From positions 248,001 through 312,000 of the forward strand of contig NZ_JACHCI010000004.1 of the NCBI RefSeq assembly GCF_014200675.1: a DNA stretch of 64,000 nt, read 5' to 3'. The DNA is from Janthinobacterium saanense (GTDB lineage: Bacteria > Pseudomonadota > Gammaproteobacteria > Burkholderiales > Burkholderiaceae_D). Numbering within the stretch: the stretch's first letter is position 1; each line of letters begins with the position of its first letter. Shown here piece after piece: positions 1-64,000 of the stretch. Under the pieces are notes generated by a model. It did no database searches, was not told the origin of the DNA, and saw only the letters and a program-made list of their open reading frames with translations. A program made the position numbers and the translations under genes.

Positions 1-1093
1 ATCGGTGCCGCCGGTCATACCACGGGTGAGGTTGTTTTCAACACCTCCATGACCGGGTATCAGGAAATCCTTACCGACCCTAGTTATTGCCGCCAGATGG
101 TCACCCTGACCTATCCGCATATCGGCAATACGGGTGTCAATCCGGAAGACGTCGAATCTTCCAAAGTACACGCCGCCGGCCTTATCATCCGCGATCTGCC
201 ATTGCTGGCATCCAATTTCCGCTCCACCCTTTCCCTGTCCGACTACCTCAAAGCTGAAAATATCGTTGCCATCGCCGGTATCGATACACGCAAGCTCACG
301 CGTATCCTGCGTGAAAAAGGTGCGCAGGGCGGCGCCATCCTGGTCGGCACGCAAGGCAATGAGCCATCTAGCGCGCAAGCGCTGGAACTGGCCCGTTCCT
401 TCCCTGGCCTGGCCGGCATGGACCTGGCCAAGGTGGTGTCGAGCAAGGACGCGTACGAATACCGCGAAACCGAGTGGACTCTCGGTGAAGGCTACGGCCA
501 GCTGGCTGACGCCGACGCGAAATATCACGTGGTGGCCTTCGACTATGGCGTCAAGCGCAATATCTTGCGCATGCTGACGGCGCGCGGCTGCAAAGTCACC
601 GTGCTGCCGGCGCAAGCGACGGCTGCCGATGCGCTGGCCTTGAATCCGGACGGCATCTTCCTGTCGAACGGTCCTGGCGATCCGGAACCATGTGATTACG
701 CCATCGCCGCGACCAAAGAACTGATCGAAAAAGGCATTCCGACTTTCGGTATCTGCCTCGGCCACCAGATCATGGCGCTCGCTTCCGGCGCAAAAACGCT
801 GAAAATGAAGTTTGGCCACCATGGCGCCAACCACCCGGTGCAAGACCTGGAAACGAAACAGGTTTTGATTACCTCGCAAAACCACGGTTTCGCCGTTGAT
901 GCAGCCACCTTGCCTGCCAACTGCCGCGTTACCCATGAATCGCTGTTCGACGGTTCCCTGCAGGGCTTTGCCCGCACGGACAAGCCGGCCTTCTGCTTCC
1001 AGGGCCACCCTGAAGCATCGCCGGGCCCGATGGATGTTGCTTACCTGTTTGACCGCTTCATCAACCTGATGGCTGCGGAGGAGAAAAAGAAAA

Positions 1094-1101
<8 letters not shown>
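1..1101 (+). CDS. carA: Carbamoyl-phosphate synthase small (glutaminase) subunit, 5' end outside window
   Basis: The frame is open from base 1, so the gene starts upstream of the window; 366 codons are visible. The product hydrolyses glutamine and passes ammonia to CarB for carbamoyl phosphate, feeding arginine and pyrimidine synthesis in the cytoplasm. The class I glutamine amidotransferase domain fills the C-terminal half: the nucleophile Cys lies in FGICLGHQ at visible codon 252, and the His/Glu pair of GHPEA lies at codons 336 and 338. The N-terminal CPSase small-chain domain precedes it. The stop overlaps the start of carB by 8 bases, which fits translational coupling of two subunits that form one complex. 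Confidence 0.97.
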
Positions 1102-4312
<3,211 letters not shown>

Positions 4313-4358
4313 GCTGATTGCAGTTGCTGCTGTTAATGCAGTACACTGTAGGAACACG

Positions 4359-4404
4359 AACCACAGAGTTTCGCGCAAAATAATGCGCGGCCTCTGTGGT
4401 TTTC
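4359..4404 (+). terminator. Possible terminator after carB
   Basis: Arms AACCACAGAG (4359-4368) and CTCTGTGGTT (4392-4401) enclose a second stem, CGCGCA/TGCGCG. The hairpin is followed by only a short T run, TTTTC. It ends the carAB transcript before greA or acts as a leaky attenuator. Confidence 0.55.
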
Positions 4405-4461
4405 ACTTGTTAGATCGGTTGCAGCGATCACCGATCACATTTAGCAGATAGTAGAGATAAC

Positions 4462-4938
4462 ATGACCACAGTCCCACTGACCAAATACGGCGCCGAACTC
4501 CTGAAAGAAGAGTTGCATCACCTGAAGACCAAGGAACGCCGCATCGTCATCGATGCGATCGCCGAAGCGCGTTCGCACGGCGACCTGTCGGAAAACGCCG
4601 AATATGACGCCGCCAAGGAGCGCCAGGCGTTCGTGGAAGGCCGTATCGCCGAGCTGGAAGGCAAACTGGGTGCAGCGCAAATTATCGACCCGACCACGCT
4701 GGACGCGGAAGGCCGCGTCGTGTTTGCCGCTACCGTGAACCTGGAAGACCTGGAATCGGGCCAGAAAGTCACTTACCAGATCGTCGGCCTCGATGAAGCG
4801 GACTTGAAACTGAACAAGGTTTCCGTAACGTCGCCGATCGCCCGCGCACTGATCGGCAAGTACGCCGGCGACGTGGTGGAAGTGCAGGCGCCGTCCGGCC
4901 CGCGCGAATACGAAATCCTGGAAGTACTGTACATCTGA
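4462..4938 (+). CDS. greA: Transcription elongation factor GreA
   Basis: At 158 residues this is the standard GreA length. GreA enters the secondary channel of RNA polymerase and stimulates cleavage of backtracked transcripts. The N-terminal antiparallel coiled coil (about residues 1-75) carries the typical [17 protein letters not shown] opening, and [16 protein letters not shown] forms the acidic loop region that reaches the active site. The FKBP-like C-terminal domain follows from about residue 80. The stop codon overlaps the next start by one base (TGATG), so the DUF4149 gene is probably co-translated. Confidence 0.97.
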
Positions 4939-5381
4939 TGCTGAGCCGCGTACGTTTCCTCGTCGCCACGCTATGGGCGGGCAGTCTGTGGACGGTCGGC
5001 TTTGTGGTCGCACCGACCCTGTTTGCCACCCTGAGCGACCGCATGCTGGCCGGCACGATAGCCGGCAGCCTGTTCCGCGTCGAAGCGTGGCTGTCGATCG
5101 CGTGCGCGCTGATATTGCTGGCGCTGCTGCAATGGGGCGCTGCTGGCCTGGAAGCGAAGCGCCGCCGCCTGCTGGGTGCGCTGGTGCTGGCTATGCTGGT
5201 GTGTACGCTGGTCAGCTATGTCGGCATCACGCCCTTGATGGCCGAGCTGCGCGCACAAGCGCCGTCCGGTGTCATGGATGAAGCCATGCGTAGCCGTTTT
5301 GGCATGTTGCATGGCGTGTCGACCCTGATCTTCGCCGTGCAGAGCCTGCTGGCGGGTATGCTGATCTGGAAACAACAGTAA
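4938..5381 (+). CDS. DUF4149 (TMEM205-like) membrane protein
   Basis: A 147-residue inner-membrane protein with four likely membrane segments: about residues 5-30, 50-68, 76-98 and 122-144. The pattern of an aromatic-rich first helix (LWAGSLWTVGFVVAPTLF) and a final LHGVSTLIFAVQSLLAG helix is that of DUF4149/TMEM205-type proteins, often found behind greA in betaproteobacteria. No biochemical role is established. The gene is translationally coupled to greA and ends at a strong terminator. Confidence 0.8.
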   Translation: MLSRVRFLVATLWAGSLWTVGFVVAPTLFATLSDRMLAGTIAGSLFRVEAWLSIACALILLALLQWGAAGLEAKRRRLLGALVLAMLVCTLVSYVGITPLMAELRAQAPSGVMDEAMRSRFGMLHGVSTLIFAVQSLLAGMLIWKQQ

Positions 5382-5390
5382 TTGACTGAA

Positions 5391-5435
5391 CAAAAAAAGC
5401 GGAGCAGGGATGAATCCTTGCTCCGCTTCTTGTTT
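5391..5435. terminator. Bidirectional intrinsic terminator between greA operon and yhbY
   Basis: Stem AAGCGGAGCAGGGA (5397-5410) and TCCTTGCTCCGCTT (5415-5428) with a TGAA loop. A run of A on the left and CTTGTTT on the right let it serve both convergent transcripts. Confidence 0.85.
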
Positions 5436-5465
5436 CAACAGCCTGGACGCTGTCGCTGTGCAAGC

Positions 5466-5936
5466 TTATTTGCTGCCCAGTGCGCTTTTCTTGGCACTCT
5501 TTTGACGCGGTTTTGCGCGTTTGATGGAGCCGCCTTCGGTGACGCGTTCATTGCCTTTGATCATGACCTTGGTCACGCTCGGGCGCTTGGTGCCGCTGGC
5601 GCTGGCTTTGACGATCGTGACTTCGCGCATACCTTTGCCGGAGCTGATCTTTTCCTTAACCACTTCTTTTTTCGGACGGTAAAGTACCAGCAGCTTGCCA
5701 ATATGTTGTACCGGGGCGGCGCCGAGATTGCCGCAAATCGTATCGTACATTCCAACGCGGGCTTCACGGTCATCGCCGAACACGCGGACTTTAATCAGAC
5801 CATGTGAATCGAGGCCCAGATCGATCTCTTTGAGGACAGCAGGTGTCAAGCCCGCTTCGCCAATGATGACGATAGGCTTCAGCGCGTGTGCTTCAGCGCG
5901 CAGTGCGCTGCGCTCTACGGGTGTAAGTTTTAGCAT
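5466..5936 (-). CDS. yhbY: YhbY-type CRM-domain RNA-binding protein
   Basis: 156 residues. The first 95 or so form a CRM domain (LTPVERSALRAEAHALKPIV, then IGEAGLTPAVLKEID), which in YhbY binds pre-50S ribosomal subunits and takes part in assembly. The family core is about 97 residues, so this copy has a basic, low-complexity C-terminal tail of about 60 residues rich in Lys, Arg and Ser, which may add RNA affinity. It is divergent from rlmE with only 42 bases between the starts, another ribosome-maturation gene. Confidence 0.92.
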   Translation of the reverse strand: MLKLTPVERSALRAEAHALKPIVIIGEAGLTPAVLKEIDLGLDSHGLIKVRVFGDDREARVGMYDTICGNLGAAPVQHIGKLLVLYRPKKEVVKEKISSGKGMREVTIVKASASGTKRPSVTKVMIKGNERVTEGGSIKRAKPRQKSAKKSALGSK

Positions 5937-5978
5937 AATAATTTTTAGTAATTCCCTTAAAAGCAGTATTCTACGCGA

Positions 5979-6662
5979 ATGGCAAAGAAGAAATTAAACA
6001 AAAACTGGTTGCACGACCACATAAATGATCCTTATGTGAAGTTGGCACAGAAAGAGGGCTACCGCGCCCGGGCCGCTTACAAGCTCAAAGAAATCGACGA
6101 AGACGAGAAACTGATCAAGCCAGGGCAGGTGATTGTCGACCTCGGTTGCACACCTGGCAGCTGGGCCCAGTACACGCGGCGCAAGCTGGCCGGCAAGGAC
6201 GGCGGTGGCGTCAATGGTACCCTGATCGGGCTGGACATGCTCGAAATGGAGCCGATTGCCGATTTCCACTTCATCCAGGGCGATTTCCGCGAAGCGCGCG
6301 TGCTGCGCCAGCTGGAAGTGGTGTTGCAAGGACGCAAAGTGGACCTGGTGCTGTCGGATATGGCGCCCAATCTGTCGGGCATCGCCACGGCGGACGCTGC
6401 GCGCATGGAGCATTTGATCGACCTGGCGATGGAATTTTCGCAGTTGCATCTGAAACCATCTGGCGTATTGCTGGTGAAATGTTTTAAAGACATGGGTTTC
6501 AGCCAGATCGTGGAAAAATTCCGGGCAGAATTCAAGGTCGTGGTGCAGAAAAAGCCCAAGGCCAGCCGCGACAAGTCGTCGGAAATCTTCCTGATGGGGC
6601 GCGGGATCAAGAATCCTGTAAAAAATACCATTGAAGAAGATGATTCCACTCTTGATATTTAA
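5979..6662 (+). CDS. rlmE: 23S rRNA (uridine-2552) 2'-O-methyltransferase RlmE/FtsJ
   Basis: 227 residues. RlmE methylates U2552 of 23S rRNA in the 50S subunit using S-adenosylmethionine. The SAM-binding loop [13 protein letters not shown] is near residue 50. The K-D-K-E catalytic set is visible: Lys in the N-terminal [13 protein letters not shown], Asp in [12 protein letters not shown], Lys in [10 protein letters not shown] and Glu in [10 protein letters not shown]. It precedes ftsH, as in many proteobacteria (the ftsJ-ftsH pair), but with a 211-base gap here. Confidence 0.96.
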
Positions 6663-6873
6663 GGCAGAATCCGCACATGGGAACGAGAAGTGCCGTAGTG
6701 AATAATGGTGCAAGCACCTAAATTGTTTATACTGCATTTGTTGACGTGGGCGCGTTTCGGTTGGTTTCGTTACGCGCGCACGGATCGGCGGGCTTTGGCA
6801 CGGCCCGCTTATTGCGAGTAAAATCGTGTTTCTGCTATAAGTAAAAGATGCGCACTGCATCCAAGGAGTCTTC
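6663..6873 (+). promoter_or_regulatory. rlmE-ftsH spacer with a small hairpin
   Basis: The spacer has a GCGGGC (6788-6793)/GCCCGC (6803-6808) stem followed by TTATT. It could be a weak terminator of rlmE or part of the ftsH leader. AAGGAG at 6863-6868 sets the ftsH start. Nothing else was recognised. Confidence 0.35.
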
Positions 6874-8754
6874 GTGAATAACATGTTTTCCAAATCTGCC
6901 ATCTGGGTAGTCGTCTTGCTGCTGTTGTTCATGCTGTTCAAACAGTTCGACAGCCACGGCAGCTCGGGCGGCAGCAAATCCATCGCTTATTCCGATTTGC
7001 TGGATGAAGTCAAAGCCAAGCGTGTCAAGGATGTGGTGATCGAGGGTTCGGCGATTACCGCCAAGATGATGGACGATACCAAGGTCCGCACTACCGCGAC
7101 CATGCTCGACAAGGGCCTGATCGGCGATCTGCGTGACAATGGCGTGCACTTCGATGTGCGTCCACCAGAGGAAGTAGGTTTCCTGCAACAAATTTTCATG
7201 AACTGGTTCCCGATGCTGCTGTTGATCGGCGTCTGGATTTTCTTCATGCGTCAGATGCAGGGCGGCGGCAAGGGCGGGGCATTCTCGTTCGGCAAGTCGA
7301 AAGCCCGCATGATGGATGAAGCCAGCAACACAGTGACCTTCGCTGACGTCGCCGGTTGCGACGAGGCGAAAGAAGAAGTCAACGAAGTGGTCGACTTCCT
7401 CAAGGATCCGAGCAAATTCCAGAAACTGGGCGGCCGCATTCCACGCGGCGTGCTGATGGTAGGTCCTCCAGGCACGGGTAAAACCCTGCTGGCGCGCGCC
7501 ATCGCCGGTGAAGCCAAAGTGCCATTCTTCTCGATCTCCGGTTCGGACTTCGTTGAAATGTTCGTCGGCGTGGGTGCGTCCCGCGTGCGCGACATGTTTG
7601 AAAACGCCAAGAAACACTCGCCTTGCATCATCTTCATCGATGAGATCGACGCTGTCGGCCGTCATCGTGGCGCCGGCACGGGCGGTGGTAATGATGAGCG
7701 CGAACAAACCTTGAACCAGTTGCTGGTCGAGATGGACGGTTTTGAAGCGAACTCCGGCGTGATCGTCGTGGCCGCCACCAACCGCGCCGACGTGCTCGAC
7801 AAGGCGCTGTTGCGTCCAGGCCGTTTCGACCGCCAGGTATCGGTTGGCTTGCCGGATATCCGCGGCCGCGAACAGATCTTGAACGTGCACATGCGCAAAG
7901 TGCCTATCGCCACCGATGTCAAGGCCGATATCCTGGCCCGTGGCACGCCTGGCTTCTCGGGCGCCGACCTGGCCAACCTGGTCAACGAAGCTGCCCTGTT
8001 CGCCGCGCGCCGCAGCAAGCGCCTGGTGGAAATGGCGGACTTCGAAGATGCGAAAGACAAGATCTACATGGGTCCTGAACGTAAATCGATGATCATCCGC
8101 GAGGAAGAACGTCGCAATACGGCTTACCATGAGTCCGGTCACGCGGTGGTGGCGAAATTGCTGCCGAAAGCTGATCCTGTGCATAAAGTGACGATCATGC
8201 CGCGCGGCTGGGCCCTGGGCCTGACCTGGCAGTTGCCGGAACACGATAACTTGTCCGCTTACAAGGACAAGATGCTGGAAGAAATTTCCATCCTGTTCGG
8301 TGGCCGTATCGCTGAAGAAATTTTCGTCGGCCAGATGTCCACCGGCGCTTCGAATGACTTCTCGCGCGCCACCAAGCTGGCCCGTTCCATGGTCACGCGC
8401 TTCGGCATGTCCGACAGCATGGGCGTGATGGTCTACGAAGACAGCGAAAACGAAGGCTTCTTCGGCGGCGCGACCAAAACGATTTCGGAAGCGACCCAGC
8501 AAAAGGTGGACGCTGAAATCCGCAGCATCCTCGACACGCAATATGCGTTGTCGCGCAAGCTGCTGGAAGAAAACCGTGACAAGGTGGAAGTGATGACCCG
8601 CGCCTTGCTGGAATGGGAAACCATCGATGCAGAGCAGATCAATGACATCATGGCTGGCCTGGAGCCACGTCCACCTAAAGTCATTCCGCCACGCCGCAAT
8701 GCGGGCGACAGCGGCACCGGTGGCATTTCGCCGAACGTGACGGCGCCAGCCTGA
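6874..8754 (+). CDS. ftsH: ATP-dependent zinc metalloprotease FtsH
   Basis: 626 residues. FtsH is a membrane-anchored AAA+ protease that degrades membrane proteins and regulators such as RpoH and LpxC. Two membrane segments (about residues 6-22 and 108-128) flank a periplasmic loop. The AAA domain has Walker A GPPGTGKT at 197-204, Walker B IIFIDEID and the second region of homology LLRPGRFDR. The zinc protease motif HESGH is at 419-423. The start is a GTG placed 5 bases after AAGGAG; an in-frame ATG three codons later is possible but less well spaced. A clear terminator follows. Confidence 0.98.
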
Positions 8755-8786
8755 TTCCAGCGCTGCCAGTCTCTGGTTAAAGTAAC

Positions 8787-8820
8787 AAAGGGTAAGGAGT
8801 GATCCTTGCCCTTTTTCTTT
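8787..8820 (+). terminator. Intrinsic terminator of ftsH
   Basis: Stem AAAGGGTAAGGA (8787-8798) pairs with TCCTTGCCCTTT (8803-8814), followed by TTTCTTT. Confidence 0.85.
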
Positions 8821-8860
8821 GCCGCTACAATCTGCATACGCTTTTTTACCGAGTTATTAG

Positions 8861-9715
8861 ATGCACATGCGACATTATTTTCAAGTTGGCCGTTTCGGCT
8901 TTCAGCTGCACGGGCAGGGCGCGCAGGCGCTGGTGATGGGCATCCTGAATATCACCCCTGATTCGTTTTCCGATGCGGGCCAGTTTCACAGCCTGGAGTT
9001 TGCCCTGTCGCGGGCCGAACAGATGATCGCCGACGGCGTCGACATCATCGATATCGGCGGTGAATCGAGCCGGCCCGGCGCGCCGCCATTGCCCTTGCAA
9101 GAGGAATTGCAAAGGGTGATGCCGGTGCTGTATGCCTTGCGCGATTGCGGCAAGCCCTTGTCCGTCGACACATATAAGCCGCAAGTCATGCGCGAAGCCA
9201 TCCTGGCTGGCGCCGACATGATCAACGATATCAACGCTTTTCGCGCGCCAGGCGCCATCGCTGCCGTGCGCGACAGCGATTGTGCGCTGTGTATCATGCA
9301 TATGCAGAGCGTGCCTGCCACCATGCAGGACCAGCCCGAATACGAAGACGTGGTGCGCGAAGTCATCGACTTTTTACGCGAGCGCGTGGAGACCATGACG
9401 GCGGCCGGCATCGACCGTGAACGCCTGTGTATCGATCCCGGCTTTGGCTTCGGCAAGACGGTGGAACAGAATTACGCCTTGCTGCGCGCCACGCGCCATT
9501 TGCGCAGCGAACTGGGCTTGCCTGTATTGGCCGGCCTGTCGCGCAAGTCCATGATAGGTGCCGTCACGGGCCGGCCCGTCGAGCAGCGCCTGGCGGGCAG
9601 TCTGGCTGGGGCACTTGTTGCTGTAGCGCAAGGCGCGGAAATTGTACGTGTGCATGATGTTGCGGAGACAGTCGATGCACTGAAGGTCTGGCGCATGGCG
9701 CATGCACCGGTCTGA
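8861..9715 (+). CDS. folP: Dihydropteroate synthase
   Basis: 284 residues. It condenses p-aminobenzoate with dihydropterin pyrophosphate in folate synthesis and is the sulfonamide target. The pterin-binding TIM barrel shows [15 protein letters not shown] near residue 26 and [12 protein letters not shown] near residue 60, the two signatures of the family, then the SVDTYK strand, INDINAF and the late [10 protein letters not shown]. Glucosamine mutase follows 35 bases downstream; the folP-glmM pair is conserved across proteobacteria. A second in-frame ATG lies two codons in. Confidence 0.97.
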
Positions 9716-9750
9716 AAATTACTATTAGCTATAAAAAGAAGAGAGTATCT

Positions 9751-11088
9751 ATGAGCCGCAAATATTTTGGTACCGATGGCATCCGTGGCCTGGTGGGCAC
9801 GGCACCGATCACCCCCGACTTTGTCATGCGCCTCGGCTATGCAGCCGGCAAGGTGTTGGCCAAGTCGCATGGCGCCAAGGTGCGTCCTACCGTGTTGATC
9901 GGCAAGGACACGCGCATTTCCGGCTATATGCTGGAAGCGGCGCTGGAGGCGGGATTTTCGGCTGCCGGTGTCGATGTGATGCTGGCCGGCCCCATGCCGA
10001 CGCCGGCGATTGCCTACCTGACGCGCGCGCTGCGCCTGACGGCTGGCGTGGTGATTTCCGCGTCGCACAATCCTTTCCACGACAATGGCATCAAGTTTTT
10101 CTCGGGCCAGGGCACCAAGCTGCCCGACAGCGTGGAGAGCGAGATCGAACTGGCGCTGGACGTAGCCATGGAATGCGTGGCATCGGACAAGCTGGGCCGT
10201 GCCAAGCGACTTGATGATGCGCAAGGCCGTTATATCGAGTTTTGCAAAAGCACTTTCCCTAACGAGCTGGACTTGCATGGCTTGAAGATCGTCGTCGATT
10301 GCGCGCATGGCGCCGCCTACCATATCGCGCCGCATGTCTTCCACGAACTGGGCGCGGAAGTGATCGCCATCGGCAACAAGCCCGATGGCTTGAACATCAA
10401 TGCGGGTTTTGGCGCCACGGCGCCCAAGGCCATGGCGGCGGCGGTGGTCGAACATGGCGCCGACCTGGGCATTGCGCTCGATGGTGATGCGGACCGCTTG
10501 ATCATGTGCGACGCCACCGGCCGTTTGTATAACGGCGACGAGTTGCTGTATCTGATGGTAAAGGACCGCCTGGCCAGCGGCCCCGTGGACGGTGCAGTCG
10601 GCACCTTGATGACGAATATGGCGCTGGAAGTGTTGCTCAAGGAAAAAGGCATCGGTTTCGCGCGTGCCAAGGTGGGTGACCGCTACGTGCTGGAAATCAT
10701 GAAAGAGCGCGGCTGGCTGCTGGGCGGCGAAGGCTCCGGCCACTTGCTGTGCCTGGACAAGCATACGACGGGCGATGGCATCGTCTCGTCGCTGCAAGTG
10801 CTGTCGGCGCTCAAGCGCAGCGGCCTGAGCCTGCAGGAATGCCTGGCCGACCTGGTGCTGTTCCCGCAAACCCTGATCAACCTGCGCGTGGCGCCCGGTT
10901 TCGACTGGCAGCAAAACGCCGCGATGGTGGCCGAAAAAGCCAGGGTGGAAGAGGAGTTGGGCGATAGCGGCCGCGTGCTGATACGCGCTTCCGGCACCGA
11001 GCCGCTGATACGCGTGATGGTGGAAGCGAAGGACAAGGACAAGGCGGAAAGCATGGCCCGTAGAATTGCAGCGCACGTCCCTGTTTAA
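9751..11088 (+). CDS. glmM: Phosphoglucosamine mutase
   Basis: 445 residues, the family length. It interconverts glucosamine-6-phosphate and glucosamine-1-phosphate on the way to UDP-GlcNAc for peptidoglycan and LPS. The opening [10 protein letters not shown] is typical; the phosphorylated Ser is in [17 protein letters not shown] (about residue 105); the metal loop DGDADR is near residue 246; the sugar-binding GEGSGH and the phosphate-binding [12 protein letters not shown] near the C-terminus are intact. AAGAGAG upstream gives the ribosome site. Confidence 0.97.
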
Positions 11089-11143
11089 AGCCGGGGTTTA
11101 AGGCAGGAATCGATTTTATTTCCCCTTATTTTGTCTATGGCAA

Positions 11144-11172
11144 TTGACGAAATTGTGGGGAAGCGCTATTAT
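11144..11172 (+). promoter_or_regulatory. Sigma-70 promoter of tRNA-Pro
   Basis: TTGACG at 11144-11149 and TATTAT at 11167-11172 with a 17-base spacer, ending 8 bases before the mature tRNA. Confidence 0.8.
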
Positions 11173-11180
11173 CTTGTCTT

Positions 11181-11257
11181 CGGAGTGTGGCGCAGCCCGG
11201 TAGCGCACCTGGTTTGGGACCAGGGGGTCCAAGGTTCGAATCCTTGTACTCCGACCA
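11181..11257 (+). tRNA. tRNA-Pro (anticodon UGG)
   Basis: Acceptor arms CGGAGTG and TACTCCG pair with one G-T wobble. The anticodon loop is TTTGGGA between CCTGG and CCAGG, giving TGG. The T arm contains GGTTCGAATCC, and CCA is encoded. 77 bases. Confidence 0.97.
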
Positions 11258-11263
11258 AAATAT

Positions 11264-11296
11264 AAGCGGGCTGTCAGAAATGACAGCCCGCTTTTC
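11264..11296 (+). terminator. Intrinsic terminator after tRNA-Pro
   Basis: A perfect 13-bp stem AAGCGGGCTGTCA (11264-11276)/TGACAGCCCGCTT (11281-11293) with a GAAA tetraloop, followed by TTC. It separates the tRNA-Pro and tRNA-Arg transcripts. Confidence 0.85.
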
Positions 11297-11363
11297 ATTG
11301 TGACGCTGTTTGGCAAGGAGCAATTCCGCTGTCATCGAGCATTAGTTACAATGCTGCACCTTT

Positions 11364-11438
11364 CCGCCCATCGTTCAACGGATAGGACAACGGTCTTCTA
11401 AACCGTGAATGGGGGTTCGATTCCCTCTGGGCGGACCA
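11364..11438 (+). tRNA. tRNA-Arg (anticodon UCU)
   Basis: Acceptor CCGCCCA pairs with TGGGCGG; discriminator A, then encoded CCA. The anticodon loop CTTCTAA lies between ACGGT and ACCGT. The T arm has GGTTCGATTCC. A TACAAT box 11 bases upstream (11347-11352) is a likely -10 element; no good -35 was seen. Confidence 0.96.
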
Positions 11439-11509
11439 GTATATGCTTCCATATGCCGGTCTCGGACGCCATCTGCAGGCGTTTTCTCTTTCCCGTTTTT
11501 CCCCCTTGT

Positions 11510-11692
11510 TTATGGCTGTGTGTACAGCACGGCAGCGAGCAGATAGACCAGCGGCACCGCACACAAAAGAGTTGCCACCAGCGAATACGTCTTGCGCGTA
11601 AATACATGCGCCAGGCGCAGCCGTTCGCGCGTGGGCAAGTCATGGCGGGCTGTGCGGTGTGTGCTTGATTGGGACAAATGTTGATAGTGCAT
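11510..11692 (-). CDS. Small predicted membrane protein, unrecognised
   Basis: 60 residues. A polar, basic N-terminal 35 residues is followed by one hydrophobic segment (SLVATLLCAVPLVYLLAAVL) near the C-terminus, so it is probably a single-pass inner-membrane protein with a cytoplasmic N-terminus. AGGAG lies 6 bases before the ATG, which is the main reason to accept it over longer overlapping frames. No family was recognised. Confidence 0.6.
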   Translation of the reverse strand: MHYQHLSQSSTHRTARHDLPTRERLRLAHVFTRKTYSLVATLLCAVPLVYLLAAVLYTQP

Positions 11693-11803
11693 GGAAGGCT
11701 CCTCGCGTGGACAATACTGATGCTGTCCAGCATAGCGAGAGAGGCCTAAAAACCGTGTAAATAGCGTGCCCTGGCCTGTAGTGAAGGTGTAAAAGCGCCG
11801 GCG

Positions 11804-12409
11804 CTAGTCGTCCTTGCTGTCCCCATTCTTGTTATTGCCAAACAGGCGATCCTTGGCATTGAGCAGCTTGTGCACCTTGGCGCCCATCTTCATCAGCTGC
11901 GCCATCGATTCAGGCGACAGACGCTGCAAATCGTCGAACCAGGTATTGGCCAGGTCGACCAGTTCATACATTTCACGCATGCGCTCCTGCGCATACTGGT
12001 CCACGGGTTCCGTGGCCGGCGTCATCAGCGATTCGCGCAGCACCGTGAGGGTGGGCGCCACTTCGCGGCGGCGGCGCTCGGCGGCCACTACGCGGAAGAT
12101 TTGCCATACATCGCCCAGCGATGAAAAATACTCGCGCCGGTCACCCGGAATGCGCGTCAACCGTATCAATCCCCAGCTCTGCAATTCCTTCAGGCCGATG
12201 CTCACGTTCGAGCGCGAAAAACTCAGCTGTTCTGCGATTTCGTCTGCATGCAAAGGTTGCTCAGATACAAACAATAAGGCGTACACTTGCCCAACCGTCC
12301 GGTTAAAACCCCAGCGGCTGCCCATCTCGCCGAAGTGGCTGACGAAGGTCAGGATCAGCGGAGTCATGTTGATATGGTGAGTTTTCATAATTAACTGAAA
12401 TTTTTGCAT
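11804..12409 (-). CDS. GbsR/MarR-type winged-helix transcriptional regulator
   Basis: 201 residues. The winged-helix domain covers about residues 20-100: GQVYALLFVSEQPLHADEIA, the recognition helix LSFSRSNVSIGLKELQSWG, then the wing with GDRREYFSS. The C-terminal half is helical and probably dimerises. The gene is divergent from cydD with 96 bases between starts, so control of the bd-oxidase operon and of itself is the likely job; this is inferred from position. An in-frame ATG at residue 8 is an alternative start. The family also includes the choline-responsive GbsR, but there are no betaine genes here. Confidence 0.85.
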   Translation of the reverse strand: MQKFQLIMKTHHINMTPLILTFVSHFGEMGSRWGFNRTVGQVYALLFVSEQPLHADEIAEQLSFSRSNVSIGLKELQSWGLIRLTRIPGDRREYFSSLGDVWQIFRVVAAERRRREVAPTLTVLRESLMTPATEPVDQYAQERMREMYELVDLANTWFDDLQRLSPESMAQLMKMGAKVHKLLNAKDRLFGNNKNGDSKDD

Positions 12410-12505
12410 GCAGTGGAGGCTGGGTCAATTGATATCTGGCACGTTTCGCAGTATTATACAAAATATCGAATTTACAGAGATTTCTGAAAACTCAAGAAGT
12501 ATCTA
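12410..12505. promoter_or_regulatory. Divergent control region of the regulator and cydD
   Basis: AT-rich relative to the flanks. It contains the small inverted repeat CAGA GATT TCTG (within 12470-12490), a candidate operator. No FNR-like TTGAT-N4-ATCAA was found. Confidence 0.35.
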
Positions 12506-14194
12506 ATGTCCAAGACGCCACTTTCTTTACCGCAGTTCGACCTTCCCCGTTTTGCCAGCCTGGTGCAGGGCGGCGCCGCCTTGCTGTGGTTGCCGCAGGC
12601 GGCCTTGCTGGCCTGGGCCATCGACGCCATGTTGACGGGTTCCCCTTGGCAAGCCGCGCTGGCGCCGGCCGCAGGCGTATTGCTGCTGGGCCTGCTGCGC
12701 GCCTGGGCGGAAGCCTGGGGTGCGCGCACCATGTATGCGGCGGCCCGTGTCCACCTGTCCAGCTTGCGTGCGCAAGTGGCGCTTTCCCTGGCGCAGCGTT
12801 CGCCGCTGGACCGCCAGCGTGCGCAGTCGGGCCAGGCTGCCAGCGTGATGGCCGAACAGGCCGAAGCCATCGTGCCTTATCTGGTGCGCTACAAACCCAC
12901 GCGCTGGAAAGTTTTGCTGGTGCCGTTAGTGATACTGGCGGTAGTTCTGTCATTCTCCTGGGTCGCCGCGCTGATTCTGCTGATTGCCGCGCCCTTGATT
13001 CCTGTTTTCATGGCCCTGGTCGGCATGGGTGCGCAGGCGGCCAGCCGTGCGCAGATGGTGGAAATGGGCGGCATGAATGCCTTCTTGCTGGACCGCCTGC
13101 GTGGCCTGGCCACCTTGCGTGCGCTCGACGCCGTCGACGCCACGGCCAGCCGCCTCGATGAAACGGCGCAATCCTTGCGCCAGCGCACGATGATGGTGCT
13201 GCGCATCGCCTTTTTGTCTTCCGCCGTGCTGGAACTGTTTTCCGCGCTGGGCGTAGCCATGGTGGCGGCCTATATCGGTTTTTCACTGCTGGGCACATTC
13301 CACTTCGGCAGCTGGGGCCATGTCTTGACCCTGGGCGAGGGCATGTTCATCCTCTTGCTGGCGCCTGCCTTTTTTGAACCGCTGCGTGAACTGGCCGCCG
13401 TCTGGCATGACAAGGCGGCCGGCGAGGCGGCCCTGGCCGGTTTGCACGACCTGGCCGCCGAAGGCCTGGCCTTGCCTGGCGGCGCAACTCGTTCTGTTGC
13501 ACCGGCTGTTTTTTCAGCGCCACCCTCCATCGAGATTCGCCAGCTGCAGTTTGCCCAGTTGGACGAAGCGCCGTTGTTTAGCCAGTTTGACCTGCATGTG
13601 CGTGGCGGCGAACACGTGGCCTTGCTGGGCGCCAGCGGCGCTGGCAAGACCAGCTTGCTTTCCTTGCTGGCTGGCTTGCTGCCAGCGAACGGCGGAGAAA
13701 TCCGCATCGGCGGCGTGCTGATGAGCGATGCCAGCGTGGCGACCTTGCGCCAGCGCATGGCGTGGATGGGCCAGCGTCCGCACGTATTTGCCGCTTCCGT
13801 CAGCCAGAACGTGACCCTGGGCCGCGCCGATGCCGACCCGGCAAGCGTGGCTGCCGCGCTGCACCTGGCCGACTTGTCTGCCGTAACCCAGGCACGGCCA
13901 GGCGTGATGCTCAGCGATGGCGGCCAGGGACTATCGGGTGGCGAAGCGGTGCGGCTGGCCTTGGCCCGCGTTGCCGTTGCCGTGCAGACGGCGCATGCCG
14001 ACTTGCTGTTGGTCGATGAGCCGACCGCCCACCTCGACAGCGAAACGGCTAGCCGCGTCACCGACGCCTTGCTGGCCCTGGCCAAGGGCAAGACCATGAT
14101 TGTTGCCACGCATGATCCCGTATTGGCCAGCCGCTTGCAGCGCAGCATCGCCATCGGCCCGGAGCTGGCAATGCTGGAGGCCTTGCGCGCATGA
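12506..14194 (+). CDS. cydD: Thiol reductant ABC exporter subunit CydD
   Basis: 562 residues. A half-transporter that with CydC exports glutathione/cysteine to the periplasm and is needed for cytochrome bd assembly. A six-helix ABC transmembrane domain occupies about residues 20-320. The nucleotide-binding domain has Walker A GASGAGKT at 375-382, the signature LSGGEA at about 476, Walker B LLLVDEP near 500 and the His switch ATHD. The stop overlaps cydC by four bases (ATGA). The cydDC pair is upstream of cydAB here. Confidence 0.95.
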   Translation: MSKTPLSLPQFDLPRFASLVQGGAALLWLPQAALLAWAIDAMLTGSPWQAALAPAAGVLLLGLLRAWAEAWGARTMYAAARVHLSSLRAQVALSLAQRSPLDRQRAQSGQAASVMAEQAEAIVPYLVRYKPTRWKVLLVPLVILAVVLSFSWVAALILLIAAPLIPVFMALVGMGAQAASRAQMVEMGGMNAFLLDRLRGLATLRALDAVDATASRLDETAQSLRQRTMMVLRIAFLSSAVLELFSALGVAMVAAYIGFSLLGTFHFGSWGHVLTLGEGMFILLLAPAFFEPLRELAAVWHDKAAGEAALAGLHDLAAEGLALPGGATRSVAPAVFSAPPSIEIRQLQFAQLDEAPLFSQFDLHVRGGEHVALLGASGAGKTSLLSLLAGLLPANGGEIRIGGVLMSDASVATLRQRMAWMGQRPHVFAASVSQNVTLGRADADPASVAAALHLADLSAVTQARPGVMLSDGGQGLSGGEAVRLALARVAVAVQTAHADLLLVDEPTAHLDSETASRVTDALLALAKGKTMIVATHDPVLASRLQRSIAIGPELAMLEALRA

Positions 14195-15876
14195 AATCCT
14201 TGTTCTTTCCTCTCAATCCCGTGCTGCGCCAGTTGCTGCTTGCCCAGCCCGGCAAGCTGGTTGCCGGCGCCGTGCTGGCGGCCTTGACGGTGATCGCCGG
14301 CATGGCCTTGCTGGGCTTGTCGGGCTGGTTCATCACGGCCACTTCGATTGCCGGCCTGCACACTTCCACCGCCCTGATGTTTGATGTATTCGGTCCTTCG
14401 GCCGGCATCCGTTTGCTGGCCATCGGCCGCACCGGCTCGCGCTACGCCGAGCGGCTGGTGACGCACGACGCCACTTTTGCCGCGTTGGCGAATATCCGCG
14501 TGGACCTGTTCCGTGGCTGGTCGCTGCCGGAAGCGGGCAATCGTTTGCTGCGCCAGCCTGCCAGGCTGCTGTTTCGCCTGACTGCCGATATCGATGCGCT
14601 GGAATCGCTGTATCTGCGCCTGATCGTGCCTGCCTTTACGGCCCTGTGCGCCGCCTTGCTGGCCGGTGTGGCCCTCGGTTTCATGCATGCCGGCATGGGC
14701 ATCGTGTTTGCCGCCTGGTTGCTGCTGAGCGGCGGTGGCATCAGCGTTCTGCTGATGCGCCGCGCGCAGCGCCACGCCATCGTGCGTTCACGCGCCACCG
14801 AGCAATTGCGTTCAGCCACCATCGACCTGGTAGCAGGCCAGACCGACCTGGTGATGGCGGGCCGCATCGATGCTCAACGCGATGTGTTGGCCGGCATCGA
14901 TGGCGCGCTGGCCCAGGCTGATTTGGAACTGAACCGGCTGGAAACGGGCGCTGGCGCGGCCTACAGCGTGGCCGGCGCGATCACCCTGGCGGCTGTGCTG
15001 CTGGCCGTGGCTGCGCTGGTAGACAACCAGGCCATCACGGTGCCGGTGGCGGCGCTGGGCGTGCTCATTGCCCTCACCGCCGTCGAACCGTTTGCCGGCT
15101 TGCGCCGTGGCGCGCTGGAAGCAGGGCGCATGTTGCTGGCGATCCGCCGCCTGGGGCCGCGCGTGGCCCCAGCTGGTTCTGCGGCGCCTGATACAGGGGT
15201 GACAGAGGACGTGCGCTTCGAGCAAGTGAGCGCCGCCCACGCCGGCAGTGATATTGCCATCGTGCATGGCGTGTCGCTGACGGTAGCCGCTGGCGAGCGG
15301 GTGGCCTTGATCGGCCCCAGCGGCGCAGGTAAATCCACCTTGCTGGCGGTGGCGGCGCGTGAAATCGCTGCGCTGGCCGGTAGTTACACTGGGCCGCGCG
15401 CCTGCCTGTTCACACAGCGTACCGAGCTGTTCCAGGACAGCGTGCGCGACAACCTGCGCCTGGCAGACCCGCAGGCCGACGACGGTCGGCTGTGGGAAGC
15501 GCTGCGGGCGGCGGGCCTGGAGGCGGAAGTGCAGGCCATGACGGGCGGCCTGGACACGCGCTTGGGCGAGGGCGGGCTGGGCCTGTCGGGCGGGCAGTCG
15601 CGCCGCTTGGCGCTGGCGCGGCTGTTTTTGCACGAGTCGCCGCTGTGGCTGCTCGATGAAGCCACCGAGGCGCTCAATGCGCTTATCGCGCATGACGTGC
15701 TGCTGCGCCTCGCCGCCCGTTGCGAAGGGCGTACCTTGCTGATCGCAACGCACTTGCGGCGCGAAGCTGCGCTGGCGGATCGCCTGATCAGCATCCGCCA
15801 TGGCCGCATAGTCGCTGATGTGCGGCGCGGTACGGTGGGGTTTGAAGCGGCTTTGCAGAGCTTGCGGGCCGATTGA
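14191..15876 (+). CDS. cydC: Thiol reductant ABC exporter subunit CydC
   Basis: 561 residues. Partner of CydD in the heterodimeric thiol exporter. Membrane domain about residues 15-310, with the conserved LGLSGWFITATSIAGL first helix typical of CydC. Nucleotide-binding domain: Walker A GPSGAGKS at 375-382, signature LSGGQ at about 465, Walker B LWLLDEATEALN near 485, His switch ATH. Translationally coupled to cydD. A 102-base gap to cydA suggests a second promoter there. Confidence 0.95.
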   Translation: MKSLFFPLNPVLRQLLLAQPGKLVAGAVLAALTVIAGMALLGLSGWFITATSIAGLHTSTALMFDVFGPSAGIRLLAIGRTGSRYAERLVTHDATFAALANIRVDLFRGWSLPEAGNRLLRQPARLLFRLTADIDALESLYLRLIVPAFTALCAALLAGVALGFMHAGMGIVFAAWLLLSGGGISVLLMRRAQRHAIVRSRATEQLRSATIDLVAGQTDLVMAGRIDAQRDVLAGIDGALAQADLELNRLETGAGAAYSVAGAITLAAVLLAVAALVDNQAITVPVAALGVLIALTAVEPFAGLRRGALEAGRMLLAIRRLGPRVAPAGSAAPDTGVTEDVRFEQVSAAHAGSDIAIVHGVSLTVAAGERVALIGPSGAGKSTLLAVAAREIAALAGSYTGPRACLFTQRTELFQDSVRDNLRLADPQADDGRLWEALRAAGLEAEVQAMTGGLDTRLGEGGLGLSGGQSRRLALARLFLHESPLWLLDEATEALNALIAHDVLLRLAARCEGRTLLIATHLRREAALADRLISIRHGRIVADVRRGTVGFEAALQSLRAD

Positions 15877-15978
15877 ATGAAGTGGTGCGCTAAAGATGGT
15901 GCACTAAAGAAATAAACGTACGGCCTTGTCTTAATAAAAAGTTTACACTTAAGAAATAGAAATACCAAGGAAAAGCAA

Positions 15979-17550
15979 ATGGACCTCGACATTGTTGCAT
16001 TATCAAGACTGCAATTTGGGCTGACCGCCCTGTACCACTTTATTTTCGTTCCGCTGACCATTGGCCTGTCCGTGATGCTGGCCATCATGGAGACGGTCTA
16101 CGTGATGACGGGGCGCACCATCTGGCGCGACATGACCAAGTTCTGGGGCGTGCTGTTCGGCATTAACTTTGCCATGGGCGTAGCCACCGGCATCGTCATG
16201 GAATTTCAGTTCGGCATGAACTGGAGCTATTACAGCCATTATGTGGGCGATATTTTCGGCGCGCCGCTGGCCATCGAGGGCTTGATGGCCTTCTTCCTGG
16301 AAGCGACCTTTGTCGGCATCTTCTTCTTTGGCTGGGATAAATTGTCGGCGCGCGGCCATCTGGCCACGACCTGGCTGGTGGCCATCGGCTCGAACTTCTC
16401 GGCCCTGTGGATTTTGATCGCCAACGGCTGGATGCAAAACCCGGTCGGCGCCGCCTTCAATCCGCAAACCATGCGCATGGAAGTGACTGACTTTGGCGCC
16501 GTGCTGACCAATCCGGTGGCGCAGGCCAAATTCGTGCATACGGTCTCTGCCGGCTACACGGTGGCCGCCATTTTCGTGCTGGGCGTGTCGGCCTGGTATC
16601 TGCTCAAGGGGCGCCACGTGCAGCTGGCCAAGCGCTCGATGACGGTGGCGGCCTCGTTCGGCCTGGCCGCCTCGCTGTCGGTGGTGGTGCTCGGCGATGA
16701 AAGCGGTTATCTGTCGTCGGAACATCAAAAGATGAAGCTGGCCGCGATTGAAGCCATGTGGCACACGGAGCCGGCGCCTGCCGCCTTCACGGCCTTCGGT
16801 TTCCCCGACCAGAAGGCGCGCGAAACGCATTACGCGATTCATGTGCCGATGGTGATGGGCCTGATCGGCACGCGTTCGCTGTCGACCGAGATTCCCGGCA
16901 TCAATGAACTGGTCGAACGCGGCGAGTTGCTGATACAGGATGGCATCAAGGCCTATGATGCGCTGCAAACCATCCGCAGCGTGCCGCCCGGTGGCGCGGT
17001 GCCGCAAGAGGCCAAGGATATCTTTGAATCGAAAGGCAATTCGCTGGGGTATGCGCTGCTGCTGAAACGTTATGTCGACGATCCGCGCCTGGCCACGCCC
17101 GAGCAGATCAGCAAGGCGGCGCAAGACACCGTGCCTGCCGTGGCGCCGCTGTTCTGGTCCTTCCGCGTGATGGTGGGCCTGGGCATGTTCTTCATTGCGC
17201 TGACCGCCACCTTCTTTATTTTGTCGGTGCGCCGCACCCTGGACGCCCACCGCTGGCTCTTGAAAGTGGCCGTGTTCGCCATTCCACTGCCGTGGATTGC
17301 CGCCGAAGCGGGCTGGATCGTGGCCGAAGTAGGTCGCCAGCCGTGGGTGATCGAAGGCGTGTTGCCGACGGCCGTGGCGGTATCGAACCTGGGCATCACG
17401 ACCCTGTTGATCACGATTGCCGGCTTTGCCGCAATCTACACCGTGCTGCTGATTATCGAGATGAAGCTGATGCTGAAGGCGATCCGCAAGGGTCCCGACG
17501 AAACGGTGCCCGCCGCCGCGCCTTCCGTCACCCGCACTCAACTCGCTTAA
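15979..17550 (+). CDS. cydA: Cytochrome bd ubiquinol oxidase subunit I
   Basis: 523 residues, the length of the long Q-loop (E. coli-type) CydA. It oxidises ubiquinol and carries haems b558, b595 and d. The opening LSRLQFGLTALYHFIFVP holds His20, the expected haem axial ligand. The Q-loop contains TRSLSTEIPGINEL and a GYALLLKRY segment, as in E. coli CydA. The GRQPW signature near residue 455 is intact. AAGGAAAAGCAA precedes the ATG. High oxygen affinity would support respiration at low oxygen. Confidence 0.97.
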   Translation: MDLDIVALSRLQFGLTALYHFIFVPLTIGLSVMLAIMETVYVMTGRTIWRDMTKFWGVLFGINFAMGVATGIVMEFQFGMNWSYYSHYVGDIFGAPLAIEGLMAFFLEATFVGIFFFGWDKLSARGHLATTWLVAIGSNFSALWILIANGWMQNPVGAAFNPQTMRMEVTDFGAVLTNPVAQAKFVHTVSAGYTVAAIFVLGVSAWYLLKGRHVQLAKRSMTVAASFGLAASLSVVVLGDESGYLSSEHQKMKLAAIEAMWHTEPAPAAFTAFGFPDQKARETHYAIHVPMVMGLIGTRSLSTEIPGINELVERGELLIQDGIKAYDALQTIRSVPPGGAVPQEAKDIFESKGNSLGYALLLKRYVDDPRLATPEQISKAAQDTVPAVAPLFWSFRVMVGLGMFFIALTATFFILSVRRTLDAHRWLLKVAVFAIPLPWIAAEAGWIVAEVGRQPWVIEGVLPTAVAVSNLGITTLLITIAGFAAIYTVLLIIEMKLMLKAIRKGPDETVPAAAPSVTRTQLA

Positions 17551-17563
17551 GGAGGACCATACC

Positions 17564-18718
17564 ATGATCCTGCATGAAATGATTTCTTACGAAACCCTGC
17601 GCCTGATCTGGTGGCTGCTGATCGGCGTGCTGCTGGTCGGCTTTGCCATCACGGACGGCTTCGACCTGGGCACAGGCATTTTGCTGCCGTTCGCCGGCAA
17701 GACCGACCTGGAACGCCGCGTCATCATCAACAGCATCGGCCCCGTGTGGGAAGGCAACCAGGTGTGGCTGATACTGGGCGGCGGCGCCATCTTCGCCGCC
17801 TGGCCGCAGCTGTACGCGGTGTCGTTCTCGGGCTTTTACCTGGCCATGTTCGTCATTCTGGTGGCGCTGATCTTGCGCCCGGTAGCCTTCAAGTTCCGCA
17901 GCAAGCGTGAAGATCCGCGCTGGCGCACCCGCTGGGATGCGGTACTGTTCATCGGCGGCTTCGTACCGGCCCTGATCTGCGGCGTGGCAATCGGCAACGT
18001 GCTGCAAGGCGTGCCGTTCCGTTTCTCGTCCGACATGCACATCTTTTATGACGGCAGCTTCTTTGCCCTGCTGAATCCGTTTGCCGTGCTGTGCGGCCTG
18101 GTTTCGGTTGCCATGCTGGTCATGCATGGCGCCACCTGGCTGCAATTGAAGACCGATGGCGTGGTGGCTGAGCGCGCGCGCCGCTACGGCAGCGTGGCCG
18201 CGATTGCCACCATCGTGCTGTATGCGCTGGCCGGCGTGGCCCTGTGGTTCTGGGTCGATGGCTACCGCATCACCAGCACGGTGGTGGTCGATGGCCCGTC
18301 GAACCCCATGCTGAAAACGGCCGAGCTGCATGCCGGCGCCTGGTTCCTCAATTTCGCTGCCCATCCGTGGATCTGGACCGCACCCGTGCTGGGCCTGGCA
18401 GCGCCGCTGCTGGCGTTTGCCTTCCAGCGCGCACGCCGCGAAGTGCCGGCCCTGCTGGCCAGCGCGGTCAGTATCGCCGGCATCATCCTCAGCGTGGGCG
18501 CGACCATGTTCCCCTTCATTTTGCCATCGTCTATCGACCCGCGCGCCAGCCTGACGGTGTGGGATTCCTCGTCCAGCCACATGACCTTGTTCATCATGCT
18601 GGTGGTCACGGCCATCTTTATTCCCCTGATCGTGGCGTACACGAGCTGGGTCTATAAAGTGCTGTGGGGCAAGGTTGATGGCAAGGCCATCGAAGACGGT
18701 AACGGCCACGCCTATTGA
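17564..18718 (+). CDS. cydB: Cytochrome bd ubiquinol oxidase subunit II
   Basis: 384 residues, the family length, with about eight membrane helices. It forms the bd oxidase with CydA and CydX. Family landmarks are present: LIGVLLVGFAITDGFDLG near the N-terminus, NSIGPVWEGNQVWLI near residue 55, and the C-terminal SSSHMTLFIMLVVTAIFIPL helix. AAGGAGGACCATACC gives a strong ribosome site. 13 bases separate it from cydA. Confidence 0.97.
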   Translation: MILHEMISYETLRLIWWLLIGVLLVGFAITDGFDLGTGILLPFAGKTDLERRVIINSIGPVWEGNQVWLILGGGAIFAAWPQLYAVSFSGFYLAMFVILVALILRPVAFKFRSKREDPRWRTRWDAVLFIGGFVPALICGVAIGNVLQGVPFRFSSDMHIFYDGSFFALLNPFAVLCGLVSVAMLVMHGATWLQLKTDGVVAERARRYGSVAAIATIVLYALAGVALWFWVDGYRITSTVVVDGPSNPMLKTAELHAGAWFLNFAAHPWIWTAPVLGLAAPLLAFAFQRARREVPALLASAVSIAGIILSVGATMFPFILPSSIDPRASLTVWDSSSSHMTLFIMLVVTAIFIPLIVAYTSWVYKVLWGKVDGKAIEDGNGHAY

Positions 18719-18752
18719 TGGCGCCCGAATTATTTAACGAAAGGAATTAACT

Positions 18753-18872
18753 ATGTGGTATTTCGCCTGGATACTGGGCCTTCCGCTGGCGGCGACTTTC
18801 GCCGTGCTCAATGCGATGTGGTACGAAATGGTCGACGGCGACACGACGCCTGAAAAGTACCGCAAGGAATAG
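18753..18872 (+). CDS. cydX: Cytochrome bd small subunit CydX
   Basis: 39 residues. It opens MWYFAWILGLPLAATFAVLN, a single membrane helix, followed by the conserved MWYE and a charged tail. The initial W-Y-F-x-W-I-L-G pattern and the position after cydB identify CydX, which stabilises the haem groups of the bd oxidase. AAAGGAATTAACT precedes the ATG. Confidence 0.93.
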   Translation: MWYFAWILGLPLAATFAVLNAMWYEMVDGDTTPEKYRKE

Positions 18873-18884
18873 TAACAAGCTGCA

Positions 18885-18963
18885 CGCCATGCCGATCCCG
18901 GCATGGCGCTCTGGCCTCGCCCGGCGTACGCGTTTGCGTCCGCCTTTGGCGAGGCTTTTTCTT
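18885..18963 (+). terminator. Double hairpin terminator of the cyd operon
   Basis: First a 10-bp stem CGCCATGCCG (18885-18894)/CGGCATGGCG (18899-18908), then GCCTCGCC (18914-18921)/GGCGAGGC (18948-18955) followed by TTTTTCTTT. Confidence 0.85.
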
Positions 18964-18965
18964 TA

Positions 18966-19178
18966 TCAGAGCAAGATGAATTCGCCGCGGATGCGTAACT
19001 TCATGCCGCGTGGCATATCGGCGCCGGCCGCGACCGACCAGGCTGTCACCCACAAGGCGCAGCGTGCACGGGCCAGGGCATCGCCGCGCTGGCGCATGCG
19101 TTCGCAGGCCAGGTCAATTCGAGAGGCAAGATACAGGCGCTGATCGATGGGATCGGCTTGTTTGCTGTAGTGGCGCAT
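18966..19178 (-). CDS. Small hypothetical protein
   Basis: 70 residues. The ATG at 19178 was chosen because AAAGGATAGCC lies directly before it; the frame stays open further upstream but without a ribosome site. The N-terminal half is polar (MRHYSKQADPIDQRLYLASR), the middle is weakly hydrophobic (CALWVTAWSVAAGAD). Family not recognised. It is convergent with the cyd operon and ends right at the cyd terminator. Confidence 0.55.
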   Translation of the reverse strand: MRHYSKQADPIDQRLYLASRIDLACERMRQRGDALARARCALWVTAWSVAAGADMPRGMKLRIRGEFILL

Positions 19179-19268
19179 GGCTATCCTTTCTGTCCCTGCT
19201 GCGGCCCGCGGTGTGCATGGCGCTACAGCCATGTACGCAAGGCAGCTGAGTTCGGATTCAGCGGGCGC

Positions 19269-19292
19269 AAAAAAAGCCACCGCATGGGTGGC
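19269..19292 (-). terminator. Terminator of the 63-residue gene
   Basis: Read on the minus strand, GCCACC (19292-19287) pairs with GGTGGC (19281-19276), followed by seven T (19275-19269). Confidence 0.75.
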
Positions 19293-19314
19293 TATGGGAT
19301 TGCCAGTGACAAAG

Positions 19315-19506
19315 CTAACCTTTGGACTTGCCGGGCAGCTTGGGCGTGGACACGGCAATCGGGTCGCTGGCAGGAAAGCTTTCTTTCAATGCCTCGTCCA
19401 GCGCTTCTTCCGCATGGCTTTCCCGCGCCGGGGTGGGGGAATCGCGTTCCGGTGGTGGCGATGGTGTGGCGGCGGCATTGGTTGCCGAATTCATGGCTGA
19501 GTTCAT
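19315..19506 (-). CDS. Small protein with FPASDP motif
   Basis: 63 residues, acidic, without membrane segments. The N-terminal half is Ser/Pro/Ala-rich and probably disordered. The second half, HAEEALDEALKESFPASDPI followed by AVS, matches a short motif (LDEALxESFPASDPxAxS) seen in many small proteobacterial proteins of unknown role. The ATG at 19506 follows GAGGAGTGCCAGCA, which sets the start against a longer frame. A terminator lies directly downstream, so it is probably monocistronic. Confidence 0.75.
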   Translation of the reverse strand: MNSAMNSATNAAATPSPPPERDSPTPARESHAEEALDEALKESFPASDPIAVSTPKLPGKSKG

Positions 19507-19628
19507 TGCTGGCACTCCTCGCTCTGATGATGATTTCAGCTTAGCACACGGCGCAGAAAAGGCGCGCGCCGCAGTTGGCATCCGGCTCTCTGCTACACTG
19601 CGCCCATTCTTATTGTCAGAAACGCTCC

Positions 19629-20342
19629 ATGACCACCATTTCCTTGCCCTACCGCGCCACCGCCGACGAAGCCTGTGCCTGGCTGACTTTTCATACGGGT
19701 ACGCCCTGGACCCTGGCGCGTTTGCTGGAGCAGGGCGGGCAGGCGTACGTGTGGCTCGATTATTCGGCAGAATGGGCGCATTTGTTTGCCGACGGCGTGA
19801 AACGTTATGCGGCCCCCATCGTGTTTATCGAAGATAGACAGCACCTGGCTGCCGGTGGCGCCGACGTGCGCCTGCGCCTGACGCGCGATGCGGGCAATTT
19901 GCCTATCCAGTTGCCGGGCGAGGGCATGCTTGTGTCCAAGGAAACCTTGCATTTCCAGGAGCGCGACCTGCAGCGCCTGCTGCAAGATTTTCTGCAGCCG
20001 CCGCCAGCCGAAACAGAAGCTGTGCCCGTGGTCCTGCCCAGCGCCTTGAAAGGTTTGAGCCGCGAGCAGATATTGATCGCCTTTGCCGGCGTGGGCAAGG
20101 TTGACCTGGACCAGGGCATGGCAGGCGGCGTAGGCATCTTTGGCGACGATGGCGCCCGCGTGCGCAAGAATTCGCGCGGCGGCAAGAACAGCCATTTGTG
20201 GCATCCCGTCACCCTGGCCTTCGGTTTGCACGATGTACACCGCGTGCCGATGGCGCACCTGAAAAAAGCGTTTGCCACCCAGCCGCTGCTGCGCGACTGG
20301 AAGGCGGACTGGCTGGAATCGCTGGCCTTGCTGGGCGAGTAA
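19629..20342 (+). CDS. Hypothetical protein, unrecognised
   Basis: 237 residues, soluble, with no signal peptide. The start MTTISLPYR was chosen over an upstream in-frame ATG at 19575 because the extra 18 residues look non-coding and would overlap the promoter of the neighbouring gene. The C-terminal third has a Gly-rich segment (MAGGVGIFGDDGARVRKNSR) followed by a conserved-looking VPMAHLKKAF and a Trp-rich end. I cannot assign a family. Neighbours, a small unknown protein and a MazG-like protein, give no strong hint. Confidence 0.7.
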   Translation: MTTISLPYRATADEACAWLTFHTGTPWTLARLLEQGGQAYVWLDYSAEWAHLFADGVKRYAAPIVFIEDRQHLAAGGADVRLRLTRDAGNLPIQLPGEGMLVSKETLHFQERDLQRLLQDFLQPPPAETEAVPVVLPSALKGLSREQILIAFAGVGKVDLDQGMAGGVGIFGDDGARVRKNSRGGKNSHLWHPVTLAFGLHDVHRVPMAHLKKAFATQPLLRDWKADWLESLALLGE

Positions 20343-20344
20343 TA

Positions 20345-20710
20345 TTACTTGCCGCTACCAAAAGCGGGTTTTGCCGCCCGCTTGGTCCGGATAGCATCGA
20401 TTTTTTCCCAGATCAGGGCTAGTTCTTCCTCGCCGGCGCCATGCATGTCGAGCTCATGTGCCAGGCACAGTGCGGCCAGGGTTACCATCACGCCGCCCAC
20501 TTCCTGTTTCTTGTCGCCCGCTGCGCGGCCAAACACATAATCAACCAGTTGATGGGCTTCCCCGGCCGTGGCGCCGCAGGCTTGCACCAGTTCCAGCGAT
20601 TCTTCCATGAAACGGTGATTACGCTCTGCGTGGTCAGCGGCCAGTTTTGCGCCAAAACAGGCAGTCATCCATGGTTGTACGCGGGACTGGAAGGAGGGGG
20701 AATCTTGCAT
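20345..20710 (-). CDS. MazG-like nucleotide pyrophosphohydrolase-family protein
   Basis: 121 residues from the ATG at 20710. An earlier start is possible, since the frame is open to a TTG at 20749. The helical core contains HRFMEESLELVQACG, the first EExxE metal-binding helix of MazG-type dNTP pyrophosphohydrolases, and KKQEVGGVMVTLAALC, where the second motif is expected. In classical MazG that motif is ExxD; here the Asp position is Gly, so activity is uncertain. It is convergent with the preceding gene, with two bases between the stops. Confidence 0.72.
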   Translation of the reverse strand: MQDSPSFQSRVQPWMTACFGAKLAADHAERNHRFMEESLELVQACGATAGEAHQLVDYVFGRAAGDKKQEVGGVMVTLAALCLAHELDMHGAGEEELALIWEKIDAIRTKRAAKPAFGSGK

Positions 20711-20787
20711 GCTGTACTCGTTCAAAGTGTGTGTAGGAAACATCGGCAAGCTGCGATGTTACGTGCAACTTGACGATGTTGCCAAGC

Positions 20788-21321
20788 TTAGCTAGTGGTG
20801 AGCATTTCTACCTGTTTGCTAACGCCCACGCCCGGTAGCGCCGGGATCTGGCGTAATGCACGTATGGTCGAAGCGCACGCTCGCGCCACTTCCGCTCCCT
20901 TGACCTGGAAATGCTGGAAGAAGAATTGCTGATGTTCTTCTCCCGAGTGGAAGTGGTGCGGTGTCAGCACCGCCGACAGCACGGGCACGCCCGTAGCAAG
21001 CTGCACCTGCATCAAGCCTGAAATGACAGCCTCGGCGACGAATTCCATCCGGTAAATGCCGCCATCGACCACCAGCGCCGCTGCCACCACGGCCGCATAC
21101 TGGCCGGTCTGGGCCAATCGTTGTGCTTGCAGGGGAATTTCAAAGGCGCCAGCGACGTCGAAGAAATCGATGTCTGACTCAAGATAGCCCAGCTCACGGA
21201 TTTCGGCGATGAAAGACAGACGGCACTGCTCGACGATAGTGCGGTGCCAGCTGGCTTGAATAAAGGCGATACGCCCGCCTGCCTGATCGGATGGGGAGGT
21301 GAGAAAAGCTTGTTGTGACAT
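20788..21321 (-). CDS. ribH: 6,7-dimethyl-8-ribityllumazine synthase, RibH2 type
   Basis: 177 residues. It joins the pyrimidinedione and dihydroxybutanone phosphate precursors to give lumazine, the penultimate step of riboflavin synthesis. RIAFIQASWH at the N-terminus, VAGAFEIPLQAQRLA in the middle and LTPHHFH plus EEHQQFFFQHF with KGAEVARAC near the end match the decameric type-2 (Brucella RibH2-like) branch rather than the icosahedral housekeeping type. No other rib gene is nearby. An FMN riboswitch and an SD-containing hairpin lie upstream, so translation or transcription is probably shut off by FMN. Confidence 0.93.
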   Translation of the reverse strand: MSQQAFLTSPSDQAGGRIAFIQASWHRTIVEQCRLSFIAEIRELGYLESDIDFFDVAGAFEIPLQAQRLAQTGQYAAVVAAALVVDGGIYRMEFVAEAVISGLMQVQLATGVPVLSAVLTPHHFHSGEEHQQFFFQHFQVKGAEVARACASTIRALRQIPALPGVGVSKQVEMLTTS

Positions 21322-21327
21322 GGTATG

Positions 21328-21358
21328 ACTCCTGTTTTTAGAAATAACAAAAAACAGG
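21328..21358 (-). promoter_or_regulatory. Hairpin covering the ribH Shine-Dalgarno
   Basis: On the minus strand CCTGTTTTT (21358-21350) pairs with AAAAACAGG (21339-21331). The last CAGG of the stem is the start of the ribosome site CAGGAG, 7 bases from the ATG. It may be the expression platform of the upstream FMN riboswitch, acting on translation. Confidence 0.6.
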
Positions 21359-21518
21359 GCGTGGATAGATAAGGATGCAATCTGCCGTGACAGGCGTGAC
21401 TAGCCACAGGGTGCGAGCACACCGATCCTGGCCTGGCATAGGCTGATCCAGGACGCGGTCGATACGCGCACGACATCATCTGCATGAAACATGCATCAAA
21501 CGTCGATTCCATCCCGCT

Positions 21519-21670
21519 CTCTCTTTATCCGGACTATACCGTCGGCCCCGGAATCTCACCAGGTCTGCTGACCTTGCCACCCATGTCTGCGACATCAGCA
21601 ACAAGCGCTCGCGGGCTAGGCATTGAAGCCATTACCGCCGGTGGGGAATTGCACCCCGCCCTGAGAACGT
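21519..21670 (-). promoter_or_regulatory. FMN riboswitch (RFN element)
   Basis: Reading the minus strand, all conserved RFN blocks appear in order: TTCTCAGGGCGGGGTG, AATTCCCCACCGGCGGTA, AGCCCGCGAGCG, GGTCAGCAGACCTGGTGAGA, then GGGCCGACGGTATAGTCC and GGATAAAGAGAG. RFN elements bind FMN and repress riboflavin genes. The only gene downstream is ribH, 198 bases away. Confidence 0.95.
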
Positions 21671-22175
21671 GCCGCGTTGTCGCACAGGGTGCGAGACGCA
21701 GCGGCTTGACTATAACATGCTTGTTTGGGATGCTGCCTAGAAAAGTGCCGTACGGCAATTTTCCTTTGATCTGTCAGGTATTTGTTTTGGCAGGTTCTGG
21801 CAGAGCGCGGCTTCGAGAAATACATTCACAGCAAATTGACTATTTGCAACAAGTTTGCAGCGCATAATCCCTGCAATCCTGAGGCATCGACCTGCCCCCC
21901 AAACTGAATGACAGGTATTGAAATCAGGGCAGCTAAAACCTGAAGCAAGTCAGGCCTTTCGTCATCAGGCACCGAATAGAAATCGAAAAGTGCCGGGGTC
22001 GGACCCTGCAGGGTCCGACCCCAGAGTTTGCTTTTGGGGTAAAACGCTAACTGAACAGCATGACAGTCGGTTAGTGAGATTTTTCATATTTCTCTTTAAG
22101 AAACACTCTTGAAGCCATCAGTCGTGAATGTCCATTAATGTCCGGCTGCTATCGTGAGTCACTCCGCCCTGGAAC
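21671..22175. other. Spacer upstream of the FMN riboswitch
   Basis: On the minus strand TATAGT at 21714-21709, preceded by TG, is a candidate -10 box for the riboswitch transcript. Apart from this and the palindrome at 21995-22022 I see no gene; short open frames here lack ribosome sites and cross the palindrome. Confidence 0.5.
21995..22022. repeat. REP-like 28-bp perfect palindrome
   Basis: The half-site GGGGTCGGACCCTG is followed by its exact reverse complement. The GGGGTCGGACCC core resembles the REP elements scattered between genes in many proteobacteria and linked to RAYT transposases (family knowledge). Only one copy is seen in this window. Confidence 0.65.
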
Positions 22176-22209
22176 GCAAAAAGCCCAACCGTAAGGCTGG
22201 GCTTTTTGC
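22176..22209 (-). terminator. Terminator of tRNA-Asn
   Basis: A 12-bp stem GCAAAAAGCCCA (22176-22187)/TGGGCTTTTTGC (22198-22209) directly downstream of the tRNA on the minus strand. Confidence 0.8.
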
Positions 22210-22220
22210 TTGAAGAATTC

Positions 22221-22296
22221 TGGCTCCCCGACCTGGACTCGAACCAGGGACCTGCGGATTAACAGTCCGTCGCTCTACCAACTGAGCTATCAGGGA
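22221..22296 (-). tRNA. tRNA-Asn (anticodon GUU)
   Basis: On the minus strand the acceptor TCCCTGA pairs with TCGGGGA, with discriminator G and encoded CCA. The anticodon loop CTGTTAA gives GTT. The T arm contains GGTTCGAGTCC. 76 bases. Confidence 0.97.
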
Positions 22297-22305
22297 AAGG
22301 CCGCT

Positions 22306-22334
22306 ATTATAGGCAGCTTCTGTCGTTCTGGCAA
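22306..22334 (-). promoter_or_regulatory. Sigma-70 promoter of tRNA-Asn
   Basis: Minus strand TTGCCA (22334-22329), 17-base spacer, perfect TATAAT (22311-22306), ending 9 bases before the tRNA. It sits in the 48-base gap behind the DUF1294 gene. Confidence 0.85.
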
Positions 22335-22344
22335 GTTGCTCGGT

Positions 22345-22719
22345 TTATATCTCGATCGGGGCCACGTCGGTGCCGATATCGGGGGCCGAGTAGTGCAGGC
22401 AGAAATAGATGAAGGCGGCGATGTTGATGGCGACGGTGATCCAGAACAGGATGCGGAATGAGCGCTTGCTGGACTTGTGGCGCAGCCATTGTTGCGCCAG
22501 CAGCGCGCCGGGCCAGCCGCACAGCAAGCCCAACAGCAGCAAGGTGCGTTCCGAGGTACGCCAGTTGCCTGCCTTGGCGGCGCGCTTGTCGAGCGCGTAG
22601 GCGGCGAAACAGCCCAGGCTCAAGGCGCCATAGATGAGGGCGACAAAGGGCGGAATATGAAAAAAGAAGGTTGCTGCCAGATATAGCAGGATAAAAAACA
22701 GGATGGAAAGATAGGCCAT
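22345..22719 (-). CDS. DUF1294 family membrane protein
   Basis: 124 residues with four hydrophobic segments. The DUF1294 core is clear: YALDKRAAKAGNWRTSERTL, then LLCGWPGALLAQQWLRHKSS and KRSFRILFW. Many homologues carry an N-terminal cold-shock domain; this one has only two membrane segments there. The start MAYLS was chosen because the preceding open frame overlaps the ogt region and lacks family similarity; its ribosome site is weak. Function is unknown. Confidence 0.85.
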   Translation of the reverse strand: MAYLSILFFILLYLAATFFFHIPPFVALIYGALSLGCFAAYALDKRAAKAGNWRTSERTLLLLGLLCGWPGALLAQQWLRHKSSKRSFRILFWITVAINIAAFIYFCLHYSAPDIGTDVAPIEI

Positions 22720-22795
22720 GATTGATTCGATGTGCTTGCTTGGTTTGACGGAGACGAACAGCATCATAGCGTATCGGGAGTCTGTATCAAGCGAC

Positions 22796-23374
22796 CTAAA
22801 ACAAACAGCCCTGCGCAGTGTCCACATGCACGGCGCGGCGCCGGGCATGGCCCGTCTTTTGAGCTTCCCTGTCGCTCGACAGGGAAATGCCTTCCAGCGC
22901 CAGCAAGGTTTCCTTGGCCTGCAAGCCGCCCGCAAAACCCGTCAGTTCGCCTGTGGCGCCAATTACCCTGTGGCAGGGGGCGATGATGGAAATGGGATTC
23001 TTGCCATTCGCGGCGCCAACGGCGCGCACGGCGGCAGGGCGGCCGATCTGGCGCGCGATCTCGCCATAGCTGCGCGTCTGGCCAAACGGAATGGTCAGCA
23101 GCGCCTGCCACACTTGCTGCTGGAATGGTGTGCCGGCAAAATCCAGCGCCACGTCGAATTGCTGGCGCATGCCGGCAAAATACTCGCTTAATTGGCGCGC
23201 CGTTTCCAGCAGCAAGGGATGAGTTTTGTCTTCCAGCATTTCGCCCAGGCGCACGCGGTTGGGCTTGTCGTTATGCCACAGGATCGCTGCCAGGCCCGCC
23301 TTGTGCGCCGCCACGCGCGCCACCAGCGTCAATTCGCCGACGGGCGAGGGCACCACCATATACCGGTATTCCAT
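22796..23374 (-). CDS. ogt: Methylated-DNA--protein-cysteine S-methyltransferase
   Basis: 192 residues. It repairs O6-alkylguanine by moving the alkyl group to its own Cys. The active-site segment APCHRVIG is intact, preceded by the DNA-binding helix YGEIARQIGRPAAVRAVGAA and followed by LTGFAGGLQAKETLLALEG. The start at 23374 follows CGAGGTGCGAC; a longer frame to 24109 runs antisense into the next gene and is not coding. The tail after residue 165 is rich in Arg and is unlike most homologues. Confidence 0.93.
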   Translation of the reverse strand: MEYRYMVVPSPVGELTLVARVAAHKAGLAAILWHNDKPNRVRLGEMLEDKTHPLLLETARQLSEYFAGMRQQFDVALDFAGTPFQQQVWQALLTIPFGQTRSYGEIARQIGRPAAVRAVGAANGKNPISIIAPCHRVIGATGELTGFAGGLQAKETLLALEGISLSSDREAQKTGHARRRAVHVDTAQGCLF

Positions 23375-23533
23375 GTCGCACCTCGTGGACTCTGCCATTG
23401 ATTGGACCGCAATGACAGCTAGTTTATCAGGCTGGCAGAGATCGCGAGGCAATGGGCGCTGGGATTTGCTGCTCAGTTGGCTATCGTGTAATACTTGAGC
23501 GCTCCATACTACTTTACCGTGCGGGATGTATCG

Positions 23534-24292
23534 ATGACGACGCTTGCTACCTATGACGAGATCCGCAGCATAGCCGCGCGGCTGGTGCACGAACATTACC
23601 CGGGCGCCGTGGCGGCCATTATCGGCGGCTCGTTCGCCACTGGCCGGCAAACGGCCAGCTCCGATATCGACTTGCTGCTGTTGTTCGATTACGTAGAGCA
23701 CGCCTGGCGCTCCACCATCGTTGCCGAAGGACGCACGGTCGAACTGTTCGCGCATGACCTGGCGACCTATGCCTACTTTTGCCGTGAACTCGATGCGCCC
23801 GGCGGCAAGGTGCCGCTGGCCATGATGGTGGTCGAAGGTGAAAACATCGTTGCCTCGGGCGCACACTACGCCAGGCTGCAGGCGCTGGCCCAGTCCATCC
23901 ATGCGGCGGGTCCGCCCGCCTTGACGGCAGTGAACTTGCAGATGCGCCGCTATGAAATCACCACTTTGCTGGAAGACCTGGTCGATAGCCGCCACCCGGG
24001 CGAGGCGCTGGCCGTGGCCTGCCGTCTGTATGAATTGCTGGCCGACCTGCATTTGCGGGCGGCGGACCAGTGGAGTGGCGGCGGCAAGCATTTGTACCGC
24101 CGGTTGCACGCGTTTGATGCGGTTGTTGCTGAACAGCTCGATGCTGCGCTGCGCCTGCTAGCGAGTGATCTTGCTGCCGGCCAGCAGGCGTATGTGCAAC
24201 TGGTTGCCAGCGTGCTGGCGCCGGTCGGTGGTCCCTTGCTTCATGGACACAGCCTGCCGGCGCCGGCGCACTGGCGCAGCGAGGTGGAATGA
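23534..24292 (+). CDS. Nucleotidyltransferase-fold protein
   Basis: 252 residues. The N-terminal 100 residues show the pol-beta nucleotidyltransferase signature GSFATGRQTASSDIDLLL (about residues 37-54), where Gly-Ser and the Asp pair bind nucleotide and metal, and a later TVELFAHD strand could supply the third acidic residue. The C-terminal half is helical. The substrate is unknown; aminoglycoside-type or protein-modifying transferases are possibilities. The start MTTLATYDE was preferred over an upstream in-frame ATG at 23495. It ends directly against the stop of the convergent receptor gene. Confidence 0.78.
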   Translation: MTTLATYDEIRSIAARLVHEHYPGAVAAIIGGSFATGRQTASSDIDLLLLFDYVEHAWRSTIVAEGRTVELFAHDLATYAYFCRELDAPGGKVPLAMMVVEGENIVASGAHYARLQALAQSIHAAGPPALTAVNLQMRRYEITTLLEDLVDSRHPGEALAVACRLYELLADLHLRAADQWSGGGKHLYRRLHAFDAVVAEQLDAALRLLASDLAAGQQAYVQLVASVLAPVGGPLLHGHSLPAPAHWRSEVE

Positions 24293-26536
24293 TTAGAATG
24301 CGCTGCGTACCGCCAGACTGATGTTGCGCGGTTCGCCCCAGAACACGCCGTCAAAGAAGCCCACGTTGCGGTAATACTTCTTGTCCAGCAGGTTATTGAC
24401 GTTCAGTTGCACGCTGGCGTGCTTGCCGATGGCGTAGCTGCCCATCAGGTTGAACAATGCATACGCGCCTTGCGGAATATTCGTCGTCGCACCTGCCGGT
24501 GGCCGGCCATACCACGCTACGCTGTAGGTGGCGCTTTGTGCCGTCATGCTGGCGCCCGCCCGCAAGCCATTCAATGCGCCATCAAAACGGTAGCTGGTGG
24601 CCAGGCGCAGCAAATGGCGTGGCTGGTTGGTGGCGGCGCGCTGCCCATCGGCTTCGGCCGCGTGCAGATAGGTGTAGCCGCCGTTCGCTTCCCAGGCGGG
24701 CGTGATCTGGCCGGACAGGTCGAGCTCGACGCCCTTGGCCGTGATGCCGTCGCCATTGGCCACCATGGCCTGGCCGCCATCGGGCAAGAGAAAGCCGGGC
24801 GGCACCGTGCGGTCCAGTTCAGCCAGGTTCTTTTTCTTCGTGTGGAACAGGGCGGCTGATGCGTTCAGCTTGCCTTCATAGAATTCGCCCTTGATGCCCA
24901 GCTCGGCATTGTCGCCCGTTTCCGGCGGCAAGAACTTGTTGTTGCGGTCCTTGCTGGTTTGCGGATTGAACAGCTGGGTGAAGCTGGCATAGATGGAATA
25001 CTGTTTGTTGATATCGAATACCACGCCCGCATAGGGCGTGATTTCATTGCGCGTCTCGGCAAAGTCGCTGGTATCGATGAATCTGCCTTGCGTGTCGTAG
25101 TTGCGCGTGTCCGTGCGGTAGGTGCTGCTGCGCGCGCCGACGATGACGTGCAAGGGGTCTGCCAGGCTCAGGCGGGTGGCCACATAGCCGCCCGCCAGGC
25201 GCGTTACCGTTTCGCTGTGGGAGCCGTCTGGATGGAAGATGGGGCGCGGGATATTGCCGGTCCAGCTGCGGTAGTCGGGGATCTGTACCGGGTAATTGAT
25301 CTCGGCCTCGCCGCCGAGCGAGCGCGCGCGCTGCTTGCCGCCGTTCCAGCCGATGATGGCCGTATGTTTGCGCCCCAGCAAGGTGAATGGCCCACTGGCA
25401 TAGGCGTCGAAATTGTCTGCCGTCGTTTTACCCTCGCCCCAGGCGCCCGTCCACAAGCGCATGCCGGCCCCGGTGGCAGGGTTGGGATAGCCTGCGCCCG
25501 CATAGGCGACGGTGGTGCGGTTGCTGCTTTCCGTGCGCGCATAGCCGAGGTGCAGCGTCCAGTTGCCGGGCAGGCGCTGGTCAAGCGAAGTGAACACCGT
25601 GTGCTGTTTGTTGGCCCAGGTGCTCCAGGGTGTCGTGAAACTGGTGTTGCGCGGCATATGGGCCAGGCTGCCATCGGCATTCCAGTAGGGTACGGCGCCC
25701 CAGGTGGCGCCGGTCGGCGTGTTGTCCTGGAAGTCAAAGCCAAACGTCAGCAAGGTGCCTGGGCGCAAGTCCGCTTCGACGATGGCCATGCCGACGGTCT
25801 TGCGCTCATGGTACATGTCCAGATAGGAATCGCGCCGCTGCTTGGCCAGGGCGGCACGGCCGCGCACGCTGCCATCCTGGTTCAAAGGCGTGGAAATGTC
25901 GGCTTCCACGCGCTGGTCGTCCCAGCGGCTTATGATGAGGCCGGCGCTGGCCTGGAAGGTTTTGGTGGGGCGCTTGCGCACCATATTGATGGTGGCAGAC
26001 GGGTCGCCCTTGCCACCCATCAAGCCGCTTGCGCCGCGTATCACTTCGATGCGGTCATACAGAATAGTGTCTTGCAGCGGCGCATTGCCGCCGCGCGGCA
26101 TGCCATCGATCTGGATGTTATTGATGCCGAAACCGCGTGCATAAAAAGTCGTGCGTTCCGTGTCATTCTGGCCCACCTGGATGCCGGTCGTTTGCGCCAG
26201 CGCCTGATCCAGGCGTATGGCGCCCAGGTCGTCGAGCAGCTGGCGCGTGATGATGCTGACCGATTGCGGCGTTTCGCGCAGCGACAAGTCCATGCGCGTG
26301 GCGCTGCGCATTTCGCCGGCCGTGTAGGAGCCCGTGCCTTCGGTGGTCGATGGCCCCTGGCCGGTGACAGTGATGGCTGGCATGGTCACGTCGCTATCGG
26401 TGTCGGCGGCGTGCACGGACAGGCTGCTGGCGGCGATGGCCAGCAAGGCCAGATGCAGCAAACGGGGCAGGGGACGCAGGTGGAGGCGAAACGCGGGAGT
26501 GTTGAAATGCGGGGTGGATGTTGACGTTGAAGGCAT
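24293..26536 (-). CDS. TonB-dependent siderophore receptor
   Basis: 747 residues. An outer-membrane barrel for ferric-siderophore import, driven by TonB. A long signal peptide (hydrophobic about residues 27-43, ending VHAAD) is followed by the TonB box region (MPAITVTGQ), the plug domain (RETPQSVSIITRQLLDDLG through IEVIRGASGLMGG) and the 22-strand barrel ending in RSAF with the terminal Phe needed for insertion. There is no N-terminal STN signalling domain, so it should not signal through FecR. A Fur-box-like site lies about 110 bases upstream. The siderophore cannot be told; the plug resembles hydroxamate receptors. Confidence 0.93.
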   Translation of the reverse strand: MPSTSTSTPHFNTPAFRLHLRPLPRLLHLALLAIAASSLSVHAADTDSDVTMPAITVTGQGPSTTEGTGSYTAGEMRSATRMDLSLRETPQSVSIITRQLLDDLGAIRLDQALAQTTGIQVGQNDTERTTFYARGFGINNIQIDGMPRGGNAPLQDTILYDRIEVIRGASGLMGGKGDPSATINMVRKRPTKTFQASAGLIISRWDDQRVEADISTPLNQDGSVRGRAALAKQRRDSYLDMYHERKTVGMAIVEADLRPGTLLTFGFDFQDNTPTGATWGAVPYWNADGSLAHMPRNTSFTTPWSTWANKQHTVFTSLDQRLPGNWTLHLGYARTESSNRTTVAYAGAGYPNPATGAGMRLWTGAWGEGKTTADNFDAYASGPFTLLGRKHTAIIGWNGGKQRARSLGGEAEINYPVQIPDYRSWTGNIPRPIFHPDGSHSETVTRLAGGYVATRLSLADPLHVIVGARSSTYRTDTRNYDTQGRFIDTSDFAETRNEITPYAGVVFDINKQYSIYASFTQLFNPQTSKDRNNKFLPPETGDNAELGIKGEFYEGKLNASAALFHTKKKNLAELDRTVPPGFLLPDGGQAMVANGDGITAKGVELDLSGQITPAWEANGGYTYLHAAEADGQRAATNQPRHLLRLATSYRFDGALNGLRAGASMTAQSATYSVAWYGRPPAGATTNIPQGAYALFNLMGSYAIGKHASVQLNVNNLLDKKYYRNVGFFDGVFWGEPRNISLAVRSAF

Positions 26537-26645
26537 TATTTTCCTGGCTGTTTTCTATGGTGATTTCCTGTCTCGTTTGCTGGAGGGCTGTGCCGCCCTG
26601 AAGTCTGGCTTGGAATGACGTGGGCTATGGTGATGTTTAAATTAT

Positions 26646-26664
26646 GCGAATAAGAATCATTATC
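26646..26664. promoter_or_regulatory. Fur box between the receptor and the 261-residue gene
   Basis: GCGAATAAGAATCATTATC; its right half AATCATTATC is identical to the Fur consensus and the left half is weaker. It would repress the receptor, and perhaps the divergent gene, when iron is plentiful. Confidence 0.7.
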
Positions 26665-26801
26665 AATATACTTCTTATTTTTTCATTAAGCAAGCGTGCC
26701 TGCCTCTGGGATGACTGCTGGCAGAGGTATCGCTGAACGGGTTTTTTGTGCTTCTGCCATAATGCTGGCAAGTAAAAATATTCTTACAGAGAAAGAAATG
26801 C

Positions 26802-27587
26802 ATGCGTACATGGATAGCGGGTGCCGGTTTGTGCTGTGTCGTGTTGCTGGGCCATGCCCAGGAGCACGCGGCGCCGCTGCCCGTGCCGCCTGCCGCAGTG
26901 CAAGCGCCGCAGCAAGAGCTGACGGAAGCGGCGCCGCAAACCGTGACGGTCACGGCGACCAGCGACGCCAGGCCGCCGCGCGTGCGTTTCACGGCGTATG
27001 AGGAAAGTTACCAGACGGCCAAGAAAGTATGGGAAGTGTCGAAGGGCAGCGTGGTGATGGCCTTGCGCCTGATTCCTGCCAAATTGAACGCCACCATAGC
27101 CGATGTGCGCGTGGCCTTGAAGGGCAATGGCGCGGCTATCCCGGTCAAGGTGTCTGAAGGTGGCGTGTTTGTCGTGCCGCTGAACGCCGATGTTGCGGCG
27201 CAAGATGGAATCTTTCTGGTGAACAAGGAAAAGGGTGAATTGACGGCAAGCATGGTGATCCAGCCGGCCGTCGCGCAAGATGCGTGGAACGTCACGCGGA
27301 TTGCGCAAGTCTTGCATGACGCCAAGCGCGCCGTGCGGGCCATCACCCCGTGGTACAAAAAGCCGTTCGCCAAGGATGTGGAATCGCTGGCGTTTTGCGC
27401 GGCCGAGCAGGGCAGTGCCCTGCAACTGGTGGAGGGCGAACAGCTGATCGCCACCTTGCCGATGAACGAGCCAGCCGTCAACGATATCAATATGCCCGTG
27501 TTTTGCAAGATATTCGATGGCGAGGATAAGTATCCTGGCCATTACCGCATGGTATTGCCGGAGCACACCACGGTCTTGCTGCTATAG
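26802..27587 (+). CDS. Secreted hypothetical protein
   Basis: 261 residues. It has a signal peptide (MRTWIAGAGLCCVVLLGHAQ), a Pro/Ala-rich linker to about residue 50, then a mixed domain with KVWEVSKGSVVMALRLIPAK and a C-terminal region with two Cys (FCAAEQGS and PVFCKIFDGE) that could form a disulfide. Probably periplasmic. Family not recognised. It is divergent from the siderophore receptor across a Fur-box-like site, so iron control is possible. Confidence 0.72.
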   Translation: MRTWIAGAGLCCVVLLGHAQEHAAPLPVPPAAVQAPQQELTEAAPQTVTVTATSDARPPRVRFTAYEESYQTAKKVWEVSKGSVVMALRLIPAKLNATIADVRVALKGNGAAIPVKVSEGGVFVVPLNADVAAQDGIFLVNKEKGELTASMVIQPAVAQDAWNVTRIAQVLHDAKRAVRAITPWYKKPFAKDVESLAFCAAEQGSALQLVEGEQLIATLPMNEPAVNDINMPVFCKIFDGEDKYPGHYRMVLPEHTTVLLL

Positions 27588-27592
27588 TCAGA

Positions 27593-27985
27593 TCAGTTGC
27601 TATGCTGCTGTGCCAGTTCCAGCGCGGCGGCCAGGGCCATGTCCATCGTGCCCTGATGAAACAGCAGCCATTGCGGCAGCAGGCTCAGCGCATGGCGGCC
27701 TTGCGCCAGATCCCCTTCATCGACAGCGGCCCAGGCATGATGCAAGCCGCACAGCACGCGTGCATGCTGCTCGCGGTGATGGGGCAAGGAAGGAAAACCG
27801 ATTTCCTCCATCAAGTCTTCTTCCTCGCGGAAATCACGCTCGACGGCGGCGATCAGCTCGCGAAACGCTGCGGAAAATTGCGGGTCTTCCAGTGGCGCCA
27901 GGCGTGCAATGGCAGAAAACAGCGCCGCGTGCGCTTCATCAATCGCTGGAATTCCCAGCGCCATCTCTTCGTTCCATGTGTCCAT
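27593..27985 (-). CDS. Bacteriohemerythrin-like protein
   Basis: 130 residues, a four-helix bundle that in the family binds oxygen at a di-iron site. The opening W-N-E-E-M-x-L-G-I-P-x-I-D-E-x-H is typical. Expected ligands: His19 present; the second His of the usual HFxxEE is Asp51 here (DFREEE); Glu55, His70 and His74 present; His and Asp of FHQGTMD present. One ligand is therefore altered. The start at 27985 follows CAGGAGCCTGTC; the longer frame upstream lacks a ribosome site. Confidence 0.88.
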   Translation of the reverse strand: MDTWNEEMALGIPAIDEAHAALFSAIARLAPLEDPQFSAAFRELIAAVERDFREEEDLMEEIGFPSLPHHREQHARVLCGLHHAWAAVDEGDLAQGRHALSLLPQWLLFHQGTMDMALAAALELAQQHSN

Positions 27986-28139
27986 GACAGGCTCCTGCTT
28001 GGGTTCATCATGATGCTGACTGAGCCACGCCAGTGTGCGTCTCGCGTACACATAAAACGATGATCTATATCAAAAGTGTGGACGATTCTGTGCAGGCTGA
28101 TGTGTATTCAGCCTGCGTCCATTTCCACGCCTGACGATG

Positions 28140-28295
28140 CTAGCGCTGTGGCCAGCGGCTCCACATGGCTTGGGCATCGACATTCGGGATATGGATGTTT
28201 TGAACGATCTGGCCTTGCAGGGGGGCGCGCACTATCACGGGCAACAGCATCAGCGCAGACAGGGCAAGGCAGGCCAGCACTTTGAGCGTCAACAT
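28140..28295 (-). CDS. Small protein with N-terminal hydrophobic segment
   Basis: 51 residues. MLTLKVLACLALSALMLLPV is a signal peptide or single membrane anchor; the rest is polar and ends with two Trp. CAGGAGACGATC precedes the ATG, good support for a real start. Probably periplasmic or membrane-tethered; family not recognised. Confidence 0.6.
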   Translation of the reverse strand: MLTLKVLACLALSALMLLPVIVRAPLQGQIVQNIHIPNVDAQAMWSRWPQR

Positions 28296-28450
28296 GATCG
28301 TCTCCTGGTTTGCCGGCGGCGGCGCGGGGTGCGGCGCTTGCCGGTCATTCCAACTACTTATCACGTCTTCAGTGTAGTGCGCCTGATGTAAACGTCAACA
28401 AAATGCTGTGTTGCGCTGCCGCAAGATACATGCATCTGTGATGCTGCAGC

Positions 28451-30964
28451 TTAATAGACGTCGCGGCGATAGCGCCCCTCCGCCATCAGAGTGTCCAGGC
28501 CTACCTGACCCAGCAGTTCCAGCAGGACGCCATCGACGCCGGCCGCCATGCCTTGCAGGCTGCCACAGACATACACGATGGCGCCGTCCGCCAGCCAGGC
28601 GTGCAGTTCGCCGGCGTTGGCGCGCAGGCAATCCTGCACGTATTTTTGTGCTGCGCCGTCGCGTGAAAAGACGCGGTCCAGGCGCGCCAGGTGGCCCTCT
28701 GCCAGCCAGCCTTCCAGTTCCGCCGCACAGATGCTGTCCACCGCTTGCTGGCGCTCGCCGAAGATCAGCCAGTTGCGGGCCAAACCCGCTTCCTTGCGGG
28801 CGCGCAAGTGCGAACGCAGGCCGGCCAGGCCGGAGCCGTTGCCCAGATAAATGCACGGTACATCGTCCAGCGCAGGGGCGAAGGCGGGATTGGCTTGCAG
28901 GCGCAATGCCAGCTCGCTGCCGATAGTGGCGTAATGCGTGAGCCAGCCCGAGGCGATGCCATAACCGCCGTTTTCAAGACCGTCATGGCGCTGCTGGCGC
29001 ACCAGCAACTGGATTTCACCATCGCCGGGCAGCGAGGCCAGCGAGTAGCTGCGCGGCGCATGCGGTGTTTCCTTGTCGCCAGGCGGCACGATTTCGGCCA
29101 GCGCACCGGCTTCCCAGGTGGCATCGGCAGGGCCTTGCAAGGCGATTTCATACAGCTGGCCGCCCTGGCTGCCCGGATTGAGCAGCACGCGGCGAGTCAA
29201 ACGCCAGTTCGCATACGAGGCTACTTCCTGCACGCCTATGGCGTCGATGGGGCTGCCGCTGCATTGCGCCAGCGCTTGCGACCACTGCGCCAGTGCGGCC
29301 GGGTCGTGCTTGTCCACTTCGATCAGCGGGAACAGCGGCCTGGCGCCCAAATGAATCAACTGCGCATTGAGCGCGTGGCCAAAACCGCAGAACTGGCTGT
29401 AATGGCGGTCGCCCAGGGCCAGCAAGCCAAACTCCAGGCCAGCCAGCGTGTCCTTGCCTGTTTGCAGCAGGCGCGCGAAACGGCGCGTGCCGTCCGGTGC
29501 TTCGCCTTCGCCAAAGGTGCTGGCGACGATCAGCGCCCGTTCATACTGGCGCAGTTGCGCCGGGGTCAATTGATCGAGGGCACGCACGTCCACCGGCACG
29601 CCAGCTTGCTGCAGGGCGCGCGCGCTTTCCAGCGCCAGGCGTTCGGCCTGGCCCGACTGGCTGGCGTAGGCCACCAGGGTCGGCAAGCCCGCTCCCGCGC
29701 AGCCTGGTGCGGCGGCGCCCAGCATGGCGCGCTGCGACTGAACAGCCCGTTTGGCCTTGCGGCGGCCCAGGTATAACAGCCAGCCGGTGATGGCGAACAG
29801 GGGCAGGCCCAGGGCGGCCAGCATCATAATGATGCGGCCCGGCAAGCCAAAATACGTGCCCATGTGCAGCGGATAAATAATGCTGACCAGGCGGGAGCCG
29901 AGCGCCTGCTGCCCGTAGCGTTCGTCTTTCGTGATGCGGCCATCCTGCGCCATGAGCGCCATGGTATTGCGGGCGCGCTCATGCGGTGCGTCGGCGGCCA
30001 GCCAGCTCATTTGCACGGCGTCGCCGGCACGGGCCGGCATGCGCACGGTGGCCAAAGTCCAGGCGCCGGCCTGGTGCTGGAAGGCGTTCCAGGCCACGCT
30101 GACATCGACCGCTTCCGCCGCTTTCTTCACTTTGGGCGGGCCTTTTTTCGTTTGCGCCGGCGCTTCGCGTGGCGGCTTGCCGGCCCAGGCGTCGATATTG
30201 TCGCGCACCACGTCGTAGCTCCAGTAAATGCCGGTGGTGGTCAGCGCCAGATACACCAGCAAGCACCAGGTGCCGGCCACGGCGTGCAGATTCCACAAAA
30301 AGGAGCGGCCTTTCAATGCCGGATCGAAAGTGAGCCAGGTGCGCCAGTCCAGCGGACGGCGCGGCCAGCGCAGATACAGTCCCGACAACGCCAGGCCCAG
30401 CAGGCACAGGGCCAGCGCGCCAGCCACCTTGCGGCCCGGTTCGCGCGGCAGCAGCAGCCAGCGGTGCAAGGACTCGGTCCATTCAAAGAAGCCTGCGCCC
30501 TGCAAATCTGGCTGGGTTGCTCCCGTGTAAGGGTGGATATAAATCGACTCGCCGCGGCGCTGGCCCTCTTTGGGGGCAAAGAACAGGCGCGGCGCGGCGC
30601 CCGCTTGCGCATACATGGTGATGGAGGCCACTTTCTGGCCATGCTCGCGCTCGGCAATCTGGCTCAGTTGGGCTGGTGTCAACACGGCATGGTTTTCCAC
30701 CGCGACATGGCGTACGCCAGGATTCAATGCATCGAGGATTTCATCCTTGAACGCCAGGGTGGCGCCGCTCAGGCCGATGATGACCAGCACCGTGCCGGCC
30801 GTGATGCCGATAAACCAGTGCAGCTGAAACCACAGCTGCTTCCAGCTCCAGTTTCCGCCCCAGCGCGCTTTCAACTGGCGCGTTTCTGTCTGGACGGCGG
30901 CCAAGGGGACGGTATCGCTGGCGCGGGCGGAGCGCAGGCTGGCGGCGGTGGAGGCGGTGTTCAT
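28451..30964 (-). CDS. PepSY-TM / sulfite-reductase-flavoprotein fusion, probable ferric-siderophore reductase
   Basis: 837 residues. The N-terminal 400 are a PepSY-associated membrane module: helices near residues 48-72, 185-205, 235-255 and 375-395, with conserved His in WFQLHWFIG, ESLHRWLL and YPLHMGTYFG. A flavodoxin-like FMN domain follows from about residue 428 (LVAYASQSGQAERLA), then an FAD/NADPH reductase domain from about 575 with RSYSLAS (FAD) and GNGSGLAGLRSHL (nucleotide). Such fusions are thought to move cytoplasmic NADPH electrons across the inner membrane to free iron from siderophores. The start at 30964 was preferred because the longer frame overlaps the Fur-box region. Confidence 0.88.
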   Translation of the reverse strand: MNTASTAASLRSARASDTVPLAAVQTETRQLKARWGGNWSWKQLWFQLHWFIGITAGTVLVIIGLSGATLAFKDEILDALNPGVRHVAVENHAVLTPAQLSQIAEREHGQKVASITMYAQAGAAPRLFFAPKEGQRRGESIYIHPYTGATQPDLQGAGFFEWTESLHRWLLLPREPGRKVAGALALCLLGLALSGLYLRWPRRPLDWRTWLTFDPALKGRSFLWNLHAVAGTWCLLVYLALTTTGIYWSYDVVRDNIDAWAGKPPREAPAQTKKGPPKVKKAAEAVDVSVAWNAFQHQAGAWTLATVRMPARAGDAVQMSWLAADAPHERARNTMALMAQDGRITKDERYGQQALGSRLVSIIYPLHMGTYFGLPGRIIMMLAALGLPLFAITGWLLYLGRRKAKRAVQSQRAMLGAAAPGCAGAGLPTLVAYASQSGQAERLALESARALQQAGVPVDVRALDQLTPAQLRQYERALIVASTFGEGEAPDGTRRFARLLQTGKDTLAGLEFGLLALGDRHYSQFCGFGHALNAQLIHLGARPLFPLIEVDKHDPAALAQWSQALAQCSGSPIDAIGVQEVASYANWRLTRRVLLNPGSQGGQLYEIALQGPADATWEAGALAEIVPPGDKETPHAPRSYSLASLPGDGEIQLLVRQQRHDGLENGGYGIASGWLTHYATIGSELALRLQANPAFAPALDDVPCIYLGNGSGLAGLRSHLRARKEAGLARNWLIFGERQQAVDSICAAELEGWLAEGHLARLDRVFSRDGAAQKYVQDCLRANAGELHAWLADGAIVYVCGSLQGMAAGVDGVLLELLGQVGLDTLMAEGRYRRDVY

Positions 30965-31032
30965 CGATCGGCTTTCAAGAGTTCTATTTGAAGCTGCCAC
31001 GGCGCAGGCCAGGCTGAGTCGCGCATAGTATC

Positions 31033-31051
31033 GCAAATGAGAACCATTCGC
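31033..31051. promoter_or_regulatory. Fur-box-like site upstream of the PepSY reductase
   Basis: GCAAATGAGAACCATTCGC has the central AATGA-A-CATT of the Fur consensus; the outer positions are poor. It lies 69 bases from the reductase start. Confidence 0.55.
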
Positions 31052-31104
31052 AAACAATCTCTCATTCTCAATCAGGGACAATTTACAATCCGCCAATTAT
31101 GTGT

Positions 31105-31123
31105 GAAAATGAAAATCATTCTC
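31105..31123. promoter_or_regulatory. Fur box of the ECF sigma gene
   Basis: GAAAATGAAAATCATTCTC matches the 19-bp Fur consensus at 16 positions. It overlaps an in-frame ATG (31109) of the sigma gene, which argues that translation starts further down. Confidence 0.8.
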
Positions 31124-31153
31124 ATCCGTACACTTTTTTTATCTGCCCTGTCC

Positions 31154-31666
31154 GTGTCCATCGCCCTGTCTCCCAACGCCGCGTTTGCCAATTTGTATAG
31201 CAGCCACCATGGCTGGCTGTATCAATGGCTGTGGCGTAAACTCGGTTGCCGCGATGGCGCGGCCGACCTGGCGCAAGACACCTTCGTGCGCATGCTGGCC
31301 ACGCAGTCGGCCGACAGCTTGCGCGAACCGCGCGCCTATCTGAGCACGGTAGCCAATGGCTTGCTGGTCAATCACTGGCGCCGGCTCAGCCTGGAACGCA
31401 GCTTTCTGGCCGCGCTGGCCAGCCGTCCCGAGCTGACGGCGCCGTCGCCCGAAGAGCGGGCGCTGGTGGTGGAAACCTTGACCCGCATCGACGCTATGCT
31501 CCACACCTTGTCGCCGCGCGCGCGCCAGGCTTTTTTGCTGGCGCAGATCGATGGCCTGACCTACGCCCAGATCGCCACGCAGCTGGACGTGTCGGAGCGG
31601 ATGGTCAAGAAATACATGGCGCAAGCGATGTTGCAATGCATGCTGAGCATGGATGACGCCGGGTGA
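31154..31666 (+). CDS. FecI-type ECF RNA polymerase sigma factor
   Basis: 170 residues from the GTG at 31154. Region 2 spans about residues 14-75 (HHGWLYQWLWRKLGC, then DLAQDTFVRML) and region 4 about residues 105-160 (LSPRARQAFLLAQIDGLTYAQIA, then LDVSERMVKKYMAQAM), as in FecI iron-starvation sigma factors. Upstream in-frame ATGs would add a stretch resembling a signal peptide, absurd for a sigma factor, and one of them lies inside the Fur box; the GTG gives the normal FecI length. No strong ribosome site is visible. The stop overlaps fecR by four bases (GTGA). Confidence 0.9.
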   Translation: MSIALSPNAAFANLYSSHHGWLYQWLWRKLGCRDGAADLAQDTFVRMLATQSADSLREPRAYLSTVANGLLVNHWRRLSLERSFLAALASRPELTAPSPEERALVVETLTRIDAMLHTLSPRARQAFLLAQIDGLTYAQIATQLDVSERMVKKYMAQAMLQCMLSMDDAG

Positions 31667-32670
31667 ACAGCGCGCGCCGGGCCGACGCAGAGAGCGAGTA
31701 TCTGGTCTTGCAGGAAGCGGCGGAGTGGTTTGCCGTGTTGCGCGCAGACGATGCGGCGTTGGCCGACCAGCTGGAATGGCAGCGCTGGCACGACGCCTCG
31801 CCCAGCCACCGCGCCGCCTGGCGCCGGGTAGAAGCCGTCAGCGCCGAATTTCAATTGCTGCCCGGCGAACCGGCCCGTATCGCGCTCGATGAAGTGGGGC
31901 CGCGCGCACGCAATGATGGCCGACGCGCTGCCATCAAGGGCGTGATGCTGCTGTGTTTGACGGCCGGCCTGGGCGGCGCGGTATTTGGACGGCGCGATAC
32001 ACGCAACTGGCTCGCCGGCCTGAACGCGCAGCAGGGCACCAGGGTGGGCGATATCCGCCAGTTGGTCCTGGCCGATGGCGGCGCCTTGTGGCTCAACACG
32101 AACACTTCCCTCGACATCGATTACACGCCGGCCCTGCGCCGCATCGCCCTGTACTCGGGCGAAATCCTGATCACGACGGCGCAAGACAGCCAGCAGCCAG
32201 CCCGTCCGCTGGTGGTCGACGTGCTGCATGGCCGCTTGCGCGCACTGGGTACGCGCTTTACCGTGCGCACCAGTGCAGACGCCACCTTGCTTTCCGTCTA
32301 CGAGGGCAAGGTGCAAGTCGAGCCGCGTGAAGGCGGCGGCACGCGCATCGTGGCGGCCGGCGCGCAACTGCGTTTCGATGCCGCTTCCATCGGCCAGCCC
32401 TATCCGCTTGACGACAATGCCACGGCCTGGACCGAACACCGCTTGATGCCGGACCAGATGCGGCTCGATGATTTCCTCGCTGAACTATCACGCTACCGGC
32501 GCGGCCACCTGGGCTGCGCACCCGAAGTTGCTCATCTGCGCCTGGTTGGCAGTTATCCGCTGGCTGACACCGACCGCATCCTGGCCGCTTTGGCAGCCAC
32601 TTTGCCGGTGCGCGTGCGCCGTCTCCACGACTGGTGGGTGACGGTGGAAGCGGCGCCTCTGGAAAAATAA
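31663..32670 (+). CDS. FecR-type anti-sigma/sigma regulator
   Basis: 335 residues, GTG start coupled to the sigma gene. The N-terminal cytoplasmic DUF4880-like part (EAAEWFAVLRADDAALADQL, WQRWHDASPSHRAAWRRVE) should bind the sigma factor. One membrane helix is at about residues 87-107 (IKGVMLLCLTAGLGGAVFG). The periplasmic FecR domain follows (GDIRQLVLADGGALWLNTNT, LGTRFTVRTS) and would contact the STN domain of the receptor. The three genes form a cell-surface signalling cascade. Confidence 0.93.
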   Translation: MNSARRADAESEYLVLQEAAEWFAVLRADDAALADQLEWQRWHDASPSHRAAWRRVEAVSAEFQLLPGEPARIALDEVGPRARNDGRRAAIKGVMLLCLTAGLGGAVFGRRDTRNWLAGLNAQQGTRVGDIRQLVLADGGALWLNTNTSLDIDYTPALRRIALYSGEILITTAQDSQQPARPLVVDVLHGRLRALGTRFTVRTSADATLLSVYEGKVQVEPREGGGTRIVAAGAQLRFDAASIGQPYPLDDNATAWTEHRLMPDQMRLDDFLAELSRYRRGHLGCAPEVAHLRLVGSYPLADTDRILAALAATLPVRVRRLHDWWVTVEAAPLEK

Positions 32671-32700
32671 GTCAACTCATTTTTAACTTATTTTCAGTTT

Positions 32701-32740
32701 GCGGTTCCCTTTTTGACATCTCGCTTGGCAAGGAGAGATA
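32701..32740 (+). promoter_or_regulatory. Candidate ECF-sigma promoter of the FecA-like receptor
   Basis: The block starts GCGGTTCCCTTTTTG and ends TTGGCAAGG. The same 40-base block with eight or fewer changes occurs at 37636-37675 upstream of the Fur-family gene. Conservation in two non-coding places points to a shared promoter, plausibly with GGTTCC as the -35. Confidence 0.65.
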
Positions 32741-32768
32741 CACCTTGCTGCTTATTCGAACAGGACAG

Positions 32769-35144
32769 ATGACCGCCGTGCCTTTTAACCTTGTTTTGCC
32801 GCCATGTTTGCGCCCGCTGGCCCTGTGCCTGGCGGCGTCTGTGCTGCTGGCCGTGCCGGTGACGGCGCAGTCTGCCGAGACTGCGCGCAGTTTCCAGGTC
32901 GCCGCCGCGCCGCTGGGCCAGGCGCTGCGCCAGTTCGCGGGGCAGGCGGGAATACTGTTGTCGGCAGAAGGGCGTTTGACGCAAGGCAAGACCAGCAGCG
33001 GCTTGCGCGCCAGCGTCTCGATCAGCGCCGGTTTGCAGCAACTGCTGGCTGGAACCGGCTTGATCGCCGTGCAACTGGCCGATGGCAGTTATATCGTGCG
33101 CCTGGCGCCCACAGTCGCGACCGTGGAAGGCCAGTGGCAAACCCTGGCCCCCGTGCTGGTGGCGGGCGTGGCCGACGATGGCTATCGCCGCGCAAGTTCC
33201 AGTACGGCCACCCGCAGCGAGCTGGCTTTGCACAACACGCCGCAAGCGGTCAGCATCGTCACCGGCCAGCTGATACGCGACCAGGCCATGGCCAGCATGG
33301 CCGACGCCATGCGCTATATGCCGGGCGTGGGCACGGCGGCCGGTGAAGGCAACCGCGACACGGCCATCTTTCGCGGCAATAGCAGCACCTCCGACTTTTA
33401 TATCGATGGCATGCGCGACGACGTGCAGTACTACCGCGACTTTTACAACGTCGACAGCGTCGAAGCCGTCAAGGGACCGAACGCCATGATCTTTGGCCGG
33501 GGCGGGGCGGGCGGCGTCATCAACCGCGTGACCAGACAACCTTTATGGACCGATGCAGCGTCCGCCACCGTCAGCCTGGGCGCCTGGCAGGCACGCCGCG
33601 CGACGGTGGATGTACAAAACACAGTCGGCGAGAATGCGGCCGTGCGGCTCAATGCCATGCTGGAAGACTCTGCCTCGTTTCGTCAGGGCGTGCAGCTGCG
33701 CCGGGCTGGTATCAATCCTACCTTCGCCTGGAAAGCCGGGCCGGCCACCCGCGTGGCGATCGGCTACGAACATTTTCGCGATGACCGGACGACGGACCGG
33801 GGCGTGCCTTCGTACCGGGGCCGGCCCTTCGCCACCGCCGCGTCTACTTTTTTTGGCAACGCGGGCGCCAGCCCGTCCTGGGTACGCATCGACGCGTTCA
33901 GCGCCCTGGTCGAACACGATCTGGGTAGCGGCGCAACCGTGCGCAACCGCACGCGCTACGCCGATTACGACAAGTTTTACCAGAATGCCTTTCCCTCGGC
34001 CGTCAGCGCCGATGGGAGTAGCGTGACGGTGCTGGCCTACAACAGCGCTACCCTGCGGCGCAATTTGTTCAACCAGACGGATTTGACTTGGGCAGTGCAG
34101 GGCGCCGGCCTGCGCCACCAGCTGGGCGCGGGCCTGGAACTGGGGCGCCAGCGCACGGATAATCTGCGCAACACCGGTTATTTTGCGAGTTTGGGAGATA
34201 GCGTCACCCGCATCAGCCTGCCCACGTCGCGCCCGGTCACCGACTTGCCGATCACGTTTCGTCCCAGCGCCACCGATGCGAACAACCATGGCGTGGCGGA
34301 CACGGCTGCCGTCTACCTGCAAGACCAGATCATTTTCTCGCCGCACTGGCAAGCCATCGTGGGCCTGCGCCACGAACGTTTCAGCGTGGATTTTTTGAAT
34401 CGCCGCACGGGCGAGCGTCTCAAACGCAGCGATCAACCTTGGTCGCCGCGCGCCGCGCTGGTCTACAAGCCGATCGAGGCCGTGTCGCTATACGCCAGTC
34501 TCAGCCAGGCTTTCCTGCCGCGCGCCGGTGAACAGCTCGCTTCGCTCACGCCCGACAACCAGGCATTCGAGCCCGAGCGTTTCCGCAACGTGGAACTGGG
34601 CGCGAAATGGGAAGCGACACCTGCCTTGTCTGCCAGTGCTGCCCTGTATCAGCTGGAACGCAGCAATGTCGCCGTGATCGACCCGGCCGATAGCCAGCGC
34701 TCGCTGCTGGTCGATGGCCAGCGCAGCCGGGGCATGGAGCTGGAATTGAACGGCAAGTTGACGCCGTCCTGGCAGATCGCCGGTGGCTATGCCTGGCAGC
34801 AAGCGGTGTTGACGGCCACCCAGTCGGCGGGCGCCAGCGTGGCCCATGTGCCGCGTCACAGCCTGTCGCTGTGGAACCGCTACGACTTCACGCCAGAATG
34901 GGGCGCGGCGCTGGGATTGATCTTGCGCAGTCCCGTGTTTGCGGCCGTGTCGAACACGGTCAGCCTGCCCGGTTACGGCCGGCTCGATGGCGCCCTGTAT
35001 TACCGCCCCAGCCCGCGCTTTGCGCTGCAGCTGAATCTGGACAACCTGCTCAACCAACAGTATTACGCCTCGGCACATAGCAACGACAACATTGCTCCCG
35101 GCACGCCGCGTTTTTTGCGCGTATCGGCCGGGTGGCATTTTTAA
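32769..35144 (+). CDS. FecA-type TonB-dependent receptor with STN domain
   Basis: 791 residues. Signal peptide to about residue 34 (LAVPVTAQSA), STN signalling domain about residues 41-112 (SFQVAAAPLGQALRQFAGQA), then TonB box, plug (TPQAVSIVTGQLIRDQAMA to GPNAMIFGRGGAGG) and barrel ending SAGWHF. The STN domain lets ligand binding signal to the FecR neighbour and release the ECF sigma. The start ATG at 32769 was chosen because it places a normal signal peptide; the open frame upstream covers the promoter element. Likely ligand: a ferric siderophore, unidentified. Confidence 0.93.
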   Translation: MTAVPFNLVLPPCLRPLALCLAASVLLAVPVTAQSAETARSFQVAAAPLGQALRQFAGQAGILLSAEGRLTQGKTSSGLRASVSISAGLQQLLAGTGLIAVQLADGSYIVRLAPTVATVEGQWQTLAPVLVAGVADDGYRRASSSTATRSELALHNTPQAVSIVTGQLIRDQAMASMADAMRYMPGVGTAAGEGNRDTAIFRGNSSTSDFYIDGMRDDVQYYRDFYNVDSVEAVKGPNAMIFGRGGAGGVINRVTRQPLWTDAASATVSLGAWQARRATVDVQNTVGENAAVRLNAMLEDSASFRQGVQLRRAGINPTFAWKAGPATRVAIGYEHFRDDRTTDRGVPSYRGRPFATAASTFFGNAGASPSWVRIDAFSALVEHDLGSGATVRNRTRYADYDKFYQNAFPSAVSADGSSVTVLAYNSATLRRNLFNQTDLTWAVQGAGLRHQLGAGLELGRQRTDNLRNTGYFASLGDSVTRISLPTSRPVTDLPITFRPSATDANNHGVADTAAVYLQDQIIFSPHWQAIVGLRHERFSVDFLNRRTGERLKRSDQPWSPRAALVYKPIEAVSLYASLSQAFLPRAGEQLASLTPDNQAFEPERFRNVELGAKWEATPALSASAALYQLERSNVAVIDPADSQRSLLVDGQRSRGMELELNGKLTPSWQIAGGYAWQQAVLTATQSAGASVAHVPRHSLSLWNRYDFTPEWGAALGLILRSPVFAAVSNTVSLPGYGRLDGALYYRPSPRFALQLNLDNLLNQQYYASAHSNDNIAPGTPRFLRVSAGWHF

Positions 35145-35173
35145 TTTTTTGACCTCAACTTAGCCAGCCAGCC

Positions 35174-35192
35174 GCTCCTCTCGACTAGGAGC
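35174..35192. other. Small hairpin between the two receptor genes
   Basis: GCTCCT (35174-35179)/AGGAGC (35187-35192), flanked on both sides by repeated AGCCAGCC. The spacer has no Fur box. Its role is unknown; there is no T run, so it is not a clear terminator. Confidence 0.3.
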
Positions 35193-35238
35193 AGCAAGCC
35201 AGCCGATTGCCTCCATCCAAACGACTGAAAGAGAAGAG

Positions 35239-37584
35239 ATGAAACAGAAGAACAGTGCGCCGGCCGGCGCCATCCAGAGCCGCAAACATACGCCATCGTC
35301 CGCACCGCGCCTGCATGGCGGCACGGCCCTGGCCGCTTTTGCCACCCTGGCCATGCCGTTGGCGCTGCACGCGCAAACGGCCGACAAGGCGCCGCAATTG
35401 CCTGAAGTCAAGGTCACGGCCACCACCAGCACCGAACGTCTGGTGCAAGCGCCCGTGCGCTCGGCCAATGACAAGCTGACCGCGCCCTTGCTCGATACGC
35501 CGAAATCGGTGACGGTGATTCCTGCGGAAATCATTGCGCAAACGGGCGCGGTGTCGCTGACCGATGCGCTGCGCACCGTGCCAGGCATCACCATCGGCGC
35601 CGGCGAAGGCGGCAATCCTGTGGGCGACAATCTGTTTATCCGTGGCTACAACGCGCAAACCGATACCTATATCGACGGCATCCGCGACACCGGTTCGCAA
35701 TCGCGTGAAATCTTTGATCTGGAACAGATCGAAGTGATCAAGGGCCCGAACTCGGCCTACGGTGGACGTTCCTCGGCGGGCGGCGGCATCAATCTGATCA
35801 GCAAAAGCCCGAAAGCGGAAGATTTCACCAACGCCACGGTGGGCCTGGGCAATGCCAAGTACCGCCGCGCCACGGCTGACGTGAACCGTGTCATCAGCGA
35901 CGACGTGGCCGTGCGCCTGAACCTGATGTTTCACGACGCCCACGTGGCGGGCCGCGACTTCATCCATGGCGACCGCTGGGGCATCGCGCCGTCGATCACC
36001 TTTGGCCTGAAGTCGGCCACGCAGGCCACGCTCAGCTACTACCACATGCAATCGAGCGAATTGCCCGATACGGGCTTGCCGTTCAATAACCCATTCTCGT
36101 CCGGCGCCAACGTGGCCAAGAATGGCAATGGCACGCCGGTCGATGTGCCGCGCAGCACTTTTTATGGCCTGGTGAACCGCGATTTCCGCGACACCAAGAC
36201 CGATATCGGCACCATCGATGTGCGCCACGACTTCGGCAATAACTTGGTCTTGCGCAATGTGACGCGCTACGGCAAGTCGGGCAACGATTACGTCTGGACC
36301 CAGCCCGACGATTCCAAAGGCAACACCATGTTGTACGGCACCGTCTGGCGCCGCGCCAACACGCGCGTGACGGACACCTCGGCCGTGGCCAATGCGACCA
36401 GCCTGGGCGGCGAATTCCTGGCCGGTGGTCTGAAAAACACCTACACGCTGGGGCTGGAACTGAGCCGCGAAGAAACCAACCGCAGCTCGTACATCTTTAC
36501 GCCAGGCACGAATAATCCGCTGACCAAGACTTTTACCTGTCCGACCTCGGGCGCCACCACCCTGTACAACTGCGCGCCCTTGCTCAACCCGAACGCCAAC
36601 GACCCGTGGGTCTACACGCGCACGGTGTCGCCGGCGCGCACCACGGTAGTCACCAACACGCGTTCCGTGTACGGCTTCGATACCATCGAATTCACGCCGC
36701 AATGGCTGTTGAACGTGGGCGTGCGCTGGGATGACTACAAGAGTTCCTTGAACGTGCCGCAATACACGCTGAATAACACCACCACCGCCGCCAGCAGCCT
36801 GAATGTGCATTCCACCTTCGCCAGCTACCAGGCGGGACTGGTCTACAAGCCATCAAGCAATAGCAGCGTGTATATTTCCTATGGCACATCGTCCACGCCA
36901 CCGGGCAATGACGGCGGCGATGGCCTCGATGGCTTGTCGGGCGCCGTGCAAAACTTGCAGCCACAAGACAGCAAGAGTTTTGAGCTGGGCACGAAATGGG
37001 AAGTCTTGCCGGGCGGCCGCTTGTCGCTCAGTGGTGCGTACTTCCAGAGCGACATGAACAATGCCAGGGTCACGGCGCCGGATGGCACCACGCAAAACGT
37101 GGGCAGCAAGCAAGTCAAAGGTGTCGAACTGGGTATCAGCGGCAACTTTACCAAGGAATGGTCCGTCTTCGGCGGCTATACGCATTTGAACGCTGTGGTG
37201 GAAAACAATGGCTTTGTCAGCACCGGCGTGGTCAATGGCGTGACGCAATATGGTCCATCGCCGTACAACGGCAACCAGTTCCCGACCACCCCGAAAAACA
37301 GCGCTTCCTTGTGGACGGCTTACACGGTGACGCCAGCGATCACCATCGGCGGCGGCATCAACTATGTCGACAAGGTCTACGCTTCGGTCGCCAATAACAA
37401 GTTCGCGCCGGCCTACACGCGTTTCGACGCCATGGCCAGCTATGTGCTCAGCCGCAATGTCACCCTGCAGCTGAATATCCAGAACCTGACGGACAAGCTG
37501 TACTTTGACAAGGTTTCCTCGCCGCATTACGCCGGCGTGGCGCCAGGCCGCACGGCAACCTTGACGGCCAACATGAAGTTTTAA
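35239..37584 (+). CDS. TonB-dependent siderophore receptor, Fiu-like
   Basis: 781 residues. Signal region to about residue 46 (MPLALHAQ), TonB box LPEVKVTAT, plug about residues 80-180 (TPKSVTVIPAEIIAQTGAVS, IEVIKGPNSAYGGRSSAGGG) and barrel ending LTANMKF. The plug and the IDGIRDTGSQSREIFDLEQI stretch resemble catecholate receptors such as Fiu. A Cys pair (FTCPTSGATTLYNC) sits in an extracellular loop. There is no STN domain. It lies 94 bases after the FecA-like gene and may be read from the same transcript; a strong terminator follows. Confidence 0.92.
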   Translation: MKQKNSAPAGAIQSRKHTPSSAPRLHGGTALAAFATLAMPLALHAQTADKAPQLPEVKVTATTSTERLVQAPVRSANDKLTAPLLDTPKSVTVIPAEIIAQTGAVSLTDALRTVPGITIGAGEGGNPVGDNLFIRGYNAQTDTYIDGIRDTGSQSREIFDLEQIEVIKGPNSAYGGRSSAGGGINLISKSPKAEDFTNATVGLGNAKYRRATADVNRVISDDVAVRLNLMFHDAHVAGRDFIHGDRWGIAPSITFGLKSATQATLSYYHMQSSELPDTGLPFNNPFSSGANVAKNGNGTPVDVPRSTFYGLVNRDFRDTKTDIGTIDVRHDFGNNLVLRNVTRYGKSGNDYVWTQPDDSKGNTMLYGTVWRRANTRVTDTSAVANATSLGGEFLAGGLKNTYTLGLELSREETNRSSYIFTPGTNNPLTKTFTCPTSGATTLYNCAPLLNPNANDPWVYTRTVSPARTTVVTNTRSVYGFDTIEFTPQWLLNVGVRWDDYKSSLNVPQYTLNNTTTAASSLNVHSTFASYQAGLVYKPSSNSSVYISYGTSSTPPGNDGGDGLDGLSGAVQNLQPQDSKSFELGTKWEVLPGGRLSLSGAYFQSDMNNARVTAPDGTTQNVGSKQVKGVELGISGNFTKEWSVFGGYTHLNAVVENNGFVSTGVVNGVTQYGPSPYNGNQFPTTPKNSASLWTAYTVTPAITIGGGINYVDKVYASVANNKFAPAYTRFDAMASYVLSRNVTLQLNIQNLTDKLYFDKVSSPHYAGVAPGRTATLTANMKF

Positions 37585-37598
37585 TCATGTAGCCTGAC

Positions 37599-37632
37599 AA
37601 CACCGCCCCTTCAAAAAGGGCGGTGTTTTTTA
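37599..37632 (+). terminator. Terminator of the receptor operon
   Basis: A 10-bp stem AACACCGCCC (37599-37608)/GGGCGGTGTT (37618-37627) followed by five T. Confidence 0.9.
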
Positions 37633-37635
37633 TGG

Positions 37636-37675
37636 GCGGTTCCCTTTTTGTCTTTTCGATTGGCAAGGTAGATAA
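37636..37675 (+). promoter_or_regulatory. Second copy of the ECF-type promoter element
   Basis: It starts immediately after the terminator with GCGGTTCCCTTTTTG and contains TTGGCAAGG at the same spacing as the copy at 32701. It ends 35 bases before the Fur-family start and is well placed as its promoter. Confidence 0.65.
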
Positions 37676-37710
37676 GAGAAACATGCGCCGAACGGCATAG
37701 GGAGAATGAC

Positions 37711-38229
37711 ATGCACATGGCCATACCGAATACCGTAGTCCAGGGCGAAGTCCGCATCGTTGAACGCTTGCGCGCCGTGCAGCTGCGGCCCACCAGCGCC
37801 CGCATCGGCATTTTACAATTATTGACTGGCGGTGGGCAGGCCAGCCTGAACGCAGAAGATGTTTACCAGCAGCTGCAAGATAGCGGCATTGCCGTCAGCC
37901 TGGGCACGATCTACCGCGTACTGAGGGAACTGGAGGCGGTGGGTTTGCTGTTGCGTGAGCGGGAAGATAGTGCGAGCGGCAACAAGGCGCGTTACTGGAT
38001 CAAGCCCGAGCATGCGGAAGAGGGCAGTTGCTATTTTGTTTGCCGCGTCTGCGAGCGCAAGGTGCTGGTGCAGGACGAGGCGCTGATGCAACAGTTGCGC
38101 CAGGTGGCGCAGGTCCATGGCATGCAGGCGGGCGGCAACCTGGTGTCCATGCAAATGCGCTGCAGCCATTGCAGTGATGTGGCGTCGGGAATCCGCCGGA
38201 CCGACAGGCTGGCTCGCAGCGTAGTTTAG
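37711..38229 (+). CDS. Fur-family transcriptional repressor
   Basis: 172 residues. The N-terminal winged helix (LRPTSARIGILQLLTG, VYQQLQDSGIAVSLGTIYRVLRELE) and the C-terminal dimer/metal domain fit the Fur family. Two Cys pairs, CRVC near residue 112 and CSHC near residue 150, would hold a structural zinc. GGGAGAATGAC precedes the ATG. At 172 residues it is longer than housekeeping Fur (about 145), and it sits in a siderophore region behind an ECF-type promoter, so it is probably a specialised paralogue rather than the main Fur. Confidence 0.9.
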   Translation: MHMAIPNTVVQGEVRIVERLRAVQLRPTSARIGILQLLTGGGQASLNAEDVYQQLQDSGIAVSLGTIYRVLRELEAVGLLLREREDSASGNKARYWIKPEHAEEGSCYFVCRVCERKVLVQDEALMQQLRQVAQVHGMQAGGNLVSMQMRCSHCSDVASGIRRTDRLARSVV

Positions 38230-38271
38230 GCGCTACAATAGGGGACACTCTTTACTTGTTACCAAGCCGAC

Positions 38272-39372
38272 ATGACCACTTCCACACCGAATATCGTTGT
38301 TACCCCGTCCGCTCATCCCTTGTCCGACGCCCAGCGCGCCGAGCGCATGACCAGCCCGGCTTTCGGCCGCATATTTACCGACCACATGGTGGTGATACCT
38401 TACCGCGACGGCAAGTGGCAGCAAGGCGAACTGAAGGCCTACGGCCCGCTGAGCCTGGACCCATCGGCTTCCTCGCTGCACTACGGCCAGGCCATCTTTG
38501 AAGGCTACAAGGCCTTTGCCCAGCCTGATGGCAGCATCAAGACTTTCCGTCCAGAACAAAATGCCGAGCGTTTCAACCGCAGCGCCGCGCGCCTGGCCAT
38601 GCCGGCGATTCCCGTGGAACTGTTCCTGGAAGCAGGCGACGCGCTGATTTCGCAAGACCGCAACTGGGTACCGAAAAACACCGGCGAGAGCCTGTACATG
38701 CGTCCGCTGATGATCGCTACCGACCCTTACCTGGGCGTGCGTCCATCGGATGAATACCTGTTCGTGCTGTTTGCTTCGCCAGCGGGCGCGTATTTCCCGA
38801 AAGGCGTGAAGCCGGTTACCGTGTGGATCAGCGAAGATTTCGTGCGCGCCGCACCTGGCGGCACCGGTGAAGCCAAGTGCGCGGGCAACTATGCGGCCAG
38901 CCTGATGGCGCAAGCGCAAGCGCAGGAAAAAGGCTGCGACCAGGTGGTATGGCTCGATGCCGTGCACCGCGAATTCATCGAAGAAATGGGCGGCATGAAC
39001 TTGTTCTTCGTCTACAAGGATGGCGACAAGATCACCGTGGCCACGCCGGAACTGACGGGCACCTTGTTGCCAGGCATCACCCGCCGTAGCTTGCTGGAAA
39101 TGGCGCGTGAACTCGGTTATGCAACGCAAGAACTGAAATTGTCGGTCCAGCAATGGCGCGACGATATCGCTTCGGGCCGCATGATCGAAGTGTTTGCCTG
39201 CGGCACGGCTGCCGTGATCACGCCGGTGGGTCTGGCCAAGGCCAATGGTTTTGAAATGACCATCAACAACAACGAAAACGGCGCCGTTACCCTGGCGCTG
39301 CGCGAAGCTTTGCTGGGTCTGCAACACGGCACGGCCGAAGACAAGCACGGCTGGATGCACAAGGTTTGCTGA
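38272..39372 (+). CDS. ilvE: Branched-chain amino-acid aminotransferase
   Basis: 366 residues, the length of the larger (type II) branch of branched-chain aminotransferases. It transfers amino groups between glutamate and the keto acids of Leu, Ile and Val with pyridoxal phosphate. Landmarks: LHYGQAIFEGYKAF and the substrate-binding YMRPLMIATDPYLGV; the PLP Lys is in GEAKCAGNYAAS near residue 202; EEMGGMNLFFVY and GTAAVITPVG close the site. TACAAT at 38234-38239 is a possible -10 box. A terminator follows. Confidence 0.95.
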   Translation: MTTSTPNIVVTPSAHPLSDAQRAERMTSPAFGRIFTDHMVVIPYRDGKWQQGELKAYGPLSLDPSASSLHYGQAIFEGYKAFAQPDGSIKTFRPEQNAERFNRSAARLAMPAIPVELFLEAGDALISQDRNWVPKNTGESLYMRPLMIATDPYLGVRPSDEYLFVLFASPAGAYFPKGVKPVTVWISEDFVRAAPGGTGEAKCAGNYAASLMAQAQAQEKGCDQVVWLDAVHREFIEEMGGMNLFFVYKDGDKITVATPELTGTLLPGITRRSLLEMARELGYATQELKLSVQQWRDDIASGRMIEVFACGTAAVITPVGLAKANGFEMTINNNENGAVTLALREALLGLQHGTAEDKHGWMHKVC

Positions 39373-39394
39373 AGTGAAATGATGTGAGCCACCG

Positions 39395-39421
39395 CGCCGG
39401 CACTGTCTTGCCGGCGTTTTT
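39395..39421 (+). terminator. Terminator of ilvE
   Basis: CGCCGGCA (39395-39402)/TGCCGGCG (39409-39416) followed by five T. Confidence 0.85.
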
Positions 39422-39441
39422 ACTTTGAGAGAGGAAAACCC

Positions 39442-40185
39442 ATGCGCCTGCTCCTGTCCCTGCTGTCCGCTGCTGTAGTGAGCTTACCTTTGCTGAGTTT
39501 GCCCGCCACCGCCTTTGCCGCCGCGCCCGATGCTGCCGTGCAAGGCGCCACCTGCAGCGTGCCGCGCAATGTCAGTTATTACGATTACGACGTAAAACCG
39601 TCGGACGAGAAAAACACTTGCTACAAGAAAAGCACGAATGTGCCCACCGATTCCTTTGTGCTGGCGCTGTCCTGGTCGCCCGGCTTTTGCGACAGCCAGC
39701 GCCGGCGTGGCGAAATCTCGAAAAAGGCTGCCTTTCAGTGTTCGGAAAGCAATCATTTCGGCTGGATTGTGCATGGCTTGTGGGCCCAGTCCGATAATCC
39801 CGCTAGTTGCGAAGATATTTCCGTGACGCCGCCACGCAAGACGGATCTGCATCCGCGCTATTGCAAGGGCGATTTGCCAAAATTGTCGCCAGCGGAAATT
39901 CTGCCCTATATGTGCATGCAACCGGGCGAAGCCTTGCTGCAAGGCGAATGGGAAAAGCATGGCGCTTGCGATTTCGATACGGCCAAGGAATATTTTGAAA
40001 AAGAGCGCGAGCTGTACCAGGCCTTGAAATTGCCGGCCACCAGCCTGCCCAAGAATCAGTTGTTCCAGTGGATGAAACAGCATAATCCGCAACTGAAAGG
40101 CCGCTGGCTCGGTTATGAAAAGCACTCGGGCGAATTGCGCATCTGCTACTCGAAAGACTACAAGGTCATCGACTGCAAGCAGTAA
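39442..40185 (+). CDS. Ribonuclease T2 family protein (RNase I-like)
   Basis: 247 residues with a signal peptide (to about residue 26, ATAFAA), so periplasmic or secreted. Both catalytic segments of the T2 family are intact: GWIVHGLWAQ with the first His, and GEWEKHGACD with Glu, Lys and His. It would cleave RNA to 2',3'-cyclic products. Eight or more Cys allow several disulfides. AGAGAGGAAAACCC precedes the start. It is transcribed separately from ilvE. Confidence 0.94.
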   Translation: MRLLLSLLSAAVVSLPLLSLPATAFAAAPDAAVQGATCSVPRNVSYYDYDVKPSDEKNTCYKKSTNVPTDSFVLALSWSPGFCDSQRRRGEISKKAAFQCSESNHFGWIVHGLWAQSDNPASCEDISVTPPRKTDLHPRYCKGDLPKLSPAEILPYMCMQPGEALLQGEWEKHGACDFDTAKEYFEKERELYQALKLPATSLPKNQLFQWMKQHNPQLKGRWLGYEKHSGELRICYSKDYKVIDCKQ

Positions 40186-40376
40186 TGTTATGAATACGCC
40201 TATTTGTTGATATTTAGTCTTGTTGATCAGGTAATTGGCCATGCATTATTTGGTTGCCTGCTCGGCAGGCCAGTGCTATCCGTGATACTCTAGCGCCTGC
40301 AGTAAAACAATAAGATGCTCACCGTCAACGGCGGCTTTTTGGCGATGCGGCATGGTCTTTCGTATCGGATAGAAGA
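40186..40376 (+). other. Spacer before the MFS gene
   Basis: Contains a small GCCTGC/GCAGGC stem near 40256-40271. No further signal was recognised. Confidence 0.3.
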
Positions 40377-41783
40377 ATGTTCAAGCAGCAAACGCAGCCC
40401 ATCCTGGTAGGGGAAGAGGGCTTGCCGCCCAATGCACGCATCTGGGCCATGTTCGCACTGGCCCTCGGCGTCGGTATGGCCTCGCTCGATACCGCCATCG
40501 CCAATACCGCCTTGCCGGCTATCGCCAGCGAGCTGCACACCACGCCAGCGGCCTCCGTCTGGATCGTCAATGTCTATCAGCTGGCCATGGTCGCCACCTT
40601 GCTGCCGCTGTCGGCGCTCGGTGAAATCGTCGGCTATCGCCGCGTGTCGATTGCCGGCCTGTGCCTGTTTACCATCGCCTCACTCGCTTGCGCCATGGCC
40701 TGGTCCTTGCCCTCGCTGGTGGTTGCGCGATTTTTCCAGGGCGTAGGCGCCAGCGCCGTGATGGGCGTCAATACGGCGCTATTGCGCGCCATCTATCCCA
40801 AGCATTTGCTGGGCCGGGCATTCGGCAATAATTCCCTGGTGGTGGCGGTAGCGTTCGCCGTCGGCCCCACGGCGGCCTCGCTGATCCTGGCCACGTCTTC
40901 CTGGCCATGGCTGTTCGCCATCAATGTGCCGCTGGGCGTGATCGGCTTTTTCCTGGCGCGCCGTTTCTTGCCAGCTACCAAGTTGTCCGGACATACCCTG
41001 GATACCCGCACGGCGCTGTACAACGTGGGTGCGTTTGGCTTGCTGATTTTGCTGTTTGGCGACGCCGCCCATCATGAAGCGCTTTCCACCTTGCTGCCGG
41101 AAGTGGTGGCGGTGGTGATTTTCTTTGTCTTGCTGCTGCGCCGCCAGGCCGGGCATCAGGCACCGATGTTTCCTATCGACCTGTTTCGCCGCCCGCTGTT
41201 TTTACTGTCATCCCTGACAGCGATCTGTACCTTTGCCGCGCAAGGCCTGGCGTTTGTGTCGCTGCCGTTTTATTTTGAAGTCACCCTGGGCCGCTCGCCG
41301 GTCGAGACGGGCTTTTTGATGACGCCGTGGGCGTTGCTGGTGGCCGTCATGGCGCCGGTTGCCGGCCGCCTCAGTGACCGTTATTCGCCGGGCGTGCTGG
41401 GCGGCATCGGCCTGGCGGCCCTCGCTTCCGGTTTGCTGACCTTGATCTGGATACCGGCGCACCCGAGCGCGTTCGATATCGGCTGGCGCATGGCGCTGTG
41501 CGGCGTCGGCTTCGGTTTCTTCCAGGCGCCTAACCTGAAAGCCATCATGGGCAGCGCGCCGCCGGAACGCAGCGGCGGCGCCAGCGGCGTGGTCGCCACC
41601 TCGCGCCTGATCGGCCAGGCCAGCGGCGCGGCGCTGGTAGCGTATTGCTTCACGGTTTCCGCCACCCGTGGCACGACGTATGCGCTGTGCCTGGCGGCCG
41701 GTTTTGCCGCCATGGCCAGCATCGCCAGTTTTTCACGCCTGGTGGTAACGCAGGCTAGCGGGCTCAATGGCAAGCACGGCTGA
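40377..41783 (+). CDS. MFS drug-efflux transporter, DHA2 type
   Basis: 468 residues and about 14 membrane helices. The opening LALGVGMASLDTAIANTALPAIASEL carries the motif D1 (LDxTIVNxALP) of the 14-helix DHA2 exporters; GEIVGYRRV is motif A between helices 2 and 3; VVARFFQGVGASAVM follows. It is a probable proton-driven exporter of toxic compounds; the substrate is unknown. No regulator is adjacent on the same strand. It is convergent with the acyl-CoA synthetase gene, 13 bases apart. Confidence 0.9.
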   Translation: MFKQQTQPILVGEEGLPPNARIWAMFALALGVGMASLDTAIANTALPAIASELHTTPAASVWIVNVYQLAMVATLLPLSALGEIVGYRRVSIAGLCLFTIASLACAMAWSLPSLVVARFFQGVGASAVMGVNTALLRAIYPKHLLGRAFGNNSLVVAVAFAVGPTAASLILATSSWPWLFAINVPLGVIGFFLARRFLPATKLSGHTLDTRTALYNVGAFGLLILLFGDAAHHEALSTLLPEVVAVVIFFVLLLRRQAGHQAPMFPIDLFRRPLFLLSSLTAICTFAAQGLAFVSLPFYFEVTLGRSPVETGFLMTPWALLVAVMAPVAGRLSDRYSPGVLGGIGLAALASGLLTLIWIPAHPSAFDIGWRMALCGVGFGFFQAPNLKAIMGSAPPERSGGASGVVATSRLIGQASGAALVAYCFTVSATRGTTYALCLAAGFAAMASIASFSRLVVTQASGLNGKHG

Positions 41784-41796
41784 TTTGTAGCGTGCT

Positions 41797-43431
41797 TCAG
41801 ACGTCGATGGCCTTGTCCGACTGCATGCGTTTGCGCAGTTCGAATTTCTGAATCTTGCCAGTCGAGGTGCGGGGCAGGGGGCCGAAATAAATCGCTTTCG
41901 GCACCTTGAAGCTGGCCAGATTGGTCTTGCAAAAGGCGATCAGTTCGGCTTCCGTGACGGTGGCGTCTTCGCGTAGTTCCACGAAGGCGCACGGCGTTTC
42001 ACCCCATTTTTCGTCGGGCTGGGCGATCACGGCGGCGGCCAGCACTTGCGGGTGGTGGTAGAGCGCGTCTTCCACTTCCACGCTTGAAATGTTTTCGCCG
42101 CCCGAGATGATGATGTCCTTGCTGCGGTCTTTCAGTTTCAGATAGCCGTCCGGATACATCACGCCCAGGTCGCCCGTGTGGAACCAGCCGCCGGCAAACG
42201 CTTCCTGCGTCGCCTTTTCATTCTTCAGATAACCTTTCATGCAGATATTGCCACGGAACATGATCTCGCCGATCTGCTCGCCGTTGGCCGCCACCGGCTG
42301 CATGGTGTCCGGGTCCAGTACGGCGACGGCGCTTTGCAAATGGTAGCGCACGCCCTGGCGCGATTTCAGCACGGCCCGTTCTTCCTGCGACAGCGCGGCC
42401 CACTCATCTTGCTCGGCGCAGATGGCGGCCGGGCCATACACTTCCGTCAAGCCATAGGAATGGATCAGATCAAAACCCATGGCGTCGATCTTGGCCAGCA
42501 TGGCGGCCGGTGGCGGGGCGCCCGCGACCATGCCGCGCACGGTCCAGGTGATGCCTGCGCGCCAGTTGGCGGGCGCGTTGGCCAGTGCCGCATGCACGAT
42601 GGGCGCCGCGCAATAATGGGTGATGTGCAGCTCGCGCATCAGGTCGAACACCAGTTTCGGTTCGAACTTGCGCAGGCACACGTTCACGCCGGCGCGCGCG
42701 GCTATGCTCCACGGAAAGCACCAGCCGTTGCAGTGGAACATGGGCAAGGTCCACAGGTAGACGGCGTGCTTGGGCATATCCCATTCCAGCAGATTCGACA
42801 GCGCGTTCAGGGCCGCGCCCCGGTGGTGATATACCACGCCTTTCGGGTCGCCGGTGGTGCCCGAGGTGTAGTTGAGGGCAATCGCATCCCATTCATCGGC
42901 AGGCGGCTGCCAGGCGTAGTCCGGGTCGCCGCTGGCCAGCAGGCTTTCGTAGTCGATTTCGGCAAAGGCATCGACTTGCGGCCCCAGCAGATCATTGACC
43001 TGGATCACGCGCAAGCCGGGAATCTGCGCCGCCATCTGGCGCGCCAGCTCCGCAAATTCAGTATCGGCCAGCAAGACTTTCGCCTCGCCATGGCGCAGCA
43101 TGAATACCAGCGAGGCCAGGTCCAGGCGGATATTCAAGGCATTGAGCACGGCGCCCGCCATCGGCACGCCAAAGCTGGCCTCCACCATGGCTGGCGTGTT
43201 CGGCAGCATGGCGGCCACCACATCGCCTTTGCCCAGACCCAGCTTGATCAGGCTTGAGGCCAGGCGGCGCGTGCGTTCATAGGTGACGGCCCAGTTCTGG
43301 CGCAACTCGCCATGGGCAATCGCCAGGCGCTTGCCATATACTTCGGCTGCCCTGGCAATATAGTCGAGCGGGGTGAGGGCGGCGTAATTGGCGCTGTTTT
43401 TGCCCAGGCCGGTATTGAAATCGGTGCTCAT
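41797..43431 (-). CDS. AMP-dependent acyl-CoA synthetase
   Basis: 544 residues. It activates a carboxylic acid to its acyl-CoA through an acyl-AMP. The AMP-binding P-loop LNYTSGTTGDPKGVVYHH is near residue 185, the MFHCNGWCFPW segment near 231 is typical of the medium-chain fatty acid/AlkK-like branch, SYGLTEVYGP near 325 and GWFHTGDLGV near 416 are the A5/A7 motifs, and the C-terminal lysine is in RTSTGKIQKFELR. The substrate is probably a medium- or long-chain acid. The gene is divergent from a Crp/Fnr regulator. Confidence 0.93.
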   Translation of the reverse strand: MSTDFNTGLGKNSANYAALTPLDYIARAAEVYGKRLAIAHGELRQNWAVTYERTRRLASSLIKLGLGKGDVVAAMLPNTPAMVEASFGVPMAGAVLNALNIRLDLASLVFMLRHGEAKVLLADTEFAELARQMAAQIPGLRVIQVNDLLGPQVDAFAEIDYESLLASGDPDYAWQPPADEWDAIALNYTSGTTGDPKGVVYHHRGAALNALSNLLEWDMPKHAVYLWTLPMFHCNGWCFPWSIAARAGVNVCLRKFEPKLVFDLMRELHITHYCAAPIVHAALANAPANWRAGITWTVRGMVAGAPPPAAMLAKIDAMGFDLIHSYGLTEVYGPAAICAEQDEWAALSQEERAVLKSRQGVRYHLQSAVAVLDPDTMQPVAANGEQIGEIMFRGNICMKGYLKNEKATQEAFAGGWFHTGDLGVMYPDGYLKLKDRSKDIIISGGENISSVEVEDALYHHPQVLAAAVIAQPDEKWGETPCAFVELREDATVTEAELIAFCKTNLASFKVPKAIYFGPLPRTSTGKIQKFELRKRMQSDKAIDV

Positions 43432-43550
43432 GGTTGTCTCCTGAAGATGCGTGGCGCCCTGTCGGGTGATGTTTTTAAGTTAGCATAGCATCGGTGGTGA
43501 TATTTCACTGTCATCCTGGTGACAACTGAGTGCAACAATGCAAGGATGGA

Positions 43551-44264
43551 ATGAACCTTAGGGATTTACCCCGCGACCTGCCCTGCGATATTGGTATGGC
43601 ATTGCTGGAACACGCTTGGTTCCTGGCGCTGGATCCTGCGCACCAGGCCCTGCTGCGTGCAGGCGCCAGCGTGTGCGCTTACGAAGCAGGCGCCTGCATT
43701 GCCCCGCGCGGCGAACCCAGCCTGCACTGGTTTGGCGTGCATACCGGCTTGATCAAGCTGGCCGTGTATGACGCCGAGGGCCGTGGCGCTACTTTTTCAG
43801 GCGTGCCGGCCGGCGGCTGGTTCGGCGAAGGCAGCGTCATCAAGCGCGAATTGCGCCGCTACGACGTGGTGGCCGTGCGCGCGTCCAGCCTGATCCTCGT
43901 ACCCGTCGAGCTGTTCCACCGTTTGCTGGCTGAAAGCCTGTCTTTCAATGCTTTCGTGATACGCCAGCTCAACGAGCGCATGGGGCAATTCATCGCCACC
44001 ATCCAGAACCAGCGCCTGCTGGCCGTCGATGCGCAAGTGGCGCAGGCGATCGCGCAGTTATTCCACCCGATGCTATATCCGCGCACCTCGCACGTGCTTG
44101 CGCTGTCGCAGGAAGAAATCGGCATGCTGAGCGGCATTTCGCGCCAGCGCGTCAACCTGGCGCTGGGCCGCCTGGCCGAATTGAATTTGATCAGCATTGC
44201 CTATCAGGCCATCCGCGTGGTGGACCTGGACGGCTTGCGCCGGTATGGCGTGGCGTCGCTGTGA
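43551..44264 (+). CDS. Crp/Fnr-family transcriptional regulator
   Basis: 237 residues from the ATG at 43551; AAGGATGG lies just before it, so the GTG seven codons upstream is less likely. The cyclic-nucleotide-binding-like beta roll covers about residues 25-135 (GVPAGGWFGEGSVIKRE), and the helix-turn-helix is LSQEEIGMLSGISRQRVNLA, then LGRLAELNLI. There is no Cys cluster for an Fe-S centre, so it is not a true FNR. It is divergent from the acyl-CoA synthetase gene, about 120 bases apart, and may control it. Confidence 0.9.
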   Translation: MNLRDLPRDLPCDIGMALLEHAWFLALDPAHQALLRAGASVCAYEAGACIAPRGEPSLHWFGVHTGLIKLAVYDAEGRGATFSGVPAGGWFGEGSVIKRELRRYDVVAVRASSLILVPVELFHRLLAESLSFNAFVIRQLNERMGQFIATIQNQRLLAVDAQVAQAIAQLFHPMLYPRTSHVLALSQEEIGMLSGISRQRVNLALGRLAELNLISIAYQAIRVVDLDGLRRYGVASL

Positions 44265-44325
44265 TGACAGACTGCCCACGCCAGCCATGGCATGCTGATG
44301 CCTGGCGCTTTTCATACTGACCACG

Positions 44326-44925
44326 ATGGCCCTCGTTTCCGATCATCCTCTGTATCTGCTGGGTCTGCGTTTTCCCTTGAAGCTGCGCGTGAGCGTGCGC
44401 CAGGGCTACGTGACCTTGCACAATGAAATCGCCACCAAAAAACTGGGCAGTGGCGACAGTTTTGTCGTGCCGGCCTTTTTGCGTTTTGCCTGCGACGTGA
44501 TGCCGGGCCGGGGCAAGCCGGCCGTGTTCACCCTGGCGCTGGAGCACGACGACACGGAGGCGGCGGGCGGCGGCAAGCGCTGGAGCCGCGCGCTGGCGCA
44601 GCACATCTTTCATTCGCCGCAAGGCCAGTGGACGGCAGCCCGCCTGGCGGCGCTATGGCAAGTGACGCCGCACAAGGCGCGGGCGCGGCTGTTTGCCGAA
44701 GGCGAAGCCTTGCTGAGCCTGGTGCGCGAGCAGCGTCTGGCGCATGCCTTGCATACTGCCGCGCAAGCCGATGGCGATGATGAACGGGGCCTGGCCGAAG
44801 TGGCGGCCGGTTCCGGTTTTGCTTCGGTGCCCGCTTTTTGCGATGCCTGTGTCGATGTGGCGGGCGTGCGCCCGGCCCTGTTCCTGCGCGGGCAGGGCGG
44901 CGCCGGGCCGGAGTCCGCGTTATAA
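44326..44925 (+). CDS. AraC-type HTH protein
   Basis: 199 residues. The first 90 look like a small sensor part. From about residue 100 the segment WTAARLAALWQVTPHKARARL and, later, LAEVAAGSGFASVPAFCDAC with GVRPALF fit the two helix-turn-helix units of AraC regulators. No ligand is evident. It lies 7 bases upstream of the DUF2946 gene and may be the regulator of the copper cluster; this is positional inference. Confidence 0.7.
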   Translation: MALVSDHPLYLLGLRFPLKLRVSVRQGYVTLHNEIATKKLGSGDSFVVPAFLRFACDVMPGRGKPAVFTLALEHDDTEAAGGGKRWSRALAQHIFHSPQGQWTAARLAALWQVTPHKARARLFAEGEALLSLVREQRLAHALHTAAQADGDDERGLAEVAAGSGFASVPAFCDACVDVAGVRPALFLRGQGGAGPESAL

Positions 44926-44932
44926 TCGGGCC

Positions 44933-45343
44933 ATGGGATATTTCATGACACACACAGCGGCGCGCAAGCGCTGGCAATGGTGGTTCGCCTGCCTGGCGAT
45001 ACTGCTCAATGTGCTGTCGCCGTCACTATCGTATGCCGTTGCTGCGCAGCACGCGAATATGAACGCAGCCGCCATCGAAATCTGCTCGGCCAGCGGCGTC
45101 GTCTACACGCAGGCGGACCTGGCGCCCAAGAGCAAATCCACCACGGATTCCGTGCTGCACCATATCCAGCATTGCCCATTCTGCATGAGTCATGCGGGCA
45201 GTTTTGGCTTGCCGCCGCCCTCATCATCGCCGTTGGCCCTGATCACGGGGCACGACCAGTATCCGCCGCTGTTCTACCAGGCGCCCCAGCCCCAGTTTGT
45301 CTGGATGGGCGCCCAGCCGCGCGGACCGCCACAGCTTTCCTGA
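44933..45343 (+). CDS. DUF2946 family protein
   Basis: 136 residues. One hydrophobic segment (residues 17-35, WWFACLAILLNVLSPSLSYA) acts as signal or anchor. The conserved HCPFCMSHAG near residue 80 is the DUF2946 hallmark and could bind a metal through its Cys and His. A second ATG four codons in is an alternative start. The family is often found beside copper and oxidase-assembly genes, as here, which suggests a role in copper handling; no function is proven. Confidence 0.82.
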   Translation: MGYFMTHTAARKRWQWWFACLAILLNVLSPSLSYAVAAQHANMNAAAIEICSASGVVYTQADLAPKSKSTTDSVLHHIQHCPFCMSHAGSFGLPPPSSSPLALITGHDQYPPLFYQAPQPQFVWMGAQPRGPPQLS

Positions 45344-45413
45344 GCATACTGTTTCCTCTGCCGCTACGGTGGCTTCCTTACGTGTTTTACTACGCCCATT
45401 GGGCCTGCATACC

Positions 45414-46010
45414 ATGAAACGTCGTCTTTTCCTTCTCGCCGGTACGGCGGGATTGCTGACGCTCGCCGCCTGCGAGCAAGAACCTAAACCCCATTACAAC
45501 GGCCTCGACCTGACCGGTGGCGATTACAAGCCCGACTTCAAGCTCAGCGGCCCGGACGGCCGCGTCTACACCCTGGCCGACTTCAAGGGCAAGTACGTGA
45601 TGGTCTTCTTTGGCTTTACGCAATGCCCGGACGTGTGCCCGACGGCCTTGTCGCGCGCCGTGGAAATTCGCCAGAAGCTGGGCGCCGACGGCGACAAACT
45701 GCAAGTCATCTTCATCAGCATCGACCCTGAGCGCGACACGCCGGCCTTGCTCGGTGAATACATGCGCGCCTTCGACCCCAGCTTCCTGGGTTTACGCACG
45801 GACCCGCAAAACACGGCCCAGACCGCATTTAATTACAAGGTGTTTTACCGCCGCGTGCCTAGCGGCAGTTCCTACACCATGGATCACACGGCCATCAGCT
45901 ATGTGCTCGACCCGGAGGGCCGCATGCGTTTGGGCCTGAAGCACACACTGACGGGCGACGAGTGCGTGCAGGACATCAAGACCCTGATGAAATCGAAATA
46001 CACTTTATAA
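45414..46010 (+). CDS. SCO1/SenC-family copper chaperone
   Basis: 198 residues. A lipoprotein signal (LTLAAC, Cys near residue 19) suggests a membrane-anchored periplasmic protein. The thioredoxin-like fold carries the copper ligands CPDVC near residue 66 and the His of MDHTAISYVLDPEG near residue 154. SCO proteins help load or reduce the CuA centre of cytochrome c oxidase. The start was chosen at 45414 because it places the lipobox correctly. It lies 20 bases before the PCuAC gene. Confidence 0.94.
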   Translation: MKRRLFLLAGTAGLLTLAACEQEPKPHYNGLDLTGGDYKPDFKLSGPDGRVYTLADFKGKYVMVFFGFTQCPDVCPTALSRAVEIRQKLGADGDKLQVIFISIDPERDTPALLGEYMRAFDPSFLGLRTDPQNTAQTAFNYKVFYRRVPSGSSYTMDHTAISYVLDPEGRMRLGLKHTLTGDECVQDIKTLMKSKYTL

Positions 46011-46030
46011 ACACACTCAAAGGATTGATC

Positions 46031-46486
46031 ATGACCCATCTGAAAACCCTGCTGGCAACCGCCCTGACCGTATTGTCCTTTTCCGCCATCGCGCAAAACA
46101 CCGTGAAAGTGACGGACGCCTGGGTACGCGCCACCGTGCCGCAGCAAAAGGCCACGGGCGCCTTCATGCAAATTACCGCGCCGAAAAACATGCGCTTGCT
46201 GGAAGTGCGTTCCACTGTCGCTGGCGTGGCGGAAATCCATGAAATGAGCACCGTCGACAATATGATGCGCATGCGCCAGGTCAAGGAAGTGCCGCTGCCG
46301 GCCGGCAAGGCGGTGGAATTGCAACCTGGCGGCTACCACGTGATGCTGCTGCAATTGAAAAACCAGGTCAAGGTAGGCGACAAGATCCCGCTGACCCTGG
46401 TGGTGGAAGGCGAGGACAAGCACCGTGAAACCATCGAAGTGACGGCCGTGGCCCGTCCGCTGGGTGGCGCGGCGATGTCGCACTGA
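46031..46486 (+). CDS. PCuAC periplasmic copper chaperone
   Basis: 151 residues with a signal peptide (to SAIA-Q). The PCuAC copper motif is visible: EIHEMSTVDNMMRM, then the loop to GGYHVMLLQL, giving the His/Met ligands of the H-M...H-M pattern. It passes Cu(I) to cytochrome oxidase together with SCO1. A His/Met-poor C-terminus lacks the extra metal-binding tail of some homologues. DUF2946, SCO1 and PCuAC form one transcription unit. Confidence 0.93.
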   Translation: MTHLKTLLATALTVLSFSAIAQNTVKVTDAWVRATVPQQKATGAFMQITAPKNMRLLEVRSTVAGVAEIHEMSTVDNMMRMRQVKEVPLPAGKAVELQPGGYHVMLLQLKNQVKVGDKIPLTLVVEGEDKHRETIEVTAVARPLGGAAMSH

Positions 46487-46638
46487 TCGAAGGCTGATGC
46501 TTGTCTAAAAGTGATTGTGGGCTGATGGCAGGATACTGCTGCCAGCCCGCTGCACGTTTTCTGCAGTTAATCTACGTAAATAAAGTCGAAAATAATCTTC
46601 CGCGGCAACCCCACTCCCTTGGCTATTTCGCGTTTTTT

Positions 46639-48624
46639 TCAGGCACTTATCCCCGATTGACGTCCACCTCCTTGCAGCAGAGGCTTGATAACTTCGATGG
46701 CCTTGTTGTTCATGGGATAGCGGTGAGCGTGGAATGTATGCAATCGTTTTAGCTCATCTATTACAGCATCCACGTCGATATTTGCGCGCTTTAGTTCCTC
46801 ACCTAATATAGACGGATTCAATTGATTCAGTATGCAGGCGTGCAGAAACTCCAGTAGGTCATTGGGCTCCGCCTTGATGTAAGCCATGAAATCCGTGATG
46901 GTGGGTTGCTGTTCATCAGAAAATATTGGGTGACGCAAGTCATCCCGATATTTTGTGTCCCAAAATGCGCGCCGCAATGCCAAGTGATGCAGGTATGCTT
47001 TCCACCGATCTCGGTTAATCGTATCATCAATGTGCAATACTTCCATCGCCGCTAAGGATAGTGATTCATGTAATCGAACAATCTCGCTGGTCGGGCTGTC
47101 GAGGGTAGTCGCAAGATGACCTGCCACCTGGTCGAAGCAGGCCAGGCCCAGATAAGCTAGTGCTAGTAACAAACGACTCGCGTTCGTTTGGTCGGCGTAG
47201 CGTTCAGGCCCCGCGTCCTCGGCGCCAAATTCCAGTACTTCACGCAAGTAACAGGCGCTATCCCATAGTTGCTGCCATCGAAGTGCATAGTCGTTCTCCG
47301 ATGTCAGGGGCAGCGCGAGCAAATGCGACAACAAGTCCGGTGCGTTATTATTGCTTGAAAGATGCGGGCTGGCGCGCTCAATCAAATTACGGCCCTCTGC
47401 CTGAAACCAGGTTTCAGGCGTGATACGCCATTGACTGGCGAACTCTTCGAAGGATGGCTGGGGGGTGTTTTCGTTGTGTGCAAAAAAGGATCGTACGCAA
47501 CGATAGCACCAGTCTTCCCAAGCTGCGGCATCGCCTGGAATGTGCGAGATAAGTGCTTGGCCGAGCAAGGCTTTACCGATGGCTTTGATCAGTGCAATGT
47601 CGACGAAATAAGGGGACCTGATATCGTCAAATTCGTCGTCACTTTGCCCCAGTCGCGCGCGCATCAACCAGTTTGCCCAACGCAGTAACATCGGAATGGC
47701 ATCGCTTCGCGTTGCAAGAGTAGCTACCACGGCATCGACCAATTCGCTGACTTGGGAGGATAGCGCGACAACTTCATCCAGGTCGGCACCGAAACGCGGA
47801 ATCTGCCTGCCGGGAACCAACAGCTCGGCTCTGGCGTGCACTAGCAGTAAGGGCAACAAGACCGCGCCCGTCCATCGGCCATCTTGCTCAAATGCAAGCG
47901 GTGCTGCTTTGACAGCTGCTTCCCAATGCACATAGCGCGACTGAAAGCCAGTCACTTGCGCATCCATTAGCGCAGCATCCAGCAGGAAGGGATTGTGTGA
48001 CTGCGCAATCAATTGATGGAACTTTTCTGGCGCAATTTCATGGAGTAGACCAAAGAAGCGCATCTCCTCTTCATAGTTCATGAAGTCCGAGCCCCTGAGT
48101 CCCCACCACAACTCCTCGAGCTGTCGTATGGAGGTCTTCCAGTAGGAGCAAGCCCCTTCTCGTTGCTTATTTCGACGCTCTGATTCTGAATTTAGTGTGT
48201 TGTTTTCAAGCTGCTTGAACAGGAGGATAGCCAAATCCACATAAGCTTGGCTTGCATGAGTGTCGCGATGTGCCTGAGCCGACATCGCGTTTGCCAACCA
48301 ATGTTCGATTTGCCATGAATGATAAGCGATCTTCCTAACTTTTTTCCAGGTCTCCAACTGCGGATATTTGGCAAGCGCCGTGGCACAGGCCACTGTTAAT
48401 AGCATATCGGGATCACTCGTGGCATCGGCCTGTTGCTGGGCATGTTCGCGCAACGCATTAATTTCTGGCGAGATATCTGACACCATCAGATGCTTAACCA
48501 GAGTTTCGATGACATTTGGTGCGGTTCTGGCGAGGAATGTGAGAAACTCTTCTCGGCTTCTGAAATTGCCGTTATCCTGAAAGGGTTCAGGTTTCGTCTT
48601 CCGTTCGTCAATCCATTGCATCAT
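46639..48624 (-). CDS. Large probably helical protein of unknown family, third gene of the PLD-like operon
   Basis: 661 residues. No catalytic motif, signal peptide or membrane segment was found. The composition (Leu, Ala, Trp, many EE/DE clusters) and the periodic pattern of hydrophobic residues suggest an all-alpha, possibly repeat-containing scaffold. The ATG at 48624 overlaps the stop of the preceding gene as ATGA and is preceded by AAGGA, so it was preferred to a start eight codons upstream. Codon use looks less GC-rich than in the flanking genes. Its role is inferred only from the operon. Confidence 0.72.
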   Translation of the reverse strand: MMQWIDERKTKPEPFQDNGNFRSREEFLTFLARTAPNVIETLVKHLMVSDISPEINALREHAQQQADATSDPDMLLTVACATALAKYPQLETWKKVRKIAYHSWQIEHWLANAMSAQAHRDTHASQAYVDLAILLFKQLENNTLNSESERRNKQREGACSYWKTSIRQLEELWWGLRGSDFMNYEEEMRFFGLLHEIAPEKFHQLIAQSHNPFLLDAALMDAQVTGFQSRYVHWEAAVKAAPLAFEQDGRWTGAVLLPLLLVHARAELLVPGRQIPRFGADLDEVVALSSQVSELVDAVVATLATRSDAIPMLLRWANWLMRARLGQSDDEFDDIRSPYFVDIALIKAIGKALLGQALISHIPGDAAAWEDWCYRCVRSFFAHNENTPQPSFEEFASQWRITPETWFQAEGRNLIERASPHLSSNNNAPDLLSHLLALPLTSENDYALRWQQLWDSACYLREVLEFGAEDAGPERYADQTNASRLLLALAYLGLACFDQVAGHLATTLDSPTSEIVRLHESLSLAAMEVLHIDDTINRDRWKAYLHHLALRRAFWDTKYRDDLRHPIFSDEQQPTITDFMAYIKAEPNDLLEFLHACILNQLNPSILGEELKRANIDVDAVIDELKRLHTFHAHRYPMNNKAIEVIKPLLQGGGRQSGISA

Positions 48625-49250
48625 CGTGTTTCCTTGCACTTTTCCCATACCAGCTCAAAAAAATTGACCGCCCCCACATCCTCTGCGCTCCAGCCACGGC
48701 TGGCTGCACTGACGCTGGCGTGGAAACCGCCCACTGTCGCACCGAAATGCCAAAGTTCGTCATCGACAATGGCAAATCGGTCATGCACATCAATCGGGCC
48801 TCGCGTGAGGCAGGTGTTAATCTCAATCAGGCAGCGTGTGTCGCGCCGAGCTTGCATGGTATTGATATAGTTTTCCTTATCCTTGAACAGCTGTAAGAAT
48901 TCCGCCGTTATTTCATCGTGTTGTGCGGTGAGAATTCTGATATCACTGGCTACAAGTTTGGCATGCAACCAATCCAGAACTGTAATGATGCGCTCGTCTG
49001 GTTTACGCTTTTCCTCTGGCGCCAGAAAATATTTATCCATGACCCATATTCGCTTCACTGCGTTCATCACGGCATAGCGGAATGCATACAAGGGTTGCGG
49101 CGCAGGTGCACGTTTGCGTGCACCGATGGTATCTATATCGCGTGGGAAGTGCGTGCTCCCGCCGCGCTCACAGCCCCACATAATTTCAGCTTTTAAGGTT
49201 GGGGATGAGTGCAAAGGGGGACGCTTTGGGGCAAGGCCGAAGTCTTTCAT
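48621..49250 (-). CDS. PLD-like single-motif protein, second gene of the operon
   Basis: 209 residues. Near the C-terminus, HDRFAIVDDELWHFG (His156) has the form HxRxxxxD, a PLD HxKxxxxD motif with Arg for Lys. The preceding RIWVMDKYFLAPEE and DIRILTAQHDE look like strands of the same fold. PLD enzymes need two motifs, so this protein would have to dimerise or pair with the first gene product. Starts and stops overlap by ATGA on both sides. The substrate (lipid, nucleic acid) is unknown. Confidence 0.75.
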   Translation of the reverse strand: MKDFGLAPKRPPLHSSPTLKAEIMWGCERGGSTHFPRDIDTIGARKRAPAPQPLYAFRYAVMNAVKRIWVMDKYFLAPEEKRKPDERIITVLDWLHAKLVASDIRILTAQHDEITAEFLQLFKDKENYINTMQARRDTRCLIEINTCLTRGPIDVHDRFAIVDDELWHFGATVGGFHASVSAASRGWSAEDVGAVNFFELVWEKCKETR

Positions 49251-50848
49251 TGCTTGCTTGATTTCACGTACGCTTTTTTCACTAGTTTGATGTAGCGATC
49301 CAGATCCGGCGCCGTGCAGGCTAGGGATTGCAGCTGCTTGATGACTTGGGTGGGGTCGGGCAGTCGCACGATCATTGAGGCTTTCTCTCCAAAGCCGCTA
49401 AGCGAGTTGCCGACAAACCACACATCATCATCCACTACAAGAAAACGGTCATGCAACTCGGCCGCCGAAATGATGGCCACTTGGGGTTGCAACTGTTGGT
49501 GTTTGTTGAGTTCGTCAAGACTGTTTTTGAACGACTCCAGCAAGGCCAGTCGGGTTTCATGCGAATGGGACGGTGGATTGAAGGCGAGCTTAGTGGTCAA
49601 CAGGGTAGTGTTAACCTGCTCGCCGTGTATCGCATAGAGAAACTGCCCCAGTTGCAAGGTGCCTAGGTAAGGGTCCGCTATCATTACCCTGAAACGTGCC
49701 GCGCGTAGCAGTTCCCGAACAAAATGCATCGCGTCCTCGCGGGAGCCAGCGGGAAACCATCGTTGCCCATAATGCTTGGCATGGGCCTGCATTTCCCGTT
49801 TCCTGACCTCTGCCGCCATACGCACACTAGGCTCGGCGTCGACCACAGCTCCCAAGACCGACGTGGTATCCCACTCGGTGGAGCTCGCCGCCTTGTACTC
49901 TGTTATCGGCGCGTCCGGAGCGCTGCCCGTGGGTACTTTGATATTCAAGGTGTTACCGGAGTTGACTCGCACGTTGAGATTTATCTGCCGCAGAAAACTT
50001 GTCGGTGGACTGTAGGCCAGCACACCGAGCTTGTTGTGACTCACCACGAAGCCGTACTGTCCCATGCAGCGTCCTTTATCCACCTCAAGGATGCCATCGG
50101 AGGGTATCTGGTACGTTTCAAAGTGAGTCAGTAGATTGGCCTCCTTGTCAAATGTGGTGACGCGTAACTCATCCAGACTCTGACCCGGACGCGGGACCAT
50201 ACGGTAGACGATTCGTTCCCCTTGTCCATTACTGGCCGGTACCATGAAATGGTCGATCTGGCGGACGATTGGGTCCGGCGAGATATACACCGCGCTGCCA
50301 AGATATTCTTTATAGTTAAATAGATTTATGTGCATGCGCCGGGCCACGAACGTATGGGCGTCGGCATCGTCAAGGAAGGCATTTAGGCCTACGGGATTAC
50401 CGAAACGGCGGTGCAGCCTAGCCGGCACGCTACCAATGAAGGGAGCCGGATTAATCGTCGGCGTGCGCTGGTGGGAAAACAGTTCCTCTGGAACAGGCAG
50501 ACCGAATACCGGCCAGGGTTGAGGATCCTCCAGTCGAGGCACCTGAATGCGCGGTCTCGAGGAATCACCTTGTTCGTTAGTTGCTGGGAAGGGAAAACAT
50601 GTTTCGCTTTCACTAAGTGAGGTGTACCAATCGATTGCCACCTCCTTTGGAATGACGATCCGGTGAAAGCACAAACGATTCTCAGTTCCTTTAAGCTTGA
50701 AGTGCTCCGGGCGCGTAAGCGCTCTTGGTGCTGGTCTACCGTGTGCCAGTTCGGTTATCGTGGTAAATAGCAGCTTGTCCACACTCCCCTTTTTCTGCAA
50801 GGTGACCAGCCGTACAACGGCCAAAGCCTGATTCTTAATTTCTGTCAT
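49247..50848 (-). CDS. PLD-like protein with long unknown N-terminal region, first gene of the operon
   Basis: 533 residues. The first 330 have no clear motif. From about residue 380, ARFRVMIADPYLGTLQLGQF and, at His466, HDRFLVVDDDVWFVGNSLSG form a PLD-like lobe with HxRxxxxD. It recalls proteins named VPA1262 family, an uncertain memory. AGGAA lies 5 bases before the ATG at 50848; an in-frame ATG seven codons upstream is less likely. The stop overlaps the next gene by ATGA. Confidence 0.75.
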   Translation of the reverse strand: MTEIKNQALAVVRLVTLQKKGSVDKLLFTTITELAHGRPAPRALTRPEHFKLKGTENRLCFHRIVIPKEVAIDWYTSLSESETCFPFPATNEQGDSSRPRIQVPRLEDPQPWPVFGLPVPEELFSHQRTPTINPAPFIGSVPARLHRRFGNPVGLNAFLDDADAHTFVARRMHINLFNYKEYLGSAVYISPDPIVRQIDHFMVPASNGQGERIVYRMVPRPGQSLDELRVTTFDKEANLLTHFETYQIPSDGILEVDKGRCMGQYGFVVSHNKLGVLAYSPPTSFLRQINLNVRVNSGNTLNIKVPTGSAPDAPITEYKAASSTEWDTTSVLGAVVDAEPSVRMAAEVRKREMQAHAKHYGQRWFPAGSREDAMHFVRELLRAARFRVMIADPYLGTLQLGQFLYAIHGEQVNTTLLTTKLAFNPPSHSHETRLALLESFKNSLDELNKHQQLQPQVAIISAAELHDRFLVVDDDVWFVGNSLSGFGEKASMIVRLPDPTQVIKQLQSLACTAPDLDRYIKLVKKAYVKSSKQ

Positions 50849-50888
50849 TACTTTCCTGCTCCTGTACATCTTGGCGGTCTAGGCGTGA

Positions 50889-50906
50889 ATCGACCACATG
50901 GTCGAT
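50889..50906. promoter_or_regulatory. Perfect 18-bp palindrome upstream of the PLD operon
   Basis: ATCGACCA-CA-TGGTCGAT, 41 bases before the start codon. Counting one unpaired base the arms extend to GTGA/TCAC. It is a candidate operator for an unlinked regulator; none is encoded in the operon. Confidence 0.55.
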
Positions 50907-51052
50907 CACTGCAGTTTTGGTAGTCACTGAGATTTCATCCGGTATCCTGCAATATAAAAGCATAGCATGTTGCTTAAAAGGAAAAATAGTGAATTCTCAC
51001 ATGGTGATCTTTTAATTTTGGTTCGTCGGGATTTTTTATGTCTGAAAGAAAA

Positions 51053-51089
51053 TTAAACGGCTGTTTGATATAATTAAACATCTGTTTAA
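51053..51089. promoter_or_regulatory. Tandem operator sites of the TetR regulator
   Basis: TTAAACGGCTGTTTGA (51053-51068) and TTAAACATCTGTTTAA (51074-51089) are two inverted repeats spaced 21 bases apart, two helical turns, directly in front of the TetR gene. Confidence 0.75.
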
Positions 51090-51103
51090 ATAATGGCACT
51101 GGA

Positions 51104-51742
51104 ATGACTGAGGAAAATACGCAGGAACCAGCCCGGCTGCGCATCTTGCAGACGGCCGTGGAGATGTTTGTCGAGCATGGCTACAAGGCGACGTCGGTGC
51201 GCAAGATATGCGAGGCTGCGCAAGTGAATGTGGCGATGGTCAATTATTACTTCCATAGCAAGGAAGAGCTGCACCTGGCTGCTTTTGACTACGCCAGGGA
51301 ATTGGCCCATGTAGCCGATAACGCTGCTGCTGCCACAGCTTTGCCGCCGGCCGAGCAATTGCGCCTGGCTATCGAAGAGCTGGTCTGCACCATGTTGCGT
51401 TCGGGGCCGTCGTCCCTGTTTGTGCGCCTGGTGGCGCGCGAATTGATCGAGCCGACGGCTGCGATTCATCGCCTGGCCGAGCGCCATGTGTTGCCGCAGC
51501 ACGCACAATTTACGCGGCTGATACGCGGCGTCGTTGGCCCGTGCTGGCCCGACGATGTGGTGCAGAAATGCGTCTTCAGCGTCATCGGCCAGGTGGTGTT
51601 TTATGCGCGTTCGCGCTCCGTGCACGAGCTGGTGGCGCCGGAAATCAGCTATGACGAGGCGGGCATCGCCGCCATCGCCGCACATATTTCCCGCTTTACT
51701 TTGGCGGCGCTGGCGAATATGTGTGCAGGAGAGCCAGTATGA
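51104..51742 (+). CDS. TetR-family regulator, CecR-like
   Basis: 212 residues. N-terminal helix-turn-helix: LRILQTAVEMFVEHGYKATSV, then RKICEAAQVNVAMVNYYFHS, where VNYYF is the recognition-helix end. The C-terminal domain (LFVRLVARELIEPTAAI) resembles the DUF1956 domain of CecR/YbiH. Two operator-like sites lie just upstream. It overlaps the MFS gene by four bases (ATGA), so regulator and exporter are one transcript and probably self-repressed until a ligand binds. Confidence 0.9.
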   Translation: MTEENTQEPARLRILQTAVEMFVEHGYKATSVRKICEAAQVNVAMVNYYFHSKEELHLAAFDYARELAHVADNAAAATALPPAEQLRLAIEELVCTMLRSGPSSLFVRLVARELIEPTAAIHRLAERHVLPQHAQFTRLIRGVVGPCWPDDVVQKCVFSVIGQVVFYARSRSVHELVAPEISYDEAGIAAIAAHISRFTLAALANMCAGEPV

Positions 51743-52947
51743 AATCCTGGACCCTGACCATCATGCTGGCCGGCCTGGCCATGCTGGGGCCTTTCGCCAC
51801 CGACACCTTTTTACCCTCGTTTCACGCCATTTCCACCCATTTCAATGTCAGCTACCTGCTGGTGCAGCAGACCCTGAGCGTATATCTGGCGGCGTACGCT
51901 TTCATGACCCTGTTTTATGGCACTTTGTCCGATTCTTTCGGCCGCCGTCCCGTGATCCTGTATTCCATGTTTGTGTTTGCCGCAGGCTCCATCGGCGCCG
52001 CCTTCGCGCCCAGCTTTGGCTGGCTGCTGTTTTTCCGCGGCGTGCAAGGTGCGTCAGTAGGGGCAGGCCGGGTCATCGGGCAAGCCATCGTGCGCGATAC
52101 CTTGACGGGCGCTGCCGCGCAAAAGATGCTGGCCAATATCATGATGGTGTTCGGCATCGCGCCCGCCATCGCGCCGATTATCGGCGGCTGGCTGCATGTG
52201 GCCTACGGCTGGCAATCGACGTTTGTGTTCACCTTTATGGCGACCGTGCTGCTGTTGCTGATCAGCTGGCGCGGCTTGCCGGAAAGTTTGCCGGTCGCCC
52301 AACGCCAACCCTTTCATCCGGCGACCATCGCGGCCAACTACTGGCAGGCGCTGCGCCACCGGGGCTTTCAGCTGCGCTCGCTGGCCGTGGCTTGCGCGTA
52401 TGGCGGTTTCGCCCTGTATATCGCTTCGGCGCCGCATTTCGTCATGGAATTGCTGCATTTGCCCGAGACGGCGTTTGGCTGGATGTTCGTGCCCATGGTG
52501 GGTGGCCTGGTGGCAGGCTCGGCCTTGAATGGCAAGCTGGCGCATACGGTGCCGATGCCGCAACTGGTGCAGCGGGGCTTGCTGATCATGGCGGCCACGG
52601 GTGTCTGCAATATTGCGTACAACCACTGGTTTGTGCCCAGCATACCCTGGGCCATCATCCCCATCATGCTGTATGCGTTTGGCATGTCGCTGGCCTTGCC
52701 GGGCATGACCCTCTCCACCCTGGATATCTTCCCGCATATGCGCGGCCTGGCCGCATCCTTGCAAAACTTCGTGCAAATGCTGCTGTTCGCGCTGGTGTCC
52801 GGTTTCATCGCGCCCTTGCTGTTCGACAGCAGCATCAAGCTGGCGCTGGGCCAGATGTCGGCGGTGCTGCTGGCCTCGTTCTTCTGGTGGCTGGCTGGTC
52901 AGAACACCACGGCGCATAGCAGAGGCAAGGCGGCGACAGTGGCTTAA
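51739..52947 (+). CDS. Bcr/CflA-family MFS drug exporter
   Basis: 402 residues with twelve membrane helices. GPFATDTFLPSFHAI at helix 1, YGTLSDSFGRRPVIL (motif A) after helix 2 and RGVQGASVGAGRVIGQAIVRD at helix 4 match the Bcr/CflA exporters. AGGAGAGCCAGT precedes the ATG. Coupled to the TetR gene, which probably induces it in response to its substrate. The substrate is unknown. Confidence 0.92.
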   Translation: MKSWTLTIMLAGLAMLGPFATDTFLPSFHAISTHFNVSYLLVQQTLSVYLAAYAFMTLFYGTLSDSFGRRPVILYSMFVFAAGSIGAAFAPSFGWLLFFRGVQGASVGAGRVIGQAIVRDTLTGAAAQKMLANIMMVFGIAPAIAPIIGGWLHVAYGWQSTFVFTFMATVLLLLISWRGLPESLPVAQRQPFHPATIAANYWQALRHRGFQLRSLAVACAYGGFALYIASAPHFVMELLHLPETAFGWMFVPMVGGLVAGSALNGKLAHTVPMPQLVQRGLLIMAATGVCNIAYNHWFVPSIPWAIIPIMLYAFGMSLALPGMTLSTLDIFPHMRGLAASLQNFVQMLLFALVSGFIAPLLFDSSIKLALGQMSAVLLASFFWWLAGQNTTAHSRGKAATVA

Positions 52948-53059
52948 ATCAAGGGAAGTTGCCAATAGACATTTATACATGTTTCCTCATATACTATGGA
53001 GTTGCACATAGAGCAATACTGACTTGTGCGTTTCCGACTCGCATAGCATAGGGAAAAGA

Positions 53060-54178
53060 ATGGACACACCGGACTATAGCCAGCATACAGAACAGCAATT
53101 GCGGCAGATATTGGGCCGCATCGACGCGGCCCGTTTCCCTGAACGCGTGCAGGAAATCGAAGCGCGCCTGGCCAGCCTGGCTTTAGCGCCTGCGCCGGTC
53201 AAAACCGAAGCAGTCGCAGCTGACGCCCCCGATGTAGTGATGGCGGGCGTGTGGCGCAGGATAGTCGCCTGCCTGATCGATGGCATGCTCCTGTTTCTGA
53301 TCGGCCAGGCTGCGGGCCTTGTTTTGTACCAGCAATTTTCCTCGCTGGGCGGCTGGGGAGTGTTAGTTGGCGCGTTCATTACGCTGCTCTATTTTGGCGT
53401 GACACAAAGCCGCCTGGGCGGTGGACAGTCGGCAGGCATGCGGCTGCTGGGATTGAAAGTGGTGTCGCGTACTGGCGAGATGCTGGGCTTTCCCGCTGCG
53501 TGTGTCCGCGCCGCTCTTTTTTGCCTGGTGTTCTTCCTCAATGGCGTCGTTATCGACTTGGGCGCGGACAGGGAATTGCTGAGCATGGGCTTGCTGCTAT
53601 TGCTTTTCGGACTGGTTTTCAGCATTTTTTATCTGCTGGTATTTAACCGCCGGACGCGGCAAGCCACGCATGACCTGGCCGTTGGCGCTTTTGTCGTCAG
53701 GGCCGGTCCCGGCAAGCTGAGTTTGCCCTCGAAAGCGATCTGGCGTGGCCATGCTGCTTTCATCGCTGCGGTCATCATCGTGTTTGCTGGAGTGGCGCTG
53801 GTATTGAGGCAGTCTGCCATCAAGGCTGAACTCGGCGCTTTGAATGCTGCGCTCACGCAACTTCAGGCGACTCCGGGCGTGCAGGGGGCCAGTATTTTCC
53901 TGATGACCATGCACACGGGAAATCAGACCAGCGAGCACTTGTCGATCAATGCCATCGTCGATGCATCATTGCCAGATACCGGGGCATTTGCGCAAGGTCT
54001 GGTGCAGACGGTACTGGACAGTTATCCCGGGGCGAGCCGCCAGCCATGGATTATCGTCAGTCTGAGGTCAGGCTATAACATTGGTATCGCTTCACGCTGG
54101 AATATCACGAACTACGCGCATACGCCTGAACAATGGAAATCGCTAGGCCATGATACCGCCACGAAAACCGCGCAATGA
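53060..54178 (+). CDS. RDD-family membrane protein
   Basis: 372 residues. A polar N-terminal 65 residues is followed by the RDD domain: AGVWRRIVACLIDGMLLFLI with the Arg and Asp, two more membrane helices, and QSAGMRLLGLKVVSRTG between. An extra helix (AAFIAAVIIVFAGVALVL) anchors a C-terminal periplasmic-looking domain of about 115 residues. The family role is unclear; transport is often assumed. AGGGAAAAGA precedes the start. The stop overlaps the next gene by ATGA. Confidence 0.82.
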   Translation: MDTPDYSQHTEQQLRQILGRIDAARFPERVQEIEARLASLALAPAPVKTEAVAADAPDVVMAGVWRRIVACLIDGMLLFLIGQAAGLVLYQQFSSLGGWGVLVGAFITLLYFGVTQSRLGGGQSAGMRLLGLKVVSRTGEMLGFPAACVRAALFCLVFFLNGVVIDLGADRELLSMGLLLLLFGLVFSIFYLLVFNRRTRQATHDLAVGAFVVRAGPGKLSLPSKAIWRGHAAFIAAVIIVFAGVALVLRQSAIKAELGALNAALTQLQATPGVQGASIFLMTMHTGNQTSEHLSINAIVDASLPDTGAFAQGLVQTVLDSYPGASRQPWIIVSLRSGYNIGIASRWNITNYAHTPEQWKSLGHDTATKTAQ

Positions 54179-54540
54179 TGAGCGTATCCCGCCGCTCGCT
54201 CTGGCTGCGGATGATTTATGCCCTGTGCCTGCTGGGCGCCACCTACAACCATCTGCTGATTGTTGCCGAGTATGACTGGGGCTGGAATTACGGCGGGCTG
54301 CCGGTCCTTGTCACCACCTTCTGGACGGCGCTGACCCTGATCGACCCGCTGGCCATCGTGCTGCTGTTTTTGCGGCCGAAGGCTGGCGTGATCGTGACGC
54401 TGGCTATTATTGTCGTCGATGTCGCTATCAATGCCTGGGTGGGGTTGACCTACGGCATCGACCTGGCCGCGTTTCTGGCGCAAGTCTGCTTTCTGATTTT
54501 TGTGGTGTGCACCTGGCGCATGGCTGCGCAACATCCTTGA
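54175..54540 (+). CDS. Small hypothetical membrane protein
   Basis: 121 residues with about four membrane helices (LRMIYALCLLGATYNHLLIV, LVTTFWTALTLIDPLAIVLL, VIVTLAIIVVDVAINAWVGL, AFLAQVCFLIFVVCTW). Two ATGs in tandem fit the ATGATGA overlap with the RDD gene. Family not recognised. Confidence 0.72.
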   Translation: MMSVSRRSLWLRMIYALCLLGATYNHLLIVAEYDWGWNYGGLPVLVTTFWTALTLIDPLAIVLLFLRPKAGVIVTLAIIVVDVAINAWVGLTYGIDLAAFLAQVCFLIFVVCTWRMAAQHP

Positions 54541-54594
54541 AACGTCGTGCAGTCGCGGTACAATCGCCAGACACTGTGACCGAAAGGGGCTGTC

Positions 54595-54987
54595 ATGACA
54601 AGCACGCAGAACGGCGGCGAGACGCCGTCGCGGCTGATCGATGCCAAGATCCGTGAACTGGACGATTGGCGTGGACAGACCCTGGCGGCCATCCGGCAAG
54701 TCATCTTGCAGGCGGATCCCGAGGTGCTGGAAGAAATCAAGTGGCGCGGCGTGCCCGTGTGGTCGCATGCGGGCATCATTTGCACGGGTGAAACTTATCA
54801 GCGTGCCGTGAAGATGACCTTCGCCAAGGGTGCTGCGCTGGCCGATCCGGCCGGCCTGTTCAATGCCAGCCTGGACGGCAATACCCGGCGCGCCATCGAT
54901 TTCCATGAAGGCGACATCGTTGACGAGGCGGCCTTGACGGCGCTGATACGCGCCGCAGTGGCTTTCAACACGGCGCCGAAAAAATAG
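54595..54987 (+). CDS. DUF1801 family protein
   Basis: 130 residues, soluble. ELDDWRGQTLAAIRQVILQA, then EEIKWRGVPVWSHAGIICTG and KMTFAKGAALADPAGLFN are the typical run of DUF1801 (YdhG-like) proteins. Function unknown. GAAAGGGGCTGTC precedes the ATG. It is convergent with the oxidoreductase gene, three bases apart. Confidence 0.85.
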   Translation: MTSTQNGGETPSRLIDAKIRELDDWRGQTLAAIRQVILQADPEVLEEIKWRGVPVWSHAGIICTGETYQRAVKMTFAKGAALADPAGLFNASLDGNTRRAIDFHEGDIVDEAALTALIRAAVAFNTAPKK

Positions 54988-54990
54988 CTA

Positions 54991-55977
54991 TTATTCCCTG
55001 ATCGTGACCACCAGCTTGCCGCGCGCGCTGCCATCGGCTTGCGCCGCGTGTGCCTGCTGCACCGTTTCCAGGGTGAAACCGCGTGGGTCGACGCGCACGC
55101 GCAATTGCCCCGCCGCGATCAAACGGTTGGCCTGGCGCAAAATGGCGCCGTGGCGCGCATGATCCTTGCCGCTCAATAAGGGCAGCAGGGTGAACACGCC
55201 TGAATAGCTGGCTGCGCGCGCCGTCAAGGGCGTCAGCGCAAACGTGCCCCAGCCCAGGCAGCTGACGACATGGCCGCCATAGATTCTTGCTGCCTTGAAA
55301 CTGGCGTCCAGGGTGGACCCGCCCACCGTGTCATAGACGATATCAAACCCCGCTCCCGCCGTGTGTTCGGCCACATAGTCATCCACCGTGCTGGTCCGGT
55401 AATCGATAAAGCGCGCGCCCAGCGCTTCGATGGTCTCGCGGCTGGCCGCGCTGCCGGTCGCGTAGACGGTGGCGCCCATGGACACGGCGATCTGCACGAC
55501 CATATGGCCCACGCCGCCTGCGCCGCCATGCACCAGTACGCTATCGCCCGCCTTGATCTGGGCGCGGTCGACCAGGCCTTCCCAGGCCGTGATGAAGACC
55601 AGGGGCAGGGCGGCAGCTTCGCGCAGGCTCAGCTTTTCCGGTACGGGCGCCAGCAGGGCGGTCTCGAATACCCCATATTCAGCCAGCGAACCGGGGATGC
55701 CGGCAATGCCGCCCGCCATGCCATACACCCGGTCGCCGACGGCAAAGGTGGTCACACCATCACCCACGGCGGCCACCGTGCCGGCCATGTCAATGCCGAG
55801 GATGGCGGGCAGGCGCGGCTGTGCATGTGGCGCCTGGCCGGCGGCGATTTTGGTATCGAGCGGATTGACGCCGCTGGCGGCGATACGCACGAGGACTTGT
55901 CCCGGCCCTGCTTGCGGCACGGGCAGCTCGGTCAGGGTCATGGGAACGGCAAAGGTATTCAGTAGGAGGGCTTGCAT
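54991..55977 (-). CDS. Zinc-independent alcohol dehydrogenase / quinone oxidoreductase (MDR superfamily)
   Basis: 328 residues. The GroES-like N-terminal domain (VLVRIAASGVNPLDTKI, GIDMAGTVAAVGDGV) and the Rossmann domain with VLVHGGAGGVGHMVVQIA (NADPH loop AxGGVG) are those of quinone oxidoreductases. The zinc-binding Cys/His of true alcohol dehydrogenases are absent. It may reduce quinones or enones. It is divergent from a LysR gene, 117 bases apart, which probably controls it. Confidence 0.92.
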   Translation of the reverse strand: MQALLLNTFAVPMTLTELPVPQAGPGQVLVRIAASGVNPLDTKIAAGQAPHAQPRLPAILGIDMAGTVAAVGDGVTTFAVGDRVYGMAGGIAGIPGSLAEYGVFETALLAPVPEKLSLREAAALPLVFITAWEGLVDRAQIKAGDSVLVHGGAGGVGHMVVQIAVSMGATVYATGSAASRETIEALGARFIDYRTSTVDDYVAEHTAGAGFDIVYDTVGGSTLDASFKAARIYGGHVVSCLGWGTFALTPLTARAASYSGVFTLLPLLSGKDHARHGAILRQANRLIAAGQLRVRVDPRGFTLETVQQAHAAQADGSARGKLVVTIRE

Positions 55978-56094
55978 GGTGTGCTCCAGAAAGTTGATAT
56001 GGCCAGTCTAGGCGGGCAGGGCGGAAAGAAAAACAGGGCGCGGCACGATGCACTATTTCAGAATCGTGGATAATCGCCCAAAAAAGGAGTATCC

Positions 56095-56997
56095 ATGGAC
56101 AGGCTGGAATCGATGCAAGTGTTTTGCGCGGTGGTCGAGGCGGGCGGCTTCAGCAAGGCCGCGCAGCGCCTGGGCATTTCTACCTCGTCCGTGACGAACC
56201 AGGTGGCGGCGCTGGAAAAGCATTTCGGCGTGCGGCTCTTGCAGCGCACCACGCGCAGCATGTCGCTGACGGCCGAAGGTTTGCACTGCCATGCGCAGGC
56301 GCGCCAGTTGCTGGCTGACATGGCCGTACTGGAAGCGAGCTTGCAGCAGGCCGGTCAGCGTCCGTCGGGCAGCTTGCGCGCCGACATGCCGAGCAGCATC
56401 AGCCGTAACATAGTGGCGCCGGCCTTGCCGCGTTTTATCGCCGCCTATCCCGAGATCGACTTGCGCATGACCGTCAGCGACCGTTTGGTCGACATGGTGG
56501 AAGAAGGTATCGACGTGATGCTGCGCATAGGCGAGCCGCAGGATTGCTTTCTCGTGGCGCGCAGCCTGTTCAAGATGGAGTATCTGTGCTGTGCCTCGCC
56601 CGAGTTTCTGGCCCGGCACGGCCAGCCGCAAACACCGCAAGAACTCGAGCAGTTTGCCTGCCTCAATTTCCTGTACCCGAAATCGCGCCAGGTGCGGCCC
56701 TGGCTATTCCAGGATGGGCAAGGCACCGAGCCGTATGCGCACACGCCGGCAAGCAAGTTATCGTTCGACCATATCGAATCGATGATCGCCGCCGCGCAAG
56801 CCGGCTGCGGCATCGTGCAGGCGCTGTCAGTGTCCGTCATGCAACCCTTGCGTGAAGGCAGCCTGCTGCCGCTGCTGCAACCCTACCGTACGGCCGGCCC
56901 CGACGTATGGGCCCTGTTCCACCCGCGCCAGCTGCGCGCGGCCAAGGTGCAAGTGTTCGTGGACTTCCTGGCGCAGCTGTTCCAGGAACAGGGTTGA
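56095..56997 (+). CDS. LysR-family transcriptional regulator
   Basis: 300 residues. The helix-turn-helix lies at residues 4-63 (ESMQVFCAVVEAGGFSKAAQ, LGISTSSVTNQVAALEKHFG), followed by the periplasmic-binding-like effector domain (DLRMTVSDRLVDMVEEGIDV). AAGGAGTATCC precedes the ATG. The divergent oxidoreductase gene is the likely target, as is common for LysR regulators. Confidence 0.94.
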   Translation: MDRLESMQVFCAVVEAGGFSKAAQRLGISTSSVTNQVAALEKHFGVRLLQRTTRSMSLTAEGLHCHAQARQLLADMAVLEASLQQAGQRPSGSLRADMPSSISRNIVAPALPRFIAAYPEIDLRMTVSDRLVDMVEEGIDVMLRIGEPQDCFLVARSLFKMEYLCCASPEFLARHGQPQTPQELEQFACLNFLYPKSRQVRPWLFQDGQGTEPYAHTPASKLSFDHIESMIAAAQAGCGIVQALSVSVMQPLREGSLLPLLQPYRTAGPDVWALFHPRQLRAAKVQVFVDFLAQLFQEQG

Positions 56998-57003
56998 GCG
57001 GAT

Positions 57004-58881
57004 TCACTTGCAATACAGCCGGTCGATGCTATGCGACGAGGCCAGGTAATGCCGCGTTTGCCAACTGATGGCCACCCGGTAGGCGCAGGGCGGGTCGAGC
57101 GCTACATTGACGGGAAAACCGCCATTGTTGCTTGATAAATGAGGCCCACCTGCGCCGCCGCGGAACAAATAGTTGGCGGGCGGCGGCGGTGGCGTGAAGC
57201 TGGCTGCCGGCAGCGGCGGCGGCGGGTGGGTGATGCCATTGTTGTTCGATATCGTCAGATTGAAAAAGCGCAGATGCGGATGGTCTAGCGTGTACAGGAT
57301 GTGCACCACGCCGCCCGCGATGGGGTTGCAGGCATTGCTGCGCAATTCTTCCAGGTCCAGCGCGACGATGACGGGCGAGTTGTCGAAGACGATGGAATCG
57401 AGGCCGTCGGTGGCTACCAGGGCCAAGGTTGTGCCGTCGCGCACCTCGAAACCCAGGCGGTAGCGGCGCACCGGTTCGCTTTCCGCTGTCGTCAGGCTGC
57501 GGCCGGCATCGAGTATCGGCAAGCCGCCCGGCAGCTTGGCCGGATGCAGGCTGGTGATGGCTGGCGTATTGACGGTGAACAAGTCGAAAGTGCGCAGGAA
57601 ATTGCTGCTGCTGACGTTGACGACGGCCATGCCGCCATTGCGCATGTCGACGGTGAGGGCCTTGTTGTCGATCCGTATCCAGCCGCCCGCCAACACATCG
57701 CCCGTGTCGATGATGACTTGGGCCGAGTCGGGCAAACCCAGTCCATTCGTATAAAACACATAACCGACCAGGGTGCCGAGGATTTGCGTGAGCGGCGCCA
57801 GGCTGGCGGGCGCCACCGTGGGCAGTGTGCTGGGATCGTCGGCGGCGCCGCTCCAGCGCCATTCACCGATCAAAAAGCGGTATTCGAGCGAGTTGGCGGG
57901 AATTGCGCTATTGCGCAAGGGGCAATTGCCTTTCAGCGTGACGCCGCCCGCGAAGACGCAGGACGCGGCCGGGCCACCTGCATACCCTTCTGGTGAAAAG
58001 CCAGCTGCGGAAGGGAAGGGGTGGATATCGAAGATTTCCACCTGCTGCCAGTGCGGCACACCTTCCACGTCGGGCGGCAGGACGGCGCTTGAACACAGTT
58101 CCACGCAAAAGCAATGGCCCACGTTTTCGCGGCCCGGCTGGCGGCCATTCGCCTGGGTTTCCGACAGGATGCTTGCGCTGCCCAGCTGCGCCGTGAAATA
58201 CACGTCGGGTCCGCTGGCAAATTCCACGTTGATGAAGGGAGAAAAGGGTGTGAGCGTGAAGTCGGAGGTCAGATAATCGATGCGGAAGCGGCCCGTCGCA
58301 TCGGTCACGGCGTCGCCCAGTGCATCGTCCTGCAGCCAGTCGGCATCGAAGGCGTGCACGGTGGCGCCGGCGATAGGCGTTTGTGGCGCCACGCAGGTGC
58401 GCAAACGGCCGCAGATAGTCCAGGCGCCGAAGCGGGCGCGCACCAGGCACCAGAAACGCTGCGGCAGGCAATAATCCCAGACGGCGAGGAAATCGTCGCC
58501 GGCCTGGCGCCAGCGGGGCTGGATGGTGGTGATGGAAAACTGCAGCGGCACCGGCTCCTTGCCGCCCGGCTTCAAATGGGGCACGCTGGGGCAGAACACG
58601 TCCACTTCGACCGCCTCGCCCTGGTAGTCGTCGTTTTCGCCCAGGCTAAAACTGTAGTTGCCGTCGGCATCCGTGCGTGCCTCGGCCAGCAGGAACGGCC
58701 CCTTGGCTTGTAGCTCTTCATTGCCGAGGATGGCGAAGGTTTCCTTGGCGCTGGCCACGGCCAGGGCGGTCACGTTTTGCGTGTCGCGCGTGCGGTACAG
58801 GCGCACGATGAGGTGCGACAGCGGTTCGGGACATTCGGCACAGATCAAGCCGCACAGCTTGCCGCGTAAGATGTAGGCCAT
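57004..58881 (-). CDS. Large hypothetical protein with transthyretin/carboxypeptidase-regulatory-like modules
   Basis: 625 residues, no signal peptide and no membrane segment. Two stretches read like carboxypeptidase-regulatory or transthyretin-like beta modules: ARTDADGNYSFSLGENDD near residue 88 and GATVHAFDADWLQDDALG with DATGRFRIDYL near residue 185. The N-terminus is Cys-rich (LCGLICAEC), and a Pro-rich segment HPPPPLPAASFTPPPPP lies near residue 570. Such layouts occur in surface or tail-like structural proteins, but no homologue was recognised. It is convergent with the LysR gene. Confidence 0.7.
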   Translation of the reverse strand: MAYILRGKLCGLICAECPEPLSHLIVRLYRTRDTQNVTALAVASAKETFAILGNEELQAKGPFLLAEARTDADGNYSFSLGENDDYQGEAVEVDVFCPSVPHLKPGGKEPVPLQFSITTIQPRWRQAGDDFLAVWDYCLPQRFWCLVRARFGAWTICGRLRTCVAPQTPIAGATVHAFDADWLQDDALGDAVTDATGRFRIDYLTSDFTLTPFSPFINVEFASGPDVYFTAQLGSASILSETQANGRQPGRENVGHCFCVELCSSAVLPPDVEGVPHWQQVEIFDIHPFPSAAGFSPEGYAGGPAASCVFAGGVTLKGNCPLRNSAIPANSLEYRFLIGEWRWSGAADDPSTLPTVAPASLAPLTQILGTLVGYVFYTNGLGLPDSAQVIIDTGDVLAGGWIRIDNKALTVDMRNGGMAVVNVSSSNFLRTFDLFTVNTPAITSLHPAKLPGGLPILDAGRSLTTAESEPVRRYRLGFEVRDGTTLALVATDGLDSIVFDNSPVIVALDLEELRSNACNPIAGGVVHILYTLDHPHLRFFNLTISNNNGITHPPPPLPAASFTPPPPPANYLFRGGAGGPHLSSNNGGFPVNVALDPPCAYRVAISWQTRHYLASSHSIDRLYCK

Positions 58882-58999
58882 GATAGTCCCCTTGCTGTTG
58901 TGAATGTGCGCCGCTCGGATGGCGGCGCTGTTATCAAGCTAGCAAATGGGACGGCGATGGACTTGATCTGGATTAAACGCTGCAGTCTATTTAATTTAG

Positions 59000-59530
59000 C
59001 TATTTAATCAATGCCAGTACTTCGCGGAAGCGCGGGTGCTTGCAATCGCGCAACCATTCGAAGGCCAGCATTTCCACCGTCAGCAATTGTGCGCCCAGCT
59101 TGTCCAGCCGCTGCAAGGCTGCCTCGCGGCTGGCCGGCTGGCGCGAGCCGACCGCGTCGATGGCGATGATGACGTCGTAACCGAGTTCCAGCAAACCGAT
59201 CGCTGTCTGCAGCATGCACACATGGGCTTCGCAGCCAGTGACGACGATCTGCTTGCGTCCTGGCGGCAAGATCGCTTGCAAGCCGTCAAAGCAGGCGCCG
59301 AAATGCGTCTTGTGCAAAGTCTGCTGGCATAGGGCGGCGATTTCTTCCAGGTTCGGCCCCAGGCCCTGGCGGTTCTGTTCCGTGCCCAGCACGGGAATCT
59401 CCAGCAGCTGCGCGATGCGCGCCAGGCGCAGGTTCTGGACCAGTACGTTGTCGGCATCGTGGATGGCCGGCATCAAACGGCCCTGCAAATCGACGATCAC
59501 GAGTACTGCTTGTTTGGCATCCATCAGCAT
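59000..59530 (-). CDS. Isochorismatase-like cysteine hydrolase
   Basis: 176 residues. The catalytic triad is visible: Asp of VDLQGRLM near residue 14, Lys of HKTHFGACFD near 74 and Cys of GCEAHVCM near 105, with the cis-peptide VTGCEAHV. The TEQNRQGLG segment places it in the YcaC-like branch. The substrate is unknown; nicotinamide-type or other amide hydrolysis is possible. GGAGACAAAC precedes the start. It lies 19 bases behind the LysR gene on the same strand. Confidence 0.88.
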   Translation of the reverse strand: MLMDAKQAVLVIVDLQGRLMPAIHDADNVLVQNLRLARIAQLLEIPVLGTEQNRQGLGPNLEEIAALCQQTLHKTHFGACFDGLQAILPPGRKQIVVTGCEAHVCMLQTAIGLLELGYDVIIAIDAVGSRQPASREAALQRLDKLGAQLLTVEMLAFEWLRDCKHPRFREVLALIK

Positions 59531-59549
59531 GTTTGTCTCCGTTAGCGTG

Positions 59550-60467
59550 TCAAGGCAGCCAGCGGGGCGTGCTCTCTTCGCCCATCAGGTAGCCATGGTT
59601 GAGATCGATCACTACACGCAAATAATTCCACAGCGCGCTGACGCGGGCGATATTGCGCCGTTCGCTGGGCGAGACCATCCAGAAGGCGCGCAGCAAATCG
59701 ATCTGATCGTCGAGCACGGGCACCAGTTCGTTTGATTGCTGAGCCACGAAGCAGGGCAGGATGGCCAGTGCCTGGCCCGCGCGTGCTGCATGGTACTGGG
59801 CCAGCACGCTGGTGCTGCGAAAGGCGCGCAGGGAATCGGGCGCCACGTGGTCCATATAGCGCAGCTCGGCGCTGAACACCAGGTCGTCCACGTAGCCGAT
59901 GATGGGGTGGCGGGCCAGTTCGGCCACGCTGCTGATAGTCGCATGGCGCGCCAGGTAGGCGGGCGTAGCATAGAGTTTCAAACGGTAGTCGGATAGCTTG
60001 GTGACGACGTAGGGGCCGGACTGGGGCCGTTCGATGGAAATCGCCACGTCCGCTTCGCGCTTGGACAGGCTGACAAAGCGCGGCACGGCGATCAGGTCCA
60101 CGCTGATGTGCGGGTTGCGGCCGCAAAAGTGCGCCAGGTGGGGCGCCAGCACCACGGCGCCAAAACCTTCCGTGGCGCCCAGGCGTACCTGGCCGGACAG
60201 CAGCCGGTTATGTTCGCCCAGTTCCTCGGTGGCCGCGTACACCGTGCTTTCCATGGTTTCCGCGTATTCCATCAGGCGATGGCCTTCCGGTGTCAGCTGG
60301 TAACCCACGTAATTGCGGTCGAACAGCTGCGTGCCCACCTGCTCTTCAAACTTGCGCATGCGCCGCGAGACGGTGGAATGGTCGATGCCCAGCTTCTTTG
60401 CGGCATCGACCAGGCCCTGGCTACGCGTCAGTTCCAGAAATACCCGTACATTGTCCCAATCGAGCAT
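59550..60467 (-). CDS. LysR-family transcriptional regulator
   Basis: 305 residues from the ATG at 60467, nine codons inside a longer open frame. AAGGATACAAGC precedes it. The helix-turn-helix is at residues 1-60 (VRVFLELTRSQGLVDAAKKL, GIDHSTVSRRMRKFEEQVG), then the effector domain. A perfect ATCCTTG-N11-CAAGGAT repeat covers its ribosome site, and a near copy of this region lies upstream of the binding-protein gene at 62696, suggesting autoregulation and control of that operon. Confidence 0.93.
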   Translation of the reverse strand: MLDWDNVRVFLELTRSQGLVDAAKKLGIDHSTVSRRMRKFEEQVGTQLFDRNYVGYQLTPEGHRLMEYAETMESTVYAATEELGEHNRLLSGQVRLGATEGFGAVVLAPHLAHFCGRNPHISVDLIAVPRFVSLSKREADVAISIERPQSGPYVVTKLSDYRLKLYATPAYLARHATISSVAELARHPIIGYVDDLVFSAELRYMDHVAPDSLRAFRSTSVLAQYHAARAGQALAILPCFVAQQSNELVPVLDDQIDLLRAFWMVSPSERRNIARVSALWNYLRVVIDLNHGYLMGEESTPRWLP

Positions 60468-60473
60468 GCTTGT

Positions 60474-60498
60474 ATCCTTGTGCATTTTTGCCAAGGAT
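60474..60498. promoter_or_regulatory. LysR-type operator at its own gene
   Basis: A perfect inverted repeat ATCCTTG-N11-CAAGGAT with TGCATTTTTGC in the middle. It is contained in the 27-base element 60477-60503 repeated at 62589-62616. Confidence 0.7.
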
Positions 60499-60548
60499 TA
60501 TGCATGGCTTTTGACGGCACGGGTATGTTTACACTGCTTGCTAGGACA

Positions 60549-62393
60549 TCACTGGCTGATCGGACGATCCGGCCCCAGGGTGCTCTTGCCTTGCAATACC
60601 TTGCTCGCTTCGCCTGCCAGGCGCAGATAAAAGTCGCTGCTCAGGTTTTCGCCATCGGCGTCCAGGGTGACGAAGGGGCCGCGCGGCTTGCCCGGTTCAT
60701 ACGGGCTGGGGCTGGTGGGAATTTCCACCGGCAGGAAGGCTTTGCTAGGCGCCACCTTGTACATCGCGGTCGCTTCATCGACTTCATCGAACATGGCGCC
60801 AAAGAAGGTAGTCGCGCCAGCCGAGCGGGCTTCGTAGAACTGGGTCCACCAGAAACGCCCGCCGATGCGGTGTTCGTTATGGCCGCCAGGGAACAGCATC
60901 GGCATATAGCGCTTGCCCAGGCGCGTGGTTTCGGCGATATCGGCCGCCATCACGTTCTGGCGGAAGTTGCGCACGCCCTGCTGGTCGCCGAAACGGCCCA
61001 CCAGCCATGGATTGAGCGCATCGAAACGGCGGTACACGGCCGCCCAGGCCGGGTCTTGCGACGAATCGGAGCCCTGGGTACGCCATTGCGACGGCACGCC
61101 GCCGATCACATAAGCGCGCTGGTTGGCAGGCGCATCGCGCAAGAACCAGTCCAGCAAGGCGTTGGCCGCAGCAGGCGTGGCGGGCTGGCCGTTAAAACCC
61201 AGTCCCCACAGTTCCACCACCGGCAAGCCATTCTGGTGCAGATACGATGGCGCCGACAGTGAACCGTTGGCGGCCAGCGCGGCCCAGTGATCCTTGACGT
61301 TCTTGACGATATCGGCGTCCTGCGCGTTGCTGGTGTCATATTCGACGGCCCAGGTACGGCCATTAGCCGACGCGCCCGCGCGCACGTTGGCCGTCACGCC
61401 ATCGCGGAAACGGCGGTTGACGGAACCTGGCGCGAGCTCGGTGACGAATTCCTGCAGCAGCACGCCATCGATGCCATAGTTTTGCATCCATTCGAAATGG
61501 CGGTTGACGGTGGCGCGGTTCCACGAGCTGTAGACCACGGCAGGCGAGCCGTCCGGCATGGTGAAGCCCGTCTTGCATTGTTCGGCGGCGGGCACGTCGC
61601 GCATGTCCGGCCACATGTCGACCGTGACATTGCTGGCCACGGGCGTGGCGCCTGGCGCCCAGTGACGCCAGCCATTGCCGGCCACGTCGATAGGCGAACC
61701 GTCGCCTGCGCAGGCAAACCAGCCCTGGTAGCCGAAGATCAGCTTGTTATCGAGCGTGCTGGAATCGACCACCGGGCCGCTTGGCGTGGGGTCGGCGGGC
61801 AGCACCGGGTCGGTCGAGGTGAACGTCCATTGCTGGTTGCTGTTGTTGCCGCATTCCCATTGCTGGATGACGCCGCCCGGCGCAGTGCTGAAGTTTTGCA
61901 CGTCCAGGCACTTGCCGCTGTTTTGAGCGCTGATGGTGTAGGCCTGGTTTTTCGGGACGATGTTAAAACGCTGGTTGGGGCCGCCGCCGTAACTCCATTG
62001 CTGGAGCAGCGCACCGTTCAGCAGGGAAATGCCGGCCACGTCCAGGCTCTTGCCGCTGTTCAGGTTAATGATGCTGTAGCTGCCGTTGTCCGTCAGCTGC
62101 ACGTCGAACTGCTGCGCCTTCGCGCCGTTGCAAGTGGCTTGCTGCAGCGCCGCACCGTCCGCCGTGCTATCGCCGGCAAGGGCCAGGCACAGGCCGCTGG
62201 ATACGCTCTTCACCGTATAGTGGCCCGGCGTCACGGTGCTGGCCGTGACGTCGGCCCTCAAGCTGGTGCTTTGCGCTGGCGTATCGGCGCCGCCGCCGCT
62301 GCCGCAGCCGCCCAACAGGGTAGCGAGTATGGCCGAACTGGCCACAGCGGCCAGGCCTGGCCTGTAACTTGATGTCTGTAGATTCATGGTCAT
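60549..62393 (-). CDS. Ricin-lectin / GH71-like glycoside hydrolase lipoprotein
   Basis: 614 residues. A lipobox (TLLGGC, Cys30) makes it a likely outer-membrane or surface lipoprotein. Residues 55-193 are a CBM13-type beta-trefoil with three Q-x-W/F repeats (QQF at 94, QRF at 141, QQW at 187). Residues 215-614 resemble GH71/GH99-type glucan- or mannan-acting hydrolases (GYQGWFACAGDGSP, DGVLLQEFVTEL, MFPGGHNEHRIGG, FGAMFDEVDEATAM). It probably acts on fungal or plant polysaccharide. No ribosome site was found near the start, and a second ATG two codons on is possible. Confidence 0.85.
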   Translation of the reverse strand: MTMNLQTSSYRPGLAAVASSAILATLLGGCGSGGGADTPAQSTSLRADVTASTVTPGHYTVKSVSSGLCLALAGDSTADGAALQQATCNGAKAQQFDVQLTDNGSYSIINLNSGKSLDVAGISLLNGALLQQWSYGGGPNQRFNIVPKNQAYTISAQNSGKCLDVQNFSTAPGGVIQQWECGNNSNQQWTFTSTDPVLPADPTPSGPVVDSSTLDNKLIFGYQGWFACAGDGSPIDVAGNGWRHWAPGATPVASNVTVDMWPDMRDVPAAEQCKTGFTMPDGSPAVVYSSWNRATVNRHFEWMQNYGIDGVLLQEFVTELAPGSVNRRFRDGVTANVRAGASANGRTWAVEYDTSNAQDADIVKNVKDHWAALAANGSLSAPSYLHQNGLPVVELWGLGFNGQPATPAAANALLDWFLRDAPANQRAYVIGGVPSQWRTQGSDSSQDPAWAAVYRRFDALNPWLVGRFGDQQGVRNFRQNVMAADIAETTRLGKRYMPMLFPGGHNEHRIGGRFWWTQFYEARSAGATTFFGAMFDEVDEATAMYKVAPSKAFLPVEIPTSPSPYEPGKPRGPFVTLDADGENLSSDFYLRLAGEASKVLQGKSTLGPDRPISQ

Positions 62394-62695
62394 GTTTTCA
62401 GATTGATTTGTGGTGGCGACGGCTACCACGCAGCTGTTCAGCGCTGCCCTGCGTCACTGTTTTCATATTGCCGTACGGAAATGTTGCGAATGGAATCATA
62501 ACCAGAATTTACAGCGTCCGGCGCACAATATGCGACATAAGAAACTATTTTTTTTAAGGCAATGGCGCTGAAGGGGGGAAATGGCTTTCTTGTGCATTTT
62601 TGCAAAGGACTTATGCGCTAATTCTGATTGAACAGATATTTTTACACATGCAAAATACGTTCATACCTATAAGAGAATGACATAAGGAGACCTGC
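62394..62695. promoter_or_regulatory. Spacer upstream of the binding-protein gene
   Basis: AT-rich from about 62500. It contains the LysR-type element at 62589-62616 (CTTGTGCATTTTTGC, then AAAGGACTTATGC), 80 bases before the start at 62696. AAGGAGACCTGC precedes that start. No gene was seen. Confidence 0.6.
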
Positions 62696-63913
62696 ATGAA
62701 AAAAACCATCCTGGCCATGGGCGCGCTGGCGCTGGCTGTATCTTTCAATGGCGCGCAGGCGCAGATTTCTGACGGTATCGTCAAGATCGGCGTGCTGACC
62801 GATATGTCCGGGCCGTATTCGGCCATGGGCGGGCGCGGCTCGGTCGTCGCCAGCCAGATGGCGGTCGAGGATTGCCTGAAGGCCGAATGCAAGGGCATGA
62901 AGATCGAGATCGTCTCGGCCGACCATTTGAACAAGGCCGATGTCGCCGCCTCCAAGGCGCGCGAATGGCTGGACCGCGACAAGGTGGACGCCATCGTCGA
63001 CCTGACCAATTCTTCGGTGGCGCTGGCCGTGCAAAAGCTGATGAAAGAGAAGGGCGGCATCGCCATGTTCAGCGGCCCGGCCACGGGACGGCTGACCAAT
63101 GAAGACTGCTCGCCGAACGGCTTCCACTGGATGTTCGACACCTATTCGCAGGCGGCCGGCACGGCGGCGGCATTGACCAGACTGGGACAGAAATCGTGGT
63201 ACTTCGTCACCGTCGATTATGCCTTCGGCCATTCGCTGGAAAAAGACGCCAGCGACGTCGTCAAGCGCAATGGCGGCACGGTGCTGGGCGCCGTGCGCCA
63301 TCCGCTCAACGCCTCCGACTTTTCATCATTCCTGGTACAGGCGCAAGCGTCCAAGGCGCAGGTAATCGGCCTGGCCAATGGCGGCGCCGACACGGTATCG
63401 GCCATCAAGCAGGCGCGCGAATTCCGTATCGGCAGCGGCAAGGACCAGCGCCTGGCCGCCTTGCTGGTATTCCTGTCCGACGTGCACGCGCTGGGACTGG
63501 AAACGGCCCAGGGCCTGGTGTATGCCGATGGCTTTTACTGGGATTATGACGACCGCAGCCGCGCGTTTGCCAAGCGCTTCGAGGCGCTGAACAAGGGCGC
63601 CAAGCCGACCATGGTGCAGGCTGGCGTGTATTCCAGCGTTTACCACTACCTGAAATCGGTGGCGGCTGCGAAGAGCGACGACTCGAAAATCGTCGCCGAA
63701 AAAATGCGCCAGCTGCCTATCCAGGACGCCGTCATGCACAACGCCTCGATACGCCCCGACGGCCGGGTGATCCACGATATGTATCTGGTGCAGGTCAAAA
63801 CCCCGGCCGAATCGAAAGGCCCGTGGGACTACCTGAAAGTGCTGTCCACCATCCCGGCCGAGCAGGCATTCAAGCCCATGGATGCGGCGGCCTGCAATCT
63901 GGTGAAAAAATAA
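62696..63913 (+). CDS. Branched-chain amino-acid-type ABC transporter substrate-binding protein
   Basis: 405 residues. Signal peptide MKKTILAMGALALAVSFNGA with cleavage near residue 22, then the Peripla_BP_6 fold: IVKIGVLTDMSGPYSAMGGR, ASQMAVEDCL, VDAIVDLTNSSVALAVQKL. It would deliver an amino acid or small organic acid to a LivHMGF-type permease, which is not seen in the window. The next gene encodes a probable (methyl)malonate-semialdehyde dehydrogenase, which hints at a catabolic substrate such as a branched-chain or beta-amino acid. Confidence 0.92.
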   Translation: MKKTILAMGALALAVSFNGAQAQISDGIVKIGVLTDMSGPYSAMGGRGSVVASQMAVEDCLKAECKGMKIEIVSADHLNKADVAASKAREWLDRDKVDAIVDLTNSSVALAVQKLMKEKGGIAMFSGPATGRLTNEDCSPNGFHWMFDTYSQAAGTAAALTRLGQKSWYFVTVDYAFGHSLEKDASDVVKRNGGTVLGAVRHPLNASDFSSFLVQAQASKAQVIGLANGGADTVSAIKQAREFRIGSGKDQRLAALLVFLSDVHALGLETAQGLVYADGFYWDYDDRSRAFAKRFEALNKGAKPTMVQAGVYSSVYHYLKSVAAAKSDDSKIVAEKMRQLPIQDAVMHNASIRPDGRVIHDMYLVQVKTPAESKGPWDYLKVLSTIPAEQAFKPMDAAACNLVKK

Positions 63914-63923
63914 GGAGCAGACC

Positions 63924-64000
63924 ATGAAACCAGTCCCCGCCATCCCCCTGCATATCGGCGGCAAGCCGCATGCATCCTCCAGCACCGACTGGCGCGAGGT
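63924..64000 (+). CDS. Start of an aldehyde dehydrogenase gene (methylmalonate-semialdehyde type), cut by window end
   Basis: The first 25 codons are visible. AAGGAGCAGACC precedes the ATG. The segment IPLHIGGKPHASSSTDWREV resembles the opening of MmsA-type CoA-acylating (methyl)malonate-semialdehyde dehydrogenases, where the family has I-x-G-E-x-x-x-S-x-S-T-x-W-R-D. The call rests on this short stretch and on the neighbouring binding protein. Confidence 0.5.
   Translation, partial: MKPVPAIPLHIGGKPHASSSTDWRE

Follow-up and report, generated by a model that had tools for sequence, protein, structure and literature searches.

The locus and its insertion

Three minus-strand genes, referred to here as A, B and C, form one block in the window (the whole 64,000-nucleotide stretch analysed) and encode proteins of 533, 209 and 661 residues respectively (Table 1). 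Both junctions are 4-nt ATGA overlaps, as in the coupled three-gene operon described in an earlier note on this DNA. Upstream of the start codon of gene A (ATG at 50848) there is an AGGAG resembling a Shine-Dalgarno sequence, and a consensus scan of 46400-51120 revealed no sigma-70-like site upstream of A.

Table 1. Features of the A-B-C locus, in window coordinates
Feature	Coordinates	Strand	Remarks
Flanking genes	46031-46486 and 51104-51742		names PCuAC and TetR are those of the earlier note, given from sequence alone
Inserted segment, ~4.5 kb	about 46490..51019		A-B-C with margins of 149 bp (left) and 171 bp (right)
Gene C, 661 aa	46639..48624 (coding 46642-48624, stop 46639-46641)	-	predicted all-helical, solenoid-like
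ATGA overlap, 4 nt	48621..48624	-	B stop / C start
Gene B, 209 aa	48621..49250 (coding 48624-49250, stop 48621-48623)	-	homologue of the PLD lobe of A; HDRFAIVDDELWHFGATVGG at residue 156
ATGA overlap, 4 nt	49247..49250	-	A stop / B start
Gene A, 533 aa	49247..50848 (coding 49250-50848, stop 49247-49249)	-	VPA1262_N_dom member
Parts of A (predicted)			N-terminal part, beta-rich middle, C-terminal PLD lobe (residues ~353-529)
Terminator-like hairpin and T-run, surviving 3' part	51020..51037		in relatives, hairpin between the two flanking genes

Comparison with related genomes supports the conclusion that the A-B-C block came into the chromosome from elsewhere, as an insertion. The closest relative has 25 bp in place of the inserted segment, and most of the 5' arm of the hairpin to its right was lost at insertion. 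The flanking genes are 115-178 bp apart in all 30 congeners in which both were matched, and among 40 genomes from the genus C was found in only 1, that of the window itself. The relatives thus have the flanking genes as close neighbours rather than carrying all three genes at this place with normal codon use, and the insertion implied by the empty-site comparison suggested in the earlier note holds up. The lower GC content that it reported is also borne out, with 51.9% in the insert compared to 60.7% in the rest of the window, and GC3 values of 0.61 (A), 0.55 (B) and 0.55 (C) against 0.71-0.80 in five neighbouring genes.

Predicted domains of the three proteins

The product of gene A belongs to the NCBIfam family VPA1262_N_dom (NF040700; 342.1 bits, E 4.9e-102, curated cut-off 80 bits), with a match covering nearly the whole of the protein; the score against the full-length VPA1262 family (NF040699) is 28.7 bits, under its 325-bit cut-off, and the NCBIfam description of the VPA1262 models gives no function. 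Structures of A and C were predicted as single chains. In the predicted model of A (pLDDT 83.5, pTM 0.58) residues ~353-529 align by VIA-align with SauUSI (Z 13.8, 3.1 Å, 148 residues aligned), phosphatidylserine synthase (Z 13.5), NucT (Z 13.0, 2.8 Å, 141 aligned; Foldseek E 3.6e-5), Nuc (Z 12.7, 3.0 Å, 142 aligned) and R.NgoAVII (Z 10.9), Z differences of less than 1 being ties. The best Foldseek match of A is the chromatin protein TrmBL2 (E 5.4e-6), with a VIA-align Z of 10.9 or less. Sequence comparison of A with solved structures gave just transthyretin-like matches (E 0.035-0.34). The model thus supports assignment of the C-terminal third of A as a PLD lobe, and it is within this predicted fold that the HDRFLVVDD motif (residue 466) falls.

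B has a similar motif, HDRFAIVDD, and is homologous to the PLD lobe of A (hhalign probability 97.8%, E 6.8e-13), and this profile-profile match supports the presence of a PLD lobe in B; sequence comparison of B with solved structures gave four unrelated matches (E 0.064-0.31). The proposal that A and B each hold a PLD-like lobe with a single HDRF(x4)D motif is therefore upheld, by the model for A and by homology for B. Neither protein has the HxKxxxxD catalytic motif of the PLD superfamily, both having HxRxxxxD instead, and all 28 A and all 23 B proteins that were aligned have Arg in the canonical Lys position. The motif His and Asp are likewise invariant in both sets, as are the next Gly and Ser in all 28 A sequences; the B alignment leaves out L005 (broken B), L031 (motif absent) and L112, with the duplicates L104 (= L010) and L109 (= L026) uncounted. 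Where A has GNSLN, B has GATVGG, and at L031 the neighbouring B-like gene lacks the motif. An HxKxxxxD-like string in B (residue 96) was considered as a further motif, but an HxR form at that place is seen in L069 and not in the other B proteins, and we take it to be a chance occurrence.

In a tree of PLD lobes all 23 B rows fall to the same side of a single branch (support 97/95). Row labels were assigned from length and locus, with L005 (broken B), L031 (motif-less B-like gene), L068, L101 and L114 tagged as A without B. L037 and L047 are tagged solo yet group elsewhere, a stray L004 row (a DNA polymerase frame with the motif pattern) was kept and falls outside B, and several long branches are flagged.

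C is predicted to be a helical, solenoid-like protein, its model being all-helical with a pTM of 0.83. As a candidate HEAT or karyopherin-type solenoid it matches transportin-3 (Foldseek E 6.9e-4), and its best VIA-align Z is 10.6, a level that helical repeats in general commonly reach. The earlier note gave C no known domain, and indeed no Pfam, NCBIfam, PADLOC or PHROGs model scores above its threshold (the sub-threshold scores include Utp12, 17.6 bits against 31.5, and CysG_dimeriser, 10.9 against 23), nor any match by sequence to solved structures, but the predicted solenoid qualifies that description.

Distribution and neighbouring genes

The A-B-C order recurs in 24 loci, the window included, and the aligned A proteins of these loci (L034 and L112 were unaligned) share 25-48% identity with that of the window. 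In the 21 other loci checked, the start codon lies 14 nt or less from the upstream stop at both junctions. Pairwise distances of the three proteins are closely correlated over 18 loci (A-B 0.92, A-C 0.95, B-C 0.89; 2,000 permutations peak at 0.54), and the conclusion that A, B and C are inherited together as a unit is supported. In the available flanks of 20 loci a conserved fourth gene was sought among open frames of at least 100 aa, and no family recurred at more than 3 loci. A is evidently able to work without B, since 14 other loci have A and a relative of C but no B.

The complete cassette is found on conjugative plasmids, and viral contigs carry either A-B-C or just A-B. In one of these contigs, the P2-like L069, the cassette is situated between the portal gene and the gpA replication gene. 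According to the relevant passages of Rousset et al. (PMC9122126), the portal-gpA interval of P2-like phages is an antiviral hotspot with systems tested in E. coli, including a three-gene system that gives protection against P1. The cassette's place in the L069 genome suggests a possible anti-virus system; in a second viral contig (L144), A-B and a repressor gene share a strand, with A-B lying ~2.3 kb past the repressor. The three-gene P2-hotspot system protective against P1 is presumably the one named Rst_3HP. When the first 3.9-4.0 kb of the L014 (Yersinia) and L070 cassettes were compared with E. coli genomes at the DNA level, neither matched. A phage collection gave a single record for the window's A, matched over 27% of its length, and none for the A of L069.

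Defence-type genes lie close to some cassettes, with Gabija 2.9 kb downstream in L014 and ietAS upstream in L015, while L011 encodes an Apea-like HEPN protein 0.7 kb downstream; by our own reading of product names, defence-type genes are near five of six plasmid loci inspected. The 16 A-B-C loci surveyed have 200 neighbouring open frames, 134 of them near the cassette, and 133 of these were scanned (a 1,518-aa frame was excluded). PADLOC matches, traced among the 25 families listed out of 142, involve at least 8 of the 133 proteins, namely GajA, GajB, ietA, ietS, two SduA-type, one RmuC-type and one PDC-M48B-type. The control was a set of 97 proteins encoded in 11 background segments, taken from these genomes with the exception of that of L013 and of the virus records. 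Eight families were matched, three of the models being RtcR-type, with one protein each and hence at most 8 of 97 proteins, probably 6. By this crude count, defence genes near cassettes are not clearly enriched, although the P2-hotspot location and neighbours such as Gabija and ietAS do point towards defence. Within the cassette, at E values up to 1, A matches the PADLOC families PDC-S05 and NsnC, B matches PDC-S05, and C matches none.

A possible anti-phage function and comparison with known systems

At close to even odds (a probability of about 0.48), we favor the reading that A-B-C is a mobile anti-phage module, with C holding a heterodimer of A and B that acts as an HRD-type phosphodiesterase and is probably a nuclease. 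The evidence supports a mobile cassette that behaves as a unit, with one PLD lobe predicted, one recognized by homology, and conserved motifs in both. The remainder of the reading we infer: the paralogous PLD-lobe proteins would pair, with an active site made of one HRD motif from each chain, as if the two halves of a bilobal PLD enzyme were encoded by separate genes, and the large helical solenoid of C would hold or recruit the A:B complex. The N-terminal and middle parts of A would probably recognize a trigger, and once a phage infects, the complex would cleave nucleic acid of either the phage or the host. We put forward with greater reserve the fuller version of a new anti-phage effector, in which the A:B heterodimer is needed for the activity of a bilobal HRD-type PLD nuclease assembled on a dedicated solenoid, having evolved from an A-C ancestor with a self-sufficient A and with a single origin of B. 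The 14 B-less loci, the substitution of Arg for Lys, the GATVGG and GNSLN difference and the motif-less B-like gene of L031 all count against the favored reading, as do the position of TrmBL2 at the head of the Foldseek list for A, the lack of clear enrichment of PADLOC neighbours and the unspecific strength of the matches of C.

Single-motif PLD nucleases work as homodimers, and a somewhat unlikely alternative is that A is such a homodimeric nuclease and that B is a regulatory paralogue (an inhibitor, antitoxin-like protein or specificity factor) rather than half of an active site. The A proteins of the B-less A-C loci do keep an HDR(F/L)(x4)D motif, solo PLD-lobe relatives exist, and B departs from A at GNSLN; however, retention of His, Arg and Asp in all 23 aligned B proteins exceeds what a pure inhibitor needs, and B co-diverges with A (r 0.92). 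We think it improbable that the lobes are non-catalytic and that their fold serves for sensing or as a scaffold, like that of TrmB/TrmBL2, with C or an unseen partner as the effector. Such a role fits the top Foldseek match of A and the Arg in both motifs, but sits poorly with the invariant residues of A and B and with VIA-align scores that are higher for SauUSI, NucT and Nuc (Z 12.7-13.8) than for TrmBL2.

A role in maintenance of, or competition between, mobile elements such as plasmids and prophages, rather than in phage defence, is unlikely as well. Although carriage on conjugative plasmids and viral contigs and the neighbour count are consistent with it, the L069 copy occupies an interval with tested E. 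coli antiviral systems, and the window copy is chromosomal, in an insert with no other gene of note. On the favored reading, a fixed module whose two PLD lobes belong to different chains, found in a prophage antiviral hotspot, provides a testable function for the VPA1262 family, to which NCBI assigns none. If true, its design is unusual in that a PLD active site requires two different proteins, a natural way of keeping a nuclease off until assembly.

The VPA1262-type proteins are single chains of ~1,100 aa, whereas A and C are encoded by separate genes. Their N-terminal half is homologous to A (hhalign probability 97.0%, E 1.2e-10) and includes an HDRY motif. The C-terminal tail is similar in size to C, as in a 'Rosetta stone' fusion of A and C, but hhalign detected no homology of C to the tails, using either 3 or 7 tail sequences; a distant relation is possible, and we make no claim of a fusion because this homology was not found. 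The VPA1262 gene lies in VPaI-6, an island of pandemic Vibrio parahaemolyticus, according to part of PMC1464126; in the passages concerned, a further paper on VPaI-6 (PMC10734457) does not treat it.

The single-gene PADLOC candidate PDC-S05 matches the lobe of A with its C-terminal half (profile positions 159-280 of 285; 3.1e-14) and the motif region of B weakly (2.6e-4), while its first half is without a match to A, and the likeness does not extend to the whole model. Relatives of ~300 aa from the A-profile search also carry an HDRF-type motif. PDCs are described as unvalidated in the relevant part of PMC12988326. The BREX HKD/HRD endonuclease fusions (BrxL-HKD), which belong to a phage-defence setting, likewise have Arg for Lys in the PLD nuclease motif (the HRD variant), a change that 'likely' preserves activity in the passages concerned (PMC12839542); in these fusions the lobe forms the C-terminal part of BrxL, and the likeness to the cassette considered here is one of motif. 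With most subscription journals outside coverage, our literature search recognized no description of such a system or family among the papers listed, and a query on PLD nuclease dimers of the single-motif kind gave no papers.

Nuc, NucT and the nuclease domains of SauUSI and R.NgoAVII share their fold with the predicted lobe of A (Z 10.9-13.8) and have one motif per lobe. Enzymes of the Nuc type are homodimers, each chain contributing one motif. The cassette differs from these PLD-fold nucleases in having HxR rather than HxK in A and B, two different lobes encoded by two genes, a longer A with N-terminal and middle parts besides its lobe, and C as a helical partner.

The cassette and its protein families

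The three genes tabulated below constitute a mobile, co-inherited module that belongs to the VPA1262 family and combines two different PLD lobes with a predicted helical solenoid, a description more specific than the earlier note could give. Its placement of three genes joined by ATGA is borne out by the coordinates (the overlaps are 4 nt at both the A/B and B/C junctions), as is its single HDRF motif in each of A and B.

Coordinates of features in the window and in L069, a P2-like viral contig carrying the cassette
Feature	Location	Strand	Remarks
Gene A	window 49250-50848	minus	533 aa; HDRFLVVDD at residue 466
Gene B	window 48624-49250	minus	209 aa; HDRFAIVDD at residue 156
Gene C	window 46642-48624	minus	661 aa
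Leftover of terminator-like hairpin	window 51020-51037		3' arm and T-run; most of 5' arm lost at insertion
gpP-like terminase	L069 6905-8704		
Portal gene	L069 8704-9732		
A-B-C	L069 9983-14159		between portal and gpA genes
581-aa frame	L069		after A-B-C, before gpA; sub-threshold ORC-CDC6-like match
gpA gene	L069 16584-18716		

A strongly matches the NCBIfam domain VPA1262_N_dom (E 4.9e-102) and, at 28.7 bits, falls short of the 325-bit cut-off for the full-length VPA1262 family; the VPA1262 gene is part of VPaI-6 (VPA1254-VPA1270), an island of pandemic Vibrio parahaemolyticus (PMC1464126). PADLOC PDC-S05 matches the C-terminal part of A (3.1e-14) and, weakly, B (2.6e-4), and neither Pfam nor PHROGs has an above-threshold match for A, B or C. 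The suggestion that C has no known domain agrees with the profile searches, C having nothing above threshold in any of Pfam, NCBIfam, PADLOC and PHROGs.

In the predicted model of A (mean pLDDT 83.5, pTM 0.58; 24 sequences), a mixed N-terminal region precedes a beta-rich middle and, at the C-terminus, a PLD lobe (about 353-529). Structure alignment of this lobe gives SauUSI (Z 13.8; 3.1 A over 148 residues), phosphatidylserine synthase (13.5), NucT (13.0) and Nuc (12.7), values taken as ties or near-ties, and Foldseek with the A model lists TrmBL2 first (5.4e-6) and then NucT (3.6e-5). The B profile aligns with that of the A lobe over 105 columns that include the motif (97.8%, E 6.8e-13), and the PLD-like lobes proposed earlier thus hold for A by predicted model and for B by homology to A. 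The model of C is all helical (pLDDT 85.0, pTM 0.83; 16 sequences) and transportin is among the solenoids that it matches (Foldseek 6.9e-4, best Z 10.6), with a strength usual among helical repeats. Kyte-Doolittle maxima (19-residue means) are 0.86 in A, 1.07 in B and 1.62 in C, and the C peak falls inside a predicted solenoid helix, so there is no clear membrane segment.

The insertion in the chromosome

The A-B-C block in the window is an insertion. C and an above-cut-off A domain are each present in one of 40 genus genomes, the window's own. Flanking proteins are matched in 31 of the 40 genomes downstream (E up to 1e-40) and in all 40 upstream (E up to 1e-20), and the gap between them is 115-178 bp in the 30 relatives having both vs 4,620 bp in the window, providing the empty site that the earlier note had looked to; in the remaining nine relatives the downstream protein is unmatched at E 1e-40. 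The closest relative shares ~90% DNA identity on both sides, its alignment ending at 46489 and restarting at 51020, with 25 bp instead of the insert. A terminator-like hairpin occupies the site in nearly all of 29 relatives compared, and most of its 5' arm lies within these 25 bp, indicating that the cassette landed in a terminator. The lower GC claimed for the cassette is also seen (51.9% inside the insert vs 60.7% outside).

Outside A-B-C the insert has only 149 bp at the left and 171 bp at the right, too short for a recombinase gene, and a search of the 40 genus genomes at E 1e-5 finds no further copy of the left edge (46487-46650). A short open tail (46565-46640, minus strand), with a stop just past gene C, is possibly a remnant of another gene carried along with the cassette. 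Related recombinase-type frames lie near three other cassettes (L003 16476-17225, L005 4545-5519 and L016 6847-8583), that of L016 being a Resolvase/Recombinase protein. In one congener a 1,635-aa open frame contains a weak match to the PLD part (L141, G016:C7:422019-422450).

Distribution, co-inheritance and variants

An A-profile scan of the genome collection yielded 60 loci, viral scans two with A and three with B (two of the latter sharing contigs with A loci), and 72,556 plasmid records seven matches to A, four to B and one to C. The A domain is above cut-off in 4/399 genomes of the order and 5/398 of the phylum, own genome included, and the full-length VPA1262 model in 0/369 of the class. 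Profiles of A, B and C place the genes in order at 24 loci (the window, L003, L004, L009-L024, L034, L069, L070, L112 and L113), with one gene truncated at the sequence end in L009, L034, L112 and L113, and C strongly diverged in L004, L022, L024 and L113. A second, diverged A homologue occurs elsewhere in the L020 genome (G1159:C11:79607-80917), and in L005, an Azospirillum plasmid with A and C, B (13125-13786) appears split, its annotated start and its motif end being in different frames.

Both junctions were checked at 21 further A-B-C loci, and in each the start codon is no more than 14 nt away from the stop of the preceding gene. Distance matrices over 18 loci correlate at 0.92 (A-B), 0.95 (A-C) and 0.89 (B-C), the highest correlation in 2,000 permutations being 0.54. 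A tree built from 94 PLD lobes, including one stray row that falls outside B, puts all 23 B rows to one side of a single branch (97/95). No recurring neighbour family from more than three loci was found around 20 loci. Two Pseudomonas loci have a common 1,472-aa protein near the cassette (L017 15811-20229, L018 14064-18482), the L017 copy having no Pfam match at 1e-5.

At 14 loci A is accompanied by a C relative but not by B (L006-L008, L025-L030, L032, L033, L035, L036 and L038). A profile built from 12 of these C relatives shows homology to the C profile (99.2%, E 9.5e-20), and the region downstream of C, covered at 13 of the 14 (L027 stops inside C), showed no B with the motif. In the Methylorubrum locus L007, a 260-aa gene without the motif (13104-13886) overlaps the end of C, and SIR2 and TIR genes are close by. 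VPA1262-type one-chain proteins consist of an A-like half and a tail without detected homology to C (L102, L103 and L111, truncated at the sequence end, and L136-L139).

Defence context and a proposed nuclease

In L069 the portal gene is probably gpQ, judged by position, and Rousset et al. report that in E. coli P2-like phages the gpA-gpQ interval is a hotspot for antiviral systems (PMC9122126). The lambda-type viral contig L144 carries a shorter A (464 aa) and B (8146-10159) ~2.3 kb beyond a repressor gene, on its strand and opposite to CII-, O- and Q-like genes, and ends just past B. A survey for neighbouring defence genes, proposed in the earlier note, finds Gabija 2.9 kb downstream of the cassette in L014 and ietAS upstream in L015, but a crude count of PADLOC matches near 16 cassettes is not clearly above same-genome background segments. 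An Apea-like HEPN protein is 0.7 kb downstream in L011, and defence-type product names occur near five of six plasmid loci inspected (TrlF-type ATPases, Abi-type proteins, TIR and SIR2 proteins, a multiubiquitin/ThiF operon); the six come from the seven records, a second Burkholderia glumae record being left out.

The mechanism that fits best is that A and B would form a heterodimeric HRD-type nuclease serving phage defence; we infer A:B pairing, catalysis and defence alike. The motif His, Arg and Asp are invariant in 28/28 aligned A and 23/23 aligned B sequences, the latter excluding L031 and L005. L031 has a B-like gene without the HDRF motif ~155 bp behind A (11193-11741), possibly an inactive variant. 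The canonical Lys is replaced by Arg in both A and B, and a 2026 BREX paper reports that BrxL fusions carry this HRD substitution too, with activity likely preserved (PMC12839542). Past the motif the sequence is GNSLN-type in A and GATVGG-type in B, so one lobe would not substitute for the other. In this they may resemble the paired lobes of a bilobal PLD enzyme, going by general PLD biochemistry.
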